A DNA stretch of 64,000 nucleotides, taken from contig PHFX01000152.1 of the NCBI GenBank assembly GCA_007618135.1, positions 1 to 64,000 on the forward strand, read 5' to 3'. The position numbers and the translations under genes are program-made. Under the pieces are notes generated by a model, which did no database searches, was not told where the DNA came from, and saw only the letters and a program-made list of their open reading frames with translations. Source of the DNA: Candidatus Brocadia sp. WS118 (lineage in GTDB: Bacteria > Planctomycetota > Brocadiia > Brocadiales > Brocadiaceae). Within the stretch, counting starts at the first letter, position 1; each line of letters opens with the position of its first letter. Shown here in pieces: positions 1 through 64,000 of the stretch.

Positions 1-140
1 TTTTCCCCATCAATATGCATAAATCCCTTTGTTTAAGCCATATTTTACCCTATCTCGCAAAAATACTCAACACGATTCATTAACTATTTCCACCTGCTCT
101 GTCTTGTTTTACCTGGCTATTTAGTGTTTCCGTTCAGACA

Positions 141-1118
141 CTATGTAAGCACCTCCGGATTTACACAGTTTGAGGGTTTCTGCCTGTTTAACACAGCAAT
201 GATATTCTCAGCCGCCATGAGAGCCATTTTCGTCCTCGTTTCCACCGTGGCGCTGCCAAGATGGGGTGCAAGTACAACATTATCTAATTCCGTTAGACCA
301 GTCTTCAATTTTGGCTCTTCTTCATAGACATCCAATCCGGCTCCCGCAATCTGTTTATTCCTCAAGGCATTCACCAAAGCCACTTCATCAATTACAGCAC
401 CCCGTCCGGTGTTTATAAGATAAGCCGTTCTCTTCATCAGTGAGAATTCGTGTGGCCCAATCAAGTGTCTGGTCTTTTCAGAAAGCGGGGCATGGATAGA
501 AATAAAATCAGACTCCCTGAGTAATGTCTCTAAATCCACCCTTTGAGCGCCAAACATCTCTTCCAGGACAGCATTTCGGCTCTGTTGTGTCATATAAAGG
601 ACCCTCATATTCCATCCCCGCGACCGCATAGCCATGGCCGTCCCAATCCTTCCTGCTCCAACAATACCGAGGGTCTTTCCCACGAGGTCACCCCCCAGCA
701 GCATCATGGGCGCCCAACCGGTAAATTTACCTGCACGGGTAAGCTTATCACCCTCTATAATTCTCCGGGCTATGGAAAAAAGCAATGCCCAGGCCATATC
801 GGCGGTGCTGTCCGTCAATACACCTGGTGTATTCGTTACGACAATGCCCCTGGCGGTGGCAGCTTTAACATCAACATTGTCGTATCCCACGGCATAATTG
901 GCAACAATTTTTAGATTCGCTGCCTCTTGCATCAAGCGTGCATCGATCCTGTCTGAAAGCATCGTGATGATCGCGTCTCTGCCTTTTGCCTCCTTCAGCA
1001 GCTCGTCATAGGTCAGCGGCCTGTCACGCGGATTGACCTCCACCTTTTGGCAAACCTTCTTGAGTATGTGAACACCTTCTTCGGGAATCTTTCGGGTAAT
1101 AAATACACTGAATGTCAT
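141..1118 (-). CDS. D-isomer-specific 2-hydroxyacid dehydrogenase (glyoxylate/hydroxypyruvate reductase-like)
   Basis: Cytosolic NAD(P)-dependent reduction of a 2-oxoacid to a D-2-hydroxyacid. The ATG at 1118 is preferred because AAGGAAA lies about 8 nt upstream; it gives 325 aa, normal for the family. The Rossmann motif GAGRIG is at residues 154-159. The catalytic triad is visible as Arg239 (NTGRG), Glu268 (EEEP) and His286 (APHLG). The overall sequence resembles glyoxylate/hydroxypyruvate reductases more than phosphoglycerate dehydrogenase, because it lacks the long C-terminal regulatory domains. The exact substrate cannot be read from sequence. It lies just downstream of the exported protein at 1141-1773 on the same strand. 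Confidence 0.9.
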   Translation of the reverse strand: MTFSVFITRKIPEEGVHILKKVCQKVEVNPRDRPLTYDELLKEAKGRDAIITMLSDRIDARLMQEAANLKIVANYAVGYDNVDVKAATARGIVVTNTPGVLTDSTADMAWALLFSIARRIIEGDKLTRAGKFTGWAPMMLLGGDLVGKTLGIVGAGRIGTAMAMRSRGWNMRVLYMTQQSRNAVLEEMFGAQRVDLETLLRESDFISIHAPLSEKTRHLIGPHEFSLMKRTAYLINTGRGAVIDEVALVNALRNKQIAGAGLDVYEEEPKLKTGLTELDNVVLAPHLGSATVETRTKMALMAAENIIAVLNRQKPSNCVNPEVLT

Positions 1119-1140
1119 TTGCAATTTCCTTTAATACGAA

Positions 1141-1773
1141 TTATTTGCAATACTCCCTGTATAAAATCATATAATTTACAATAATTTTCTTCGCCTCCGG
1201 ACGCAAGTCCTGTTTGAGATCTGCATTTTGTAAGACTTGTTCTATGATTTTCCATGCCGCACACCAATCCTGCTCAAAGGCTATTTGAGCCTTTACCAGA
1301 GCTAGTACCATCGAAACGGTAAAACTCTCTTTCATCATCTTCTGTGCCTCTTCAAGTAATACGATTGCATTTTCCGGATGAAAATAGTCATCCATTGCGA
1401 TAAGATAACCCAGACAAAATATCTCATCCGCGCTGAGAAAATCCGTATCCAGCTCGGTAATTGACATATGGTATAATAACCCCAGATAATACGTATAGAG
1501 CTCTGCATTACTCTTTCCCTCAAACCGCCACGAAAGTGCATTAATTACGGCTGCTTTATGATCGACAGGGTTTTCCGGGGATGAGAGATACTCAGCAATT
1601 TCTACCCCCATTACCCCTTCCAGGTGCGCCCTCTGAACCATTTTGACATCCTTATATGCCTCATAAAAATCGGTAGCGGTAATCGGCGAATCGGCGTAGC
1701 TGGTTGCCGGAAATACAAACAACAATATTAATAGTAAAACGACCAACATTTTTTTTCTCATCTTAGCATCCAT
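1141..1773 (-). CDS. Exported protein of unknown function
   Basis: A 210-aa protein with a clear N-terminal signal peptide: lysine and arginine residues, then a hydrophobic stretch (LVVLLLILLFVF), then an Ala-rich cleavage region (ATSYA). The mature part is mostly helical and acidic with no motif I recognise, so it may be a small helical-repeat or lipoprotein-like periplasmic factor. There is no lipobox cysteine. It ends 22 nt before the dehydrogenase start and reads in the same direction, so the two may be cotranscribed. An internal ATG at 1761 is an equally possible start. Function unknown. Confidence 0.65.
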   Translation of the reverse strand: MDAKMRKKMLVVLLLILLFVFPATSYADSPITATDFYEAYKDVKMVQRAHLEGVMGVEIAEYLSSPENPVDHKAAVINALSWRFEGKSNAELYTYYLGLLYHMSITELDTDFLSADEIFCLGYLIAMDDYFHPENAIVLLEEAQKMMKESFTVSMVLALVKAQIAFEQDWCAAWKIIEQVLQNADLKQDLRPEAKKIIVNYMILYREYCK

Positions 1774-1918
1774 TCTGAATAACGAGATAAAAGTCTAACT
1801 CACGCATATGTGTATTACTAAGATATTACCAACTTGGCTGTAGAGAAGCAATGTTCAGTTTCTCAATTTCTTCCAATTTTTCTGTGTTCTTAGTGACCTC
1901 TGTGGTAAATTATGTCTC

Positions 1919-2629
1919 ATGTCAAACTTTAAAACCTTATTTGGCATTGAACCTTCGGCAATTCAAAAAACCTGTGTCGTTGTTCCGTACCTTGCGCACG
2001 GTCTCCTCAAGTCACTGGGGATTGAAGGATTGAAAAAGGGAAGGCTTTACGCAACGGCCAATACCGGCACGTTTACCTTTATTAAAGCGGGTATAGGCAC
2101 CTTGCTTGTTGGCGACGCCGTCTTATACCTGGAACAGACAAACTGTCAGGAGATCATCTATTTTGGCGCATGCGGCCTGGTACAGGAGACTGATCGGCTG
2201 ACGATTGGAAGTCTCGTTAGTCCCGCTAAATGCATGGCCTTCGAAGGCTTTACAGACGTCCTCTTAAAACAAACGGATAACATTACCTCCCACTATCCGG
2301 ACAAAGAACTGTTTCAATCTTTTTTGAACACCGCACCTGCTCAAAATATTCAGCCAGTTACCGGAATGAGCATCGGGTCATTGAAGTGTGAGGAATCTTA
2401 CAAGGAATTCTTACTTGAAAAAGGCGTTGAGATAGTTGACATGGAATGCTCGGCCTTTTTTAGCGCTGCCCACTATATCAGGAAAAAGGCAATTGCCCTT
2501 TTGTATGTAACCGATATCATCGGCAAAAAATCTTTTTTTGACCCGTTAGAGCCACATGATACCTTGCAAATTGGCCATACCATTCAAACTGCAGGCAAGG
2601 CAATACAATCATTTTGTGAACAAGTGTAA
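1919..2629 (+). CDS. Nucleoside phosphorylase / MTA-SAH nucleosidase family protein
   Basis: A 236-aa member of the PNP/UDP phosphorylase superfamily, which cleaves the N-glycosidic bond of nucleosides in purine or methylthioadenosine salvage. The phosphate/base-pocket glycine motif appears as FGACG (82-86). The family hallmark VDMECSAF (173-180) carries the substrate-binding Met-Glu pair. Length is normal. I cannot decide between purine nucleoside phosphorylase, MTA/SAH nucleosidase and a futalosine-type hydrolase. No strong ribosome-binding site precedes the ATG. The next bases downstream hold a duplicated gene fragment, so it is probably monocistronic. Confidence 0.8.
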   Translation: MSNFKTLFGIEPSAIQKTCVVVPYLAHGLLKSLGIEGLKKGRLYATANTGTFTFIKAGIGTLLVGDAVLYLEQTNCQEIIYFGACGLVQETDRLTIGSLVSPAKCMAFEGFTDVLLKQTDNITSHYPDKELFQSFLNTAPAQNIQPVTGMSIGSLKCEESYKEFLLEKGVEIVDMECSAFFSAAHYIRKKAIALLYVTDIIGKKSFFDPLEPHDTLQIGHTIQTAGKAIQSFCEQV

Positions 2630-2703
2630 AAAGTTCCCCTTGGGAAAGTTGGACCACGGGGTTGTATCCGTAAGTAGGGCTAATTTATTCATGTTTGATC
2701 GAT

Positions 2704-2893
2704 TCAACCATTGATTCTTCAAAATAGTCCTTGAATGTATTCAGGAGTTCTTTTTGCTTCATATTTTTATGCTTAGCGGTTAGATGGGAGCATACTTGCT
2801 TTTTTACATTTCTCAAAATATTCCTATGATCGTAAATGAACCTGGCCACATCCCGGATTTCCAGATATAATGTGATGAGCTCACCGTTTGGTG
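2704..2893 (-). pseudogene. Partial copy of the 3' end of the gene at 3772-4647
   Basis: About 190 bp are close (roughly 85-90% by eye) to 3772-3969, the last 65 or so codons of the hypothetical gene 1 kb away, in the same orientation. The copy keeps a readable C-terminus but ends in ESING and a stop, where the intact gene ends ESITNYQ. Similarity stops abruptly at 2893. There is no upstream coding part, so it is a gene fragment. HicAB lies between this fragment and the intact gene. Confidence 0.8.
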
Positions 2894-3212
2894 GTCAGAA
2901 CGAGTCACTTTGATTAGTGGTTCTATTGCTGACAACAAAAAGCATTTTACTGCCTTTTCTGCTATGACAAGACTATTATGAAGGGGCTTTGTATCATAAA
3001 CCGGCGTGAGCTTTTCTGATCATTTCTTATTTGTAAGCTTTTGCGATTGTGCGATTACTTAACTTTTACGATGGTGACTCCGCAACTTCCTTCTGTTGCC
3101 ATCATATTTAAAACGGCTTCTTGGGGTACCACAAATACAGATATTGATTTGGAAATGGAGAAATCTGTGTTAATCTTATTTGAAGAATACCTTTAGAAAG
3201 GGGGCATTAAAA
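2894..3212. other. Non-coding stretch between gene fragment and hicB
   Basis: I see no gene or clear repeat here. The last 20 bases contain the AAAGGGGG ribosome-binding site of hicB. A promoter for hicBA is expected in this stretch, but no convincing -35/-10 pair stands out. Confidence 0.4.
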
Positions 3213-3428
3213 ATGAAACTTACAGCAATTATTGAACGTGAAGGTGGTGGATATGTATCGTTGTGTCCGGAGTTAGATATCGCAAGCCAAGGTGATACTA
3301 TTGAACTAGCACGGGACAACCTTCGGGAGGCATTAGAGCTTTTTTTCGAGTCAGCATCAGCAGAAGAGATAAAACGTCGACTTCACAACGATATTTTCGT
3401 CACTCAGGTTGAGGTGACAGTTGGGTAA
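3213..3428 (+). CDS. hicB: HicB-family antitoxin
   Basis: A 71-aa HicB-type antitoxin, predicted to bind and neutralise the adjacent HicA RNase. The start at 3213 is chosen over the in-frame ATG at 3180 because AAAGGGGG sits just upstream and the family core begins MKLTAIIEREGGGYVSLCPE. This is the partial RNase H-like fold with the typical GGY-x-P-x-L pattern, followed by the helix AREALELF-type region. The short C-terminus has no obvious DNA-binding domain. The stop overlaps the hicA start by 8 nt, so the genes are translationally coupled. Order is antitoxin first, then toxin. Confidence 0.88.
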   Translation: MKLTAIIEREGGGYVSLCPELDIASQGDTIELARDNLREALELFFESASAEEIKRRLHNDIFVTQVEVTVG

Positions 3429-3642
3429 ACTCCGTGTTCTCTCCGGTAAAGAGGTTTGCACTCTCCTTGCCAAACACGGTTTCCTTGAAGTGCGTCGGCG
3501 CGGTAGCCATATCGTAATGCAAAAGAAACTGCCCGAAGGAACGATCACGGTTCCAGTTCCAGATCACAATGAAATCCGTATTGGAACTTTGCGGTCTATT
3601 GTTCGACAGTCTGAACTGCCCCGAAATGAATTTGAATCATGA
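3421..3642 (+). CDS. hicA: HicA-family mRNA interferase toxin
   Basis: A 73-aa HicA toxin with a double-stranded-RNA-binding-like fold that cleaves mRNA. The catalytic histidine is visible in RRRGSHIVM (residues 26-34), followed by the expected basic and VPVPDHNEI segment. Translation probably starts at TTG 3421, overlapping the end of hicB. Length is normal and no residue is obviously missing, so the toxin may be active. A GCCTAAC motif resembling the first half of an integron attC site begins 10 nt after the stop, which suggests the pair may have moved as a cassette. Confidence 0.88.
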   Translation: MGKLRVLSGKEVCTLLAKHGFLEVRRRGSHIVMQKKLPEGTITVPVPDHNEIRIGTLRSIVRQSELPRNEFES

Positions 3643-3651
3643 GTTTACAGT

Positions 3652-3680
3652 GCCTAACAAAACGTTCCACCTGACCTCTG
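3652..3680 (+). other. Possible attC half-site
   Basis: GCCTAAC matches the attC R'' consensus RYYYAAC and is followed by ACGTTCCACCTGACC, typical of the 5' arm of integron attC sites. I cannot find a matching 3' arm ending in GTTAGGC before 3770, so the site is incomplete or decayed. Confidence 0.4.
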
Positions 3681-3771
3681 TTCCGCTATTGCTCAATAGT
3701 AACAGGCGAGATTGGTCGGTAAACAAAGGGAAGAAAAAAAACAACAACAGCCCCCCTTCTTTCTTTTGCAT

Positions 3772-4647
3772 TCACTGATAGTTCGTTATTGATTCTTCAA
3801 AATAGCCCCTGAATGTATTCAGGAGTTCTTTCTGCTTCATATTTTTATGCTTAGCGGTGAGATGGGAGCATATCTGCTTCTTTATAGTTCTCAAAATATT
3901 CCTATGATCGTAAATGAACCTGGCCACATCCTGGATTTCCAGATATAATGTGAGGATCTCGCCGTTTGGATTCCTAATGGAACACCGCTCGTCCCACCCC
4001 AGCCAATCCCAGTTGCATGACAGGTTTAACTTCTTTTGAATAAAGTTCTGAAATATCGTCTGAAACCAGAGGCGGTGATACCTGCCGTCAAAGACGATAT
4101 ATGCCGGTTCACCCCAATGGCCTTCGCAGGATGACCACGTTGATATGCCCAAGGAAGAAATTGACTTCACCAGACGGGCTATGAAAGGTTCAAGATCATA
4201 TGCCCGTATGGGAGGGAGTTGATTGCATGCCTTAAATTCATCAAATTTGCCGTACCGATCCCGTTCCCAATTTAAACGAAAAAGATCAACCGGAATTTCG
4301 TGGGTAAAGAGTTCAGTCAAATAGTGTATGTTCTTTACATCAAACGAGTGTATATCGATATGATCAAAATACCGATGCCGGTTCTGTGAACAATCCTCGC
4401 TGTCACGTTCATCAATAGCATCCCAATGCGGCTTATGGTATATCCTTTTATAATCAATATGCTGCAGCGCTTCCAGGAATTCACCATCATCCCTGTGGGA
4501 ATCGTGAGCAAGCCGCGCATTCCCTGAGTTCCTGTCCCATTCCAACAAAAATCCCCGTGCCGAAAAGATCTCATAAAAACGCTCGACATGCTCTTTTTTG
4601 CCATGGGTTATTTTTTCAATAAATTTTTCTATAAGGGATGTATTCAT
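3772..4647 (-). CDS. Hypothetical protein
   Basis: A 291-aa soluble protein rich in aromatic, His, Asp and Arg residues, with no signal peptide or membrane segment. I do not recognise the family. Notable segments are HWGEPAYIVFDGRYHRLWFQT (read as two adjacent short pieces near residues 177-197) and a C-terminal basic helix. It looks intact, and its last 65 codons exist as a second, diverged copy at 2704-2893. A MITE-like element lies just upstream (4755-4895). Function unknown; an accessory or phage-type role is possible but unproven. Confidence 0.6.
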   Translation of the reverse strand: MNTSLIEKFIEKITHGKKEHVERFYEIFSARGFLLEWDRNSGNARLAHDSHRDDGEFLEALQHIDYKRIYHKPHWDAIDERDSEDCSQNRHRYFDHIDIHSFDVKNIHYLTELFTHEIPVDLFRLNWERDRYGKFDEFKACNQLPPIRAYDLEPFIARLVKSISSLGISTWSSCEGHWGEPAYIVFDGRYHRLWFQTIFQNFIQKKLNLSCNWDWLGWDERCSIRNPNGEILTLYLEIQDVARFIYDHRNILRTIKKQICSHLTAKHKNMKQKELLNTFRGYFEESITNYQ

Positions 4648-4754
4648 TCGTTTGGCAGAAGTTTGGTGCGGCTACACCGTAATCAAGTCTCCCTTATCAA
4701 AGGGGTATCCTGGGTGCTGTAAAAATACTTACACAAAAAAGAAGCTTTAAAGCG

Positions 4755-4895
4755 GTAACAATTTAGCTTTTTGAAAAATCACTACATTTTAGGTGAATCA
4801 CACGAAACGGAATATGTAGCGCGGGTGGTTTATCCCCCCGCACAAGCCGACCACAAGGGATCGGCGCTACATTTTTCAAAAAACTAATTTGTTAC
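4755..4895. repeat. MITE-like element, copy A
   Basis: Terminal inverted repeats of about 25 bp: GTAACAATTTAGCTTTTTG... at 4755-4779 and its complement, ending ...CTAATTTGTTAC, at 4871-4895. The core includes a 55-bp GTAGCGC...GCGCTAC palindromic repeat (4816-4870), related in reverse complement to copies at 55482 and 57610. No ORF. The same termini bound copies at 7450, 7734 and 59633. Confidence 0.75.
4816..4870 (-). repeat. GTAGCGCC repeat nested in MITE-like copy A
   Basis: A palindrome-ended 55-bp unit. Read on the minus strand it begins GTAGCGCCGATCCCTTGTGG, the same as the 54-bp units at 55482-55535 and 57610-57663. The second half is diverged. Confidence 0.7.
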
Positions 4896-5032
4896 TAAAA
4901 GAGTAATAAGCACCTGTTTTCCCCTGCAAATAATACTATAACAACCGCTGAAGAAATACAACTTTTAATATTGCGGGATTACATTTTTGCCTGATATAAT
5001 TTCTTATCTTTTTCACTCTCTGCTAATTTATT

Positions 5033-6340
5033 ATGTCCAGACAAAACATCCTTCTCACTATCTTGCCACCGGCATGGCCCAATATGCCACCTATCGGACT
5101 GGGATACCTTCAGGCATTTTTGGCACAAAAGGGCATTCATGCGGATATCCTTGACTTCAACCATATCTTTTATACCCTATCAGATCACCAACTTCAAAGG
5201 CAGTGGCTGGTGAGTTGTAATACGTTTTTAGAAGAAAATATCCTCTCACGTATCGAAGAGAATAATTCCCGTGAATTTCATGAAGCAATAGAAAAGATGC
5301 TGAACTACGGGATCATTGGATTCTCCTGTTTTAAAAGTAATTTTGAAACTAGCTTGCGGATGGCTGAACTCCTGAAATCAAAGAATAATGCGATGAAGAT
5401 TATTTTTGGCGGGCCGGAAATAACCCGTCAATTCTTTAAAACTGATGGCAGATTTCATGGCATCATTCTTCAGGTCGCTGATTACCTGATTGTGGGTGAA
5501 GGCGAAATACCTCTGTATCATTATCTTATGGGGAACAATACCCGTAAAAAGATAGCAACGTTTGAGCAACTCAGTGACTTAACGGACCTCCCGTTTCCCC
5601 GTTATACGGGAATTGACCTGAATGTCTACCCCAGGAAAAATACTATCCCCATTCAATTTTCCCGGGGATGTATCCGAAGGTGCAACTTCTGTTCTGAAAG
5701 GCTTCTCTACAAATATTTCAGGACAAGACCTGTCAGCAGTCTTATCGGAGAAATCCGCTATCACAAAACCAACAACAAGACACAATACTTTGTATTTTAC
5801 GATTCCCTCATAAATGCCGACCTGAAAAAACTGGAATCATTATGCAACAACATCATTGAGCATTTTGGGTCAATTTCCTGGGAAGCACAGATTGCCATCA
5901 GAAACGATATGGCTAAAAAACTCTTTGAAAAGATGAAGCAAAGTGGCTGTTATAGCCTATTTGTCGGATTGGAATCAGGATCAGATACTACCCTTAAGCA
6001 TATGATCAAAGGTTTTACCGCTGAGGATGCCCTTAGCTTCTTCAATAACCTTCATACAGCAGGTCTTTTCTTCGGGGTTAGTATTATTGTTGGCTATCCA
6101 GGCGAGTCTGATCAGGATTTTCAAAATACCCTTGATTTTATTATCCGGCACAAGGATATTATACCTCAGATTGCCCAAATGAATCCCTTTACGTATTATG
6201 ACGGGACATCCGCTGATGGGGCGGCGGATTATAGGGCAAATCCAGCGGCTTTGAAAAGAATGGAGCTCTTTGTTCACGAAATGAAACGGTATAAAATTAA
6301 GCATACCAATGCATTTATTGGGAATTTGATTGAGAAATAG
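5033..6340 (+). CDS. B12-binding-domain radical SAM protein
   Basis: A 435-aa protein. The N-terminal part (about 1-170) resembles a cobalamin-binding Rossmann domain (LPPAWPNMPPIGLGYLQAFL, then a FGGPE segment). The radical SAM core follows, with CxxxCxxC at Cys213, Cys217 and Cys220 (RGCIRRCNFC) that holds a 4Fe-4S cluster and cleaves SAM. Later segments (GLESGSD, GYPGESDQDF) are typical of this superfamily. Such enzymes include methyltransferases and other radical modifiers; the substrate cannot be assigned. It lies 141 nt upstream of a second, unrelated radical SAM gene in the same direction. Confidence 0.85.
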   Translation: MSRQNILLTILPPAWPNMPPIGLGYLQAFLAQKGIHADILDFNHIFYTLSDHQLQRQWLVSCNTFLEENILSRIEENNSREFHEAIEKMLNYGIIGFSCFKSNFETSLRMAELLKSKNNAMKIIFGGPEITRQFFKTDGRFHGIILQVADYLIVGEGEIPLYHYLMGNNTRKKIATFEQLSDLTDLPFPRYTGIDLNVYPRKNTIPIQFSRGCIRRCNFCSERLLYKYFRTRPVSSLIGEIRYHKTNNKTQYFVFYDSLINADLKKLESLCNNIIEHFGSISWEAQIAIRNDMAKKLFEKMKQSGCYSLFVGLESGSDTTLKHMIKGFTAEDALSFFNNLHTAGLFFGVSIIVGYPGESDQDFQNTLDFIIRHKDIIPQIAQMNPFTYYDGTSADGAADYRANPAALKRMELFVHEMKRYKIKHTNAFIGNLIEK

Positions 6341-6481
6341 TTCACCGCAAAGACGCAGAGGAAAGGCAAGAAGTTGAGAAACCGGGAAGTTGGGAAGCTG
6401 AGAAACCTTGCATCCCAACTTCTCAACCTCTCAACATCCCAATCTCTCAGCCTCTTTGCTACAAGCTGAACTATTACAAAA
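6341..6481. repeat. Short imperfect inverted repeats between radical SAM genes
   Basis: CACCGCAAAGACGCAGAG is followed by low-complexity blocks (AAGTTGAGAAACC... and AACTTCTCAACC...) that form an imperfect inverted repeat. It may fold in RNA. A similar low-complexity tract of the CCAACTTCTAAC type occurs at 50770-50825. Confidence 0.45.
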
Positions 6482-7327
6482 ATGTTGGAAATTAACAAAG
6501 TTACGATAAACCGCATCCTGAATCCTACCTCGATAGATTTGGGGGAGTACGTAATCAATCCCTATGTGGGTTGTGAGTTTGCCTGCACCTATTGTTATGT
6601 GAGGTCAAACAAGGCAGCAACCAGGAGGAAGATGCCCTGGGGCAGCTATGTTGACATCAGAGTGAACGCCCCTGATTTACTCGAAAAGGAAATTTCAGAA
6701 AAACACCCCGGGACGGTACTTCTTGGCTCCACCACAGAATGTTTCCAGCCTGTTGAAAAGGAATTCCGGCTCACCTGGAAGATGCTTGAAATTTTAAACA
6801 GGCACAAGGTCTCCTATGTCATACTCACTCGTTCTCCCTACATAGCGGAGTATATCCCCTTGCTCAACCAGGGATTTTGCAAAAGAATCTATTTTACGGT
6901 GAACAAAGTTAGCAATACCTTCAAACAGCTCATTGAGCCGAAAAGCCCGCCTCTTGATTCCCGAAATGATGCAATCCATAAACTGCTGGATGCTGGGATA
7001 TCTGTCATACCGTATTATTCACCCGTTATCCCATGGGTGACGGATGTCAGAGATCTGTTCTCCCCTTTTACAAAGGCAGAAAGGATTGAATTTGAGTATC
7101 TGAATTTCAATCTTCATAATGCACAAGATATGGTCAGGCATATTTCCGTTGCAGAGCCTGCCTTGGGAATAAAATTTACGGGCATGTTGTCCGAAAATAA
7201 CTACCATGAGCAAACCTGGGACACTTTAGACGAGGAAATAGCAAGACAATCAAGAGAAGCGAATAAAAAATATAAAATCTACAGACACCCATATGGAGAG
7301 TTTTTCCAAAATACTTACTTTTCATAG
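6482..7327 (+). CDS. Radical SAM protein, SplB/Rv2578c-like
   Basis: A 281-aa protein with an early radical SAM motif CEFACTYC (Cys31, Cys35, Cys38) following NPYVGC, the arrangement of the spore-photoproduct-lyase-like group. The segment LLGSTTECFQPVEKEF is also characteristic. True SplB proteins repair UV spore photoproduct; most of these shorter relatives have no proven substrate. The start ATG at 6482 gives the expected N-terminus. Length is short but complete, with no frameshift. Cotranscription with the upstream radical SAM gene is possible. Confidence 0.85.
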   Translation: MLEINKVTINRILNPTSIDLGEYVINPYVGCEFACTYCYVRSNKAATRRKMPWGSYVDIRVNAPDLLEKEISEKHPGTVLLGSTTECFQPVEKEFRLTWKMLEILNRHKVSYVILTRSPYIAEYIPLLNQGFCKRIYFTVNKVSNTFKQLIEPKSPPLDSRNDAIHKLLDAGISVIPYYSPVIPWVTDVRDLFSPFTKAERIEFEYLNFNLHNAQDMVRHISVAEPALGIKFTGMLSENNYHEQTWDTLDEEIARQSREANKKYKIYRHPYGEFFQNTYFS

Positions 7328-7449
7328 AAATATTATCCCGGTTTCGTAAGTTTATTCGCCCCCCTGTCCACTCCCTCACTCCCTTCGGAGGAGGATCGAG
7401 GGGGAGGACGAGGGATTTGGCTGCGGCTGTGCATCGCTAGTAAATTTGT
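7328..7449. other. Intergenic, GC-rich degenerate repeat
   Basis: Contains CCCCCCTGTCCACTCCCTCA and GAGGAGGATCGAGGGGGAGG, relics of the CCCCTCC-type palindromes seen elsewhere in the window. No gene seen. Confidence 0.35.
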
Positions 7450-7634
7450 GTACCACTTTAGATTTTTGAAAATTGATGCACATATTTTCGAGCATCATGG
7501 GTGGCACGGACAAGCTTTGCTTGTCCGTGATTGCGTGCAAATTGGTCTAGGTCTTGTTATCACACGGACAAACGGAGTTTGTCCGTGCCACCCAACATAA
7601 ACTGCAATATGTTTTCAAAAAGCTAAATTGTTAC
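7450..7634. repeat. MITE-like element, copy B
   Basis: The left terminus GTACCACTTTAGATTTTTGA (7450-7469, diverged) and the right terminus ending AGCTAAATTGTTAC (to 7634) match the inverted ends of copy A. The core is a different palindrome: GGTGGCACGGACAAGC... at 7500 pairs with ...TTTGTCCGTGCCACCC near 7595. No ORF. Confidence 0.65.
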
Positions 7635-7733
7635 AAATTTGCCACATGCTGCTGACGTGTTACTCTTTCGCTTGCATTTTTCTGGTCATTCAGTACAATA
7701 ACATCTTTTACGCCCTCGTGGTTTTTCTTTTCT

Positions 7734-7870
7734 GTAACAATTTAGTTTTTTGAAAAATAATATCCATGTATCATCGATATTACGGTAGGGGCAGGTTTCA
7801 AACCTGCCCCTACAAACCGACGGCATATCGTTGTCGTTATTGAAATTTTTCAAATAACTAAATTTTTTTT
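7734..7870. repeat. MITE-like element, copy C
   Basis: The left terminus GTAACAATTTAGTTTTTTGA is canonical (7734-7753). The right end ATTTTTCAAATAACTAAATT is decayed. The core palindrome is GTAGGGGCAGGTTTcaaacctgcccctac (7785-7813). It ends about 40 nt before the bshB1-like gene, so it may form part of that transcript's leader. Confidence 0.65.
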
Positions 7871-7910
7871 CTTAATTTTAACGTCAAATGTTTATCTGAA
7901 GGCGTTTCAT

Positions 7911-8597
7911 ATGACAACGATTCTTGTAATAGCCCCTCATCCGGATGACGCAGAAGGCGGTATGGGAGGCAGCATCCTGAAACTAGTCTCCCTCGGTTAT
8001 GATGTCCACATCCTCGACCTGACAAATGGCGAACCCACCCCGCATGGCAGTCCTGAAATCAGACAGAACGAATGGGAACAGTCAACGGCCATGCTCGGTA
8101 TAAAGAGTAGGACGGTGCTTGATTTGCCCAATCGTTATCTCATGGATAGCATCGAGGCCCGTAAGAAGGTCGCCGCCGTGATCCGGAAGATACGTCCACA
8201 ACTCATTTTCCTTCCTTACTGGATTGATGCACACCCTGACCATGTCCAAACCACTCAGATCGGCGAGGCAGCCCGGTTCTATGCAAAGCTGACAAAATCA
8301 GATATCCCCGGTGAGCCATGGTATCCAACCCACATCTATTATTACCTCTGTTCCCATTTCCGGTTACATGTCACCCCATCGTTTATCCTGGACATCAGTA
8401 AGGAATTTGAAAAGAAACTCCAGATTGCGCGGGTCTATCAGTCTCAGTTTGCTTATGATGACGACCGCTGGAAATATATCGGCAATTCGATTACCGCAAG
8501 GAGTCAATATTACGGCAATTTGATACGTGTTGATTATGGAGAGCCCTTCATGAGCCGGGAACAGGTTGGTTTAAAGGATATACGTGATATCGTATAG
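7911..8597 (+). CDS. bshB1: PIG-L family deacetylase, BshB1-like
   Basis: A 228-aa zinc-dependent N-acetylglucosaminyl deacetylase. The metal site is visible as HPDD at residues 10-13 and HPDH at 108-111. The LTNGEPTPHGSPEIR block and the C-terminal ARSQYYGNLIRVDYGEPF block match bacillithiol biosynthesis deacetylases, which convert GlcNAc-malate to GlcN-malate. Other PIG-L enzymes act on other acetylated sugars, so bacillithiol synthesis is likely but not certain; no bshA or bshC is in the window. The leader is short after a MITE-like element. Confidence 0.8.
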   Translation: MTTILVIAPHPDDAEGGMGGSILKLVSLGYDVHILDLTNGEPTPHGSPEIRQNEWEQSTAMLGIKSRTVLDLPNRYLMDSIEARKKVAAVIRKIRPQLIFLPYWIDAHPDHVQTTQIGEAARFYAKLTKSDIPGEPWYPTHIYYYLCSHFRLHVTPSFILDISKEFEKKLQIARVYQSQFAYDDDRWKYIGNSITARSQYYGNLIRVDYGEPFMSREQVGLKDIRDIV

Positions 8598-8690
8598 TAC
8601 CTCAGACGTTCAGCCATCAACAGCCTGCTTTTGACTCCCGGGTGAACAACATACGTATAGTAAACGTCTTAAATAAGTTGACATGAATTT

Positions 8691-8759
8691 TGTCATTGCG
8701 AGCGACAGCGAAGCAATCTCAAGGCAGGGATTGCCTCGTCGTTCCTCCTCGCAATGACA
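8691..8759. repeat. Palindromic GTCATTGCGAG repeat
   Basis: A 69-bp unit with perfect 12-bp inverted ends TGTCATTGCGAG and CTCGCAATGACA and an inner GAAGCAATCTC. This is the well-known GCGAAGCAATC type of intergenic palindrome found in many bacterial genomes. A decayed relative lies near 53997-54060. Confidence 0.75.
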
Positions 8760-8841
8760 ATTTACTTTTTTCGTTCACTATGAATTATTCCGAACTTCTC
8801 TGTACCAAAAGCTAATTGTTTTTATATCAACATACTCTACT

Positions 8842-9849
8842 ATGAAATATTTTCCAGTAGGAAAACTTGATATCCGTCTGTTGGAAAAACTCCTCAACTC
8901 AAACCCGATTACTGACCCGAGAATCATTGTAGGTCCCAGGATTGGTGAGGATGCAGCCGTCATCGATTTTGGGAAAAAATACCTTGTAGCCAAGACCGAC
9001 CCCATTACCTTTACCACCCACCGTATCGGCTGGTATGCCGTCAACGTAAACGCCAATGACATTGCCGCCATGGGGGCAACTCCCAAGTGGTTCATGGCAA
9101 CATTGCTGCTGCCTGAAGGAAAGACAGACAGAAAGCTGGTCACGCGTATATTTCAAGACATTATGAAATCGACCCAAAAACTCAACATTACCCTGTGCGG
9201 CGGACACACGGAAATTTCATATAAGATCGATCGTCCCATCATCATTGGCCACATGCTGGGTGAAGTGGAAAGGGACAAGCTTGTGGTAAACTCAAATGCA
9301 AAACCAGGTGATGACCTTTTACTCACCAAGGGGATTGCCATTGAAGGAACGGCCATTATTGCACGTGAAAAGCCCGCATTCATCCGGAAGAAATTTGGTG
9401 ACCGGTTTCTGAAAAGGGCACAGACATTCATCGACAAGCCCGGATTGAGCATCGTTGCAGATGCCTTGCTGGCGAATACAGCAGCCAGCATTCATGCCAT
9501 GCATGACCCAACGGAGGGTGGACTGTCTACTGGCATTCTGGAGCTTACGAAGGCCTCAGGAACGGGAGCTATCATTTACGCAGAAAAGATCCCATGCTAT
9601 AAAGAAACTAACGAGTTATGCACGTTGTTCGGCATCCACCCGCTTGGCCTCATTGCGTCGGGATCGCTGCTGATCGCACTTCACCCCGCGGATACCAAGA
9701 AAGTCGTTGCCATCCTTGGAAAGCATGGTATCGCATGCACCCATATCGGCAGCCTTACGAAGAGAACCGAGGGATTAAGGCTTTTAACAAAAGGAAAACT
9801 GGTAAGCATGCCTGCCTTTAAGGTAGATGAGATCACGAAAGTTTTGTAA
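8842..9849 (+). CDS. AIR synthase-related / HypE-like protein
   Basis: A 335-aa protein of the PurM/HypE/SelD/ThiL fold. The N-terminal GEDAAVIDF and NANDIAAMGATP motifs form the ATP/metal-binding dimer domain; HDPTEGGL (about residues 221-228) is typical of HypE-like members. It lacks the HypE C-terminal PRIC cysteine motif, since it ends FKVDEITKVL, so a true carbamoyl-dehydratase role in NiFe hydrogenase maturation is doubtful. It probably activates a small metabolite by phosphorylation. No hyp neighbours are visible. Confidence 0.8.
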   Translation: MKYFPVGKLDIRLLEKLLNSNPITDPRIIVGPRIGEDAAVIDFGKKYLVAKTDPITFTTHRIGWYAVNVNANDIAAMGATPKWFMATLLLPEGKTDRKLVTRIFQDIMKSTQKLNITLCGGHTEISYKIDRPIIIGHMLGEVERDKLVVNSNAKPGDDLLLTKGIAIEGTAIIAREKPAFIRKKFGDRFLKRAQTFIDKPGLSIVADALLANTAASIHAMHDPTEGGLSTGILELTKASGTGAIIYAEKIPCYKETNELCTLFGIHPLGLIASGSLLIALHPADTKKVVAILGKHGIACTHIGSLTKRTEGLRLLTKGKLVSMPAFKVDEITKVL

Positions 9850-9868
9850 AGAAATGGGGTTATGAATG

Positions 9869-10016
9869 TTAAGGAACTATGTGTAATGGTTGCCGTTTTT
9901 CATGAAAAAGGATAAATCGTTTAATCCAATAAACATACGCCTCTTCGGTCCTCATGCTATAATGCTTTACCCTGATTGCATCTCGAAACCTGATCCAGCA
10001 ATTTTGGTTTTGGCAT
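9869..10016 (-). pseudogene. Integron-type tyrosine recombinase (intI) remnant
   Basis: The ATG at 10016 has AAGGA upstream and starts MPKPKLLDQV, the usual IntI N-terminus. One extra T shifts the frame, after which RDAIRVKHYSMRTEEAYVY and WIKRFILFHEKRQP continue in the next frame. These are the N-terminal SAM-like (core-binding) helices of integron integrases. Coding similarity ends near 9897 and a stop follows at 9869; the catalytic domain (R-H-R-Y) is gone. So only about 45 of about 320 codons remain, and they are broken. Its 5' end faces the GNAT and PNPOx genes, the normal integron layout. Confidence 0.85.
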
Positions 10017-10100
10017 AGGAGTTCCTTTTCATTATAGAAAAAATAAAAATATTGCACTATTCTGGTAATTAAGGTATAGCATCTGCACAATACGCGTGAT

Positions 10101-10182
10101 ACCTTATTATATGCCCAAATAGCCGTATAATAAGTCACCAGTAAACGTATTATATGTACTAATAGCCGTAAAATAAGACAGC
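10101..10182. repeat. 43-bp direct repeats next to the integrase remnant
   Basis: Two diverged direct copies (about 10101-10138 and 10144-10182) share TTATTATATG and AATAGCCGTAtAATAAG. The second overlaps an inverted repeat, GTACTAATAGC (10156-10166) with GCTATTAGTAC (10181-10191). This is where an attI recombination site and the cassette promoter would lie in a working integron. Confidence 0.55.
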
Positions 10183-10202
10183 TATTAGTACGCCTAATTC
10201 AT

Positions 10203-10208
10203 GTTAGC
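10203..10208 (+). other. Integron-like core site GTTAGC (cassette boundary)
   Basis: ATGTTAGCC lies 24 nt upstream of the GNAT start, at the expected junction between attI and the first cassette. The motif is short, so support comes from its position and the repeated occurrence at 10753, 24515 and 25484. Confidence 0.4.
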
Positions 10209-10232
10209 CGCCTCTATATCGGGCACTCATTG

Positions 10233-10742
10233 ATGATCGAAATCCGCAAAGAAGAACCGCAAGACCGAGACGCCGTTCACGATCTGAACTCGGCTGCATT
10301 CGACAACGGCCCAGAAGCCACACTCGTCGACAAGCTCCGTGCCTCATGCAATGACTATCTCGCTTTCGTCGCGGTCGAAGATGGTGCGGTCGTCGGCCAC
10401 ATACTGTTCACTCCGGTCACAATTGATAGCTACAGCGTAGTGGGCATGGGTTTGGCACCAATGGCAGTAATGCCTTCACATCAAAGAAAAGGCATTGGAT
10501 CTCAACTTGTCCGCTACGGGCTTGACCACTTGCGTCAGTCCGGTTGCCCGTTCGTCATCGTTTTGGGACACCCCGAGTATTACCCACGCTTTAGCTTTGA
10601 GCTTGCATCCAAATACCACCTTCTCTGCCAATGGGAAGGCGTCCCCGACGAGGCATTCATGGTGGCCATTGCCGATGACAATGCCTTGCCCAAAGCTGGT
10701 GGTGTAGCACGGTATCGCGGGGAGTTCGATAATGCCATGTAG
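10233..10742 (+). CDS. GNAT family N-acetyltransferase
   Basis: A 169-aa acetyl-CoA-dependent acetyltransferase of the COG3153 type. The acetyl-CoA pyrophosphate-binding loop is visible as HQRKGIGSQL (about residues 89-98), preceded by LAPMAVMPS. The ATG at 10233 is used. The substrate is unknown (small molecule or protein). Base use (GCGGTCGAAGATG, CTCGTCGACAAGC) is GC-richer than most neighbours, in line with horizontal arrival. It is the first gene downstream of the integrase remnant and sits between two GTTAGC core-like sites, so it is best read as an integron cassette gene. Confidence 0.87.
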   Translation: MIEIRKEEPQDRDAVHDLNSAAFDNGPEATLVDKLRASCNDYLAFVAVEDGAVVGHILFTPVTIDSYSVVGMGLAPMAVMPSHQRKGIGSQLVRYGLDHLRQSGCPFVIVLGHPEYYPRFSFELASKYHLLCQWEGVPDEAFMVAIADDNALPKAGGVARYRGEFDNAM

Positions 10743-10752
10743 GTGGCTAAAC

Positions 10753-10758
10753 GTTAGC
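10753..10758 (+). other. Integron-like core site GTTAGC after GNAT
   Basis: GGTGGCTAAACGTTAGCA directly follows the GNAT stop and resembles the 3' arm (L', R') of an attC site. The 5' arm is not recognisable, so the site is partial. Confidence 0.4.
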
Positions 10759-10789
10759 ATAAAAAGAAACCTCATTAAGGAGAAACACA

Positions 10790-11161
10790 ATGATCGACGA
10801 AAAACTATTAGAAATCATGAAAAAAGATGGGGTTGTTGCCATAGCGACATTGGGAGAAGATGGACCACATTTGGTCAACACATGGAACAGCTATTTGAGA
10901 ATTTCGGAGGAGGGTCGATTGTTTATTCCCGCAGGTTATATGCACAAAACGGAGGCCAACATTGCTTACAATCCCGATGTACTGATCACATTGGGAAGCA
11001 GTAAAGTTAAGGGGTTGCATGGGCCAGGTGCAGGTTTTCTTATTAAGGGAAAAGCAGAGTTCATAAAGTCTGGGCCTGATTTTGATTTCATGAAGGCAAA
11101 ATTCAGTTGGTTACGCGCCACCTTGGCCGTTACAATCGAATCAGCGACGCAAACTTGGTAA
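10790..11161 (+). CDS. Pyridoxamine 5'-phosphate oxidase family protein
   Basis: A 123-aa FMN-binding split-barrel protein. The segment VAIATLGEDGPHLVNTWNS and the C-terminal WLRATLAVTIESATQTW are typical of the small PNPOx-like group that often appears as single-gene cassettes or stress genes. A clear AAGGAGAA site precedes the ATG. It could bind FMN, F420 or heme; the reaction is unknown. It is followed 66 nt later by an attC-like site, so with the GNAT gene it forms a short cassette pair. Confidence 0.82.
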   Translation: MIDEKLLEIMKKDGVVAIATLGEDGPHLVNTWNSYLRISEEGRLFIPAGYMHKTEANIAYNPDVLITLGSSKVKGLHGPGAGFLIKGKAEFIKSGPDFDFMKAKFSWLRATLAVTIESATQTW

Positions 11162-11226
11162 CGGCTATTGGGCTGATTCGTTGCTTGGTATTTACATCCA
11201 TGAGACAAAAGTAGATTACAGAAACT

Positions 11227-11273
11227 GCTAACAAAACAATCAACCCGACCGGCCGGTTATCGTTGCGTTATGC
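11227..11273 (+). other. attC-like recombination site
   Basis: GCTAACAAAACAATCAACC at the left pairs imperfectly with CCGGTTATCGTTGCGTTATGC at the right (to 11273), giving the bulged hairpin expected of attC, with R''-like GCTAAC and R'-like GTTATGC. It is short (47 bp), placed right after the PNPOx gene. Confidence 0.6.
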
Positions 11274-11697
11274 TGGGAATATATACAAATCTCGTAACCA
11301 TCGCATTCATACATGCGTTATTCATAAAATAATCCTATCTTTGGTACCAAAAATCCCTTCAAATAAAATCTTATATAATCAGACACAAAATTAATTTCGA
11401 TTTTACAACGAGTGTTTTTTAAACCTATGATGTGATTCGAAATAGCTGATTTAATCTGCAAGAATAAACTAACGTACCTTAACGCAATAATCCTTAGTAA
11501 ACGCTTACGTCTTGTTATCTGTAACAAACACAGAGTAACCTCTGGTGCTGTGTCTCATCTACCTTGACACGATACGGTTTCTTTTGCTAGTATCTTACCA
11601 TAAAATATTCTAAAAACTTGTATCCGTAGCTGCTTTTCAAGCAACCGAGACGGTTGCGCTACCAGATTAAATTTCCTGTACATTAAAATAGGAACCT
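11274..11697. other. Intergenic region upstream of priA
   Basis: No gene is seen in these 424 bases. A short hairpin GCAACCGAGACGGTTGC lies near 11641-11657, with the same architecture as GCGACCAGACTGGTCGC at 58003 and GCGACGAGGCTCGTCGC at 63710. The priA promoter is probably here but is not clear. Confidence 0.4.
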
Positions 11698-14016
11698 ATG
11701 CCTGCCAGTCTTCCCAATCAGAATCCCCCCTCCACATATCCAATTGATATCCGACCGGAAACGCACACGAGTCCGGCAAATCAACCACCTCAGAAATTAT
11801 ACGCAGAAGTGGTCGTCAATATCCCTTTACAGAAAGTGTTTCATTACCGTGTCCCCCCACACTTACAAGAAAATCTGGCGGCAGGTATGCGGGTAAGAAT
11901 ACCCTTTGGAAACAAAATCATGACGGGGTTTTGTGTCGGTTTTACTGACACACCATGTACTGACAAAACAAAAGACATCATAAGTATCATCGATAAAGAG
12001 CCGCTGATTGATGACATCATGCTGAAGATTACCCGCTGGCTATCGTCCCATTACTGCTGCGGATGGGGAGAAGCAATCTCTGCGGTTGTTCCGCCTGTGG
12101 TTCGGAGTAAAATAAAGGAAAAATGGAACACCTTTGTGAGAGGCAATCCGCATACCCTGGCCTTTAACCAGGAAACCCTGTCGCAAATGAAAACACGCGC
12201 ACCAAAACAGGCAAAGGTACTGGAAATCCTTTTAGAACATCCTGACGAAATAAGCGCCAAAGAAGTGATCCGCATCAGTGGCTGCAAGATGCCCGGCCTT
12301 CGCCAACTGGAGAAAAAAGGTTTCCTTACGCTTGAAAATAAACTCCAGGATGCTGCAAACACGCCTCGTAACACCGATCGATTGCAGCAACATCTCACCC
12401 TTACCCAGGAGCAGCAAAAGGCATTCGACACCATTTGCAAAAGACTTGATGGGCCAAAGCCGGGCGTTCTCTTGCTTCACGGTATTACGGGAAGCGGGAA
12501 GACGGAGATATACCTGCAATCTATAACAAAGGTGCTCGAACAGGGTCGCAAGGCTATTTACCTTGTCCCTGAGATATCCCTTACTCCACAGACCATTCAA
12601 AGAATAAAGGCGCGGTTCAACAAGGTTGCCGTATTACACAGCAGCCTCCTGGGCACTGTCCACCAAGCACAATGGAACGATATTAAAGACGGCAGGGTGG
12701 ATATCGTCATTGGCGCACGGTCATCCATCTTTGCCCCCCTGAAGAATGTTGGGTTGATTATCATCGATGAGGAACACGAGAATACCTATAAGCAGGAAAA
12801 TAATCCCCGATACAATGCCAGGGATATCGCCATTCTCAGGGCAACCTATGAAAATGCCATGGTGATCATGGGCACAGCCACACCCTCACTGGAAAGTTAC
12901 GATCAGGCACTGAAAGGAAACTATGAAAAGATCGTCCTTTCCAGAAGGATTGGTGAGCGGCAACTCCCCCCTGTCGATATTGTTGATATGAGTGAAGAGG
13001 TCCGCAAACGCCGGGGCTATAACATTATTTCCCAGCGGTTGGAATATTACATGAATCAATCCCTTGCCCGGAGGGAACAGGTGATCTTGTTTCTCAACCG
13101 CAGAGGTTTTGCGCCCTATATCAACTGTAAACGGTGCGGATTTGTATTGAAATGTCAGCGTTGTGATATCCCCATGACCTTTCATAAAAAACTCAATACG
13201 ATCTTATGCCATTATTGCTATGCAGAGACCCGTCCGCCGGAATCTTGCCCGGATTGCCTGGCTAATACTATTAATTATCGTGGTTTTGGGACTGAAAAGA
13301 TTGAAGATGAAATCAAGAACAAGTTCCCCAATTATCAAATTATTCGAATGGACAGCGATTCTATGCGTGTGCGTGACTCCCATGAAAAGGCGCTGACTGC
13401 ATTTGAACGGGGGGAGTTTCAGATATTACTTGGCACCCAAATGATTGCAAAAGGGTTGGATTTTCCCAACGTCACCCTCGTGGGGGTAATCTCAGCGGAC
13501 ACGATATTGAACCTGCCTGATTTTCGTGCCGGTGAGAGGACATTCCAACTCATCTCACAGGTTGCAGGCCGTACCGGCAGAGGGACAAAGGGCGGGAGGG
13601 TGGTGGTGCAATCCTATAACCCCAGGCACTACAGCATCACGTATGCAGCAGCCCACGATTATGAAGGATTTGCAGGAAAAGAATTGGAATACAGAAAACA
13701 ATTACTTTACCCCCCTTTTGGAAAACTGACACGGATCGTCTTCCGCAGCCCGCACGAGGACAAGACCAAGGAAAAATCCGCTCTTGTTGCCGACAAGCTG
13801 AAAGAGATTGCAAGGACAGCGGGGAATCATCTGGACATACTCGGACCATCACCAGCCCCCGTGACGAAGATCAACGATCTGTTCCGATGGCACATTCTAT
13901 TAAAAGCACAACACCACACGAGTATTCATCATGCCCTTCAGGGGATTGCAGACATGCTGAAACCGTCAAAAGGCGTACAAGCGATGGTGGATGTTGATCC
14001 TTATATGATGCTATGA
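11698..14016 (+). CDS. priA: Primosomal protein N' (replication restart helicase PriA)
   Basis: A 772-aa superfamily-2 DNA helicase that reloads the replisome at stalled forks. An N-terminal 3'-end-binding domain is followed by Walker A GITGSGKT (262-269), Walker B DEEH (357-360), a GTATPS motif, and the eight zinc-binding cysteines near 477, 480, 486, 489, 504, 507, 517 and 520 inserted in the second RecA-like domain. The C-terminal LGPSPAPVTKI segment is typical. Length and motifs are complete. The first 30 residues are Pro-rich and poorly conserved, so the true start may be slightly downstream. Confidence 0.96.
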   Translation: MPASLPNQNPPSTYPIDIRPETHTSPANQPPQKLYAEVVVNIPLQKVFHYRVPPHLQENLAAGMRVRIPFGNKIMTGFCVGFTDTPCTDKTKDIISIIDKEPLIDDIMLKITRWLSSHYCCGWGEAISAVVPPVVRSKIKEKWNTFVRGNPHTLAFNQETLSQMKTRAPKQAKVLEILLEHPDEISAKEVIRISGCKMPGLRQLEKKGFLTLENKLQDAANTPRNTDRLQQHLTLTQEQQKAFDTICKRLDGPKPGVLLLHGITGSGKTEIYLQSITKVLEQGRKAIYLVPEISLTPQTIQRIKARFNKVAVLHSSLLGTVHQAQWNDIKDGRVDIVIGARSSIFAPLKNVGLIIIDEEHENTYKQENNPRYNARDIAILRATYENAMVIMGTATPSLESYDQALKGNYEKIVLSRRIGERQLPPVDIVDMSEEVRKRRGYNIISQRLEYYMNQSLARREQVILFLNRRGFAPYINCKRCGFVLKCQRCDIPMTFHKKLNTILCHYCYAETRPPESCPDCLANTINYRGFGTEKIEDEIKNKFPNYQIIRMDSDSMRVRDSHEKALTAFERGEFQILLGTQMIAKGLDFPNVTLVGVISADTILNLPDFRAGERTFQLISQVAGRTGRGTKGGRVVVQSYNPRHYSITYAAAHDYEGFAGKELEYRKQLLYPPFGKLTRIVFRSPHEDKTKEKSALVADKLKEIARTAGNHLDILGPSPAPVTKINDLFRWHILLKAQHHTSIHHALQGIADMLKPSKGVQAMVDVDPYMML

Positions 14017-14234
14017 TAACGGGTATTTTTGCCTATTTTTGCAAGTGACTGAACATGTGTCTGTTATGATTGTAATGATTTGTAGCAAATAACTTACGAT
14101 ACAAATTTATTTCCTTCTGATTCCTGAACATTCCGATTGTGTCGGTCACGATTTAGTCACGGTAAAAAAGTATTGTTGAAGAGTTGTTTTTTTCGTAATC
14201 AAACTTTAAGGATTTCCTGATACAAAATTTGTTG
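14017..14234. other. Intergenic region after priA
   Basis: AT-rich, no gene seen. It leads into the promoter candidate of the toxin-antitoxin genes that follow. Confidence 0.35.
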
Positions 14235-14262
14235 TTGACTTTAATATTTTACAGGGTAAGAT
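14235..14262 (+). promoter_or_regulatory. Candidate sigma70-type promoter for the AbrB-like gene
   Basis: TTGACT (14235-14240), a 16-nt spacer and TAAGAT (14257-14262), about 42 nt before the ATG at 14305, with AAGGA as ribosome-binding site. AbrB-type antitoxins usually repress their own promoter. Confidence 0.45.
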
Positions 14263-14304
14263 ATTTTTACTATTTTACAATTCTATACAAGGATATAAGA
14301 AACT

Positions 14305-14574
14305 ATGAAAGCATTAACAATATCGTCAAAAGGTCAAATTGCCATACCGAAGGAAATAAGAGAGGTTTTGGACATTAAAGAAGGCGACAAATTAACTTAC
14401 AAACTGGAAAAGGGGAAGATTGTTTTAGAACCTATCGTGAACATTCCACGTTCACAGGCATGGTTTTGGACTTCTGAAGTGCAAAAGAAGGTGAAAAAGG
14501 CTGACAAAAACTTCAAGGAAGGCAGTTTTAAAACATATGAAATAGATACATTTGTTAAGGAATTAAAAGATTGA
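14305..14574 (+). CDS. AbrB/MazE-family antitoxin (SpoVT-AbrB domain)
   Basis: An 89-aa protein with a swapped-hairpin AbrB DNA-binding domain at residues 1-45 (TISSKGQIAIPKEIREVL) and a charged C-terminal tail that likely wraps the partner toxin. It is predicted to neutralise the RelE/ParE-like protein encoded directly downstream and to autoregulate. Its stop overlaps the next start (TTGA), a classic coupled antitoxin-toxin arrangement. Confidence 0.88.
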   Translation: MKALTISSKGQIAIPKEIREVLDIKEGDKLTYKLEKGKIVLEPIVNIPRSQAWFWTSEVQKKVKKADKNFKEGSFKTYEIDTFVKELKD

Positions 14575-14834
14575 GCAAATATCTTATTGCCGTTGAACCA
14601 GAATTTTTCCTCCAGTATGACAATCTGCCAATAGAAATCAAAAAGAAGTTTAAAAAGCAATTAATCTATCTGAAAGAGAATCCTAGACATAATTCATTGC
14701 AAATACACCGGCTCGAAGGGTCTGACTTCTGGGAGTTTTACGTGGACAAAGGGTATCGGTGTGTATTTAAACAAGAGGGAAATGTGTATAAGCTTTATTA
14801 TATAGGCACACACGATATAATTGATAAGTTTTGA
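14571..14834 (+). CDS. RelE/ParE-superfamily toxin
   Basis: An 87-aa RelE-like protein. The pattern ENPRHNSLQIHRLEG, then FWEFYVDKGYRCVF, then YYIGTHDIIDKF matches the ribosome-dependent RNase/gyrase-poison fold, including conserved basic residues and the C-terminal His (GTHD). It starts at TTG 14571, overlapping the antitoxin stop. Function as a growth inhibitor is family knowledge. A third small gene of antitoxin type follows immediately. Confidence 0.85.
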   Translation: MSKYLIAVEPEFFLQYDNLPIEIKKKFKKQLIYLKENPRHNSLQIHRLEGSDFWEFYVDKGYRCVFKQEGNVYKLYYIGTHDIIDKF

Positions 14835-14862
14835 ATGTTATACTGAAAAGGAGGTGATTAAA

Positions 14863-15051
14863 ATAGAGAAAATATCTACCATTGAACGTTTACAAGCAAT
14901 GGAAGAGTTATGGGACTCATTAGGCAAAAAAGAAGAAATTGCATCTCCGGAGTGGCATAAAGACATTCTCAAAGAAAGAAATTTGAAAATTGAAAAGGGG
15001 AATGCTGAATATGTTTCATTGGAGGATTTAAAAGGCAGTCGTCATCAATGA
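14863..15051 (+). CDS. Addiction-module component protein, possible ATA start
   Basis: About 62 aa, like the small antitoxins of the addiction module component family (ERLQAMEELWDSL and a WHKDIL helix, then VSLEDLKG). The expected start, eight nt after a strong AGGAGG, is an ATA codon at 14863 rather than ATG; GTG at 14854 lies inside the ribosome-binding site and is unlikely. So translation may be weak or lost by a point change. It would normally precede a RelE toxin, but none follows. It overlaps nothing and ends before a non-coding gap. Confidence 0.6.
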   Translation: MEKISTIERLQAMEELWDSLGKKEEIASPEWHKDILKERNLKIEKGNAEYVSLEDLKGSRHQ

Positions 15052-15155
15052 AAACAAAAGGAGTATTTCTTTTACAGTCTTATTTCTGACCTTAAATCTC
15101 TGAAACTTTATGCTGGAATACACAATAAATAAATTTTAAAAATACATTCAAAGAA

Positions 15156-15353
15156 TTATTGTTTTTCCCTTTCTTTTATTTCACGAACAATATCCTCGAT
15201 GGTAACATCTTTAAATAATTTCTTGCGTTCTTTTGTATAGTCTCCCTCTCCCTTTTCACAAAGAAGAATAAACTTTGTGGCCTCAGCGTAACCAAGCTCC
15301 TTTACCAGAGCCTTCCACCCCATGGTTTTTATTTCGGCAAATGTAGTTCCCAT
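15156..15353 (-). CDS. Small hypothetical protein, probable PIN-module partner
   Basis: A 65-aa soluble, charged protein (MGTTFAEIKTMGWKALVKEL..., acidic C-terminus). No recognised domain. It starts one nt after the stop of the PIN-like fragment and probably shares its transcript. By position and size it could be the antitoxin of that module. It is read as intact. Confidence 0.5.
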   Translation of the reverse strand: MGTTFAEIKTMGWKALVKELGYAEATKFILLCEKGEGDYTKERKKLFKDVTIEDIVREIKEREKQ

Positions 15354-15354
15354 G

Positions 15355-15567
15355 TTATTTTACCTCAAATCCAATAAATTCTGCTTTTAAACTATCAGGG
15401 TTTTTGTTGTTTTCATATGCCAAGGCATCAGAAACTACAAGAATATAAGCGCCTGTTTCAATCTTCTCTAAAATATAAGTAAAAATGCTTGTTTCTAATG
15501 CAACCCTTTCGTATCTTTGATAGTCAAATGGTCTATTGTAAACACATAAATCAAGATATAATTTCAT
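15355..15567 (-). pseudogene. PIN-domain toxin with internal deletion
   Basis: The first 57 or so residues match the start of a PIN nuclease (MKLYLDLCVYNRPFD, then the VSDALAYENNKNPD segment holding the conserved Glu). The reading then jumps to EFIGFEVK, which looks like the extreme C-terminus of the same family. The central part with the other metal-binding acidic residues is absent (70 aa against about 145 expected). It is therefore probably inactive. Confidence 0.65.
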
Positions 15568-15761
15568 GTTCTTGCGTGTTAAGCGGCGTAAAAATAAATA
15601 CCTGAATCTTGCACCAAACAGACCGCTCCCGTGTGAGCGGTAAAATTTATTAAATCAGCATCAATATCACGAGCTGATTGCCCATACCAAGAAGTTTTCT
15701 AGGGGTATTTTCAGTTCTTTTTCTCTGGCAGATGCCACTTTTTGCACGCAGTCAACACCTC

Positions 15762-17411
15762 GTGCAAGAAATTTCTTGCACCACCGTCACGGAGAAAAAG
15801 CAACTTGCTTTATCCCCAGCACACCGAGGTGTCTTGAAGGCCATCTCCTGCTGTCAAGCCATGGCCTTACCTGCCGGAGACGTTCATCGAGATACCCCAT
15901 GAACCGGAAAAGACCTGCAACCCTGCTGTCATGCTGGGAATATTTCACCTCATGAGTATTTGCATGACCAGTAATCTTGGCCGCTATGAACAAAAGCTTT
16001 AAACGGGCAATCCGTATCGTATTGTCTACCACCTCTCGTGCAGCACATGTTGGTTCCGCTTTACTTTCTTTTTCCTGTCGCTCCTGCTCCAACTGGCTAT
16101 GTCCCGCAACCATCTTGAATGACCGCCAGATATTGTAGGAAAGCATTACGATCTGAAAATACGCATAGTTGGTCGCAAATTTGTTCGATACTATGGCTGC
16201 CAACCCTTCCCGCTTGGCCTCCCCTATCAGGTTCTCACTATCTGCCCTCTTGTCATACTCGTCTATCACTTTATGAGCCTTTTCCTCTTTGTTCGTAACA
16301 AATATCCGGTAGATATACTTGTCTTCTTCCAAAAGCTTCAGTTGAACGGCCTTTCCTTCTCGTGCCTCGTCTTCCGGTATGCGCATGGCAACAAAACGAC
16401 ACTCCTGTTTCCACCCCATCGGCTGATAGATACACTCATTATATTCAACCCTGTCTGCCCCTCGAACCTTGTACCACTTTGTTGGATCAAAGGGTGGATT
16501 GCATCCCTTATTGCCAAAGATAAACAAATATCCTTCTTCAAGAGCTGCTTCCACACTCTCCCAACCAATGAACTCCCCGTCACCACGAAGGATTACTTTC
16601 TTTACGCAACCAGGAAGATATTTCTTAAAACTCCGAATAACCTCTCCTACCTCCTCACTTCCCATCGTCTCGCCTACCCGTAATTTCCCGGCAAAATATT
16701 CCCGCGTCTCCTCGATAAAACACAGCACCGGACGAAATCCCTTCTTCCCTCGATTCTTCGTATTATGCCCCTTGCGTCCACCTTGCTGATTCCCATAGAG
16801 GGTCTCTACCGTTGTGTCCATATCTATGTGGATCGTCTCGTACCCGATCTCGCATACATGCCACACCCGCTCCCTCAGTGCACTCATTACCATCAGCAAT
16901 GACTTCCCTTGATTTATCCCCAATGAATCCACATATCTCCAGTATGTCGTGACAAACGGAAGTTTCACCACCTGAAATATGGAACACAACATCGAGTCCG
17001 TCTGGATATACAGAAAATGCCATACCCGGTTGAACCCTATAAACAAGAGCATGATAAAACCATATACCATCTTCTGGTGACCCATCTCCGGTGTGCGTGA
17101 CGGTGGATTATACAATCCCTCAAATATCTCTTGAAACCGTATCAACTCCATAAACTTTACCAGCCCCAAAAGCCCTCCAAATGGACTTAGCCGCTCACTG
17201 CAATAACGGTACACTGTAGAATGCCCTATTTTACTCGCCTGTACGGGACACTCTGCTTTTCCTTGATTTTCACGCCTCTTAGCGGTATCCTTATCTTGCT
17301 CTTTAACCATTTGGGTTACCTCCTCTTATTATTAGAGTACTGTCACTTACCCTATTATAATGAAGTAATCCTTATGGTTTCACTACCTTTTATCTTGCAC
17401 TTGTGCAAGAT
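15762..17411 (-). mobile_element. IS1380-family insertion sequence (approximate limits)
   Basis: The transposase is flanked by two short palindromes that share the arms GTGCAAGA/TCTTGCAC: GTGCAAGAAATTTCTTGCAC at 15762-15781 and ATCTTGCACTTGTGCAAGAT at 17392-17411. These may be transposase-binding or end sequences, but I could not define exact terminal inverted repeats or a target duplication. The real ends may lie somewhat outside these limits. Confidence 0.6.
15787..17310 (-). CDS. IS1380-family transposase
   Basis: A 507-aa DDE transposase. The first catalytic Asp is in HIDMDTTVETLYGNQ, the second is in LRGDGEF, and the Glu is in the ADSENLIGEAKREG helix; all follow the IS1380 pattern, as does GYNPKK-like GHNTKNRGKKG. 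GAGGAGG precedes the ATG. The frame is open throughout, so it may be active. It lies between decayed toxin-antitoxin genes and a gene fragment next to guaB, consistent with insertion into accessory DNA. Confidence 0.92.
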   Translation of the reverse strand: MVKEQDKDTAKRRENQGKAECPVQASKIGHSTVYRYCSERLSPFGGLLGLVKFMELIRFQEIFEGLYNPPSRTPEMGHQKMVYGFIMLLFIGFNRVWHFLYIQTDSMLCSIFQVVKLPFVTTYWRYVDSLGINQGKSLLMVMSALRERVWHVCEIGYETIHIDMDTTVETLYGNQQGGRKGHNTKNRGKKGFRPVLCFIEETREYFAGKLRVGETMGSEEVGEVIRSFKKYLPGCVKKVILRGDGEFIGWESVEAALEEGYLFIFGNKGCNPPFDPTKWYKVRGADRVEYNECIYQPMGWKQECRFVAMRIPEDEAREGKAVQLKLLEEDKYIYRIFVTNKEEKAHKVIDEYDKRADSENLIGEAKREGLAAIVSNKFATNYAYFQIVMLSYNIWRSFKMVAGHSQLEQERQEKESKAEPTCAAREVVDNTIRIARLKLLFIAAKITGHANTHEVKYSQHDSRVAGLFRFMGYLDERLRQVRPWLDSRRWPSRHLGVLGIKQVAFSP

Positions 17412-17494
17412 TCAGGAAATAATTGACTACTCTGCGTGATTATGCTAACCAGAATGCTAAAATTTGTCAATAATTATATAAGAGTAAATAATAT

Positions 17495-17794
17495 TATGTT
17501 CAGATAAAAAGCGAAGTTTTAAACTGCCTTGGGTATGAATACGCAATTTACGAATTAAGAACCGCAAACAAAATCCTTGATGATGTTAGAGGGGATAATT
17601 ATAATGTTTTGTACCGTCATATAACACACCCGACAGTCACGGGAAAGTATAAGCGTGGCGGTGTGCAGTGGACGTACCTAAAGGATAACGACAGAAAAGT
17701 CCAAAAAAGTCTGGAAACAACCGAAAAACAACTTACTAAATTTAATTCGGAGGTAATGAAAAAATCCTATGTCACCCAACGGACTGGACGCTAA
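17495..17794 (+). pseudogene. C-terminal gene fragment upstream of guaB
   Basis: An open frame without a credible start (it begins after a stop at 17489) encodes about 98 residues, including LRTANKILDDVRGDNYNVLYR and a Lys-rich C-terminus, and runs 26 nt into guaB in another frame. It reads like real protein but I do not recognise the family. It sits directly behind the IS1380 element, so the IS may have removed its 5' part. Confidence 0.4.
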
Positions 17795-19283
17795 AACATT
17801 TTTCGAACATGAAGGGGGTATTACGTATAACGATTTTATCCTGCTTCCGGGTTATATCGATTTTGCACTCGATGAGATCAATCTTGAGACATACCTTACC
17901 CGCAATATTAAGATCAAAAGACCCATTGTCAGCTCACCTATGGATACGGTAACTGAATCCAGGATGGCAATCAGCATGGCCATGCTCGGCGGTATTGGTA
18001 TCATTCATTACAGTAATAGTATTGAAATGCAGGCAAGGGAAGTGCGCCGGGTAAAGAGATACGAAAACGGATTTATTACAGAGCCTGTCGTTCTTGGTCC
18101 ACATAATACGATACATGACGTCGACGTCCTCAAAGAAACATACGGTTTCTCAGGTATTCCAATCACGGAAGACGGCACCCTGAACTCGAAACTTGTTGGT
18201 ATTGTCACCAAGAGGGATATTGATTTTGAGACAAACCGAAGCAGAAAGGTAAAAGAGGTGATGACCACGCAACTGGTCACTGCGCCCGCCGGCATTTCTC
18301 TTGCCGAAGGGAACAGAATTCTTAGAGAAAGCAAGAAGGGAAAACTTCCGCTGGTTGACAAACAAGGCCGCCTTGTGTCCCTGATGAGCCGTACCGACCT
18401 GCTGAAGAACGCAGACTTCCCCTTTTCTTCGAAAAGCAAGGACAAACAACTCATCGTGGGCGCTGCCCTCTCTACCCGGGAGGATGACAAAGAACGCCTG
18501 GACGAACTGGTGAAGGCCGGTGTCGATGTCATCGTTATCGACTCATCCCAGGGTAATTCCATTTTTCAGATCAATACGATCCGGCATATAAAACAGAAAT
18601 ACCCTCATCTTGACGTGGTGGGAGGGAATGTCGTCACCGCCGGGCAGTGCAAATCACTGATTGACGCCGGCGCCGATGCCCTTCGCATAGGCATGGGCAG
18701 CGGTTCAATCTGTATAACCCAGGACACCCTTGCAGTGGGAAGGGCGCAGGGGTCGGCAGTTTATCACACGGCAAAATTTTCCAAAGAATACGCCAATATT
18801 CCCGTCATCGCCGATGGCGGCATAGCCCATATTGGACATATTGTGAAGGCGCTATCGCTGGGCGCAAGCACCGTCATGATGGGCGGTTTGCTTGCCGGCA
18901 CCAGTGAATCTCCCGGCGAATATTTTTATGAAGGCGGTGTGCGCGTGAAAAAGTACCGCGGTATGGCATCTCATGAGGCCATGGAAAAAGGCGGAGGAAA
19001 ACGGTACCTTTCATCAGAAGACCGCATAAAAGTTGCGCAAGGTGTTACCGGCACTGTTGTCGATAAGGGCTCGGTCATTAATCTCGTCCCCTATCTGATG
19101 CAAAGCCTGCTGCATTCTTTGCAGGAACTCGGATACCGAAGTATGCAGGAACTTCGTAACGGCATTTACGATGGTACGCTTCGTTTTGAAAAGCGATCCC
19201 AATCCGCCCAGGTGGAAGGAAATGTCCACAACCTTTATTCTTTCAAGGAACCACATCTCGGTTTGCTGCGCATGGGGAGATAA
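17769..19283 (+). CDS. guaB: IMP dehydrogenase
   Basis: A 504-aa enzyme that oxidises IMP to XMP in GMP synthesis. It has a TIM barrel with two CBS domains inserted at about residues 98-215. The active-site loop [10 protein letters not shown] (308-317) holds catalytic Cys315, the phosphate loop is VIADGGI, and the flap region includes [15 protein letters not shown]. Length is normal. The best ribosome-binding site, GGAGG, is about 15 nt upstream, which is long, and an out-of-frame ATG lies between; a different start is possible but the N-terminus looks right. Confidence 0.95.
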
Positions 19284-19625
19284 ATAGAATAAGATGCCCG
19301 TAATTAACCTTCTGCGTTCAGATTGATATTGTAATTCAGTGTTATCCACAAGGCAATCAGTAACCATATTTGTTAAGATTTTACGCCGTTCGGAAGCGGT
19401 TGCCCCAGTCATTCATCTGCAACTAAATGCTAACCGCTGACAATTGAACGTCTGTACTATTACACAAAACCCACAAAATGTTTATCATATTCCAAGCATA
19501 AGTTAGGCATTTGACAACTTTCCCCCCTGTTTCCCCCCGTAAACGGGGGGATTATGGGGGGTAATTGAAATTCCTAAACATTTAATTAGGCTGCATTCGG
19601 CAGCGACTTTTAACCTCCCCACATT
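19284..19625. other. Intergenic region after guaB
   Basis: Contains a CCCCCGTAAACGGGGGG hairpin and a TTAATTAGGCTGCATTCGGC tract, short palindromic modules also present at 57690-57960 and 63575. No gene seen. The CCCCC/GGGGG hairpin may act as a transcript end but lacks a clean U-run. Confidence 0.4.
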
Positions 19626-19683
19626 GGTAGGACAAGCGTCCCCGCTTGTCATTAAGATGTCAACCGGGGGCGGTTGACCTACC
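19626..19683 (+). repeat. 58-bp double-hairpin repeat, copy 1
   Basis: GGTAG, then hairpin GACAAGCG..CGCTTGTC, a spacer, hairpin GTCAACCG..CGGTTGAC, then CTACC. The ends GGTAG and CTACC are complementary. The same unit with the same length occurs at 34947, 40887 and 57789. Confidence 0.85.
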
Positions 19684-19797
19684 ATTGAGGCCAGGGGTGT
19701 GTCACGAAAAACTTACACACCCCTTTATCCCCTCTTTTTAGAGGGGAATTACAAAAGTTTGAATTCCTCGTACACGAACTTAATGGCCCCTTCATCC

Positions 19798-21144
19798 ATG
19801 ACTGTTAAACAAAATGCCCTAGAAATCGTAAAAGCTCTGCAGGAGCACGGCTACAAAGCCTTCTTTGCGGGCGGTTGTGTGCGCGACATGCTCATGGGAA
19901 AGGCATCTGCTGATTACGACATCGCCACCAACGCCTTACCTCAGGATGTCATAAAACTCTTCGAAAAAACTATTCCGGTTGGCTTACAATTCGGTGTGGT
20001 CATTGTTGTCAAAAATAGCAATAACTTCGAGGTTGCCACCTTCCGCACGGAAGGCTCTTACAGTGACGGACGTCACCCTGATTATGTCACTTTTTCTACC
20101 CCTGAAGACGACGTAAAACGAAGAGACTTTACCATAAATGGACTTCTCTATGATCCTATAAAGAATGAAATTCTTGATTACGTCGGAGGGCGGGAAGATA
20201 TTTCCCTGGGGATTATCCGAACGATCGGCGACCCCTTTGAACGATTTACCGAAGATAAGCTGCGCATGATACGGGCGGCACGCTTTGCATGCCGTTTCAA
20301 CTTCCCTATCCATCCCGATACAAAAGAAGCTATTATTCAGCTTGCACCACAAATTCATGTGGTCAGCGCCGAACGCATACGGGAAGAACTGGAAAAGATA
20401 CTCACCGGCCCCAATCCCCATATCGGAATTAAACTGCTTGATGAGCTCCATCTCCTGCAAGAGATACTACCAGAGGTGTCCAATATGAAGGGCGTACGTC
20501 AACCTGAAAATTATCATCCCGAGGGAGACGTCTTTGTGCATACCCTCCTGTGTCTTTCCAAGCTTGCGCCTCTTAATGAGACGGGGATGGAAAGACCATC
20601 GTTTACCCTGGCCATGGGGGTGCTCTTACACGATATCGGCAAGACCAGTACCTTTGAGGAACTGGATCGGATTCGATTCAATTTACATGAGAAGGTGGGT
20701 GCGGATATGACGGCAAAGATCTGTGACCGGTTGAAGACCTCAAATGCTGAAAAAGACCTGATTGTCTGGCTTGTCCTGAAGCACCTCTATTTTAAGGATG
20801 CCCAAAAGATGCGACAGAATAAACTCAAGCGACTCTTTGCAAACGAGGGGTATCCGGAACTGGCAGAGTTATGCAGGATTGACGCCCTTGCAAGCAGCGG
20901 GGATCTGTCTGACTACCACTTCTGCCAGGATATGTTCAGTAAGTTGAGCCACGAAGAGGTCAAACCGAAGCCTCTGATTACCGGCCACGACCTCATCGCC
21001 ATGGGACTAAAGCCCGGCCCTGTATTTAAAGACATTTTAACAAAGATTGAAGATGGGCAGCTCGATGGCAACCTCACTACGAAAGAGGCCGCCATTGAAG
21101 CGGCAAAGACACTGATCTCACAAATGAACATAATTCACAAATGA
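19798..21144 (+). CDS. CCA tRNA nucleotidyltransferase / poly(A) polymerase family with HD domain
   Basis: About 448 aa from the ATG at 19798, chosen because the family core MTVKQNALEIVKAL starts there; an upstream in-frame GTG (19699) would add residues encoded by repeat DNA. The nucleotidyltransferase motif GGCVRDMLMG and the metal-binding D-x-D in SADYDIAT are present, followed by the RRDFTINGL block and a C-terminal HD domain (LLHDIGK). It adds or repairs the CCA 3' end of tRNA, or polyadenylates RNA; the two activities cannot be separated by sight. Its stop lies just before the HAO-like gene. Confidence 0.92.
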   Translation: MTVKQNALEIVKALQEHGYKAFFAGGCVRDMLMGKASADYDIATNALPQDVIKLFEKTIPVGLQFGVVIVVKNSNNFEVATFRTEGSYSDGRHPDYVTFSTPEDDVKRRDFTINGLLYDPIKNEILDYVGGREDISLGIIRTIGDPFERFTEDKLRMIRAARFACRFNFPIHPDTKEAIIQLAPQIHVVSAERIREELEKILTGPNPHIGIKLLDELHLLQEILPEVSNMKGVRQPENYHPEGDVFVHTLLCLSKLAPLNETGMERPSFTLAMGVLLHDIGKTSTFEELDRIRFNLHEKVGADMTAKICDRLKTSNAEKDLIVWLVLKHLYFKDAQKMRQNKLKRLFANEGYPELAELCRIDALASSGDLSDYHFCQDMFSKLSHEEVKPKPLITGHDLIAMGLKPGPVFKDILTKIEDGQLDGNLTTKEAAIEAAKTLISQMNIIHK

Positions 21145-21176
21145 ATTTTTCCATTAACTATGGGGAGAAATCTACT

Positions 21177-22778
21177 ATGAGCAAACTTTGTCTTTTTATA
21201 AAACAGTCCTTCGTCAATATTTTTTTATTTATATTATTTATAGATATGTTTATTATGCCGTCTCTTTCAACCATTTCCTTTGCCACAGAAACACAAGATA
21301 CCAGTCCGCAAGCCACCGAAACACCTATAGCCAAAACGACTGCCACACCACGGCGGATATTCGGCAATATGCGATTCCGCCACGAGATGGCAGAACTTCT
21401 GGGGGAAAAGGTGGGACCCGACGATTCAGGAGATGTCTATAATGCCGGCGGGCTTGCGAGCTATTACACAGGCCCAAAAGAACTCTTCCCTGGAAAGGGG
21501 AAATTCGGGCAACTCTATAAATTCCTGCCTATAATCCGGTGGTATGACCCGGTATATTATTTTAACGCCGAAAACTTCCATCCGGGCAGTACGGTAAATG
21601 GCGAATTCACTAATGAACAGTGCATCACCTGCCATATGCTGGAAAATCCAGGCATTGTGACACAATGGAAACAGAGTAAACACGGGACACCATCAGAAGG
21701 GAAAGAAGTGGTTGGCTGTGACCGATGCCATGGGAAAAACCACGAAAAACTTCTGATGCCTGATTATAACCTTTGCGGTGAATGCCATGAGAAACAACTC
21801 AAAGGACATCGGGACGGAGGACGTGGCTCGCATGCCCATGCCTATCATCTGGAGCTCATAGATCAGGGATGTCAGATGGAGAAGCCTGCGGAAGAGACAA
21901 CCGCTTGTCTTGCCTGCCACGCCATTGCTGAAAACCGGTGTGATGGATGCCATACACGGCACCGCTTTTCCACGGCCGAGGCCAGAAAACCTACCAGTTG
22001 CGGTGTGTGCCATTCTGGTCCTGAGCAATACGAGTATGAGATGTATATGCAGTCGTATCACGGGATGATATACCAGGGAGAGGGACAGACCTGGGATTGG
22101 ACAAGACCGCTCAATGCAAAGAATTACGCCGTCCCCACCTGTGCCTATTGTCATATGCCTGAAGGAGAACACAACGTTACACGGACATCTACCGTTTATA
22201 CGTACATGGGCACTTCCCTGGTAGATCGGGGGGCTTACCGGTACAAAGAAACGCGGGATGCATGGATCAATATGTGCAAAGGTTGCCATTCACCAAGATT
22301 CGCAAAAGACCATCTGGAGGCCATGGACGAGGCAGTAAAATTGAGTTTTACCAAATACCGTGAGGCAATGGTGATTGTAACTGCCTTATATACGGACAAT
22401 CTCATCGACCCCATGCCCGCTGACCTTGCCCCTGATTCCAGAGGTCATAACGTCTTCAGCCTGTTACCTGGTAAGGGAGAGATAAGAAAATACAACGTCT
22501 CTAATATAGAACGATTAACCTATGAGATGTTAGTCGACATCATTGGCGCCATTTATAAGGCCAAGGCGCACAATGCCTATTACAGTCCGATCTATGGGTA
22601 CTGGGAATGGGCGCAAGACCGCTGGCTGGTGCAGATCAAGGACGAGGCCACCAAACTCAAGCGCTTTGCAGAGATTGAAGATAAATTGGGCATCAAGCAC
22701 ACCGCCTATCCCTTCTGGAAACATGGCGAGTACACAGATATGTTACTGGGGTGGAAGAGAAAAGAATGGGGAAAGTAG
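21177..22778 (+). CDS. Octaheme cytochrome c, hydroxylamine oxidoreductase-like
   Basis: A 533-aa exported protein; GGGGAGAAA places the start at ATG 21177. It has a signal peptide at residues 1-36 and eight CxxCH heme sites at 149, 181, 200, 244, 255, 275, 322 and 367, with the spacing of HAO-family proteins (CGVCH followed by SYHGMIY). In anammox bacteria such proteins oxidise hydroxylamine or hydrazine, or reduce nitrite, inside the anammoxosome. The C-terminal part holds several Tyr (AYYSPIYGYW, about 468-476) where the P460-crosslinking Tyr of catalytic HAO would be sought; I cannot decide whether it is present. The last 66 bp are duplicated at 23887. Confidence 0.92.
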   Translation: MSKLCLFIKQSFVNIFLFILFIDMFIMPSLSTISFATETQDTSPQATETPIAKTTATPRRIFGNMRFRHEMAELLGEKVGPDDSGDVYNAGGLASYYTGPKELFPGKGKFGQLYKFLPIIRWYDPVYYFNAENFHPGSTVNGEFTNEQCITCHMLENPGIVTQWKQSKHGTPSEGKEVVGCDRCHGKNHEKLLMPDYNLCGECHEKQLKGHRDGGRGSHAHAYHLELIDQGCQMEKPAEETTACLACHAIAENRCDGCHTRHRFSTAEARKPTSCGVCHSGPEQYEYEMYMQSYHGMIYQGEGQTWDWTRPLNAKNYAVPTCAYCHMPEGEHNVTRTSTVYTYMGTSLVDRGAYRYKETRDAWINMCKGCHSPRFAKDHLEAMDEAVKLSFTKYREAMVIVTALYTDNLIDPMPADLAPDSRGHNVFSLLPGKGEIRKYNVSNIERLTYEMLVDIIGAIYKAKAHNAYYSPIYGYWEWAQDRWLVQIKDEATKLKRFAEIEDKLGIKHTAYPFWKHGEYTDMLLGWKRKEWGK

Positions 22779-22887
22779 AAAATGGTTTACGGTGGCTCCT
22801 TTCAAGTAAAGAAGGCTGGAGTTTGTCACGCCCGATTGATAAGATATGTCAAAGATAGCATTTTTAAGTATTAAGGAGGTTATGTTT

Positions 22888-23091
22888 ATGGACAAACGCA
22901 TTTCAATTGATCCAAAGGTATGCCATGGTCAGGCCTGTATCAAAGGGACACGAATTCCCGTCCACCAGATCATACGCATGATGGCCAATGGTGACACCAT
23001 TGAGGAACTTCTTAAAGAGTATCCTTCGATAAACCGTGAGGGTATTCTTGCCTGCCTTGACTATGCCGCATCAACAGCAAAGAAAATTTGA
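22888..23091 (+). CDS. DUF433 domain protein, probable antitoxin
   Basis: 67 aa. The ATG at 22888 follows AAGGAGG at good distance; the in-frame ATGs further upstream do not. The sequence MDKRISIDPKVCHGQACIKG and RIPVHQIIRMMANGDTIEEL is the DUF433 winged-helix-like fold, which usually pairs with a PIN-like toxin (DUF5615). No DUF5615 partner follows; a different antitoxin-PIN pair comes next. So it is an orphan, or part of a composite module. Confidence 0.82.
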   Translation: MDKRISIDPKVCHGQACIKGTRIPVHQIIRMMANGDTIEELLKEYPSINREGILACLDYAASTAKKI

Positions 23092-23128
23092 TATCGATCG
23101 AAAGCATTGTTAGAAAGGAAGGTTAAAA

Positions 23129-23300
23129 ATGGTTACAAAAGAAAAATTGAAAAAGGAAATTGATAAACTACCTCAAGATTTGTTAAAGCAAGTTTATCAG
23201 TTTATTCACTCTAAGAAGGGAAAAACTCGTAAAAAGAATAGGATTCGGTCGTTTAATTTAAAGGGACAGTTTGATGATATAAATATTCGTGAAAACGCAT

Positions 23301-23308
<8 letters not shown>
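23129..23308 (+). CDS. Small antitoxin paired with PIN toxin (VapB-like)
   Basis: 59 aa starting MVTKEKLKKEIDKLPQDLL, with GAAAGGAAGG upstream of the ATG. The first 30 residues form a DUF2281-like helical segment and the rest is basic. The stop overlaps the PIN gene start (ATGAGTAA), a normal antitoxin-toxin overlap. It is short but well supported by its ribosome-binding site and coupling. Confidence 0.72.
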
Positions 23309-23754
<446 letters not shown>

Positions 23755-23886
23755 ACAAAGTTATTAGAAAATACCGAGCGGATTTCAAAAGCACCAAGAA
23801 TCTCAGTCCCTGCTATTAAATTTGATAGAGAAGAAACAAAGGTCTAGATGTCCGAATACGAACATTCGAATTGAACATTTAATTCC

Positions 23887-23952
23887 CTCTGGAAGCCTGG
23901 AGAATACACGGATATGTTGCTGAGGTGGAAGAGGAAGGAATGGGGAAAATGA
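23887..23952 (+). pseudogene. Copy of the 3' end of the HAO-like gene
   Basis: Encodes LWKPGEYTDMLLRWKRKEWG, then K and a stop, against FWKHGEYTDMLLGWKRKEWG, K and stop at the end of the octaheme gene (about 85% identity over 66 bp). No heme motif precedes it. It lies beyond the DUF433 and VapBC genes, so these are bracketed by the real and the copied gene end. Confidence 0.8.
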
Positions 23953-24019
23953 TCGGGTGTAACGGATGGAATTGACAGCATGATTTTGCAATGATAAAAT
24001 TTTCATTGAGGAAATGGGA

Positions 24020-24393
24020 ATGAAAGAAGCATTACGTTCTTTACAGAATGCAAAAGATATACTTGCAAAAGCGCCTAGCGAAGGAAAATTCTGCACCGAT
24101 AAGAAGCCGGTACGGGAGGCATTTGGAACGGACTACCTGGCGATACTGGAGGCTATTCATGAGAACCTTATTAAGAAAGGTATCCTGGTAAAAGAATCAC
24201 AAAATCGGTAGACGAATACAGAAAGGTGTTAAGGAAGTGCATCGCAATCCACAATGGCAAATTATTAAAAGAATTCGAAATCCTTTACGATTCCCTGCAT
24301 ATTTATGGATACTATCAGAGTGGTATCTATAATGTCCATGCGGTAAAAGATTATCTTGCGGCAGCAAGAGACTTTATTAATAAATTGAAATAA
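24020..24393 (+). pseudogene. DUF5618-type gene, frameshifted
   Basis: MKEALRSLQNAKDILAKAP through KKGILVKESQ reads from ATG 24020 (GAGGAAATGG upstream). A one-base loss near 24205 puts the rest, SVDEYRKVLRKCIAIHNGK and DYLAAARDFINKL, in the next frame to 24393. Together they give the about 125-aa helical DUF5618 family, seen in small stress or HEPN-type modules. The broken frame suggests loss of function, or a sequencing error. Confidence 0.7.
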
Positions 24394-24396
24394 CAC

Positions 24397-24521
24397 GCCC
24401 AACACAGCAGTAATAATGTGCTCATTTTAGACATCTTTTATTCGTTATCAAAAATATTCAAAAGAGGCACGGTCAAACCTTTATAGTACAATTAGAATAC
24501 AATAGCAATTTTTTGTTAGCC
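24397..24521 (+). other. Weak attC-like candidate
   Basis: GCCCAAC (24397-24403) fits RYYYAAC and GTTAGCC (24515-24521) resembles the right core site. The inner arms do not pair well, so this is only a candidate left boundary for the cassette holding the gene at 24775-25275. Confidence 0.3.
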
Positions 24522-24774
24522 TACGTTTTGTTTCTGTGTATGACGGTTGGATAATCCTTACTTTCAACACAATTCAATCGGTTTCTGTTTGACAACTGAT
24601 ATGGCATGATATAACATGCTGTCATTTACTGAATAAAGATAAAAATGAATGTTGTAAGCAATATAAATATGATTACAGAAGATGATATTCAAAAACCCCG
24701 TTCTCCCCGTGGCTTACGGCAGTTCGTTACTCGGCGTAAAAAGAGAATAAAATCGATAAAAACTGAGCGTCACA

Positions 24775-25275
24775 ATGCGATTCGGCGTAGAGGGCTTTAC
24801 AATGTATTTTTCAAGGAAATCGTTCCACTCAGTGTATTTGGCATATGAGAACTCCTGTACTGTGCAACCGGTTCTCAGTAACCAAGGCTATGATGCAATT
24901 GTAAAAGATAATGAAGGCAATATTATCGACTTTGTTGAACTGACATTTCCAGATAATTGGAAATCTGAAGCCAAAGATGCCGATCTGATCGTTTCACGAG
25001 GTTATGGGCAAATTCATGTTTGCGAGCCTGGTGGTGATATTGATCGTCTTCTTAGATTTATTCAAGATATCTGTTTGAAGAAATCTCAAAATGATTACTC
25101 TGGATGCACACTCGTCATAGTTATTGAATTCTGGCCGGTATCAAGACAATATCGTGCTCTTTATTCTCGCAAAATACAAGATGTAATAAAAAATGTGCAG
25201 GCTGTCTCATTTAAAGCAAAAAGGGTGTTCCTGCTTCTTCTGGAGCAACACAAAATATATGGAATTAAAGAATGA
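24775..25275 (+). CDS. Hypothetical protein, possibly N-terminally frameshifted
   Basis: 166 aa; the convincing part starts around YLAYENSCTVQPVLSNQGYD and ends HKIYGIKE. An open frame at 24645-24848 (starting MNVVSNINMITEDDIQK, basic) overlaps it in another frame, so one gene of about 200 codons may have been split near 24830. YDAIVKDNEGN followed by DFVELT is faintly like the D...E part of a PD-(D/E)XK nuclease but lacks the Lys. No family is assigned. It lies between GTTAGCC at 24515 and an attC-like site at 25403, so it may be a cassette gene. Confidence 0.5.
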   Translation: MRFGVEGFTMYFSRKSFHSVYLAYENSCTVQPVLSNQGYDAIVKDNEGNIIDFVELTFPDNWKSEAKDADLIVSRGYGQIHVCEPGGDIDRLLRFIQDICLKKSQNDYSGCTLVIVIEFWPVSRQYRALYSRKIQDVIKNVQAVSFKAKRVFLLLLEQHKIYGIKE

Positions 25276-25277
25276 CA

Positions 25278-25397
25278 AAAATAATAATAGGGCTATCCGC
25301 TTGATTGCCGTATTCTCAACAAATAGTATATTTTTAGTGCCGAAGATTGCTATATAAAGTACGAAGGACAGTCAAGCGGATAGCCCAAAATAATAAT
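25278..25397. mobile_element. 98-bp palindrome-ended element with 11-bp direct repeats
   Basis: Inverted ends GGGCTATCCGCTTGA (25290-25304) and TCAAGCGGATAGCCC (25372-25386) enclose an AT-rich non-coding core. AAAATAATAAT occurs on both sides (25278-25288 and 25387-25397), as expected for a target-site duplication. It inserted next to the attC-like site. It resembles a MITE or a REP-type element; I see no second copy in the window. Confidence 0.75.
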
Positions 25398-25402
25398 TCA
25401 GC

Positions 25403-25490
25403 GTACAACAAATCAATCGAGCCGACAGGTAATAATTTTGGCGGGTATTTCAAAGGTGTTTGCCCCTGCGGCTCATTGTAATTGTTAGCA
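25403..25490 (+). other. attC-like recombination site
   Basis: GAGCCGACAGG (25419-25429) pairs with CCTGCGGCTC (25465-25474) except for one extra A, the extrahelical base typical of attC. Outer boxes ACAACAA and TTGTTAGC also pair. Size, bulge and box order fit an integron attC folded on one strand. Confidence 0.7.
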
Positions 25491-25502
25491 GGAGAAAGAA
25501 AG

Positions 25503-25895
25503 ATGCCGGGAATGAGCCTATCGTTCAATTGCCCATGCGGATTCCAAAGAAATGATATATGGGTAGGCGCAACAGAGACCGGTCATTACACCGTTTTCTT
25601 GTGTCTGCAATGTAAGAAAATCTTCTCTATCTGGACATCTGTTAGAAAGCATCATAATAGAGTTTGCAAAAGGTGCGGTATGAAGCTCATGGCTGCGACC
25701 GACTCCGGTGTTTGGGAACCAGCTTCATTGCAACAGAGGTTCCCTGATACCGAACCGTGGATGGTTGAGAATGACGTTTACGAACTTGAGGAACCGGAAA
25801 ACAATTATATTTCTAGTATTGAGAATATACGTCTTCTCTGTCCCAACTGTAGAAAATATTCACTTACGTTTGAAAGCACTGCGTTCTGGGATTAA
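25503..25895 (+). CDS. Zinc-ribbon-like hypothetical protein (cassette gene)
   Basis: 130 aa from ATG 25503 (AGCAGGAGAAAGAAAG upstream). Cys pairs CPCG (near residue 10), CLQC, CKRCG and CPNC suggest two zinc ribbons. The middle part, VWEPASLQQRFPDTEPW, has no known domain. It begins 13 nt after the attC-like core site and is followed 44 nt later by the nuclease-like gene. Probable role: zinc-binding partner or DNA/RNA-binding factor; not demonstrated. Confidence 0.68.
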   Translation: MPGMSLSFNCPCGFQRNDIWVGATETGHYTVFLCLQCKKIFSIWTSVRKHHNRVCKRCGMKLMAATDSGVWEPASLQQRFPDTEPWMVENDVYELEEPENNYISSIENIRLLCPNCRKYSLTFESTAFWD

Positions 25896-25939
25896 AGGCA
25901 ACAGAAGTGAATGGTTTAAAGCTGTAGACGGCTTATATC

Positions 25940-26677
25940 ATGACCTATAACAAAGTTGAGGAAGATACCGAGGCACGTAACGCACTCTGGGCGGCAATTT
26001 GTGATGCTGCAACGAAACTGGCAAGCAGCTGTACAGTGTATATTTCGCTATCACCTGATATAGCGTCGAAAGTCCGTTCGCAAATGCCAGTTCCAGAAGT
26101 TCAGACTTGGCAGTTGGTCGAGGCGTTAAGTCTGCTTGCCATTTTGATCAAAGCGGGGGTAGTTATGACATCTGAGGTCTGCAATCTCTTTGGCTCAACA
26201 GGCCCTCTGCACTTCATGGAGGATGGTCACGATCGGTATTTGTGGGCACAACCTTTACTCCGCGGACAAGAAAGCGCTTTGGGAGGTCGGCCAGATCTCG
26301 TTGTGTCGTCTACCCCAGATACCCCATCAGCTTTGAACATCATCCGCGTTGTTGAATGCAAATGTCGAAAGCGACTAGGTGCCCCTGACATTCGGGGAGA
26401 GTTCGGGAAAGCACACGACCTCCGTGTAACCTCTTATTTAATATGGTCATTTAACACTCCTGCTCTGAGCGTTATCGAAGGAGCCAAACGACTGGGGCTG
26501 GATATCGAGCCCCTTGGTTTTGATACAGACAGACGCACAGACTTGATTTCGATGCCTGAGAACCTTGTTATGCATGTTGCAAACACTCAGGAAGTTTCTA
26601 GACGAGGAAACCGGTTTGCTCAGCTTATGCTTAAGAGTAGCAATGACGCTTCTCTTAAGACACTCAAACAAGCATGA
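25940..26677 (+). CDS. PD-(D/E)XK nuclease-like protein (cassette gene)
   Basis: 245 aa, soluble. GGRPDLVVSS, then IIRVVECKCRKRLG, form the D...ExK core of the PD-(D/E)XK nuclease superfamily (Asp near residue 118, E-C-K near 137-139). The N-terminal 100 residues are helical with no known domain. Such folds occur in restriction enzymes, repair nucleases and Holliday-junction resolvases, so a defence role is possible but only inferred. It is flanked by attC-like sites at 25403 and 26681 and shares the cassette with the zinc-ribbon gene. Confidence 0.7.
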   Translation: MTYNKVEEDTEARNALWAAICDAATKLASSCTVYISLSPDIASKVRSQMPVPEVQTWQLVEALSLLAILIKAGVVMTSEVCNLFGSTGPLHFMEDGHDRYLWAQPLLRGQESALGGRPDLVVSSTPDTPSALNIIRVVECKCRKRLGAPDIRGEFGKAHDLRVTSYLIWSFNTPALSVIEGAKRLGLDIEPLGFDTDRRTDLISMPENLVMHVANTQEVSRRGNRFAQLMLKSSNDASLKTLKQA

Positions 26678-26680
26678 ACT

Positions 26681-26746
26681 GCCAACAAAGCGTTCCACCA
26701 AATCGCGGCTTGTCAGCCGCTCCCAATAAACTTTGGTCGTTAGTGC
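26681..26746 (+). other. attC-like recombination site
   Basis: GCCAAC (26681) pairs with GTTAGTGC (26739-26746), CACCAAA with TTTGGT, and a perfect inner hairpin GCGGCT-TGTC-AGCCGC lies at 26705-26720. It starts 4 nt after the nuclease-like gene's stop, the normal position for the 3' end of a cassette. Confidence 0.6.
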
Positions 26747-26930
26747 TACCGAGGGAAATGCGCAAATGAATCAAGGGTATAAAGGGTTGGTTGAGGAATA
26801 CATTCAGGCTTGTTTATTGTTTGCTGCCCAATGTTTGAAAAACACTTTCTTCGTGCCACGAGACAAGGATATAGAGATAGCTTAGATGTGATTCTCGTAA
26901 ACATACACGTTCTCATTGAGTTATTAAAGT
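26747..26930. other. Non-coding after cassette
   Basis: No gene seen apart from a 39-codon frame from 26766 (MNQGYKGLVEEYIQACLLFA...) that I do not count as real. It is a possible remnant of a further cassette. Confidence 0.3.
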
Positions 26931-27029
26931 ATGAACCAAAAACAGCTAAAGAAAGAACTTAAAAGCCTTTTCAAAAGCACGGATTTTGTCAGTAATAATT
27001 TCCTTAATGGTAATAATCAAGTACTATGA
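26931..27029 (+). CDS. Possible 32-aa leader peptide
   Basis: MNQKQLKKELKSLFKSTDFV... ends in TGA that overlaps the next gene's ATG (ATGA). The overlap chain with the two following genes suggests translational coupling, but the peptide is too short for any family match and has no strong ribosome-binding site. Confidence 0.3.
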   Translation: MNQKQLKKELKSLFKSTDFVSNNFLNGNNQVL

Positions 27030-27241
27030 ATATCAAAAAACACCCAAATCACAAGCTGTACATTCAAACACTTCGCCGTATGTCGCCTGAGCAGAGACTA
27101 CTTAAGGCATTTGAATTATCCCAATTTTCCAGGGAGCTTTTTCTTCATGGATTGCGTAAGAGGTTTCCTGATCTACCGGATGATGAAATCAAAAAAATAT
27201 ATCTGGAACGCCTGAATAAATGTCACAACAGGAATTATTAA
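27026..27241 (+). CDS. Small hypothetical protein, partner of nucleotidyltransferase
   Basis: 71 aa, basic and aromatic-rich (RMSPEQRLLKAFELSQFSRELFLHGLRKRF). I recognise it as a recurring small gene type next to nucleotidyltransferase-like genes, with no known function. It overlaps the next gene by 22 nt. By context it could be an antitoxin or cofactor of the nucleotidyltransferase. Confidence 0.6.
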   Translation: MNIKKHPNHKLYIQTLRRMSPEQRLLKAFELSQFSRELFLHGLRKRFPDLPDDEIKKIYLERLNKCHNRNY

Positions 27242-27786
27242 GAAAAATCATTCAGACATTTGACGACGCCGGGATTCAATATATGGTAACAGGATCTGTC
27301 GCTTCAAGTTTGCAGGGTGAACCACGATCAACTCATGACATAGACCTCGTGGTTGCCATAGAAAGGACGGATGCAAAAAAGTTGGTTGCGGCATTCCCAT
27401 CGCCCGATTTTTATCTGGACGCGGAAAGTATCATGGATGCAATCAAAAGACAGGGCATGTTCAACCTCATTGATGTAAACTCGGGGGATAAAGTTGATTT
27501 CTGGATATTAACGAATGAACCTTTTGACCAATCACGGTTTGCAAGAAGGTATACCGAGGAAGTGGCAGGGATGCGAATTGCTGTTTCCAGCCCTGAGGAT
27601 ACCATACTGGCAAAATTGAGATGGGCCAAGGTATCCGGCGGCAGCGAAAAACAGTTTATCGATGCATTGCGTGTCTATGAAGTACAATTCAAGTGCCTCA
27701 ATATGGACTATCTTCAAAGTTGGGCAAAAAGGCTGGAGGTAGAATCAATGCTCCAAAAACTCCAGGAAGAAGCTGAGGTAATATAG
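27220..27786 (+). CDS. Nucleotidyltransferase-fold protein
   Basis: 188 aa. The pol-beta-type motif GSVASSLQGEPRSTHDIDLVV shows the G-S helix and the D-x-D metal pair. The second half (KVDFWILTNEPF, ISSPEDTILAKLRWAK-like segment) matches the AbiEii/DUF6036-type group found in toxin-antitoxin and defence modules. Substrate not known. It overlaps the 71-aa gene by 22 nt and is followed 13 nt later by tsaB, so it may share the operon by chance of insertion. Confidence 0.75.
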   Translation: MSQQELLRKIIQTFDDAGIQYMVTGSVASSLQGEPRSTHDIDLVVAIERTDAKKLVAAFPSPDFYLDAESIMDAIKRQGMFNLIDVNSGDKVDFWILTNEPFDQSRFARRYTEEVAGMRIAVSSPEDTILAKLRWAKVSGGSEKQFIDALRVYEVQFKCLNMDYLQSWAKRLEVESMLQKLQEEAEVI

Positions 27787-27799
27787 CTGTATTAAATCT

Positions 27800-28591
27800 A
27801 TGAAAGTACTCGGAATAGAAACATCAGGGAATATGGGTGGCGTTGTCCTTAGCAAAGACTTCCAGGTTATCCTTTCCAAGGAATTTGGAAGCATGCAACA
27901 TGGTAAAGAGCTGGTTCCAGCCATCAAGAACGCCTTTCATGAAATCGGCTGGTCACCTCATGATATCGACCTTATCGCCGTGGATGTTGGTCCGGGCTCA
28001 TATACGGGGCTACGGGTGGGCGTGACCTGCGCAAAAACGATGGCCTACGCATTGCGTAAACCCGTCATTGATGTACCCATATTCGACATCATCGCAGAGA
28101 ATTATCTAGGGAATTTATGTAAAACAACTTCGCTACTTTCCTCTACACCAGCAGAAAGTACTGGAGAAGAAAAAATAATTTATGAAGCTGTTCACACGGG
28201 TGAGTTCAATATATGCCCTATTCTTGATGCAAGGCGAAGGCATGTTTATGCATGTATTTATACATTTACCCCCGCAAGTCCTGAACAAGGATTTGCAGGT
28301 ATTCAGCGAAAAAGAATAACGGACTTTATGGTAATTCAGCCGGAAAGTCTTGTATCTATACTTCCACGACCAATAATTATTTTTGGAAACGGTGTCTCCC
28401 CTTATAAGGAAGTATTTCATGACAAAGACATCTTTATCGACAAAGAGGAGTGGGCGATACCAAAGGTTGAGTATGTTGCCCTGTTAGGAGAAAGGATGTA
28501 TGAATCAGGGCATCGATGTGAGACCGGCAAACTGTTGCCTCTTTATTTACGGCAAGCCGAGGCCATTGAAAAGCGCATGTGCAAAAAATAA
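27800..28591 (+). CDS. tsaB: tRNA threonylcarbamoyladenosine biosynthesis protein TsaB
   Basis: A 263-aa ASKHA-fold protein, partner of TsaD in making t6A37 on tRNAs that read ANN codons. The N-terminal VLGIETSGNMGG ATPase-like start and the conserved AVDVGPGSYTGLRVG segment (residues 57-71) identify it. Compared with many TsaB proteins it carries an insertion between about residues 105 and 135 (STPAESTGEEK). The start ATG 27820-type alternatives are less likely; the first ATG gives the conserved MKVLGIE. Confidence 0.9.
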   Translation: MKVLGIETSGNMGGVVLSKDFQVILSKEFGSMQHGKELVPAIKNAFHEIGWSPHDIDLIAVDVGPGSYTGLRVGVTCAKTMAYALRKPVIDVPIFDIIAENYLGNLCKTTSLLSSTPAESTGEEKIIYEAVHTGEFNICPILDARRRHVYACIYTFTPASPEQGFAGIQRKRITDFMVIQPESLVSILPRPIIIFGNGVSPYKEVFHDKDIFIDKEEWAIPKVEYVALLGERMYESGHRCETGKLLPLYLRQAEAIEKRMCKK

Positions 28592-28613
28592 GCTGTAATT
28601 GGTACCTTCCGGT

Positions 28614-29090
28614 TTAACAATCTCTGACTCTTTCCAGGGAAAGCGGCGATAAATCGGCAGGAATTGACTCCCCTATCTGTCGTATACCCAGCTTACCCTT
28701 CAACAAGATTACCTGAACGACTGATTTAATTACCCGCTTAGACGTGTCGTACGTCATCAATATCTTTCCGATAAAATACAACTTTAACAGAATGATCAAG
28801 GTTAGAGGAAACGCAAAGAGTATTGAGTGCCCCTTTGACATTTCTACGCTAAGATACGAAGTTGCCGTGTTCAGCAAGAAGACCATGGTTGTGATCGTTG
28901 CAAGGAGAATGATCCCTATCTTTACCGCCATAAATATCGTGGCGCACTTCCGCAGAAAGGATCTGTGCGATACTATCATATTACAAACAGCTCCCAGCAA
29001 ATGCCTTGTTTTATTATCCCATGTTACAACCCATTTTGTACCTTTGGAGAGTGTCGTAGTACACAACATATTACAATCCTTTCGTAACAA
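28614..29090 (-). CDS. Hypothetical membrane protein
   Basis: 158 aa. Two hydrophobic segments (FMAVKIGIILLATITTMVFL and FAFPLTLIILLKLYFIGKI) suggest two membrane helices with a basic cytosolic tail. No family recognised. It reads in the same direction as rfbB, 9 nt downstream of that gene, so it could be cotranscribed, but a competing frame exists on the other strand. An internal Met at residue 8 may be the start. Confidence 0.45.
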   Translation of the reverse strand: MLRKDCNMLCTTTLSKGTKWVVTWDNKTRHLLGAVCNMIVSHRSFLRKCATIFMAVKIGIILLATITTMVFLLNTATSYLSVEMSKGHSILFAFPLTLIILLKLYFIGKILMTYDTSKRVIKSVVQVILLKGKLGIRQIGESIPADLSPLSLERVRDC

Positions 29091-29099
29091 ATGTACCTC

Positions 29100-30140
29100 T
29101 CACGATTTTACGGTAAATCCGGTGTCTTCAAACCGGTGTTTATATTGCTTGTGGTAATACTCCATGAACTCACCGTTTTTTATCCGTTTCCACCATGACT
29201 GGTTATTTTCATACCATTGTATCGTATCTTTCAGCCCATTTTCAAATTTTATCTGTGCTTTCCACCCCAAAGACTTCAGCTTACTACAATCCAGGGCGTA
29301 ACGTCTGTCGTGCCCTTCCCTGTCTTTCACGTACTCCAGCAGTGAGTGAGGTTTCCTGAGTTCGTCTAAAATGAGATGAGCCGTATCGATATTATATCGT
29401 TCGTTTCCTCCCCCGATATTATATACCTCGCCATCTTTCCCGTGATTCATAATAAAATCGATACCCGCACAATGGTCTTCAACATGAATCCAATCCCTTA
29501 CCTGCCTTCCGTCACCATAAAGGGGAAGCGCTTTATCCTCTAAGGCATTGGTAATAAAAAGAGGAATAAATTTTTCCGGATGTTGATTTGGTCCATAGTT
29601 GTTAGAGGCCCTGGTAATAATGACCGGTAACTTATATGTCACCCAGTACGCATAAGCAAGCCGGTCTCCCCCTGCTTTGCTTGCAGCATAAGGATTGCTG
29701 GGATTCAAGGCATCTGTCTCCTTAAATGTGCCTTGATGAGCCGTTCCATAAACCTCGTCGGTAGATATCTGGATGAACTTTTTTATACTAAAACGTCTCG
29801 ACGCCTCAAGCAGGACAAAAACACCCTTCATATCCGTATCAATAAAGTTGCCTGCACTGCTAATGCTCCGGTCAACATGTGATTCTGCAGCAAAGTTGAC
29901 AAGCGTGTCAATATCTTCCTCTGAAAAAATATGTTCTACCAACTCCTGATTACAAATGTCACCCTTGTAAAATTTAAACTGCTGTGACGTCTTTGAATCG
30001 TCAAGTATATCTTTCAGATTTTCGAGATTTCCTGCATAGGTCAATTTATCCAGCACCACTGCACGCTTGCCCTGATGAATCATTCGACGGACGTAGTGAC
30101 TTCCGATAAATCCCGCACCGCCAGTAATGAGTATTGCCAT
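29100..30140 (-). CDS. rfbB: dTDP-glucose 4,6-dehydratase
   Basis: A 346-aa extended short-chain dehydrogenase that makes dTDP-4-keto-6-deoxyglucose for cell-surface sugars. It has the NAD site TGGAGFIGSHYVR at the N-terminus, the catalytic ISTDEVYG (Thr-Asp-Glu), and YAASKAGGD with the Tyr-x3-Lys pair. NNYGPNQHPEKFIPL is typical of RfbB. The ATG at 30140 gives the conserved MAILITGG start. No rfbA, rfbC or rfbD is nearby. Confidence 0.92.
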   Translation of the reverse strand: MAILITGGAGFIGSHYVRRMIHQGKRAVVLDKLTYAGNLENLKDILDDSKTSQQFKFYKGDICNQELVEHIFSEEDIDTLVNFAAESHVDRSISSAGNFIDTDMKGVFVLLEASRRFSIKKFIQISTDEVYGTAHQGTFKETDALNPSNPYAASKAGGDRLAYAYWVTYKLPVIITRASNNYGPNQHPEKFIPLFITNALEDKALPLYGDGRQVRDWIHVEDHCAGIDFIMNHGKDGEVYNIGGGNERYNIDTAHLILDELRKPHSLLEYVKDREGHDRRYALDCSKLKSLGWKAQIKFENGLKDTIQWYENNQSWWKRIKNGEFMEYYHKQYKHRFEDTGFTVKS

Positions 30141-30146
30141 AAACAC

Positions 30147-30456
30147 CGTAGCACTTCTACCACGAGGATGAGTAAATGCAACATCTGGTATGAGCAGGGC
30201 TGATTAAGGCGTTGGTTTTTACGCCGGATCTGCCTTCACGATACTTGTAAATGGTGGGGTCGCTCCGCTTAACCCACTGCACCCTACCGCAAACCCGCTT
30301 ACATATATTGGAATATCCTATACAATAAAGTTAAAATGGTGAATCCTTGTTGGAATATTTCCTTTGCTCCGATATGCAAAACCTTCGGGCTTAGCTCAAG
30401 CAAAAAGTTTCGGTCTAACAGTCAATGACACCGTCCATAAAAGGAGGGTATATTGA
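30147..30456. other. Intergenic region between rfbB and atpC
   Basis: 310 bases with no gene. It contains a GGTGGGGTCGCTCCGCTTAA tract and short palindromic remnants. The rfbB promoter is probably here. The atp cluster ends at this gap; no strong terminator with a U-run stands out. Confidence 0.35.
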
Positions 30457-30780
30457 TTAGGGTACCCATGCATAAGACTCGATATTCTCATTGTTAGCTC
30501 GTGCCCTTTCAACTTCGCTTTCCGTTACGCACCGTTCGGTAAGTACGACGGCGTTATTGTTCAGCACCTCCAGAAAACCTCCGTCAAGGATAAGCCGTAA
30601 CTCCTTGTTATTTACTTCATTTACCGTGAGATGGCCCTTCTTAAGCTCTGTAATCAGTGGTGCATGGTCTGCAAGTATTCCTAAGGATCCTTCCGTTCCA
30701 ACGGCAATAATACCGAGCACTGAATCGCTGTAAACTACCTTTTCAGGTGTAATAATTTCCAGTTTGAATGTTTTCGCCAT
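30457..30780 (-). CDS. atpC: ATP synthase F1 subunit epsilon, short form
   Basis: 107 aa. The beta-sandwich domain (residues 1-84, EIITPEKVVYSD, GSLGILADHAPL) is complete. The helical C-terminal domain is cut to about 20 residues (ERARANNENIESYAWVP) against about 50 in E. coli. That domain inhibits ATP hydrolysis in many bacteria, so this enzyme may lack that form of control. It starts 2 nt after atpD and is the last atp gene. Confidence 0.92.
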   Translation of the reverse strand: MAKTFKLEIITPEKVVYSDSVLGIIAVGTEGSLGILADHAPLITELKKGHLTVNEVNNKELRLILDGGFLEVLNNNAVVLTERCVTESEVERARANNENIESYAWVP

Positions 30781-30782
30781 CG

Positions 30783-32237
<1,455 letters not shown>

Positions 32238-32348
32238 TCAAAAACGAATCGCAGGGTGGACAAAAAGATATTACTCTTTTCCCTTTTTAAATGGAATTAT
32301 TCTTTGCCGAAATCCTCTGTTCACATTCCCGTGACATCCATTACTCAT

Positions 32349-33224
32349 TTATTTCACAAGGGCCTCAGCGCCGGAAACAACTTCGAGCAATTCCTTGGTA
32401 ATTGCCGCCTGCCGGGCCTTATTATATGAACTGGTCAATTCTTCAATCATTTCTCCGGCGTTTTCCGTTGCAGCAATCATAGCAACGCGCCGGGCAGCAT
32501 ATTCAGAAGTCAGCGATTCCAGGATGCACTGATACAATCTGGTTTTAACAAATTTCGGGAAAAGATGATCAACAATCTGAGCTGCGTTAGGTTCAAAAAT
32601 ATATTCTCCGCCAGCTTTTTTCCCTTGCGTCTCAAATGCGCCTTTATCAATAGGCAACAAACGCATGCTGGTTGAAAAAGATTGCATCACCGTATGAAAT
32701 TTTGTAAAGAACAGATGCAATTCGCAAAACTCGTTGCGTTCGTATCCTTTTATTAACTGGTCTGCTAATGCCTGCACATGACCGTATCCAAGCTTCTCTA
32801 CGCTCTCAGGGATGTGTTTTTCTATCAGAGAGGCATATTTACCCCTCGAAAAATATGAGTAACCCTTTTTTCCAATAAGGGTAAGTTTGACCTCCTGACC
32901 GGTCTTTTCCTTAATAAATTTTACCACTCTCTGGATTACGTTATTGTTATAAGCCCCGCAAAGCCCCTTGTCTGCCGTAATCAAAACGACTTTTATCACC
33001 GGAACTTTTTGCTCTTTCTCCGCAAACCACGGATGGGTACTTTCGAGCGAAGAAACCAGATGGCTTAAAACGGCATGCATCTTTTCAGTAAATGCACGTG
33101 ATGCAAGCACCCTTGACTCAACTTTCTTCAGCCTGCTTGCTGCCACCATTTCCATGGCCCGGGTAATCTGTTTGATGCTTGTAATACTTCTGATTCGTTG
33201 TTTAATTTCTCTGGTACTCAGCAT
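32349..33224 (-). CDS. atpG: ATP synthase F1 subunit gamma
   Basis: 291 aa, the rotor shaft. The N-terminal helix MLSTREIKQRIRSITSIKQI, the TADKGLCGAYN block and the C-terminal helix SYNKARQAAITKELLEV are conserved. It starts 3 nt after the atpA stop, so the pair is tightly coupled. Confidence 0.96.
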   Translation of the reverse strand: MLSTREIKQRIRSITSIKQITRAMEMVAASRLKKVESRVLASRAFTEKMHAVLSHLVSSLESTHPWFAEKEQKVPVIKVVLITADKGLCGAYNNNVIQRVVKFIKEKTGQEVKLTLIGKKGYSYFSRGKYASLIEKHIPESVEKLGYGHVQALADQLIKGYERNEFCELHLFFTKFHTVMQSFSTSMRLLPIDKGAFETQGKKAGGEYIFEPNAAQIVDHLFPKFVKTRLYQCILESLTSEYAARRVAMIAATENAGEMIEELTSSYNKARQAAITKELLEVVSGAEALVK

Positions 33225-33227
33225 TCC

Positions 33228-34742
33228 CTAACCCTTTTTTGCAAAGATTTGTTTGAATTCTTTGATAGCATTCTCTAATTTATTCGTTATTTCCGGATCG
33301 AGTTTCTTCTTTTCTTTGATCTCAATGCCAATCGATGCATATTTCTCTTTCATAAACTTCAGGAATTCTCTTTCAAAAACCCTGACCGTATCCACGGCGA
33401 TATCGTCCAGATGCCCATTAATACCGGCAAAGATTGTCATAATCTGATCTTCTACCGGCACGGGTGCGTACTGTGGCTGCTTCAGCAATTCGACCAGCCT
33501 GCTCCCCTTGGACAACTGTGCCTGGGTAAACTTGTCCAGCTCGGAACCAAACTGGGCAAAAGAGGCCAACTCACGATATTGAGCCAGGGTCAATCGCAAC
33601 GTACCGGCAACCTTTTTCATTGCAGGGATCTGGGCATTTCCACCAACCCTGGATACAGAAAGACCTACCGAGATGGCGGGACGGATACCGGCATTAAACA
33701 AATCACCCTCCAGGTATATCTGACCATCAGTAATAGAAATCACGTTTGTAGGAATATACGCTGAGTAATCGCCACCTTGCGTCTCTACCACAGGAAGTGC
33801 TGTCAAAGAACCACCGCCAAGATCATTATTCAATTTTGCCGCTCTTTCCAGCAACCTCGAATGAAGGTTAAAAATATCGCCCGGGAAGGCCTCACGACCT
33901 GGCGGACGTCTTAATAGCAGGGAAATCTGCCGATATGCAATCGCATGCTTATACAGGTCATCATAGATGGCCACAGCGTGCATACCATTATCCCTGAAGT
34001 ATTCACCCATAGCGCAACCCGCATATGGTGCAATGTATTGAAGCGGTGCAGGATCAGATGCAGAAGCCACGACAACGATACTGATATCCAACACCTTATT
34101 CTCTTCCAGCGTCTTCACAACGTCTGCAACGGTTGACATTTTCTGACCAATCGCCACATAAATACAATAGACACCTGATTCACGCTGGTTAATGATCGTA
34201 TCGATAAGAATGGCGGTTTTACCCGTTTGCCGGTCACCAATGATAAGCTCACGCTGCCCCCTTCCAATCGGAATCATCGCATCAATTGCCTTGATACCGG
34301 TTTGTAACGGCTCTTTTACCGGCTGTCTCTCGACAACGTTAGGGGAAGAACCTTCGATGGGTCTGTACTGATCTGAAGCGATAGGCCCTTTCCCATCAAT
34401 CGGCTGACCCAGGGCATTTACCACACGTCCCAGCAAAGCCTTCCCTACCGGGACCTGGACAATCTTTCCGGTAGTCTTTACGATATCGCCTTCTCTGATC
34501 TTTTCGTCAGACCCGAGAAGAATCGCGCCTACGTTATCCTCCTCAAGATTCATGGCAATACCGTACACATTTTCAGGAAATTCCAGGAGTTCGCTTGACA
34601 AACAATCATCAAGTCCGTAAATACGTGCAACCCCGTCTCCCACCTGCATGACGTGTCCCACGTTTTCCAACTTTAATTTTTCTTCATACCCTTCAATCTC
34701 TTTTTTAATGATTGAAGTAATGTCAGTGGATGCTATTGCCAT
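33228..34742 (-). CDS. atpA: ATP synthase F1 subunit alpha
   Basis: 504 aa, the non-catalytic nucleotide-binding subunit. Walker A GDRQTGKT is at residues 169-176; [11 protein letters not shown] and the arginine-finger region [11 protein letters not shown] are present. It is preceded by an unusually long 355-nt gap inside the atp cluster, which contains repeat DNA and may carry its own promoter. Confidence 0.97.
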
Positions 34743-34875
34743 AATACCCTACTCCTAATAATAATTGAAATTCTTCATCTTACGCGGAATGGTATCTTAC
34801 CATTCCACAAACCAATTTGAAACACCAGACCGTCTGAAGAGTTTTATTTTTCGAATCTTGTAACAGCCAAAAGGT

Positions 34876-34900
34876 GTGGCAGGAGTTTTTCTCCTGCCAC
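34876..34900. terminator. Strong hairpin within atp cluster, possible attenuator
   Basis: A 10-bp perfect stem with a 5-nt loop. Read in the direction of the operon it is not followed by a U-run (ACCTTTTGG follows), so it is more likely a processing or stabilising hairpin than a true terminator. Confidence 0.35.
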
Positions 34901-34946
34901 TATGTTCATGTTAAGGAATTTCAAACTTATACAATTCCCCTCTATC

Positions 34947-35004
34947 GGTAGGACAAGCGTCTCCGCTTGTCGTTATGATGTCAACCGGGGACGGTTGACC
35001 TGCC
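34947..35004 (+). repeat. 58-bp double-hairpin repeat, copy 2
   Basis: Same order as copy 1: GACAAGCG/CGCTTGTC hairpin, then TCAACCG/CGGTTGA hairpin, ends GGTAG/CTGCC. Located between atpH and atpA. Confidence 0.85.
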
Positions 35005-35097
35005 TTGATTCATTTCATCAGGCTTGAAAATGTCGATTTAAAAAAAGTGTTGATATTAAGCCTCATGAGAAATTATCCCAGGAAGACCGCACAAGAC

Positions 35098-35646
35098 CTA
35101 CGTAGTTCTTACTGCCAGCAATCTGGTTTTCAGATTTTTTAACTTATTCACAACACTTCCATCAATCATCTTATTGCCGATCTGAATTACCATCCCCCCC
35201 AGAATATCAGGGTTTTGAACAACCTCTAATTCTACGGTCTTACCGGTAATCTTTTTCAGTTGTTTTTTAAAATAATCCAACCGCTCCCCCGTCAAAGGCG
35301 CAACGGTTTGTACGGTAGCCTTCACGACTCCTTTCTTTCCGTCGGCGAGCGCTCTATACACATCAGGAATATATTCCAGAATCGTTTCCTTTCTCCGGTC
35401 AACCAGCAAACTCAAGAAGTTCAGCATAAGGGAAGACACCGCTTTGCCAAACACATTCTTCATTACATCCTTCTTGCTGTTTCGTGAAATCGACGGATGA
35501 AACAAGACCTTTTTAAGGTTACCGTGTTTTTTCATCACGCCACTCACCAATTCCAAATCTTTTTCGATCTGATCAAACTGTCCCTTTTGTAAAGCCACAT
35601 CCAAGAGGGCATTGATAAATGTAATTGCGTTGCTTTTATCTAACAC
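35098..35646 (-). CDS. atpH: ATP synthase F1 subunit delta
   Basis: 182 aa, the stalk protein linking F1 to the b dimer. Helical N-terminal domain (AITFINALLDVALQKG), then FLSLLVDRRK and the C-terminal GGMVIQIGNKMIDGSVVNKL block. It overlaps atpF by 11 nt. Confidence 0.94.
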   Translation of the reverse strand: MLDKSNAITFINALLDVALQKGQFDQIEKDLELVSGVMKKHGNLKKVLFHPSISRNSKKDVMKNVFGKAVSSLMLNFLSLLVDRRKETILEYIPDVYRALADGKKGVVKATVQTVAPLTGERLDYFKKQLKKITGKTVELEVVQNPDILGGMVIQIGNKMIDGSVVNKLKNLKTRLLAVRTT

Positions 35647-36145
35647 TCAATTCCCCTATCCCTTCAATAAAGTCGTCAACGAGTTTTTCCGCAGTCTTTT
35701 GACTTATGGATTGCTGAATGATCTTGGAAGAGGCTAAAATAGAAAGGTTCACTACCTGGTTCCGGATCTCGGCCAGGGCCTTCTTCCGTTCCAAATCTAT
35801 ACTTTCCTGTGCCTTTACCCTGATCTGCTCTACCTCTTCCTTGGCACGCTTAACAATCTCCTCACTTATCCGATTTCCTTCATTGATGGCCTCCTGGACA
35901 TTCCTTGCAGCCTCATCTTTTGCTTCAGCAAGTTTCTTGCGATATTCCAGCATCAGCCTCTCGGCTTCTGCCCTATCCTTTTCGGTCTTCTCATAGGTAT
36001 TTTTTACCTCATCAGTTCTTGCCTTTATCATAGCCGAGATCTTACCGAAAAGGAATTTCTTGAGGACAAAAAGCAGTATTAAGAACCCTACACCCTGGAC
36101 AATTATGGATTTAAAATTAATTCCCAGGGTATTTAAAATATCCAA
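35636..36145 (-). CDS. atpF: ATP synthase Fo subunit b
   Basis: 169 aa. One N-terminal membrane helix (IIVQGVGFLILLFVLKKFLF) followed by a long charged coiled coil (residues 35-150) that forms the peripheral stalk. Only one b-type gene is seen, so b is expected to be a homodimer. Confidence 0.94.
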   Translation of the reverse strand: MDILNTLGINFKSIIVQGVGFLILLFVLKKFLFGKISAMIKARTDEVKNTYEKTEKDRAEAERLMLEYRKKLAEAKDEAARNVQEAINEGNRISEEIVKRAKEEVEQIRVKAQESIDLERKKALAEIRNQVVNLSILASSKIIQQSISQKTAEKLVDDFIEGIGELSVR

Positions 36146-36163
36146 TCCACTTTCCTCCTACGC

Positions 36164-36436
36164 TTATTTAACAGCGTGCTGAATTAACTCAAGAACTGCT
36201 TCTGTCTTTGGCAATTTACCCATTAAAATGAAAGACATCATCAATGAATAAATCGTTAATGATTCAATAAATGCCAAACCCACAAACATAACCAGCTGTA
36301 TCTTTCCGGCCATCTCAGGTTGTCTGGCCATGCCATTAGCCGCACCAAAAACAGCGATTCCCTGTCCAATACCACAACCGAAGGCTGCAAAAGCTATTAA
36401 AGCTACTGCAACTGCCAATAAAGCAAAATAAATCAC
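36164..36436 (-). CDS. atpE: ATP synthase Fo subunit c
   Basis: 90 aa. GTG at 36436 is taken as the start because AAGGAGG lies 7 nt upstream; the longer frame from 36478 would run over the atpB stop. Two membrane helices are joined by the polar loop ARQPEMAG (37-44). The ion-binding carboxylate is Glu58 (FIESLTIY), with Gln25, Ser59 and Tyr63 nearby. It forms the rotor ring. Confidence 0.93.
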   Translation of the reverse strand: MIYFALLAVAVALIAFAAFGCGIGQGIAVFGAANGMARQPEMAGKIQLVMFVGLAFIESLTIYSLMMSFILMGKLPKTEAVLELIQHAVK

Positions 36437-36458
36437 GTCATAACCTCCTTCAAAAAGT

Positions 36459-37223
36459 TTAATGATGCTCTTCCTCATGGATGCCTATTGCACCCGCAAT
36501 ATAAAAACTCGCTAAGAGGGAAAATATCATTGCCTGTATGGTACTCCCTAACAACGCAAGAAAAACCATAGGTAAATGCATCGGGATTGGAATAAGCCCC
36601 AGGAGAAACGGGGACAAGCCGATGAATATGGCAATGATCGTATCCTCCCCCATAATATTCCCAAAAAGACGCATGGAAAGTGACAGAGGACGGGAAAGCA
36701 GTTCCTGCATCAAGTGTAAGGGAAATACCAACGGTGCAAGCCAGATCGGTTTACCTGCCATATGCTTCAGGTAACCCATAACACCGTTATTTTTGACTCC
36801 CTGATAATGGGTAACAAAGAAGACAATGAGTGTTAACGCAATGGTTGTATTAAAATTGCTCGTGGGAGAATGAAACAGGGGAATCTGCCCCAGCATATTC
36901 ATGGCAAAAATGTAAACAAACAATGTCCCGATAAATGGAATGAAAGGCCCTGCCGCCCGCCCCATCTGCGACCTGGTAAAATTTTCAAGTCCCTCCACGA
37001 TGATCTCTAAAAACGCTTGCAACCTTCCCGGAATCTTACGCAATCTTCTCGTGGCAATGATAAAAAAGATACCCAAGAAGATGATTATTATTGCCGACAT
37101 AATAATTGGTACCAACTCATGTTTTGTTAATCCCAAAATCTGACTATGGGGGTCGATGGGTACCAAATCGACAAATGAAGGTAATTCAGTTGAACTTCCT
37201 CCTTCTTCACCAGCACCAGACAC
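36459..37223 (-). CDS. atpB: ATP synthase Fo subunit a
   Basis: 254 aa, a membrane protein with five to six helices that forms the proton half-channels. The essential Arg is in SMRLFGNIMGED (about residue 190). The N-terminus SGAGEEGGSSTELPSFVDLV is hydrophilic. Order atpB-atpE-atpF is canonical. Confidence 0.94.
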   Translation of the reverse strand: MSGAGEEGGSSTELPSFVDLVPIDPHSQILGLTKHELVPIIMSAIIIIFLGIFFIIATRRLRKIPGRLQAFLEIIVEGLENFTRSQMGRAAGPFIPFIGTLFVYIFAMNMLGQIPLFHSPTSNFNTTIALTLIVFFVTHYQGVKNNGVMGYLKHMAGKPIWLAPLVFPLHLMQELLSRPLSLSMRLFGNIMGEDTIIAIFIGLSPFLLGLIPIPMHLPMVFLALLGSTIQAMIFSLLASFYIAGAIGIHEEEHH

Positions 37224-37362
37224 TTTCTTTACACTCCTTTCTTATTCCTTACCGTGGTAATCCGAAACCACCTTATCCAGCTTCTTTCTTTTTCCATTCC
37301 TATCATACTGTAACGCCAAAACGCTTCACAAACATGCCCAGGAAGCCGTATAACGAAGGCTG

Positions 37363-37812
37363 CTATTTTCTGCCCATGTGATGTTTCAATTCAGGCGATT
37401 TAATCGACCTGTTCATAAAATTTACCAGCAATTTACTGCCAATTTTCATGATCATTACGGCTAACACAATACCAAAACCAACCGCCAGGGCGGTTGCATT
37501 GATTTCCAAAAATACACAGACCAAAAATAATATTCCACCTACTGCAAAATATTTTAAAATACTTATCTTTAAAAAAAATTTTTTAATCTCAGTCCTCTTA
37601 TATTGTAATCCATGCTGTATTGTCCACCACATCACCCTGCACAAAACAAGGCTTAAAAAACTGCCTATTGCCATACTAAATGTCAACATAAAAGACATAT
37701 ACGATAAGGAACAGGCAATGGCTATTAACGATAAATAGAGAGACGTCTTAAACACCCTGTCAGGAAAACCTTCGTCAAAAAGTAAAGGAAATTTTTCGTT
37801 ATCTCCCGCCAT
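37363..37812 (-). CDS. ATP synthase subunit I-like membrane protein
   Basis: 149 aa with four hydrophobic segments and a basic tail. Its position directly before atpB and its overlap (14 nt) with the AtpZ-like gene identify it as an AtpI-type assembly factor for the c ring. The sequence itself is poorly conserved, as is usual for this protein. Confidence 0.75.
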   Translation of the reverse strand: MAGDNEKFPLLFDEGFPDRVFKTSLYLSLIAIACSLSYMSFMLTFSMAIGSFLSLVLCRVMWWTIQHGLQYKRTEIKKFFLKISILKYFAVGGILFLVCVFLEINATALAVGFGIVLAVMIMKIGSKLLVNFMNRSIKSPELKHHMGRK

Positions 37813-38050
37813 TTTTCTTATTGTCGTTTAAGAGTTTTTTTATTACTTTGAAGAATTCAATAAAACTTGCAATAATTCCTAATAGAACCAATGACAACAT
37901 AAACCAGGGTGATGTATCAAGTCTTTTGTCTACATAGCTACCGAGAAAATAGCCACCCGCTATAGCACCTGCCGTAGTAAAACCAAAGCTTCCGACAAGC
38001 CCGGCTATGCTGTAAATCTTATCGTCTTTATCTTTCCTGATAAAGACCAC
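37799..38050 (-). CDS. AtpZ/AtpI-like small membrane protein
   Basis: 83 aa with two membrane helices (SFGFTTAGAIAGGYFLGSYVD and FMLSLVLLGIIASFIEFF). The pattern G-x-GYFLGSYVDKRL is typical of AtpZ-type proteins encoded at the start of atp operons and implicated in Mg/Ca uptake or complex assembly. It starts 1 nt before the end of the upstream PhoU-like gene. Confidence 0.78.
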   Translation of the reverse strand: MVFIRKDKDDKIYSIAGLVGSFGFTTAGAIAGGYFLGSYVDKRLDTSPWFMLSLVLLGIIASFIEFFKVIKKLLNDNKKNGGR

Positions 38051-38051
38051 G

Positions 38052-38687
38052 TTAACACCTGCTGGTTACAAATAACCTGTCGACCGCTTGCCTGATATGC
38101 CAGACAATCTTCGACAGAGAATCAACAATATTCAAATATAGTGAGGAGCTTTTGGGTTGACACACTCCCTTAATTAATCGATCTTCATGTTCTTCAGAAT
38201 ACGCATCGGCAATCTGATTGAAGCTTTTATATTTGTCGGCAACATATTTCCTAAGGACTTCATTTCTGGTCAGGATAATATCGCCAGCGGTCTTTAACAT
38301 ATCAAGGGTCTCTTTAAAGAGATGCGATATCTCATTCACCCCTTTATCACTGAATAGCACCCCTTCAGCCACTTTACTCTTTACGTTTTGAAGGATACCA
38401 TCCAGCCCGTTCGTTGCCATTTCAATATGACCTACGACCGCCATCAGGGATTTTATTAACTGCTTGTCCATGTCAGACTTCGCTGCCTTGTTGGTGAGCA
38501 AAGTTATCAATTCATTCTCTTCATTATGAATAGCATGGCTTATCTTCTTTGCCTCGTCAATCAATGCGATCTTGTGCTTCATAAAACCATCCATGCAGAG
38601 GCTCAAAACTGATTCACCTTTGAAACACATTCTGCTGACACGTTCTAAAACAGCCTTTACTTCTTCATCCGCATCGGCAATAACCAT
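38052..38687 (-). CDS. PhoU-like helical-bundle protein
   Basis: 211 aa, almost entirely helical with no membrane segment. The ALIDEAKKISHAIHNEENEL and LFKETLDMLKTAGDIIL pieces suggest the repeated three-helix fold of PhoU/Pit accessory proteins, which bind metal clusters and regulate phosphate uptake. The assignment rests on helix pattern, not on strict motifs. It lies between hemL and the atp genes with 1-16 nt gaps, so it is part of that operon. Confidence 0.55.
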   Translation of the reverse strand: MVIADADEEVKAVLERVSRMCFKGESVLSLCMDGFMKHKIALIDEAKKISHAIHNEENELITLLTNKAAKSDMDKQLIKSLMAVVGHIEMATNGLDGILQNVKSKVAEGVLFSDKGVNEISHLFKETLDMLKTAGDIILTRNEVLRKYVADKYKSFNQIADAYSEEHEDRLIKGVCQPKSSSLYLNIVDSLSKIVWHIRQAVDRLFVTSRC

Positions 38688-38703
38688 AATGCTAACGTAA
38701 CTC

Positions 38704-39996
38704 CTAAATACGTTTCACCACTTCTTTAAACGCATCAATGGTTGCATCAATTTCCTTTTCACCATGAGCAGTCGATACAAAAACAGCCTCGAACTGCGAT
38801 GGTGCAAAATAAAATCCCCTTTCCAGCATACCATGAAAGAATTTTGCATACCGTTTTGTATCACATTTCTTTGCCGTGGTATAATCCGTAACCGGCTGAT
38901 CCGCAAAAAAGGTGCATAACATCGAACCGACACGGGTATGATATGCAGGCAACCTGGCATCCGTACACGCCTTCTCAATACCAGCAGCCAACCGCTTTGA
39001 TTTTTCTTCCAGCGTTGTATAAATAGCAATATCCCTGAGTATTTCCAAGGTAGCGATGCCGGCGGTCATTGCCACAGGGTTGCCAGACAACGTACCTGCC
39101 TGATATACCGGGCCCACCGGGGAGATGCTGTCCATGATCTCTTTCTTCCCGCCATATGCCCCAACCGGGAGTCCCCCGCCAATAATCTTTCCCAAAGTGG
39201 TTAAGTCAGGGGTTATATGATACAGCGACTGCACGCCTCCATGCGCAACCCTAAAACCGGTCATCACCTCGTCAAATATCAGCACAATGCCATGTTTTTT
39301 GGTTATTTCCCGGAGTCCCTCCAAATAACCTTTCTTTGGCAACACAACCCCCATGTTACCAGCAACAGCTTCAACAATAATACACGCAATATCCTTCCCC
39401 CGTCTTGCACAAACTTCATCTACAGCATCGATATCGTTGTACGGCAGGGATATGGTATGCTTGACAAAATCCTGCGGTATGCCCGGGCTGGTTGGCGTCC
39501 CTAACGTTGTGGCTCCTGAACCCGCCTGAATCAGCAAACTGTCCACATGTCCGTGGTAACAACCCTCAAACTTAACCACTCCATCCCGTCTGGTAAATCC
39601 CCTGGCCAGCCGGATAGCGCTCATGGTAGCCTCTGTGCCGGAGTTAACCATCCTCACCTTCTCTATCGAAGGCATGGCTTCTTTGATAAGCTGCGCCAGT
39701 TTTATTTCTAACGCCGTTGGCGCGCCGTAACTTGTACCATTGGCAACAGCCTCATGAATCCTCTTTACCACCCTTGGATCAGCATGTCCCAGGATAAGCG
39801 GCCCCCACGAACCTACATAATCCACGTACTTATTACCGTCAATATCAGTCAGATAACAACCCGACCCTGACTGTATAAAAATTGGAGTACCACCAACGGC
39901 GCCAAAAGCCCTGACAGGACTATTAACACCTCCTGGTATGAAACTTTGCGCCTCAGTAAATGCATTCTTTGACTTTTCAATAATTATCTTTGACAT
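38704..39996 (-). CDS. hemL: Glutamate-1-semialdehyde 2,1-aminomutase
   Basis: A 430-aa PLP enzyme that makes 5-aminolevulinate for heme, of high demand in a cytochrome-rich cell. The PLP lysine is Lys270 in [15 protein letters not shown], and the Asp of FDEVMTGFR (about 242) binds the pyridine nitrogen. Start and length are normal. It probably heads the operon leading into atp genes; the divergent purN starts 114 nt away. Confidence 0.95.
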
Positions 39997-40109
39997 GTAA
40001 TATCTATTTTTATATTGTATGTACTGCCTATAAACGTCTTCTCAAAAAACTAATAAGACGGGCATAATAGCAAATACCAGATTCGTTGTCAATATGTTTG
40101 ATTATTTTT

Positions 40110-40757
40110 ATGACAGAAAAAATACATCTAGGCGTGTTACTTTCTGGCAGTGGCAATACCCTTCAAAATTTTATAAATCAAATAGAGGCAGGAAAATTAC
40201 CTGCTAAAATAACGGTAGTAATCAGTAGCAAACCACACGTTGCTGGGCTGGATCGGGCAAGGAAATACAGCATCCCCACGGCTGTCGTCCCTTATACAAA
40301 TTATCATGATATCGATGCCTTTAGTCGTGCCGTTACGGACGAATTGGATAAGTACCCCATTGACCTTATTGCCCTTGCAGGCTTCATACACTTTTATAAA
40401 ATTCCCGAAAAGTATCAAGGAAAGGTGATGAATATTCATCCGGGACTCATTCCTGCCTTTAGTGGTCATCATTATTACGGCAGAAAGGTACACGAGGCCG
40501 TCATCAATTACGGCGCAAAGGTTTCCGGATGTACAGTACATTTTGCAGATAATGTGTACGACAACGGACCCATTATCATTCAGAGGCCGGTACCTGTCCT
40601 TGAAGATGATACACCAGACGCCCTTGCTGCGCGGGTGTTTCAGGAAGAATCTGAGGCATATCCTGAGGCAATACGCCTCTTTGCAGAGGGAAGACTAAAG
40701 ATCGAGGGCAGGAAGGTAAGAATAACCGAATCAAAAAAAGCCTGTCCCTTCGCATAA
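40110..40757 (+). CDS. purN: Phosphoribosylglycinamide formyltransferase
   Basis: 215 aa from ATG 40110. It transfers a formyl group from 10-formyl-THF to GAR in purine synthesis. LLSGSGNTLQNF holds the phosphate-binding loop; the catalytic Asn-His-Asp set is in MNIHPGLIPAF and HFADNVYDNGPII. Note the loop has GNTLQNF rather than the usual GSNLQA form. Divergent from hemL. Confidence 0.93.
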   Translation: MTEKIHLGVLLSGSGNTLQNFINQIEAGKLPAKITVVISSKPHVAGLDRARKYSIPTAVVPYTNYHDIDAFSRAVTDELDKYPIDLIALAGFIHFYKIPEKYQGKVMNIHPGLIPAFSGHHYYGRKVHEAVINYGAKVSGCTVHFADNVYDNGPIIIQRPVPVLEDDTPDALAARVFQEESEAYPEAIRLFAEGRLKIEGRKVRITESKKACPFA

Positions 40758-41040
40758 GAACCAAAAAGAAAAACCATTGAGACCTCCGGCCTGCCGGGAA
40801 AATATTCTTTCAGCAATCGTATTTTGGTTGTTGATAACGTTCTCATTGCCTTTTTGTTAGTTTTTACAGCCCACAAAAACCCCTGAGGTAGATCAACCGT
40901 CCCCGGTTGACACCATATTGACAAGCGGGGACGCTTGTTCTACCGATACGTGGGACTCGGTTGCCGATGTGCTGCCTATGGTATTATGGGCAATTATGCC
41001 CTTTGATAAATTCAGGATACGTGTATGCAATATACACAAC
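40758..41040. other. Intergenic region after purN
   Basis: Holds the 58-bp double-hairpin repeat (40887-40944) and otherwise no recognisable gene. Confidence 0.4.
40887..40944 (-). repeat. 58-bp double-hairpin repeat, copy 3 (inverted)
   Basis: Same unit as copies 1 and 2 in the reverse orientation: GATCAACCG/CGGTTGAC hairpin first, then ACAAGCG/CGCTTGT, ends GGTAG and CTACC. Confidence 0.85.
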
Positions 41041-41219
41041 TTGCGCATCTACTTCAAGTGGTAATCCAGGAGCACCATAAGCACCTTGAAATGGCCTACA
41101 CATCATGAGAGACCTCATCCCTGGTTGAAATTTTAGACCGGAGAACATTGAAGCCGAAAGGCGCATCACCCAGTAAGATTTGAAATAATTTGTGGATGGA
41201 AAAGGAGATTACGTATGCA
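41041..41219 (+). pseudogene. M16 peptidase gene fragment
   Basis: Similar to 43500-43690 within the M16 peptidase gene 2.5 kb away, e.g. ATTGAAGCCGAAAGGCGCAT against ATTGAAATCGAAAGGCGCAT. In-frame stops (CAG TAA, AAA TAA) and small gaps show that it is not translated. The HxxEH part is not included. Confidence 0.75.
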
Positions 41220-41509
41220 TTAACGATGTAACATTACCTTACAAATAATTTCTTTTTTGTATAAGTTTTTTCCCTCCCCTGTACCCCCCTCTTTTGCAAA
41301 GGAGGGGATACAGGGGAGGTTAATTTGGTTATGGCTACGTTGATCTATGTCTTTTTCCTTCATGCGGAAGGGCGGCGTCCCATTTTTAGATCACAGGCTT
41401 GACGTTGACACGGCATATTAAAAGGAAAGTAAGCATAAATTCTGGTTTTTAATTCAGAAGCTGCCATTCTGGTAAAGCTTGCTTGAATGGTTCATAAACA
41501 CTCCTACCC
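41220..41509. other. Intergenic region with GC-rich hairpin
   Basis: CCTCCCCTGTACCCCCCTC (41273-41292) pairs with GGAGGGGATACAGGGGAGG (to 41319). It lies just downstream of sbtB and could end that transcript or be a repeat copy. No gene. Confidence 0.4.
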
Positions 41510-41815
41510 TTATTCGCTTTTCCTATGTATTCTCATGATAACATCGGAAACAATGCAAAGGCCGCCAAATTTCTTAACAATCGGTCGGATAGCCTCTACT
41601 ATCATGTGCATTTCTTTTTCTTCACAAACGACCATGATATAACTGTTTTTAAACAGGTCAGTAAGTGCATCACCAGACCTCACCCCTCTATGACCTTTTC
41701 CAACCACGTCATTGATAATGCTATATCCAGAAACTCCTATCTCATTGAGAAACTTCGTGACATGTTCGACTTCAAGAGCATCTATAATAATTTCTACTTT
41801 TGATACAGGTTTCAT
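41510..41815 (-). CDS. PII-like SbtB-type regulatory protein
   Basis: 101 aa with a PII-like ferredoxin fold. The long loop carries GKGHRGVRSGDALTD, similar to the SbtB T-loop. It lies 6 nt behind the SbtA gene, which it is expected to control by binding adenine nucleotides. Unlike cyanobacterial SbtB it ends VIMRIHRKSE and lacks the C-terminal redox CGxxxC loop. Assignment rests on neighbourhood plus fold. Confidence 0.8.
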   Translation of the reverse strand: MKPVSKVEIIIDALEVEHVTKFLNEIGVSGYSIINDVVGKGHRGVRSGDALTDLFKNSYIMVVCEEKEMHMIVEAIRPIVKKFGGLCIVSDVIMRIHRKSE

Positions 41816-41821
41816 AATCTT

Positions 41822-42820
41822 CTACCCTAAAAGTGCAGGAAATAACGCATTGGCTCTCTTAATTAAATAATAGTATAACGGTATCCCAACAATGATATTA
41901 AACGGAAACGTAATGGCCAAAGCCATGGGAACAAATAAGCTTGGATTTGCCTCGGGAAGCGACAATCGCATGGCCGCAGGAACGGCAATGTACGATGCAC
42001 TTGCGCAAAGTACTGAAAGCATAAGCGCATCTTCCGCCCGTAACCCTATAAGTTTTGCCAGAATAACACCAATGCATCCATTGAGAACGGGCATTAATAT
42101 AGCAAATGGTGGCAAAAAAAATCCAGCACTTTTTAAATCGCCGATTCTCTTTGCAGCCAGAAGTCCCATGTCTAAGAGAAAAAAGCTGAGCATGCCTTTG
42201 AAGATATCTTTGGTAAATGGCTTTAAGGTATCCCAGCCCTCTTCTCCGGAAGCTAGTCCTATCAAAAGACTACCCGTTAACAGTAATACAGAACCATTCA
42301 GGAATGCCTCCTGAAAGACTGCAGACCAGGAAAATCCATCTTCGCCATTCTCTTTCTTCGGGGCAAATATCCTTGCCAGAATAATACCAATAACAATTGC
42401 CGGTGACTCCATAAGCGCCAACGCTGCTACCATATATCCGCCAGGTTCGAGACCTAAAGTTTGCAGAAAAGTTACCGCCGTAATATAGGTCACAGCACTT
42501 ATGGAACCATAGGTTGCGGCAATTGCAGCAGCATTGTAAACATCCAACTTTATTCTTAAAATGAAGAACGCATAAAATGGCACAAGAATAGCCATAAACA
42601 TGGCAGCAGACAGGGCAAATACCACTTCGTGAGTAAGTCCGGTTTTCCGTAATTCTACCCCGCCATGGAATCCTATGGCAAGTAATAAATAGAGGGAAAA
42701 AAGCTTGGGTAATGGTTCGGGAATTTTCAGATCTGATTTACAGAATGACGCGATCATCCCAAGAAAAAAGAAGAGTACCGGCGGATGTATCAAATTATTT
42801 ATGACAAGACTCGTGTCCAT
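41822..42820 (-). CDS. SbtA-like sodium-dependent bicarbonate transporter
   Basis: A 332-aa membrane protein with about ten helices. The FHGGVELRKTG and ATYGSISAVTYITA segments, repeated as inverted halves (SASYIAVPAAMRLSLPEANPS), match SbtA. It would import bicarbonate with Na+, supplying inorganic carbon to an autotroph such as an anammox bacterium. The following PII-like gene supports this. Confidence 0.9.
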   Translation of the reverse strand: MDTSLVINNLIHPPVLFFFLGMIASFCKSDLKIPEPLPKLFSLYLLLAIGFHGGVELRKTGLTHEVVFALSAAMFMAILVPFYAFFILRIKLDVYNAAAIAATYGSISAVTYITAVTFLQTLGLEPGGYMVAALALMESPAIVIGIILARIFAPKKENGEDGFSWSAVFQEAFLNGSVLLLTGSLLIGLASGEEGWDTLKPFTKDIFKGMLSFFLLDMGLLAAKRIGDLKSAGFFLPPFAILMPVLNGCIGVILAKLIGLRAEDALMLSVLCASASYIAVPAAMRLSLPEANPSLFVPMALAITFPFNIIVGIPLYYYLIKRANALFPALLG

Positions 42821-43265
42821 TTTTTCCCCTTGATTTATTTAAATGTGTTAATTTTTCGTGTTATTCTCACCTTACATGATATACGTACTTGACAATTACA
42901 TCACTGGAGAGCCACGAGAAGTTGAAAATGTCACTCTCCATCATTTGTACCGAATTATAAATATAGCAACGTGCATTCCAAAAAAATTTTCCACCCTATC
43001 ACTTGACCTTATTGTCGTAATACCCGCTGTTTCACACTGATTTTTATCTGTTCATGCTATAATCATTGGTGTTAATAGCATTCCTTTCACTATTTCATTT
43101 TGAAATTTATATTACAATTTGTTCTATTGCAGATTATAATCAGACAAGATAAAAAGATAGAAATGAAGATGCCGTTCGAAATACTCAGTTAACAAATATT
43201 TAGAGATTATAAATATTACAGCGGCAATAATAATTGCCAGGATATCTCATTCTGCTTGTAAGCTC
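42821..43265. other. Intergenic region between sbtA and M16 gene
   Basis: 445 AT-rich bases between divergent genes. No gene or repeat stands out. Promoters for both genes are expected here; none is clear enough to call. Confidence 0.4.
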
Positions 43266-44552
43266 ATGTATACCTATCGCAAGGAAACCTTGCCAAACGG
43301 ATTGCGCGTAATTTATCTGGAAATGCCCCACATCCACTCCGTCGTTATCTCCGCTTATATCGGCGTAGGATCCCGATACGAAGAAGAGCGGAAGCTCGGC
43401 ATCTCACATTTCCTTGAACACATGCTTTTCCGCGGAGTCAGATGTTTTCAAAACTCCTTTGAATTATTTCAGGCCATAGATACGATCGGAGGCGATATCG
43501 ATGCCTATACCTCGCCAGAATATTCCGCCGCAATTATACAGGTACATCACAAACACACCGAAACGGGCATGCGCATCCTGGGAGACGTCCTCCTGGGAGG
43601 AAATTTCAGGGCGGCTGATATTGAAATCGAAAGGCGCATCATCCAGGAAGAGATGAAACAATTTGTGGACGTAAAGGGAGATTATGTGGGCATTGACGAC
43701 ATGTCATTTTCCCTCATGTGGAAGGATAGTTCAGGAGGGGTGCCTTTATTCGGAGATGAAAAAACGATTGCGTCTCTGTGCACCAAAGACCTGAATGCCC
43801 ATTATAAAAAATTCTTCGTTCCGGAGAATATGGTGCTCTGCATCAGCGGAAACTTCCAGAAAAGCAGGGTTACCCACTATGTAAACGAAATATTTGGAAA
43901 TTTGCGCGGACACCTTTCCGTGCAGAAACCACCCCTGAAGACCACGCAAACGGAACCAAGACATTTATTCAAAAAATCTCCATCTCAAACTACCAGTTTT
44001 AAACTCTGTCATAAGGCATATCCCTACAAACATGAAAAGGTCGTTATCATGCTCCTCCTCGCTGATGTTTTGGGAGGGGGGATTAGTTCCCGATTGTCAC
44101 TCAACGTCCGTGAAAAATTGGGTTTGGTCTATGATATTACCTGCTATCCCACCATGTTTTCCGATGTCGGTTCTCTTGACATTCATACATCGACAAAAAA
44201 GGAAAATTTTGAAAAAACAACGAAGGCCGTCATGAATGAAATACATAGGCTTTTCCGGGAAGGAATAACAGAGGAAGAACTGAGCAGGACTGAGGAACGG
44301 GTCTTCAGCCAGACACAACTCATCATGGATAGCCCACTCGCCATGGCAAACTGGTTTGGAATTGAAGAGCTGTTACTTGCCCCAAAGACTCCCGACACCC
44401 CGGAAAATCAGGCACAAAAGATCCATGACGTCAGGATGGATGACGTGCAAAGCGCCATTTCAGAAATTTTTCTGCCAGAAAAACGGAATTTTATCGTGGT
44501 GGGCAGCTATGATTTGCCGAGCAAGAAACGTACGACGGCAATGCTCAAATAA
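43266..44552 (+). CDS. M16 family zinc metallopeptidase
   Basis: 428 aa. The inverted zinc motif HFLEH is at residues 48-52, with the downstream Glu in IERRIIQEEMKQF. The N-terminal half (1-210) is the active domain and the C-terminal half the inactive partner domain, as in mitochondrial processing peptidase/PqqL relatives. No signal peptide, so it probably acts in the cytosol. A broken partial copy lies at 41041-41219. Confidence 0.9.
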   Translation: MYTYRKETLPNGLRVIYLEMPHIHSVVISAYIGVGSRYEEERKLGISHFLEHMLFRGVRCFQNSFELFQAIDTIGGDIDAYTSPEYSAAIIQVHHKHTETGMRILGDVLLGGNFRAADIEIERRIIQEEMKQFVDVKGDYVGIDDMSFSLMWKDSSGGVPLFGDEKTIASLCTKDLNAHYKKFFVPENMVLCISGNFQKSRVTHYVNEIFGNLRGHLSVQKPPLKTTQTEPRHLFKKSPSQTTSFKLCHKAYPYKHEKVVIMLLLADVLGGGISSRLSLNVREKLGLVYDITCYPTMFSDVGSLDIHTSTKKENFEKTTKAVMNEIHRLFREGITEEELSRTEERVFSQTQLIMDSPLAMANWFGIEELLLAPKTPDTPENQAQKIHDVRMDDVQSAISEIFLPEKRNFIVVGSYDLPSKKRTTAMLK

Positions 44553-44757
44553 GACGAGGCACAGCCACTAACCGATAAAACACCGTTGTACGTTGTAAGA
44601 TTTGTAACACTTCGGTTCAATCGAGGACGAGTAAACCAGTAAGCAAGAAACCGTTAATGACACTCCTTTTATTTCTCTTGCAAAATTCGGGCAATTCTTT
44701 TACCCTGATAAAATAACACGTGAACATATTCTGTACTTTTAGAAAGGTTTTTTTATT
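44553..44757. other. Intergenic region
   Basis: Contains a decayed copy of the GGTTCAATCGAGGA hairpin (near 44614) that is intact at 58196. Otherwise nothing seen. Confidence 0.35.
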
Positions 44758-45495
44758 ATGAAATATCCTGTTGCGATTTTTCTGGGCATTCTCCCTCTAG
44801 CTTTCATACTGGGTTGTAGTAAGGACAACTCCACATCCCCAAAAACGGGAATTATTTATCATTCAGGCAGCATTGGTGGTGAAACCACTAGCAATTCTCA
44901 AAGTTCTCTGAAATTAGAGATTCAACCGTTGCATGACAAACTAATATCCCTGAACAATAACGACTTGTTCCAATTTGCCCTGACGTGCGGAAATCAAGGG
45001 AACTATTCAGAAGCCCTTATGGCATATCATACGATATTAGAAAGGGACAAGAATTATCCTGATATTTACTATTACCAGGGTTTGTTATACCGGGACATGG
45101 GTTTACTGGATGAAGCTATCTGCGCCTTCCAGACGGCCACCACTCAAAATCCGGATTCGGCAGAGGCTCACTATAATCTTGGCTATGCATATCGATGTAA
45201 GGGATTACACCATGAGGCCATTCCTCACTATCAAAAATCTCTGGCGCTCCTCCCTGAAGGTAAAGCGAAACAAAAGGCCTCCGTTCATTATAATCTGGGG
45301 TTCTCATACTTTTCTCACGGGTTGATTGATGATGCAATCAGTGAATTTAATAAGGCCCTGGCCTATAAACCCAAAGACAGGGAAATCCATCAAAAGCTTG
45401 GCATTGCTTACACTGCAAAGGGTTGGAAGGACAAGGCCAAAAATGAATTTTCACAGTATCAGGAAGATAATAAACCTGTAAAGAAAATCCCCTAA
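44758..45495 (+). CDS. TPR-repeat lipoprotein
   Basis: 245 aa. The signal peptide ends in lipobox FILGC, so the mature protein is lipid-anchored at Cys21. A Ser/Thr-rich linker leads to about five tetratricopeptide repeats (e.g. AEAHYNLGYAYRCKGLHHEA). TPR lipoproteins scaffold envelope or cytochrome complexes. No specific role is assigned. Confidence 0.88.
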   Translation: MKYPVAIFLGILPLAFILGCSKDNSTSPKTGIIYHSGSIGGETTSNSQSSLKLEIQPLHDKLISLNNNDLFQFALTCGNQGNYSEALMAYHTILERDKNYPDIYYYQGLLYRDMGLLDEAICAFQTATTQNPDSAEAHYNLGYAYRCKGLHHEAIPHYQKSLALLPEGKAKQKASVHYNLGFSYFSHGLIDDAISEFNKALAYKPKDREIHQKLGIAYTAKGWKDKAKNEFSQYQEDNKPVKKIP

Positions 45496-45551
45496 ACCCG
45501 TGCTTGTCCGTATTTAAAATAGTTCTATTGCATTCTACCTTGGAGAGAACC

Positions 45552-45740
45552 TTGAAAGAATTAAAAAACAGACTCGACTTACTGGAACTGGATTTAAAAA
45601 AATTGGAAAAAAAATTTAAAGAAGAAGGCCCCTACGGTACGCCGGAAGAATGGCATCACGTCTTACACATGGTAAGAAAGATTGAGGAATTCGCCATTGC
45701 ACAATTAGCCGTTAGAAAATATCTGGAAGATCATGCATAA
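45552..45740 (+). CDS. Small coiled-coil protein
   Basis: 62 aa from TTG 45552 behind GGAGAG; other starts upstream are also TTG. Residues 1-25 (LKNRLDLLELDLKKLEKKF) form a coiled coil, then GTPEEWHHVLHMVRKIEEF. No family. It lies between the TPR lipoprotein and the P460-type gene. Confidence 0.5.
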   Translation: MKELKNRLDLLELDLKKLEKKFKEEGPYGTPEEWHHVLHMVRKIEEFAIAQLAVRKYLEDHA

Positions 45741-45781
45741 TCAGTGAAAGCTAATCCTTTAATATTCCTAGCGCAGTTACG

Positions 45782-46558
45782 TTGCAACCAAATCCCCTCT
45801 ATGGTTTTCAACAGGTATTTGTAAACGATATCGCTCTGAATGCTTACAAGAGCGGCGGCGGATATCCTGACGGGAGTATCATTGTCATAGGATTTTATGA
45901 AGCGCTTGAAGAAGGCAACGAAGTGAAACAGGGCAATATTATCTGGTATGCTGCAATGAAGAAGGATTCACGGGCGACAAAAACCAGCGGATGGATCTTT
46001 GACGGATTTGACAGCATGACATATCAGTCGAAAATCGAGGGTCCTGTTACCGGTTGCTACAATTGCCACATTGCCAAAAAGGACAGAGACTATGTCTTCA
46101 CCACATTTGCCGGCGACATCACCGCATCGGCAGGCGCTGGACTGACAGCCAAACCAGGCAGCTTTGCCTTTCCCGTAGATTTACGCTCCTGGCGTCACTC
46201 AAACTCTAAGATCATACTGGATAAAAACAGCCCGCTCTATGGGCTCCAGCAGATCTATGTGAATGATACTGGTTTTGAAGCAAACAAATCAGGAGGAATT
46301 TATCCGGACGGAAGCATCATAACCGTTGGATTTTACGAACCCATTGTGGATGGGAAAACCATCACACAAGGGAATATCATTTGGTATGCCTCAATGAAAA
46401 AGGACTCAACGGCAGCCCCTCAAACAGGTGGCTGGATTATGGATGGATTTGACGGTAAAGAGTTAAATTCAGTCGTAAATGACCCGGTTTCTGGTTGTTT
46501 TAACTGCCACATGACGCAAAAGTCAAACGATTACGTCTTTTCCAAATACATTCCGTAA
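45782..46558 (+). pseudogene. Tandem cytochrome P460-type gene lacking its leader
   Basis: 258 aa with two P460-like repeats: PLYGFQQVFVND...GCYNCH and PLYGLQQIYVND...GCFNCH, each with a C-terminal CxxCH heme c motif. The second repeat begins with an RSWRHSNSK segment that the first lacks. The only start is TTG 45782 and an in-frame stop lies at 45752, so there is no signal peptide. Since heme c attachment needs export, this is probably a 5'-truncated gene. Intact relatives oxidise hydroxylamine or bind NO. Confidence 0.7.
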
Positions 46559-46745
46559 AAAACCGTCTGCAGTAAGGTAGATTAGCAACAGAGCGAAACC
46601 ACCCCGCCAATCCTCTCTCAGGAGGAAACTCGGGGGTGGGTTTGCTCCCAGGAGTGGATTGAGGGATGGGTGTCGTAAAGGCGTTTCCGGCGTACCCCCC
46701 CTTTAATTCAGCCAACGCCATCATCTGGAAGTAGCCCACAATGCA
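46559..46745. repeat. GC-rich palindromic repeat
   Basis: CCACCCCGCCAATCCTCTCT...GGGGGTGGGTTTGCTCCC and GATGGGTGTCGTAAAGGCG. It is a decayed member of the CCCCTCC family. Confidence 0.4.
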
Positions 46746-46892
46746 ATGATCATATCAACTTCAAACGTAGTTTATGCAGAACTAAGGACGGCCTTTGCAA
46801 GGAAACAAAGAAATGACGGTTTTCTTGCTAAAGTACCCCGAAAAATCGTAGAGGATCTCAACAGAGAATGGGAAAGCTATTTTTTTACTTGA
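46746..46892 (+). pseudogene. PIN-domain fragment
   Basis: 48 codons, MIISTSNVVYAELRTAF..., keep the second PIN motif (V-Y-A-E) but not the first Asp motif nor the C-terminal ones. It is the middle of a VapC-type gene that has lost both ends. Confidence 0.5.
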
Positions 46893-47006
46893 GGTTACTG
46901 GACGAATTGATAATGATGGAATTATTGCCTTAACGGTTAGGTTACGATCTTTTGGGAAGTGTTAAGTGCAATTATCATGGCTTGTCAAAAAAAAATCAAA
47001 ATGAAT

Positions 47007-50000
47007 TTATCTCCGGTAATACTCCTGGATGGGTTTAACGTCGAGGCTGCCATCCCTCAGCGCCTCAATGGCCTTTGTTGCCGCCATAGCGCCAGCGAGT
47101 GTTGTATAATAAGGGACGTGATGCACAAGCGCCGTGCGCCGGATGGAATACGAGACCTCCTGGGCAGCCTTGCCTTCTGTGGTATTAATAACGAGATGTA
47201 TTCCGTTACTCTTGATGTGGTCTACAATATTGGGCCTGCCTTCCATTACTTTTAAAACCGGCGTGACGGGGACGTTGTTGTCACTGAGCACACTCGCTGT
47301 GCCACTGGTTGCAACAAGTTTGAAACCCATCTGTGAAAGTTTTTTTGCGATGGGAATCAAGGGAGTCTTATCTCTGTCTCTCACGCTTATGAAAACCGTC
47401 CCCTTCATGGGGAGACTGCTATCGGCAGCCATTTGGGATTTGGCATAGGCGCGGCCAAAGTCCTTATCGATCCCCATGACCTCACCCGTCGATTTCATTT
47501 CCGGCCCCAGGATGGTATCCACTCCCCTGAACTTGATAAAAGGAAATACGGCCTCTTTCACGGCAATGTGTTTTAGCGTCATGCCCATGGAAACGTTTAA
47601 ATCGCTGAGTTTTTTTCCCATGATTACCTTTGTTGCAATCTTTGCCAGGGGAATACCAATCGCCTTGCTCACAAAGGGCACGGTTCTTGATGCGCGGGGG
47701 TTGACCTCCAGCACATACACGATACCGTCTTTAATCGCATATTGTATATTGATGAGGCCGATTACGTTCAGCGCCAGGGCAATGATGCGCGTCTGTTTTT
47801 TTAATTCATCAATAATATCGGGGCCAATGGAATATGGCGGAAGCGAACAGGCGCTATCGCCTGAATGGATGCCGGCTTCCTCTATGTGTTCCATGATGCC
47901 GCCAATGAACACTTCCTGCCCGTCACATATTGCGTCGACATCGACTTCTATCGCGTCTTCCAGAAACCGGTCAATTAAAACGGGATGTTCCGGCGAGACA
48001 TGTACGGCATGGGTAATATACTCTTCCACGCCGGCCTCATCGTAAACAATCCGCATCGCCCTTCCTCCCAGCACATAGGAAGGACGCAGGAGCACCGGAT
48101 ACCCTATCGTGCCAGCGATGCCTTTTGCCTCACCGGCAGAACGGGCGCATCCGTTTTCGGGTTGTCGTAAATGCAGCCGGTTCAGCATGGCTGCAAACCG
48201 TTCCCGGTCTTCCGCTACATCAATACTCTCCGGAGAAGTCCCCAGGATTTTTACCCCTTCTTTTTCTAACGGGATGGCTAATTTTAACGGCGTTTGCCCG
48301 CCAAATTGAACAACAATCCCTTCAGGTTTTTCCTGTCTAACAATTTCAAGGACGTCTTCCAGCGTGAGTGGTTCAAAATAGAGGCGGTCAGAGGTATCGT
48401 AATCGGTACTCACCGTCTCCGGATTGCAATTCACCATGATGGTTTCGTAACCCAATTCTTTTAACGCAAAGACTCCGTGCACACAACAGTAATCGAATTC
48501 AATGCCCTGTCCGATGCGGTTGGGACCGCTTCCGAGGATAAGAACCTTTTTCTTCGTGGTCGATTCCGCTTCACAATCGCCCTCATACGTGGAATACAAA
48601 TACGGGGTAAATGCTTTAAATTCGGCTGCACAGGTATCCACATGTTTGAAGGCAGGTTGTAAAGCGTGTTTTTGGCGGTATGTCCTCACCGTTTTCTCGT
48701 CGACGCCACACAGAGAAGCGAGGTATCGGTCCGAATAACCGTATTGCTTGGCAACCAGAAACGTGTTCGTATCCAGCGCAAATGCATCCCCGGTTTGTGA
48801 TGGATGGGTGCCTTTCGTAGAGTGCTGTTTTATTTCCGCTTCCACATCCAGCACTTGCTTTATATTGTGAAGGAACCACCGGTCGATACGCGTCCACTTA
48901 AAGATCTCGTCCAGATCCACGCCAAACCTTATCGCATCAGCAATATGCCACAGCCTGTCGGGATTGGGGGTTACGAGTTTTGTTCTTAGGAACTCGTATT
49001 TCTGTTCGGCAGACCATTTATCGCTCCCCGATGGCCACAAGGACTCAAATCCGTGACGCCCTGACTCCATAGAGCGGATGGCCTTACCAATGGCTTCTTT
49101 GAAGGTGCGTCCGATGGCCATGACCTCTCCAACGGATTTCATGTGGATGGTCAGGGTTTGATCGGTATCCGGAAATTTTTCAAAATTGAATCGTGGTATT
49201 TTTACGACGCAATAATCAATCGTTGGTTCAAAACAGGCAGGGGTATAACGGGTGATATCATTCGGGATTTCGTCAAGGGTATAACCAACAGCTAGTTTTG
49301 CTGCAATCTTTGCAATGGGGAACCCCGTAGCCTTTGAGGCCAGGGCAGAACTCCTTGAGACCCTGGGGTTCATTTCTATGGCAAGCATCTCCCCGTTTTC
49401 CGGGTTAACAGCAAACTGGATATTTGACCCCCCCGTTTCCACGCCAATCTCCCTGATGATCTTTATTGCTGCGTCCCGCATTATTTGATATTCGACATCC
49501 GTAAGGGTTTGGGCAGGGGCAACCGTTATACTATCGCCGGTATGGACGCCCATGGGGTCGAAATTTTCAATGGAGCAAATGATAACGACATTGTCCTTCA
49601 GGTCGCGCATTACCTCCAGCTCATATTCCTTCCAGCCCAATACGGAGCGTTCCACAAGCACCTCATGGACAGGGCTCGCTTCAAGGGCGACCTTAATGTA
49701 TTCCCGGTATTCTTCGATATTGTATGCCGCATTGCCGCCGGTGCCTGCCAGGGTAAATGAAGGCCGGATAATGGCGGGAAAACCTATGGTTTCTATGATC
49801 GTCATTGCATCCTCATACGACCGAACATAGCTGCTTTCCGCAACCTGGACGCCGATACGTTTCATCGCGGATTTAAATAGTGACCTGTCCTCGGCCATTT
49901 TGATGGCGTCTAACTTGGCGCCAATCAACTCCACGCCAAATTCATTCAAAATCCCTTTTTCTGCAAGGTTAACTGCGGTATTTAAGCCTGTCTGTCCTCC

Positions 50001-50270
50001 CAGGGTTGGGAGTAATGCCTGCGGGCGTTCCTTTGCAATGATCTTTGCCACCATCTCCGTCGTTATCGGTTCGATGTAAGTCTTATCGGCAACCTCCGGG
50101 TCTGTCATAATGGTGGCGGGATTACTATTTACCAGAACAACCTGGTACCCCTCTTCCCGGAGCGCCTTACAGGCCTGGGTGCCGGAATAATCAAATTCGC
50201 AGGCCTGACCAATGACAATCGGGCCGGAGCCGATAATCATAATTTTTTGTATGTCTTTTCTCTTGGGCAT
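47007..50270 (-). CDS. carB: Carbamoyl phosphate synthase large subunit
   Basis: 1087 aa, makes carbamoyl phosphate for pyrimidines and arginine. Two homologous ATP-grasp halves ([17 protein letters not shown] near the N-terminus and [17 protein letters not shown] near 580) are followed by an allosteric MGS-type domain (about 950-1087, [13 protein letters not shown]). Full length, no break. carA is upstream on the same strand, separated by a 585-nt gap with a pseudogene. Confidence 0.97.
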
Positions 50271-50377
50271 TTAGGCATCCACTTATGATTTATAAACGTT
50301 AAATATTTAAATATTAATATTCAGTTTTATGCTCCAGAAAGTGCGTTGCTGGAGGTTAGAATCTGGATGTTGGAATA

Positions 50378-50745
50378 TTATTTATTAAATTTTTTCCAAT
50401 TTTGATAAAGTTTGTTTACATTTTACCAATTTGGTCAAGTTTTTCATTGAATGCACCATATTCTTCTAGAGAAATGTATTGACAATCTTTGGCAAAAGAT
50501 AACCAATTTTGTGTTTCAGCGCATGAACCTAAAGAATGGATTAAATATTGTTTAAACACATTTGCAAATTCCCTTTTTGCCCATCCTTCTGCAATATTTG
50601 AACTTATAGACCTTGAAGATCAAATTATTTGAGATGTTAGCGAATACATTTCTTCTTTTGGAAACTTCTTTGATAAAAAGTAGATTTCCATTGCTGTGCC
50701 ATAAGATAATTTATGCACTTCTAAATCTTTATACGACTTTATCAC
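50378..50745 (-). pseudogene. Four-helix bundle (S23-type) protein pseudogene
   Basis: Translation from GTG 50745 gives IKSYKDLEVHKLSYGTAMEI, YFLSKKFPKEEMYSLTSQII, then an in-frame TGA where Arg is expected, then SSRSISSNIAEGWAKREFA... to YGAFNEKLDQIGKM. A one-base loss then shifts the frame before LNKLYQNWKKFNK. This is the intervening-sequence S23 family often found in 23S rRNA insertions. Two defects make it inactive. Confidence 0.8.
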
Positions 50746-50855
50746 TTTTAAAACTGTTTAATCTCTTTCAACATCCAATTTCTAGCGTCCAACTTCCAAC
50801 TTCTAACATCTAACTTCTAACTTCTTATCGTATAGCCTGAACAGCTACATTAACT
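50746..50855. other. Low-complexity tract before carA end
   Basis: Repeated CCAACTTCTAAC-like blocks; similar to 6390-6450. No gene. Confidence 0.35.
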
Positions 50856-51977
50856 TTAATGTTTCATCATCTCAATAAATCTCTCAAACAGATAACTCGC
50901 ATCGTGCGGACCCGGCGAAGCCTCCGGATGATACTGGACTGAAAAGGCTGGTATGTCGTGACATTTCAACCCCTCCACCGATTTGTCATTGAGATTAATA
51001 TGCGTAATTTCCACGTTTCCATACGGACTTTTATGCACGGATCCTTCCTGCGGTGGCGTTACGGCAAAGCTGTGATTCTGCGCCGTAATCTCCACTTTTC
51101 TGGTGGACAAGTCCATAACGGGTTGGTTTCCCCCATGGTGTCCAAACTTCAACTTGTAGGTCTTCAGTCCCAACGTAAGCGCAAGTAATTGATGACCAAG
51201 GCAAATGCCAAATACCGGTTTTTTCCCCAATAAACCTTTGATATTCTCCGTCATATAGGGAACGGCTGCCGGGTCACCGGGACCATTAGAAAGTACGATA
51301 CCATCAGGTTTCATATCCAAAACGGTTTGGAACCGGGTTTTGGCAGGGACAACCGTCACGGAGCAACCCGCATTGCTGAGTTTTCTGAGAATATTATATT
51401 TTACGCCACAGTCGTAGACAACGACGTTGAATCTTTTTGGTTTCCCCGTATCCGGATCGGCATCTTTCCATGCATATACATCATTGCATGTGACTGTCTT
51501 TACAAGGTCTGTTCCGTCTAATCCGGTTGATGAATTTGCCTTTTTGGCGAGACGAGGAACGTCAAAATCTTCGGTGGAAATAGTACCCTGCTGAGCGCCG
51601 AAATCCCGCAATCGTCTTGTCAATGCCCGTGTATCGATGCCCTGGATGCCCACAATCTTTTTACTCTTGAGAAACGTATCCAGGCTTACCTGTGAACGCC
51701 AGTTGCTGGGAAAAGGGCTGTATTCTTTCACGATGAAGCCCTCTAAAAAGGGGTTACGGGATTCGTAATCTTTTTCATTGATCCCATAATTGCCAATGAG
51801 GGGGTAGGTCATGACGACCATTTGGCCTTTATATGAAGGGTCGGTAAGGATTTCCTGATACCCCATCATGCTGGTATTAAAAACAACCTCACCGATCGTC
51901 TCACCAGCGGCACCCAGGGAGTGTCCCGTAAAACTTGTTCCATCTGCCAGGACAAGTATCGCACGTTTTTTATCCAT
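50856..51977 (-). CDS. carA: Carbamoyl phosphate synthase small subunit
   Basis: 373 aa, glutamine amidotransferase partner of CarB. The N-terminal domain [21 protein letters not shown] is followed by a class I glutaminase with the Cys in [12 protein letters not shown] (about 253) and the His/Glu in [11 protein letters not shown]. Complete. Confidence 0.96.
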
Positions 51978-52140
51978 ACAACGTTTTAGAAACCATAGAG
52001 AAGAATACCATATCGCTTACCACAAACCACCCAAACGGGTGATGAAAAGTCATTATGATTGACGTTCCTACATCATCTTTGTGTGTCGGTGGCTAAATCA
52101 AAGACGATAGATCGTACACAGAAAAGTTGAACGTGTCAAG
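51978..52140. other. Divergent promoter region
   Basis: Space between carA and the epimerase gene; no gene. A candidate carA promoter was not identified. Confidence 0.35.
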
Positions 52141-52180
52141 TCAAAGTTGTTTTTCTGCGGTCAACGTTGTTTTTCGCTTG
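52141..52180 (+). repeat. 20-bp tandem repeat upstream of the epimerase
   Basis: TCAAAGTTGTTTTTCTGCGG then TCAACGTTGTTTTTCGCTTG, two direct copies with no gap. They end at the -35 box of the next promoter, the usual place for regulator binding. Confidence 0.6.
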
Positions 52181-52205
52181 ACTAAGGCAAGGTCTCTGCT
52201 ATATT
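52178..52205 (+). promoter_or_regulatory. Candidate sigma70-type promoter
   Basis: TTGACT (52178-52183), a 16-nt spacer and TATATT (52200-52205), about 48 nt before the ATG at 52254. Same spacing and -35 as the candidate at 14235. Confidence 0.5.
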
Positions 52206-52253
52206 AATTTTTTAGAATACCATAACATAAATCCTTGAAAGGGCAATTATTTC

Positions 52254-53231
52254 ATGGCAATTCTCGTTACGGGTGGCGCCGGTTTTATTGGTTCACATCT
52301 GGTAGAAAGATTGCTGTCTCAGGGTGAACAGATAGTTGTCATTGATAATTTTAATGATTTCTACCAACCTGCTTACAAAAGAGAAAATATCTCTGCGTCC
52401 ATTCGTAACCCGCGTTTAACGTTATACGAAACAGATATTTGTAATACAGCCTCATGTAAAGAGGTATTTGAGAAACATTGCATTGAAAAGGTTGTTCATC
52501 TGGCGGCGTATGCGGGTGTGAGACCTTCCATCGAACGACCCCTGCTCTACGAAGAGGTTAACTGCAAGGGTACAATGAATCTGCTTGAACTTTCCAGGAT
52601 ATATAAGGTCAAACAATTTATCTTTGGTTCATCTTCTTCGGTTTACGGAAACAATAAAAAGATCCCATTTTCTGAAGACGACCCGGTGAACGAGCCCATA
52701 TCCCCCTATGCAGCGACTAAACGGGCGGGAGAGCTATACTGTTATAACTACCATCATCTTTATAAGATACCTGTGGCCTGCCTCCGTTTTTTCACGGTAT
52801 ACGGACCGCGGCAGCGCCCAGACCTTGCTATACGTAAATTTACCGAACTTATTGACTGTGATCAACAGATTCCCATGTACGGTGACGGGACGACACAGAG
52901 AGATTATACCTTCGTTTCCGACATCATTGACGGTGTATTTTCTGCCGTAAACCGGCAATTTAATTTCGAGATTATCAACCTGGGCAATTCAACCCCAATT
53001 CAGCTGACAAGACTCATTGAACTCATTGAACAGGAATTAGGCAAAAAGGCAAAGATTAAAAGACTTCCGGAACAACCCGGAGACGTGCATAGAACCTATG
53101 CGGATATTAGGAAGGGAGGACACTTTTTGCACTACAAACCGAAAGTACCCATTGAGCAAGGTATCCACTTGTTTATAGCATGGTATAAAGAGCGTCAACA
53201 AAGAAAAGGACAAATTTTTCACGCAACGTAA
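52254..53231 (+). CDS. NAD-dependent sugar epimerase/dehydratase
   Basis: A 325-aa extended SDR, close to UDP-glucuronate 4-epimerases. It has GGAGFIGSHLVERL, then the serine motif FGSSSSVYG, and YAATKRAGELYC with the Tyr-x3-Lys pair, followed by RFFTVYGPRQRPD. It interconverts nucleotide sugars for surface polysaccharide. No other sugar genes lie next to it. Confidence 0.9.
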   Translation: MAILVTGGAGFIGSHLVERLLSQGEQIVVIDNFNDFYQPAYKRENISASIRNPRLTLYETDICNTASCKEVFEKHCIEKVVHLAAYAGVRPSIERPLLYEEVNCKGTMNLLELSRIYKVKQFIFGSSSSVYGNNKKIPFSEDDPVNEPISPYAATKRAGELYCYNYHHLYKIPVACLRFFTVYGPRQRPDLAIRKFTELIDCDQQIPMYGDGTTQRDYTFVSDIIDGVFSAVNRQFNFEIINLGNSTPIQLTRLIELIEQELGKKAKIKRLPEQPGDVHRTYADIRKGGHFLHYKPKVPIEQGIHLFIAWYKERQQRKGQIFHAT

Positions 53232-53336
53232 GGTTTGTCATGGATGAAACTCTGTCACAACAGATAGATGTCAATTATAGTGGGACTTTGATTGCGGCAT
53301 AGCCGCGCTATAAAATATCATTCATAAGGTTGCTTC

Positions 53337-53885
53337 ATGCTAAATCTTTCTAACAAAATAAGTCTCAGCAGGATATTTTTTATTCCTCCCCTGGTGCTAT
53401 GCATAACGCAAGTTCAGCATCATAATCATTACCGGTATATCTGCCTTTTTATTATGCTCATGATCGGGCTCAGCGATATGCTGGATGGCTATTTTGCACG
53501 GAAGAGAAATGAAATAACCAATTTTGGAAGGTATCTTGATCCGGTTGCCGACAAGCTTGTCCTGGTGGTCTCCTGCATTATACTTTCCTCCGACCAGCTA
53601 TGGCCGGAGCCAAGATTTCCCAATTGGATCACGGCCGTGATTGTCTGCAGAGACCTCTTGCTCATGATCGGGAGCATTGTTTTGCTTATCATTACCGGCA
53701 GAATGGACTGTCAACCAACCATGCTGGGCAAAGTGACAACATGCCTTCAAATTATTGCTATTATATCCGTAATCATGGGAAATCATATCCCTTTATCAGT
53801 CCTCATCGCCATCTGGTGGTTAGTCGTTATTTTGACCTTTGCTTCAGGACTCTGGTACATGTACAGGGGAGTAAAAGAATTATGA
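53337..53885 (+). CDS. CDP-alcohol phosphatidyltransferase, PgsA-like
   Basis: A 182-aa membrane protein with about five helices. The signature D-x2-D-G-x2-A-R-x8-G-x3-D-x3-D is fully present (DMLDGYFARKRNEITNFGRY followed by LDPVADK). By length it resembles PgsA, which makes phosphatidylglycerophosphate, but other CDP-alcohol substrates are possible. Confidence 0.88.
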   Translation: MLNLSNKISLSRIFFIPPLVLCITQVQHHNHYRYICLFIMLMIGLSDMLDGYFARKRNEITNFGRYLDPVADKLVLVVSCIILSSDQLWPEPRFPNWITAVIVCRDLLLMIGSIVLLIITGRMDCQPTMLGKVTTCLQIIAIISVIMGNHIPLSVLIAIWWLVVILTFASGLWYMYRGVKEL

Positions 53886-54121
53886 TGGACTACCATTTCC
53901 TGGTATATCATATTTTACAAAAAGGCTTTACATTAAATACCTTTTGTAATAGTATCTATGCATAGAAACTATTATAGTGACCACAAAAAGAAAGTCGTCA
54001 TTGCGATCATAATTTGTTTTGCTCAGGTTAAACTCCGCGAAGCAATCCAAACCTTAGAGATTGCTGTAAACGAATCTATAGGTAGTTAATTTATCGAAAT
54101 TTGAAATATGAGAGGTTTTTC
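53886..54121. other. Intergenic region
   Basis: Contains a decayed GTCATTGCG...GAAGCAATC palindrome (about 53997-54060), a relative of 8691-8759. No gene. Confidence 0.4.
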
Positions 54122-55351
54122 ATGAAATTTAACACCATACAAGAGGTCGTAGAGGATCTGAAAAACGGGAAAATGATCATTTTGGTGGATGACGCAAACC
54201 GTGAAAATGAGGGGGATATTACGATTGCAGCGGAAAAGATTACCCCGGATGCAATTAATTTCATGCTCACCCACGCACGGGGCATTATCTGCCTTGCAAT
54301 TCATGCAGAACGGGCAGAAGAACTCGAGCTGTATCCCATGGTATCTCACAATACGTCAAACTTTCAGACACCATTTACGGTTTCCATTGATGCCAGAAAC
54401 GGTATCACCACGGGTGTTTCTTCAAAGGACCGGGCCACAACGATTTTAACCACTATTGACGAAAAGTCAACCGCAGATGACCTTGTGAGGCCGGGCCATG
54501 TGTTTCCGCTCAAGGCACAAAGAGGCGGGGTGCTGGTCAGGACGGGGCACACCGAGGGCGCTGTGGACCTTACCCGCATTGCCGGCCTTAAGCCTGCTGC
54601 CGTTATTTGTGAAATCATGACCGAAGACGGAAATATGGCTAAACTTCCGGAACTGAAAATGTTTGCCGAAAAACACCATCTGAAAATATGTACCATAGCC
54701 GATATCATTAAGTACCGTCACGAACAGGAACGTCTCATTGAAAAGCGTGTAACGGTAAAATTACCTACGATGTATGGCAATTTTACGCTCCACCTTTACC
54801 GTTCCTTTGTTGATGATTATCTCCACCTGGCCCTGTGTCTGGGTGTGGGCAGTGAGAGTGGGAATGCCCCCTCCCCATTACACAATGAGCCGGTGCTGGT
54901 AAGGGTGCATGATGAATGTCTGACCGGCGACATCTTTGGCTCTCTCCGGTGTGACTGTGGAGAACAGCTGCACAATACCCTTAAGATCATACAGGAAGCA
55001 GGAAAAGGTATCCTGCTGTATATGCGGCAGGAAGGCCGCGGGATCGGCCTGGAGAACAAATTGCACGCCTATCTGTTACAGGAAAAGGGACTTGACACCG
55101 TTGAGGCCAATGAAAGACTTGGTTTTCCTGCCGATAAGCGCGACTATGGCATCGGTGCGCAGATCTTGAGAGACCTGGGTGTAACAAAGATGCGGCTGCT
55201 TACCAATAACCCTAAAAAGTTTGCTGCCCTTGCCGGATATGGCCTTGAAATTGTGGAACGGGTACCCATTGTTATGGATCCAAAGGAAGAAAACAAGGAT
55301 TATCTCAAAACAAAGAAGGAAAAATTAGGGCACATTATAGAAAAGGTATAA
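54122..55351 (+). CDS. ribBA: Bifunctional riboflavin enzyme RibBA
   Basis: 409 aa from ATG 54122 (GAGAGG upstream). Residues 1-200 are 3,4-dihydroxy-2-butanone 4-phosphate synthase (VDDANRENEGD acidic loop). Residues 205-409 are GTP cyclohydrolase II (zinc cysteines in GSLRCDCGEQL, active Arg region QEGRGIGLENK). Both halves look complete. A ribD starts at 63775. Confidence 0.95.
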   Translation: MKFNTIQEVVEDLKNGKMIILVDDANRENEGDITIAAEKITPDAINFMLTHARGIICLAIHAERAEELELYPMVSHNTSNFQTPFTVSIDARNGITTGVSSKDRATTILTTIDEKSTADDLVRPGHVFPLKAQRGGVLVRTGHTEGAVDLTRIAGLKPAAVICEIMTEDGNMAKLPELKMFAEKHHLKICTIADIIKYRHEQERLIEKRVTVKLPTMYGNFTLHLYRSFVDDYLHLALCLGVGSESGNAPSPLHNEPVLVRVHDECLTGDIFGSLRCDCGEQLHNTLKIIQEAGKGILLYMRQEGRGIGLENKLHAYLLQEKGLDTVEANERLGFPADKRDYGIGAQILRDLGVTKMRLLTNNPKKFAALAGYGLEIVERVPIVMDPKEENKDYLKTKKEKLGHIIEKV

Positions 55352-55772
55352 ACTGCGCACAGCGGTAGCAGGACGGCGTGGATAAATGATTTTGGTCGTG
55401 TACTCGCTTGTAAATAAATTAGGTTGGAGTTTAAAAGACGAAACCCCAACGACTTTTTTCTTTGAATGCATCTTTTGAGACGTAGCGCCGATCCCTTGTG
55501 GTCGGCCAATTGCTGGGGATAAACCCCAGCGCTACAAATTCACATTGAAATTCCTATACCTTAAATTAGGGTGGGGCTTAAAAGACAAAAACCGATAGCT
55601 TTTTACCCACCCCTCAATCCCCTCCGAAGAGGGGACTTCTCAAATTCCCCTCTTGAGAGGGGTAGGGGGGTGAGTTTATTCATAGCATAACTGAAAAAGA
55701 TTGAAATTCCTTTACCTCAATTTATAAGTTTTTTCTGGCATCCTCTGTGGCTGAAGGTTATTCCCAAAAACG
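55352..55772. other. Repeat-filled gap before permease
   Basis: Contains the 158-bp direct repeat (55413-55570) and a CCCCTCCGAAGAGGGG / CCCCTCTTGAGAGGGG hairpin pair (about 55603-55675). No gene. Confidence 0.55.
55413..55570 (+). repeat. 158-bp direct repeat, left copy
   Basis: Starts AATAAATTAGGTTGG and ends TTAAATTAGG, with a 54-bp GTAGCGCC...GCGCTAC palindrome unit at 55482-55535. The right copy at 57541-57698 has the same length and about 90% identity. Confidence 0.8.
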
Positions 55773-57284
55773 ATGAAAAAACTATTCGCAAAAAAGGCAC
55801 TGCGTGACCTTGCCGAAGAATCGAATCATCACCATTTCAAACGGGTATTAGGCCCGTTCTCGCTCACTGCATTAGGAATCGGCGCCGTCATTGGCGCCGG
55901 GATCTTTGTTTTAACCGGTCTGGCTGCTAGGGAATTTGCCGGCCCCAGCTTAATCCTTTCCTTTGTCCTTTCGGGCCTTGCCTGTATCTTTGTGGCCCTC
56001 TGCTATGCTGAGTTTGCGTCCATGGTGCCTCTGGCAGGCAGCGCTTATACCTATTCCTATGCGGCCCTCGGTGAGATCTTTGCCTGGATTATCGGATGGG
56101 ATCTTATCCTGGAATATTCGCTTGCCTCAAGCCTTGTTGCTGTGGGATGGTCACATTATTTTGTAAAACTCATAGGTCTCTTTGGTCTGCATATCCCTCC
56201 CTGGCTCACCAATGACTACTGGACGTTGTCGCATCAGACACCCGACCTCTTTGCTCAAAGTGTACCTTACCTTTTCGGCATTCCAATGGTATTCAATTTA
56301 CCCGCAGCATTGGTTATTATTGCCATTACGACCTTGCTCGTCATTGGCATCAAGGAAAGCGCCCGTTTCAACAGTATTATCGTGGGGGTAAAACTCGCGG
56401 TTATTCTCCTCGTGATCTTTGTCGGGTGGTTTTATATAAAGAGTGATAACTGGGGCAATAGTTTTAGCGCCTTTGCACCTTTTGGCATCGGCGGTATTGG
56501 CACGGGTGCAGCTTACGTATTCTTTGCCTACATCGGTTTTGATGCCGTTTCAACGACTGCCCAGGAGGCAAGAAATCCGAAAAGGGACGTACCCATTGGT
56601 ATCATAGTCTCGTTGGTGCTGTGTACCATATTATACATTGCCGTAACGGCCGTCCTCACCGGTATGGTTTATTACAAAGACATCAACATCGATGCCCCCC
56701 TGGCTGATGCCTTTACCCGATACGGGCTGGTGAAGGTATCATTTTTTATTTCCGTCGGAGCCGTAGCCGGGCTGACCAGCGTGCTCCTGGTGTTACTCTT
56801 AAGTCAATCCAGGATATTCTGGGCGATAGCCAGGGACGGACTCCTGCCTGAACGCATCTTTGCTGCTGTCCATCCCCGTTTTGGGACACCCTATATATCA
56901 ACCATCATTGTTGGCGCCTGTGTCGCCCTTACCGCCAGTTGTTTTCCGATAGAAGAAATTGCAAAATTGGTCAATATCGGAACACTCCTTGCCTTTTGTC
57001 TTGTCAGCGCCGCGGTTATCATCCTGCGCAAGAAGGACCCGCATCATCCCCGTGCATTTAAGTGTCCCTTTGTGCCGGTAATACCCATCCTGGGCATCCT
57101 CTCCTGCGGATATATGATGATCCGTCTCGAATTCTCCACATGGCTTAGACTCATCGCATGGCTGGTGCTCGGCGCCATTATTTATGCCGCCTATGGCAGA
57201 CGCCACAGCAAACTGGCAAGGAAATATGCCCTGATGGAGAAACAAAACGAATCGCTGGTGGAGTTTGACAAGAGTTATTTGTAG
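55773..57284 (+). CDS. Amino acid permease (APC superfamily, CAT-like)
   Basis: A 503-aa membrane protein with about 12-14 helices. SLTALGIGAVIGAGIFVLTG in the first helix is the substrate-binding signature of APC transporters. The cationic amino acid transporter-like length and VFFAYIGFDAVSTTAQEARN segment support an amino-acid permease of the YfnA/CAT type. The gene is bracketed by the 158-bp direct repeats. Confidence 0.92.
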   Translation: MKKLFAKKALRDLAEESNHHHFKRVLGPFSLTALGIGAVIGAGIFVLTGLAAREFAGPSLILSFVLSGLACIFVALCYAEFASMVPLAGSAYTYSYAALGEIFAWIIGWDLILEYSLASSLVAVGWSHYFVKLIGLFGLHIPPWLTNDYWTLSHQTPDLFAQSVPYLFGIPMVFNLPAALVIIAITTLLVIGIKESARFNSIIVGVKLAVILLVIFVGWFYIKSDNWGNSFSAFAPFGIGGIGTGAAYVFFAYIGFDAVSTTAQEARNPKRDVPIGIIVSLVLCTILYIAVTAVLTGMVYYKDINIDAPLADAFTRYGLVKVSFFISVGAVAGLTSVLLVLLLSQSRIFWAIARDGLLPERIFAAVHPRFGTPYISTIIVGACVALTASCFPIEEIAKLVNIGTLLAFCLVSAAVIILRKKDPHHPRAFKCPFVPVIPILGILSCGYMMIRLEFSTWLRLIAWLVLGAIIYAAYGRRHSKLARKYALMEKQNESLVEFDKSYL

Positions 57285-57350
57285 GGGCGTATTGCAATAA
57301 TCCCCTGCCTTTATGAGATAAAAATAGATAAAAGTGTCTTGGAGGCATTT

Positions 57351-57545
57351 ACGAAATACAAGGTAAACCTCAAAAAAACTGAAGAAAGTTATGCCGTTTG
57401 GGTTCATGGTCTGCCTGGTTGTTGGACACAAAGTCAGACGGAAAAGGAGGCTTTAGAAAATATAAAAGACGCTATAAAAACATATTTAGAGACTATTGAT
57501 GAATTAAGCAAAGATAAGGTGTCTCGTTACGTAGAAGTAGAATAA
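57351..57545 (+). CDS. HicB-like antitoxin, possible ACG start
   Basis: About 64 aa: KYKVNLKKTEESYAVWVHGL, PGCWTQSQTEKEALENIKDA. This is a full HicB-type fold. The expected start, 5 nt after GGAGG, is ACG at 57351 instead of ATG; a TTG at 57339 overlaps the ribosome-binding site. No hicA follows or precedes, so it is an orphan. The last codons and stop lie in the right copy of the 158-bp repeat. Confidence 0.6.
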   Translation, partial: TKYKVNLKKTEESYAVWVHGLPGCWTQSQTEKEALENIKDAIKTYLETIDELSKDKVSRYVEVE

Positions 57546-57698
57546 ATTAGGTTGGGGTTTAAAAGACAAAAACCCAACAACTTCTTTCTTTGAATGCATC
57601 TTTTGAGACGTAGCGCCGATCCCTTGTGGTCGGCCAATTGCTGGGGATAAACCCCAGCGCTACGATTTCACATTAAAATTCCTTAACATTAAATTAGG
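57541..57698 (+). repeat. 158-bp direct repeat, right copy
   Basis: Same limits and internal order as 55413-55570; includes the 54-bp GTAGCGCC unit at 57610-57663. It begins inside the last codon before the stop of the HicB-like gene. Confidence 0.8.
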
Positions 57699-58273
57699 CT
57701 GCCTTCGGCAGCGACTTTAAATCTCCCCTCTAAAAAGAGGGGCCGGGGGTGTGTTACGACATCATGTACACACCCATTTATCCCATAAGGTAGGTCAACC
57801 GTACCCGGTTGACATCATAATGACAAGCGTGGACGCTTGTCCTACCAAAAGAGGGGAATTATAAAACATTGAAATTCCTGAACATTTCGGCGACTTTCCC
57901 CCCTGTTTCCCCCCGTAAACGTGGGGATTATGGGGGGTAATTGAAATTCCTGAACTTTAAATTAGGCTGACTTCTGCAGCTACTTTAAGCTCCCCTTATT
58001 GTAAGGCGACCAGACTGGTCGCTCTACATGGGCCGGAGGATGAACCGGTTTGAAATTCCTTGAACATTGAACATAAATAGCCACAATGTCGCTAATACAA
58101 AGTTCACAAGGATGGTTCAAGATTGGACCAGATATTTTATCAGTACCCCAGAGTTTGAACTTGTGTTGTGAAACATGATCATACCAAATGTTTCGGTTCA
58201 ATCGAGGATGATTGAACCAGCGAAAAAGGGTGTCCTGGTGTAAAGAAGTTGCCAAAATCATGATTTAACGTTT
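57699..58273. other. Repeat-dense intergenic region
   Basis: Contains in order a CCCCTCTAAAAAGAGGGGCC hairpin, the 58-bp repeat copy 4 (57789-57846), a CCCCCGTAAACGTGGGG hairpin, GCGACCAGACTGGTCGC (near 58003) and the hairpin GGTTCAATC-GAGGAT-GATTGAACC (58196-58219). No gene. Confidence 0.6.
57789..57846 (-). repeat. 58-bp double-hairpin repeat, copy 4 (inverted)
   Basis: Orientation as copy 3: GTCAACCG/CGGTTGAC, then GACAAGCG/CGCTTGTC, ends GGTAG/CTACC. Exactly 58 bp. Confidence 0.85.
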
Positions 58274-59554
58274 ATGCAAGCCTCTATCTTACGGATTATT
58301 TTCAGTTGGCGGATGCTGGTTACGTTTTTCCTGGGAATAAGCTCCGGCATCCCTCTCCTCGTCACCGGTTCCACACTCCAGGCATGGATGACCGATGAAA
58401 AGGTTGCTCTTGCCGTAATTGGATTATTTTCCCTTGTGGGGCTGCCTTATACCGTCAAGTTCTTCTGGGCGCCTGTTATGGACCGCTATGTGCCGCCATT
58501 GTTTGGCAGGAGACGTGGCTGGATCCTGATTTCCCAGATGCTTCTCATGCTGGCCATTGGCTCATTTTCCTTGGTAAGACCTGCTGAATCCCCCTGGATG
58601 ATAGCCTTTCTTGCCGTGTTCGTGTCCTTTTTGAGTGCAAGCCAGGACATCGTAGTCGATGCCTACCGGAGAGAACTTTTACACGATGAAGAATTAGGAT
58701 TAGGTTCTGCTCTGGCTGTCAACGGTTATCGCATAGGCATGCTCATTTCCGGGGCATGTGCCCTCATCTTAGCCGACCATATTTCCTGGAATATCGTTTA
58801 TCTGCTCTTAGCAGCTTCGCTCTTCGTAGGTATTATTACTACGTGCCTGGCGCCGTGTCCGGCAGGACAGATAATTTCCCCAAAATCCCTTCGCGAATCG
58901 GTTGTAGGCCCTTTCCTTGATTACTTTAAGAGAGCAGGCGCATTTGAAATCCTGGCCTTTATCCTCCTTTATAAAATGGGAGACGTCATGGCGAGCAGCA
59001 TGACAACCCCTTTCATTTTACAGATGGGTTTCACCAAGACGGAATTGGCAGCCGTGGTAAAGACCTTTGGGATATTTGCCACGATTGCGGGAGGTCTTGT
59101 TGGCGGTATCCTCTTAATAAAACTCGGTCTTTACAAAGGTCTTTTGATCTTTGGAATCCTTCAGGCCATTTCAACCCTTTCTTTCTCTGCACTTGCATCT
59201 CTGGGTGCCTATAGTTCCGTGTTAGCGGCTACGGTTGCCTTTGAAAATTTAACGAGTGGTATGGGCACCTCCGCATTCACGGCTTTTATGGCAAGCCTCT
59301 GCAATAAAAGATTTACCGCCACGCAATATGCGCTCTTGAGCAGCCTCATGGGTGTGCCGCGGGTGTTTGTTTCTGCCCCTACCGGTTTTCTCGCTGAGCG
59401 GTTAGGTTGGGTTGCATTTTTTATCTATTGCACTTTGGCTGCAATTCCCGGACTCATCTTTCTTTCTCGTTACCGGGTATGGCAAGAGGGGCTGGGTGCT
59501 GTTCATGGTAAAGATATTTCTCAGAAAGACCGTGAATTCTCCGTTGATTCTTGA
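58274..59554 (+). CDS. AmpG-like MFS transporter
   Basis: A 426-aa, 12-helix major facilitator. GSGIPLLVTGSTLQAWM-like start (SSGIPLLVTGSTLQAWMTDE), FFWAPVMDRYVPP and FGRRRGW match AmpG, which imports anhydromuropeptides during peptidoglycan recycling. Some MFS relatives of AmpG move other compounds. The SQDIVVDAYRREL motif is also diagnostic. Confidence 0.88.
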   Translation: MQASILRIIFSWRMLVTFFLGISSGIPLLVTGSTLQAWMTDEKVALAVIGLFSLVGLPYTVKFFWAPVMDRYVPPLFGRRRGWILISQMLLMLAIGSFSLVRPAESPWMIAFLAVFVSFLSASQDIVVDAYRRELLHDEELGLGSALAVNGYRIGMLISGACALILADHISWNIVYLLLAASLFVGIITTCLAPCPAGQIISPKSLRESVVGPFLDYFKRAGAFEILAFILLYKMGDVMASSMTTPFILQMGFTKTELAAVVKTFGIFATIAGGLVGGILLIKLGLYKGLLIFGILQAISTLSFSALASLGAYSSVLAATVAFENLTSGMGTSAFTAFMASLCNKRFTATQYALLSSLMGVPRVFVSAPTGFLAERLGWVAFFIYCTLAAIPGLIFLSRYRVWQEGLGAVHGKDISQKDREFSVDS

Positions 59555-59923
59555 CTTGCTATCATCACGAATTGGCATTACAATGTCATTTCTTCAGAGA
59601 GTCTGTGTTATAAATCTATGCTAAGAAATTTTGTAACAATTTAGTCTTTTGAAAAAGTAGGGGCGAAGCATTTGCCTAGTTGGGTATGAAAGCATGTATG
59701 CTAATTATGGCAAATGCTTCGCCCCTACACTGCGTGGCAAACATCGCCATTATGGAAATTTTTCAAAAAACTAACGTGTTAAGAAATTTTCAATATCTCT
59801 GCTATGGCCTTACACACCCCCAACCCCCTCTCAAGAGGGGAATAAAGGAGTCCCCTCCGGGGAGGGGATTCAGGGGTGGGTTTAGTCTTATATTAAACAG
59901 TATTTAACAAGGAGGACAGTATC
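59555..59923. other. Repeat-filled gap before the DUF4139 gene
   Basis: Holds MITE-like copy D and then a pair of GC-rich hairpins (CCCCCTCTCAAGAGGGG and CCCCTCCGGGGAGGGG, about 59818-59870). AAGGAGG at about 59908 is the ribosome-binding site of the next gene. Confidence 0.5.
59633..59780. repeat. MITE-like element, copy D
   Basis: Left end GTAACAATTTAGTCTTTTGA (59633-59652) and right end TTTTTCAAAAAACTAACGTG (59758-59777). The core GTAGGGGCGAAGCATTTGCC pairs with GGCAAATGCTTCGCCCCTAC. Same termini as copies A-C, a different core. Confidence 0.75.
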
Positions 59924-61294
59924 ATGAAACAAAGGATTCCTGGTATTATTGTATTCGGCTTGGTTCTTCTCCCGTTTCTTAGTCCGAATGCCGGAGCACA
60001 AGGGAAACAAGTCTCTATTACCATTTATCAGAATAATTACGGCCTCGTTCGCGACGTCCGTGAAATGGAACTCAAGGCAGGCATTCAGGAGATTCGTTTT
60101 ACAGACGTTGCGTCGCAAATTGACCCCACCTCGGTTCATTTTAAATCACTGACAGCGCCTGATCAGACTGCCATTCTTGAGCAGAATTATGAATATGACC
60201 TAGTGAGTGCAGAAAAGATATTGCAAAAATATCTTGATCAGTCCGTTCAGCTTTTTACCAAAGAGGGCAAGATTTTTGAGGGAAAATTGCTGAACGCCGG
60301 TGGAACAGTCGTCCTCGAAAAAAAAGACGGCGGAATCCAGTCAATCGCTATGGCAAACGTTCAGAATGTGGACTTTCCTAAACTGCCCGCAGGTCTTATC
60401 ACCCGGCCAACGCTGGTGTGGTATCTTTCAAATGAAAAAGACGGCAAGCACCAAATGGAAACGAGCTATCTAACGGAGGGGATTGGCTGGCATGCAGAAT
60501 ACGTTGCTCTGGTGAATAAAGACGACACGGCATTGGATTTGTCTGCCTGGGTCTCAGTTGATAATCAATCGGGTACCGATTACGAGAACGCCAAACTGAA
60601 ACTGATAGCGGGTGATGTTCATCGGGCAACTCCACCGCCACCACGCCACATGGACTATGAGGTGCAGGCAATGGCAAAAGCAGCGCCTGCCAGACAATTC
60701 GAGGAAAAGGCCTTTTTCGAGTACCATCTTTATACGCTTCAGCGTGCAGCAACGATTAAAAATAATCAAATAAAACAGCTCTCGCTTTTCCCCACAGCAA
60801 CAACACCCGTGAAAAAGATTTATGAATATGACGGCTCGAAAAATGAAAAGAAGGTTAATGTGAAGTTGGAATTTGAAAATACCGAGAAAAATGGACTGGG
60901 ACTCCCTATCCCTGCGGGCAAGGTGCGGGTCTATAAGTCAGATGAGGACCAATCGCAGATATTTATCGGAGAGGACCAGATCGACCACACCCCGAAGGAT
61001 GAAAAAATTCGTCTGTACGTCGGAGACGCCTTTGACGTGGTCGGGGAACGGAAACAAATCACTTACAAACAACTGGGTGATCGGGCACGGGAAGAAACAT
61101 GGGAGATCAAGTTACGCAATCATAAAAAAGAGGATATCGAAGTCTTAGTAACGGAGCATCTCTGGGGTGACTGGGAAATCCGCGAGTCTTCTCACACGTA
61201 TAATAAAAAAGACGCCGGTACCATCGAATTTGTAATTCCGGTGAAAAAGGATGCAGAGGCTATCGTAAAATATACCATCTTATATCGCTGGTAG
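59924..61294 (+). CDS. DUF4139 domain-containing exported protein
   Basis: 456 aa. The signal peptide ends at PNAGAQ. The body is mainly beta-strand, with VTIYQNNYGLVRDVREMELK and YLTEGIGWHAEYVAL segments typical of DUF4139 proteins (a family of unknown function, sometimes near mucoidy inhibitor A). It is probably periplasmic. It ends 6 nt before the CorA-like gene, so the pair is likely an operon. Confidence 0.85.
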   Translation: MKQRIPGIIVFGLVLLPFLSPNAGAQGKQVSITIYQNNYGLVRDVREMELKAGIQEIRFTDVASQIDPTSVHFKSLTAPDQTAILEQNYEYDLVSAEKILQKYLDQSVQLFTKEGKIFEGKLLNAGGTVVLEKKDGGIQSIAMANVQNVDFPKLPAGLITRPTLVWYLSNEKDGKHQMETSYLTEGIGWHAEYVALVNKDDTALDLSAWVSVDNQSGTDYENAKLKLIAGDVHRATPPPPRHMDYEVQAMAKAAPARQFEEKAFFEYHLYTLQRAATIKNNQIKQLSLFPTATTPVKKIYEYDGSKNEKKVNVKLEFENTEKNGLGLPIPAGKVRVYKSDEDQSQIFIGEDQIDHTPKDEKIRLYVGDAFDVVGERKQITYKQLGDRAREETWEIKLRNHKKEDIEVLVTEHLWGDWEIRESSHTYNKKDAGTIEFVIPVKKDAEAIVKYTILYRW

Positions 61295-61300
61295 ACTGCC

Positions 61301-62230
61301 ATGATTACAATTTACAAAAGTACAAATACCAGACTGGAGACGATTGGCTCTTTGTCTGAGGGGTGCTGGGTTAGTGTGATAGAACCTGACGACCGGGAGA
61401 TTGCACAGGTTAAGGATTTTGGTATTCCCGCTGATTTTATAACCCATGCCCTCGATATCGATGAACGTGCCCACACAGAACGAAATGATGGAGTTGTCCT
61501 TATTGTACTCCGTTTACCCCAGGAACAGGATAAGACGGCGCAAATTCCCTATAGCACCGTACCTCTTGGGATTATCCTGACCGGTTCACTCATCGTGACT
61601 ATTTGTAGGGCGGAAACGGCTGTTATGCGGAAGTTTATTGCAGGTCAGGCAAACGGTTTGTCTACCGACAAAAAGAACCGGTTTGTCCTGCAACTGCTCC
61701 TCCATACTGCCAATCAATACCTTCATTATTTAAGGGACATAGATGCGACTGTTGATGTGCTTGAGGATAAGCTGTACCGTTCGTTGCAAAACAAGGAAGT
61801 CATGGATTTGTTAAAATACCAGAAGAGTCTGGTGTATTTCACCACTGCCCTGAAGTCCAACGAACTCATGCTGGAACGGCTGCAAAAAGGCCAGTTGTTC
61901 CAGCCCCATCCGGAGGATGTGGAACTGCTGGATGACGTGCTTATTGAAATCCGTCAGGCCATCGAAATGACGTATATCTCCGAGAACATCCTCAGTCAAA
62001 TGATGGATGCCTTTGCATCGATCATTTCCAATAATTTAAACGTCGTCATGAAAATCCTGACATCCATAACCATCGTCATCAGCTTCCCCACCCTCATCGC
62101 CAGTTTGTACGGCATGAACGTCCGCCTCCCCGGACAACATCTCCCGTATGCATTTTCATTGACGCTGTTAGCATCTCTGATGATATCTTCGATTGTTGTG
62201 CTTGTTTTTTGGAAAAAGAACTGGATATGA
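61301..62230 (+). CDS. corA: CorA-family divalent cation channel
   Basis: 309 aa. A cytosolic alpha-beta domain, a long stalk helix, and two C-terminal membrane helices joined by the signature YGMNVRLPG (the GMN selectivity filter). It mediates Mg2+ (or Co2+/Ni2+) uptake as a pentamer. It is directly downstream of the DUF4139 gene. Confidence 0.93.
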   Translation: MITIYKSTNTRLETIGSLSEGCWVSVIEPDDREIAQVKDFGIPADFITHALDIDERAHTERNDGVVLIVLRLPQEQDKTAQIPYSTVPLGIILTGSLIVTICRAETAVMRKFIAGQANGLSTDKKNRFVLQLLLHTANQYLHYLRDIDATVDVLEDKLYRSLQNKEVMDLLKYQKSLVYFTTALKSNELMLERLQKGQLFQPHPEDVELLDDVLIEIRQAIEMTYISENILSQMMDAFASIISNNLNVVMKILTSITIVISFPTLIASLYGMNVRLPGQHLPYAFSLTLLASLMISSIVVLVFWKKNWI

Positions 62231-62294
62231 TCACCCCAAAAGATTATCAGGAGATTTTGTAAATTAATAAACCTTGTTTCGTGAAAAGTTTGCC

Positions 62295-63569
62295 ATGATT
62301 ACCATAAAACCGGTAAAGGGAACAATTGATGCCGTGGTCAAGGTGCCCGGTTCAAAGAGTTATACAAACCGCGCGCTTATCACGGCAGCGCTGGCCGATG
62401 GGACATCCACGATTACCAATGCCCTTTTCAGCGACGATACCAAATATATGGCATCCAGCCTGAATGCCCTGGGAATACCCGTTGATGCACATCAAAATAC
62501 CAGCAGATTTGTCGTGCATGGTAAGAGAGGAAGTATTCCGGCAGCACAGGGGAATTTGTTTGTCGGGAATGCGGGGACTGCGATGAGGTTTTTAACAGCC
62601 ATGCTGACCCTGGGCAACGGGATATATGAAATAGATGGTGTGCCGCGCATGCGGCAAAGGCCCATCCAGGATTTGCTTGACGGTTTACAGCAGCTTGGCG
62701 CGGATGCCGTATCGAAAAATAATGACGGCTGCCCGCCGGTGATAGTCCGGGCGAAAGGATTACAGGGCGGATTAACCGTGGTAAAAGGTGACTTGAGCAG
62801 CCAGTATTTCAGCGCGCTATTGATGACATCTCCGTATGCAAAAAAAGACGTTATCATTGAAGTGAAGGGTAACCTGGTTTCAAAACGGTATGTGGACATG
62901 ACGGTGGCTTTGATGCGTGAGTTTGGGGTGCAAATAGAGAATCATGGCTATAAAAGGTTTATCGTAAAATCCGGGCAGCGTTACCAGGCAACAAACTACG
63001 AAGTAGAGGGAGACGCATCGGCTGCTTCTTATTTTTTTGCCGCTGCCGCCATTACCGGTGGAAAGGTAAGGGTTGTGGGCATTGGAAGTAATTCCTTACA
63101 GGGGGACATTCATTTTGTTGACGTTTTGAAGGGCATGGGCTGCCAGGTTACCGTCGGCAGCAACTGGATTGAGGTACAGGGAGGGGATTTGCGCGGCGTA
63201 GATATTGACATGGGCGATATGCCCGATGTGGTACAAACACTCGCTGCAGTATCGGTATTTGCACAGGGGAAAACCCGGGTCCGCAACGTAAAAAATATGC
63301 GTATCAAGGAAACCGACCGGATTGCCGCAGTAGTCAATGAATTGCGGCGGATGGGGATTTCTGCGGTAGAGGATGAGGATGGTTTTGAAATTGAACCGTC
63401 TCCGCCATGCCCGGCTGAGATAGAGACCTATGACGATCACCGCATGGCTATGAGTTTTGCTTTGATTGGCCTGCGTTCGTCTGGAATCACGATAAAAAAT
63501 CCCGAATGTATTGCAAAGACGTTTCCCGATTATTTTCAACGTCTAGAAGCCTTGCGGGGTGGAAAATAG
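62295..63569 (+). CDS. aroA: 3-phosphoshikimate 1-carboxyvinyltransferase (EPSP synthase)
   Basis: 424 aa from ATG 62295. It joins PEP to shikimate-3-phosphate. PGSKSYTNRALITAALADG near the N-terminus, the GNAGTAMRFLTAML PEP-binding block and the C-terminal TYDDHRMAMSFALIGL are all present. GNAGTAMR is the usual GNAGT form. Complete. Confidence 0.95.
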   Translation: MITIKPVKGTIDAVVKVPGSKSYTNRALITAALADGTSTITNALFSDDTKYMASSLNALGIPVDAHQNTSRFVVHGKRGSIPAAQGNLFVGNAGTAMRFLTAMLTLGNGIYEIDGVPRMRQRPIQDLLDGLQQLGADAVSKNNDGCPPVIVRAKGLQGGLTVVKGDLSSQYFSALLMTSPYAKKDVIIEVKGNLVSKRYVDMTVALMREFGVQIENHGYKRFIVKSGQRYQATNYEVEGDASAASYFFAAAAITGGKVRVVGIGSNSLQGDIHFVDVLKGMGCQVTVGSNWIEVQGGDLRGVDIDMGDMPDVVQTLAAVSVFAQGKTRVRNVKNMRIKETDRIAAVVNELRRMGISAVEDEDGFEIEPSPPCPAEIETYDDHRMAMSFALIGLRSSGITIKNPECIAKTFPDYFQRLEALRGGK

Positions 63570-63774
63570 TATTGAATTAGGCTGCCTTCGGCGCTTTATT
63601 CAAAGAAAAGATCGAACCGCAGAACAAGGAATATCGAAGAGTGAAGTAAAAATACTTCATCATTCAACATTCCTTGTTCGATATTCGGCGTATTGCTTTT
63701 CAATAGTAAAGCGACGAGGCTCGTCGCTCTACAACTGCAGCTTTGAAATTCCTAAACCTTAAAACTCACATTTT
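63570..63774. repeat. Intergenic hairpins between aroA and ribD
   Basis: A large imperfect inverted repeat (GAACAAGGAATATCGAAGAG near 63621 with CATTCCTTGTTCGATATTCG near 63668) and a GCGACGAGGCTCGTCGC hairpin (63710-63726). A TTAGGCTGCCTTCGGC tract opens it. No gene. Confidence 0.55.
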
Positions 63775-64000
63775 ATGAGCATCTTGAGTACAACGCCAGA
63801 TCTTGATGAAAAATATATGACCCTTGCCCTGGAATTGGCAGAAAAGGGGCGTGGAACCGTAGAGCCCAATCCGATGGTGGGCGCGGTGCTGGTAAAAAAT
63901 GGTGAGATTCTTGGAAAGGGATATCACCAGGCCTTTGGAGAGGCTCATGCTGAGATACATGCAATTCGTGAGGGCGGAAAAAGCTGTAAAGGTGCGACGC
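63775..64000 (+). CDS. ribD: Riboflavin biosynthesis protein RibD, N-terminal part (cut by window end)
   Basis: 75 codons remain. PNPMVGAVLVKNGEILGKGY and the zinc-deaminase motif HAEIHAI (His-Ala-Glu, about residues 62-68) identify the pyrimidine deaminase domain of RibD. The reductase domain would lie beyond 64000. A repeat-rich gap precedes it. Confidence 0.9.
   Translation, partial: MSILSTTPDLDEKYMTLALELAEKGRGTVEPNPMVGAVLVKNGEILGKGYHQAFGEAHAEIHAIREGGKSCKGAT

Follow-up and report, generated by a model that had tools for sequence, protein, structure and literature searches.

An integron array with a predicted attI and promoter but no adjacent integrase gene carries a zinc ribbon–putative nuclease cassette in a Candidatus Brocadia genome

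Results

The locus described here lies in a 64,000-nucleotide stretch of DNA, all of which was analyzed and which we call the window. The window represents contig C14 of a 5.04-Mb, 299-contig draft assembly (96.3% complete, 3.4% contamination), and since its flanks are up to 93% identical to same-genus genomes, the contig can be assigned to that lineage. Read rightwards, the locus begins with a short element that we interpret as an attI with its own promoter, followed by two cassettes (Table 1). The first holds a single open frame, ORF157, and the site attC1, with a 97-bp inverted-repeat element between them; the second holds the genes for a double zinc-ribbon-like protein and a putative nuclease and ends in a degenerate site, attC2. 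A sequence-only reading of this DNA had described two same-strand genes between a pair of attC-like sites, with no integrase gene, and the genes of the window bear this out.

Table 1. Features of the integron locus and of a second integron remnant in the window
Feature	Coordinates	Strand	Basis
Second integron remnant	9887-11273	intI fragment minus	intI fragment, GNAT and PNPOx cassettes, attC
attI with cassette promoter (predicted)	24569..24653	+	Profile score, 12-copy alignment, intI adjacency elsewhere
Cassette 1 (ORF157, miniature inverted-repeat element, attC1)	24652..25484	+	5' end pairs with own R''
ORF157, protein of cassette 1	24802..25275	+	Open frame
97-bp miniature inverted-repeat element, GGGCTATCCGCTTGA ends	25290..25386		Sequence
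attC1	25403..25490	+	Covariance score, bottom-strand fold, syntenic homolog in G304
Cassette 2 (zinc ribbon, putative nuclease, attC2)	25485..26739	+	5' end/R'' complementarity; absent in G304, junction at R'
Double zinc-ribbon-like protein, 130 aa	25503..25895	+	Four cysteine pairs
Putative PD-(D/E)XK-type nuclease, 245 aa	25940..26677	+	D119, E139, K141 kept in homolog
attC2, predicted degenerate attC (R boxes kept, L stem lost)	26680..26746	+	Covariance score, G122 alignment, G304 flank
Right flank of platform	26740..27023		Matches sequence after attC1 in G304

The recombination sites were assessed with models trained on annotated attC sites of class 1 and class 2 integrons from plasmids and on intI-adjacent arrays of the same order, all from outside the window. 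The covariance model, R1, was built from 25 such sites. These trained models replaced a first crude scan, in which site 1 was inseparable from shuffled sequence. With R1, attC1 scores 36.3 bits, corresponding to E-values of 4.2e-6 in the window and 3.3e-4 in the whole genome, where 29 matches at E up to 1 are distributed over many contigs. A scorer based on class 1/2 sites only gives it 40.5, whereas Markov background sequence totaling 2.56 Mb reached 32.0 at best. The established bottom-strand layout of an attC consists of an R stem, a spacer, and an L stem, with single-base bulges. The bottom strand of attC1 folds in this way, with an unpaired spacer and with single-base T and G bulges interrupting the L stem, and only 4 of 200 shuffled versions fold equally well. 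A site 78% identical to it occupies the syntenic place in G304. attC1 is a real and strong attC, as the sequence-only reading had supposed, and the covariance scan that it had proposed places the site far above chance.

The companion site, put by that reading at 26681-26746, is weaker. After attC1, the R1 matches in the window, all on the plus strand, are at 11226-11273 (30.2 bits), 3652-3724 (21), and 26680-26745 (15); the last of these, attC2, thus ranks fourth, with 15.0 bits and a window E of 0.37. It retains the R boxes and spacers, the canonical L stem is absent from both the model alignment and the fold, and 25 of 200 shuffles fold equally well. These values would fit an alternative in which attC1 alone is an attC, the likeness of attC2 is due to chance, and the two genes came or evolved without cassette recombination. 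Three further observations speak against it. In an integrated cassette, the bases past the upstream G^TT derive from the cassette's own attC and are expected to pair with its own R''. The 5' end of cassette 2 (25484: GTTAGCA) is complementary to its R'' (TGCCAAC) at 6/7 positions. In addition, attC2 here and attC1 in G304 share their downstream sequence, and the interior of attC2, which is closest to an attC of the G122 integron, aligns to it with a score exceeding those of all 400 interior shuffles. We therefore regard chance likeness as extremely improbable. attC2 is better explained as a decayed attC that still marks a true cassette end, because cassette 2 is complementary to its own R'' and its downstream flank is shared with that of attC1 in G304. 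The attC2 DNA has no second significant copy in the genome.

The comparison with G304 also defines cassette 2 as a whole. In that genome, the attC1 homolog ends a different cassette, which carries a NucS-like nuclease gene, and is joined directly to the sequence found after attC2 in the window. Cassette 2 is thus present in one genome and absent from the other, with a precise junction at R', and the stretch from its first to its last base behaves as one insertable unit. The proposal that the two genes share one mobile unit is upheld by the sequence models, the cassette-end complementarity, and this comparison within the genus. As the stem of attC2 is lost, however, cassette 2 would probably now be fixed or poorly mobile.

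Cassette 1, which the sequence-only reading had overlooked, shows the same relation between its ends, as its 5' end (24651: GTTGTAA) is complementary to its own R'' (GTACAAC) at 6/7 positions. ORF157 has no match in Pfam, NCBIfam, or PADLOC, and no homolog in 294 genomes of the phylum, plasmids, or viral contigs. The 97-bp element has related copies in 8 of the 33 genomes of the family, and its relatives are dispersed in the genus.

The two proteins of cassette 2 are assigned with differing certainty. The first has the cysteine pairs of a double zinc ribbon, as had been claimed, but its profile matches are weak (Zn_ribbon_8 at E 2e-4, below the curated cut-off), as is its PADLOC match. The second contains the motifs GGRPDLVV and RVVECK, which supply D119, E139, and K141 in the arrangement D-x19-E-x-K, surrounded by hydrophobic strands. 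All three residues are conserved in its one known homolog, from Binatus soli of the Binatota (P0004; 52% identity). This homolog has no zinc-ribbon neighbor, and its genome gave no attC match. The 245-aa protein is therefore likely a nuclease, judging from these residues; of the PD-(D/E)XK claim, the conserved D...E-x-K stands, but it is not joined by a confident fold or by any match above threshold in Pfam, NCBIfam, PADLOC, PHROG, or the PDB. Structure prediction, proposed earlier as a check on the nuclease core, reached a pLDDT of 34 from one sequence and 39 from two, yielding no usable model, and a fold search returned no significant match. HK97 capsid matches to this protein were set aside as weak and without catalytic context, and a second Binatota match (L099, E 0.004) was rejected because it lies antisense to an isoleucyl-tRNA-synthetase-like gene.

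Searches for homologs of the cassette genes covered 294 genomes of the phylum together with plasmid, phage, and viral collections, the coverage of genes and collections being uneven and the nuclease being the sole cassette gene scanned in the genome-wide collection. Apart from the Binatus match to the nuclease, the three cassette genes have no homolog in the collections searched. The survey for the two-gene pair, also suggested by the earlier reading, agrees with this: the pair is not found elsewhere among the 294 phylum genomes, nor in the plasmid, phage, and viral collections.

Upstream of the cassettes lies the predicted attI. It contains the Pc-like promoter hexamers TTGACA (24589) and TAACAT (ending at 24617) and a crossover G^TT at 24651-24653; a profile from whose training the window copy was excluded gives it 85.6 bits. 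A profile search recovers this element, about 85 bp long, in 31 of the 33 family genomes, at 1-17 copies each. In an alignment of 12 copies, similarity stops at AATG^TT and the sequence beyond is unrelated, the last bases deviating in the G070 copy and in one other. In G122, G217, and G195, some 66-69 bp separate the element from a full intI that is read divergently, and the element is placed between this gene and the first cassette. Further copies adjoin intI fragments; many others, including that of the window, have no adjacent intI. In 40 loci surrounding element copies, all 25 attC matches lie downstream on the same strand (27/27 with the two of the window). Finally, when the junction bases of the element were compared with the R'' of the attC that comes next, 51 of 72 variable positions agreed; the mean for shuffled data was 31.6, and none of 20,000 shuffles reached 51.

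These observations bear on whether the element could be a dispersed promoter repeat rather than an attI, in which case the array would be a CALIN of the ordinary kind, lacking a docking site. Per genome, copies of the element outnumber strong intI matches, and most of the weaker copies (those scoring under about 56 bits) have neither intI nor attC nearby; such low-scoring copies may indeed be something else. A mere promoter repeat, however, would not account for the uniform placement and orientation of the attC matches, the agreement between junction bases and R'', or the way strong copies lie in three genomes, with a divergent intI on one side and the first cassette on the other, and we consider it very unlikely. 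On sequence grounds, the element is an attI with promoter-like TTGACA/TAACAT hexamers, an identity based on the homology end at G^TT, the adjacency to intI, the downstream attC matches, and the junction-R'' match. We also observed three consecutive element copies, all on one strand and spaced by about 0.9-1.7 kb, in G258 (L172:4974-7682) and G304 (L171:5022-7730), an arrangement alike in these two genera.

The cassettes at the locus differ among close relatives. Synteny is retained from about position 27023 in G070, G303, G304, and G217. At the same spot, a gene with a GmrSD_N domain and a ParE/RelB pair occur in G217, together with an attC of 39 bits. G303 has a GmrSD_N gene there and G304 a NucS_C gene; G070 holds almost nothing, with 86 bp separating the equivalents of 24651 and 27023. 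Sister platforms behind the same attI element are similarly varied. In G122 (L162:5169-6813), a complete XhoI-type restriction gene and an N6/N4 methylase form one two-gene cassette that ends in attC and stands behind an intact intI-attI. G195 has a gene of unknown family with an N6/N4 methylase, G301 has Shedu SduA, and G314 has FRG-like and ParE genes; many other cassettes behind the element belong to no known family.

Elsewhere in the window, an integrase remnant 15 kb away had been noted. An intI N-terminal fragment is indeed present there, on the minus strand at 9887-9991, but as part of a small integron distinct from this locus. Its GNAT cassette (10203-10752) has an attC collapsed to GGCTAAACGTTAGCA, and its PNPOx cassette (10753-11232), followed by the attC at 11226-11273, has a 5' end that agrees with its own R'' at 7/7 positions. 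This remnant was set aside as the source platform once the nearer attI was found. Immediately ahead of the first cassette junction, a near-identical hairpin occurs in the window (10140-10209) and in L011:12975-13044, in both cases near intI remnants; it is possibly a second type of attI. HicBA-like toxin-antitoxin genes at 3180-3724 are directly followed by the degenerate attC at 3652-3724 and likely form a toxin-antitoxin cassette. The 145 bp at 4753-4897 form a near-perfect inverted repeat, probably a miniature transposable element. An Rfam scan of the window gave no match. A multiheme protein with a hydroxylamine-oxidoreductase C-terminal match was also observed, which points to an anammox planctomycete.

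Discussion

The locus is a CALIN that keeps its attI and has no intI. The CALIN-like character proposed by the sequence-only reading holds in that there is an attC pair without an adjacent intI, and needs amending in that the array keeps an attI and promoter of its own and includes an upstream cassette. We are confident in the overall interpretation as a chromosomal integron platform, composed of an attI with promoter and two cassettes (ORF157-attC1 and zinc ribbon-nuclease-attC2). No trace of intI was found at the locus itself, the nearest being the fragment 15 kb away, so the loss of intI there is something we infer. The genome does contain a full-length intI on another contig, C36.

CALINs, two-ORF cassettes, and mobilization in trans have already been described (PMC12444791), and the Shewanella prophage M16-3 provides an example of a CALIN that has an attI of its own (PMC9892861). 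Like the former, our locus has two attC sites in the same orientation with cassette genes between them, no nearby intI, and a content that varies among relatives; unlike them, it keeps an attI and promoter, comprises only two cassettes, and has one decayed attC. The M16-3 array resembles it more closely, being an intI-less array whose starting attI also occurs in a complete integron, and the M16-3 attI ends in AATGTT as it does here. However, the present array is located on a bacterial chromosome, and copies of its attI element are dispersed across most genomes of the family. What appears to be new here is the zinc ribbon-nuclease pair and the family-wide scatter of intI-less attI-promoter sites. 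No description of such a scatter was found in the literature searched, which is not proof of novelty.

From the anatomy of the locus, rightward transcription of both cassettes would start from the promoter at 24589-24617, and the cassettes would presumably be exchanged by IntI acting in trans, for which the intI on C36 is a candidate. As to what cassette 2 does, the nuclease may cut invading DNA, with the double zinc ribbon possibly aiding it in target binding or recognition. The simplest and most likely reading is that the two proteins form a small restriction-type defense unit, to which we give about an even chance. This suggestion is based on the fact that a two-gene nuclease cassette sits on a type of platform that carries defense-type cassettes in relatives. 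Defense cassettes have been reported in integrons (Kieffer et al. 2025, Science, as cited in PMC12444791), and the cassette described here resembles them in being a small cassette-borne set of restriction- or nuclease-type genes, although the zinc ribbon-nuclease pair has no counterpart among described systems. Its resemblance to the PD-(D/E)XK superfamily likewise extends to the D119...E139-x-K141 signature and its hydrophobic strands, and not to a match above threshold with any database entry.

An alternative with the same cassette architecture is that the pair is not anti-phage at all, and instead acts as a toxin-antitoxin-like or addiction unit, in DNA repair, or in some other role. Toxin-antitoxin genes do occur on these platforms (ParE/RelB in G217) and in the window (HicBA, followed by the attC at 3652), the nuclease has no PADLOC counterpart, and many neighboring cassettes are of no known family. 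On the other hand, restriction or Shedu/GmrSD-type genes make up several of the sister cassettes, and the D...E-x-K residues point to a nuclease. We would give this alternative somewhat less than an even chance.

Returning to the defense reading and extending it to the family, we tentatively propose that the integrons of this family consist of many intI-less attI-promoter sites scattered over the chromosome, each with one or a few cassettes, often of defense type, and all depending on a small number of intI genes that act in trans, and that the zinc ribbon-nuclease pair may be a new restriction-type unit moving through them. Small platforms that have an attI and promoter but no integrase gene can be recognized by sequence, and in this family they mark variable, often defense-rich spots. 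They offer a direct route to mining cassette genes of unknown function, the nuclease pair included, for new defense functions. Should IntI supplied in trans act on these docking sites, an integron would function here as their genome-wide set, rather than as a block of intI, attI, and array.
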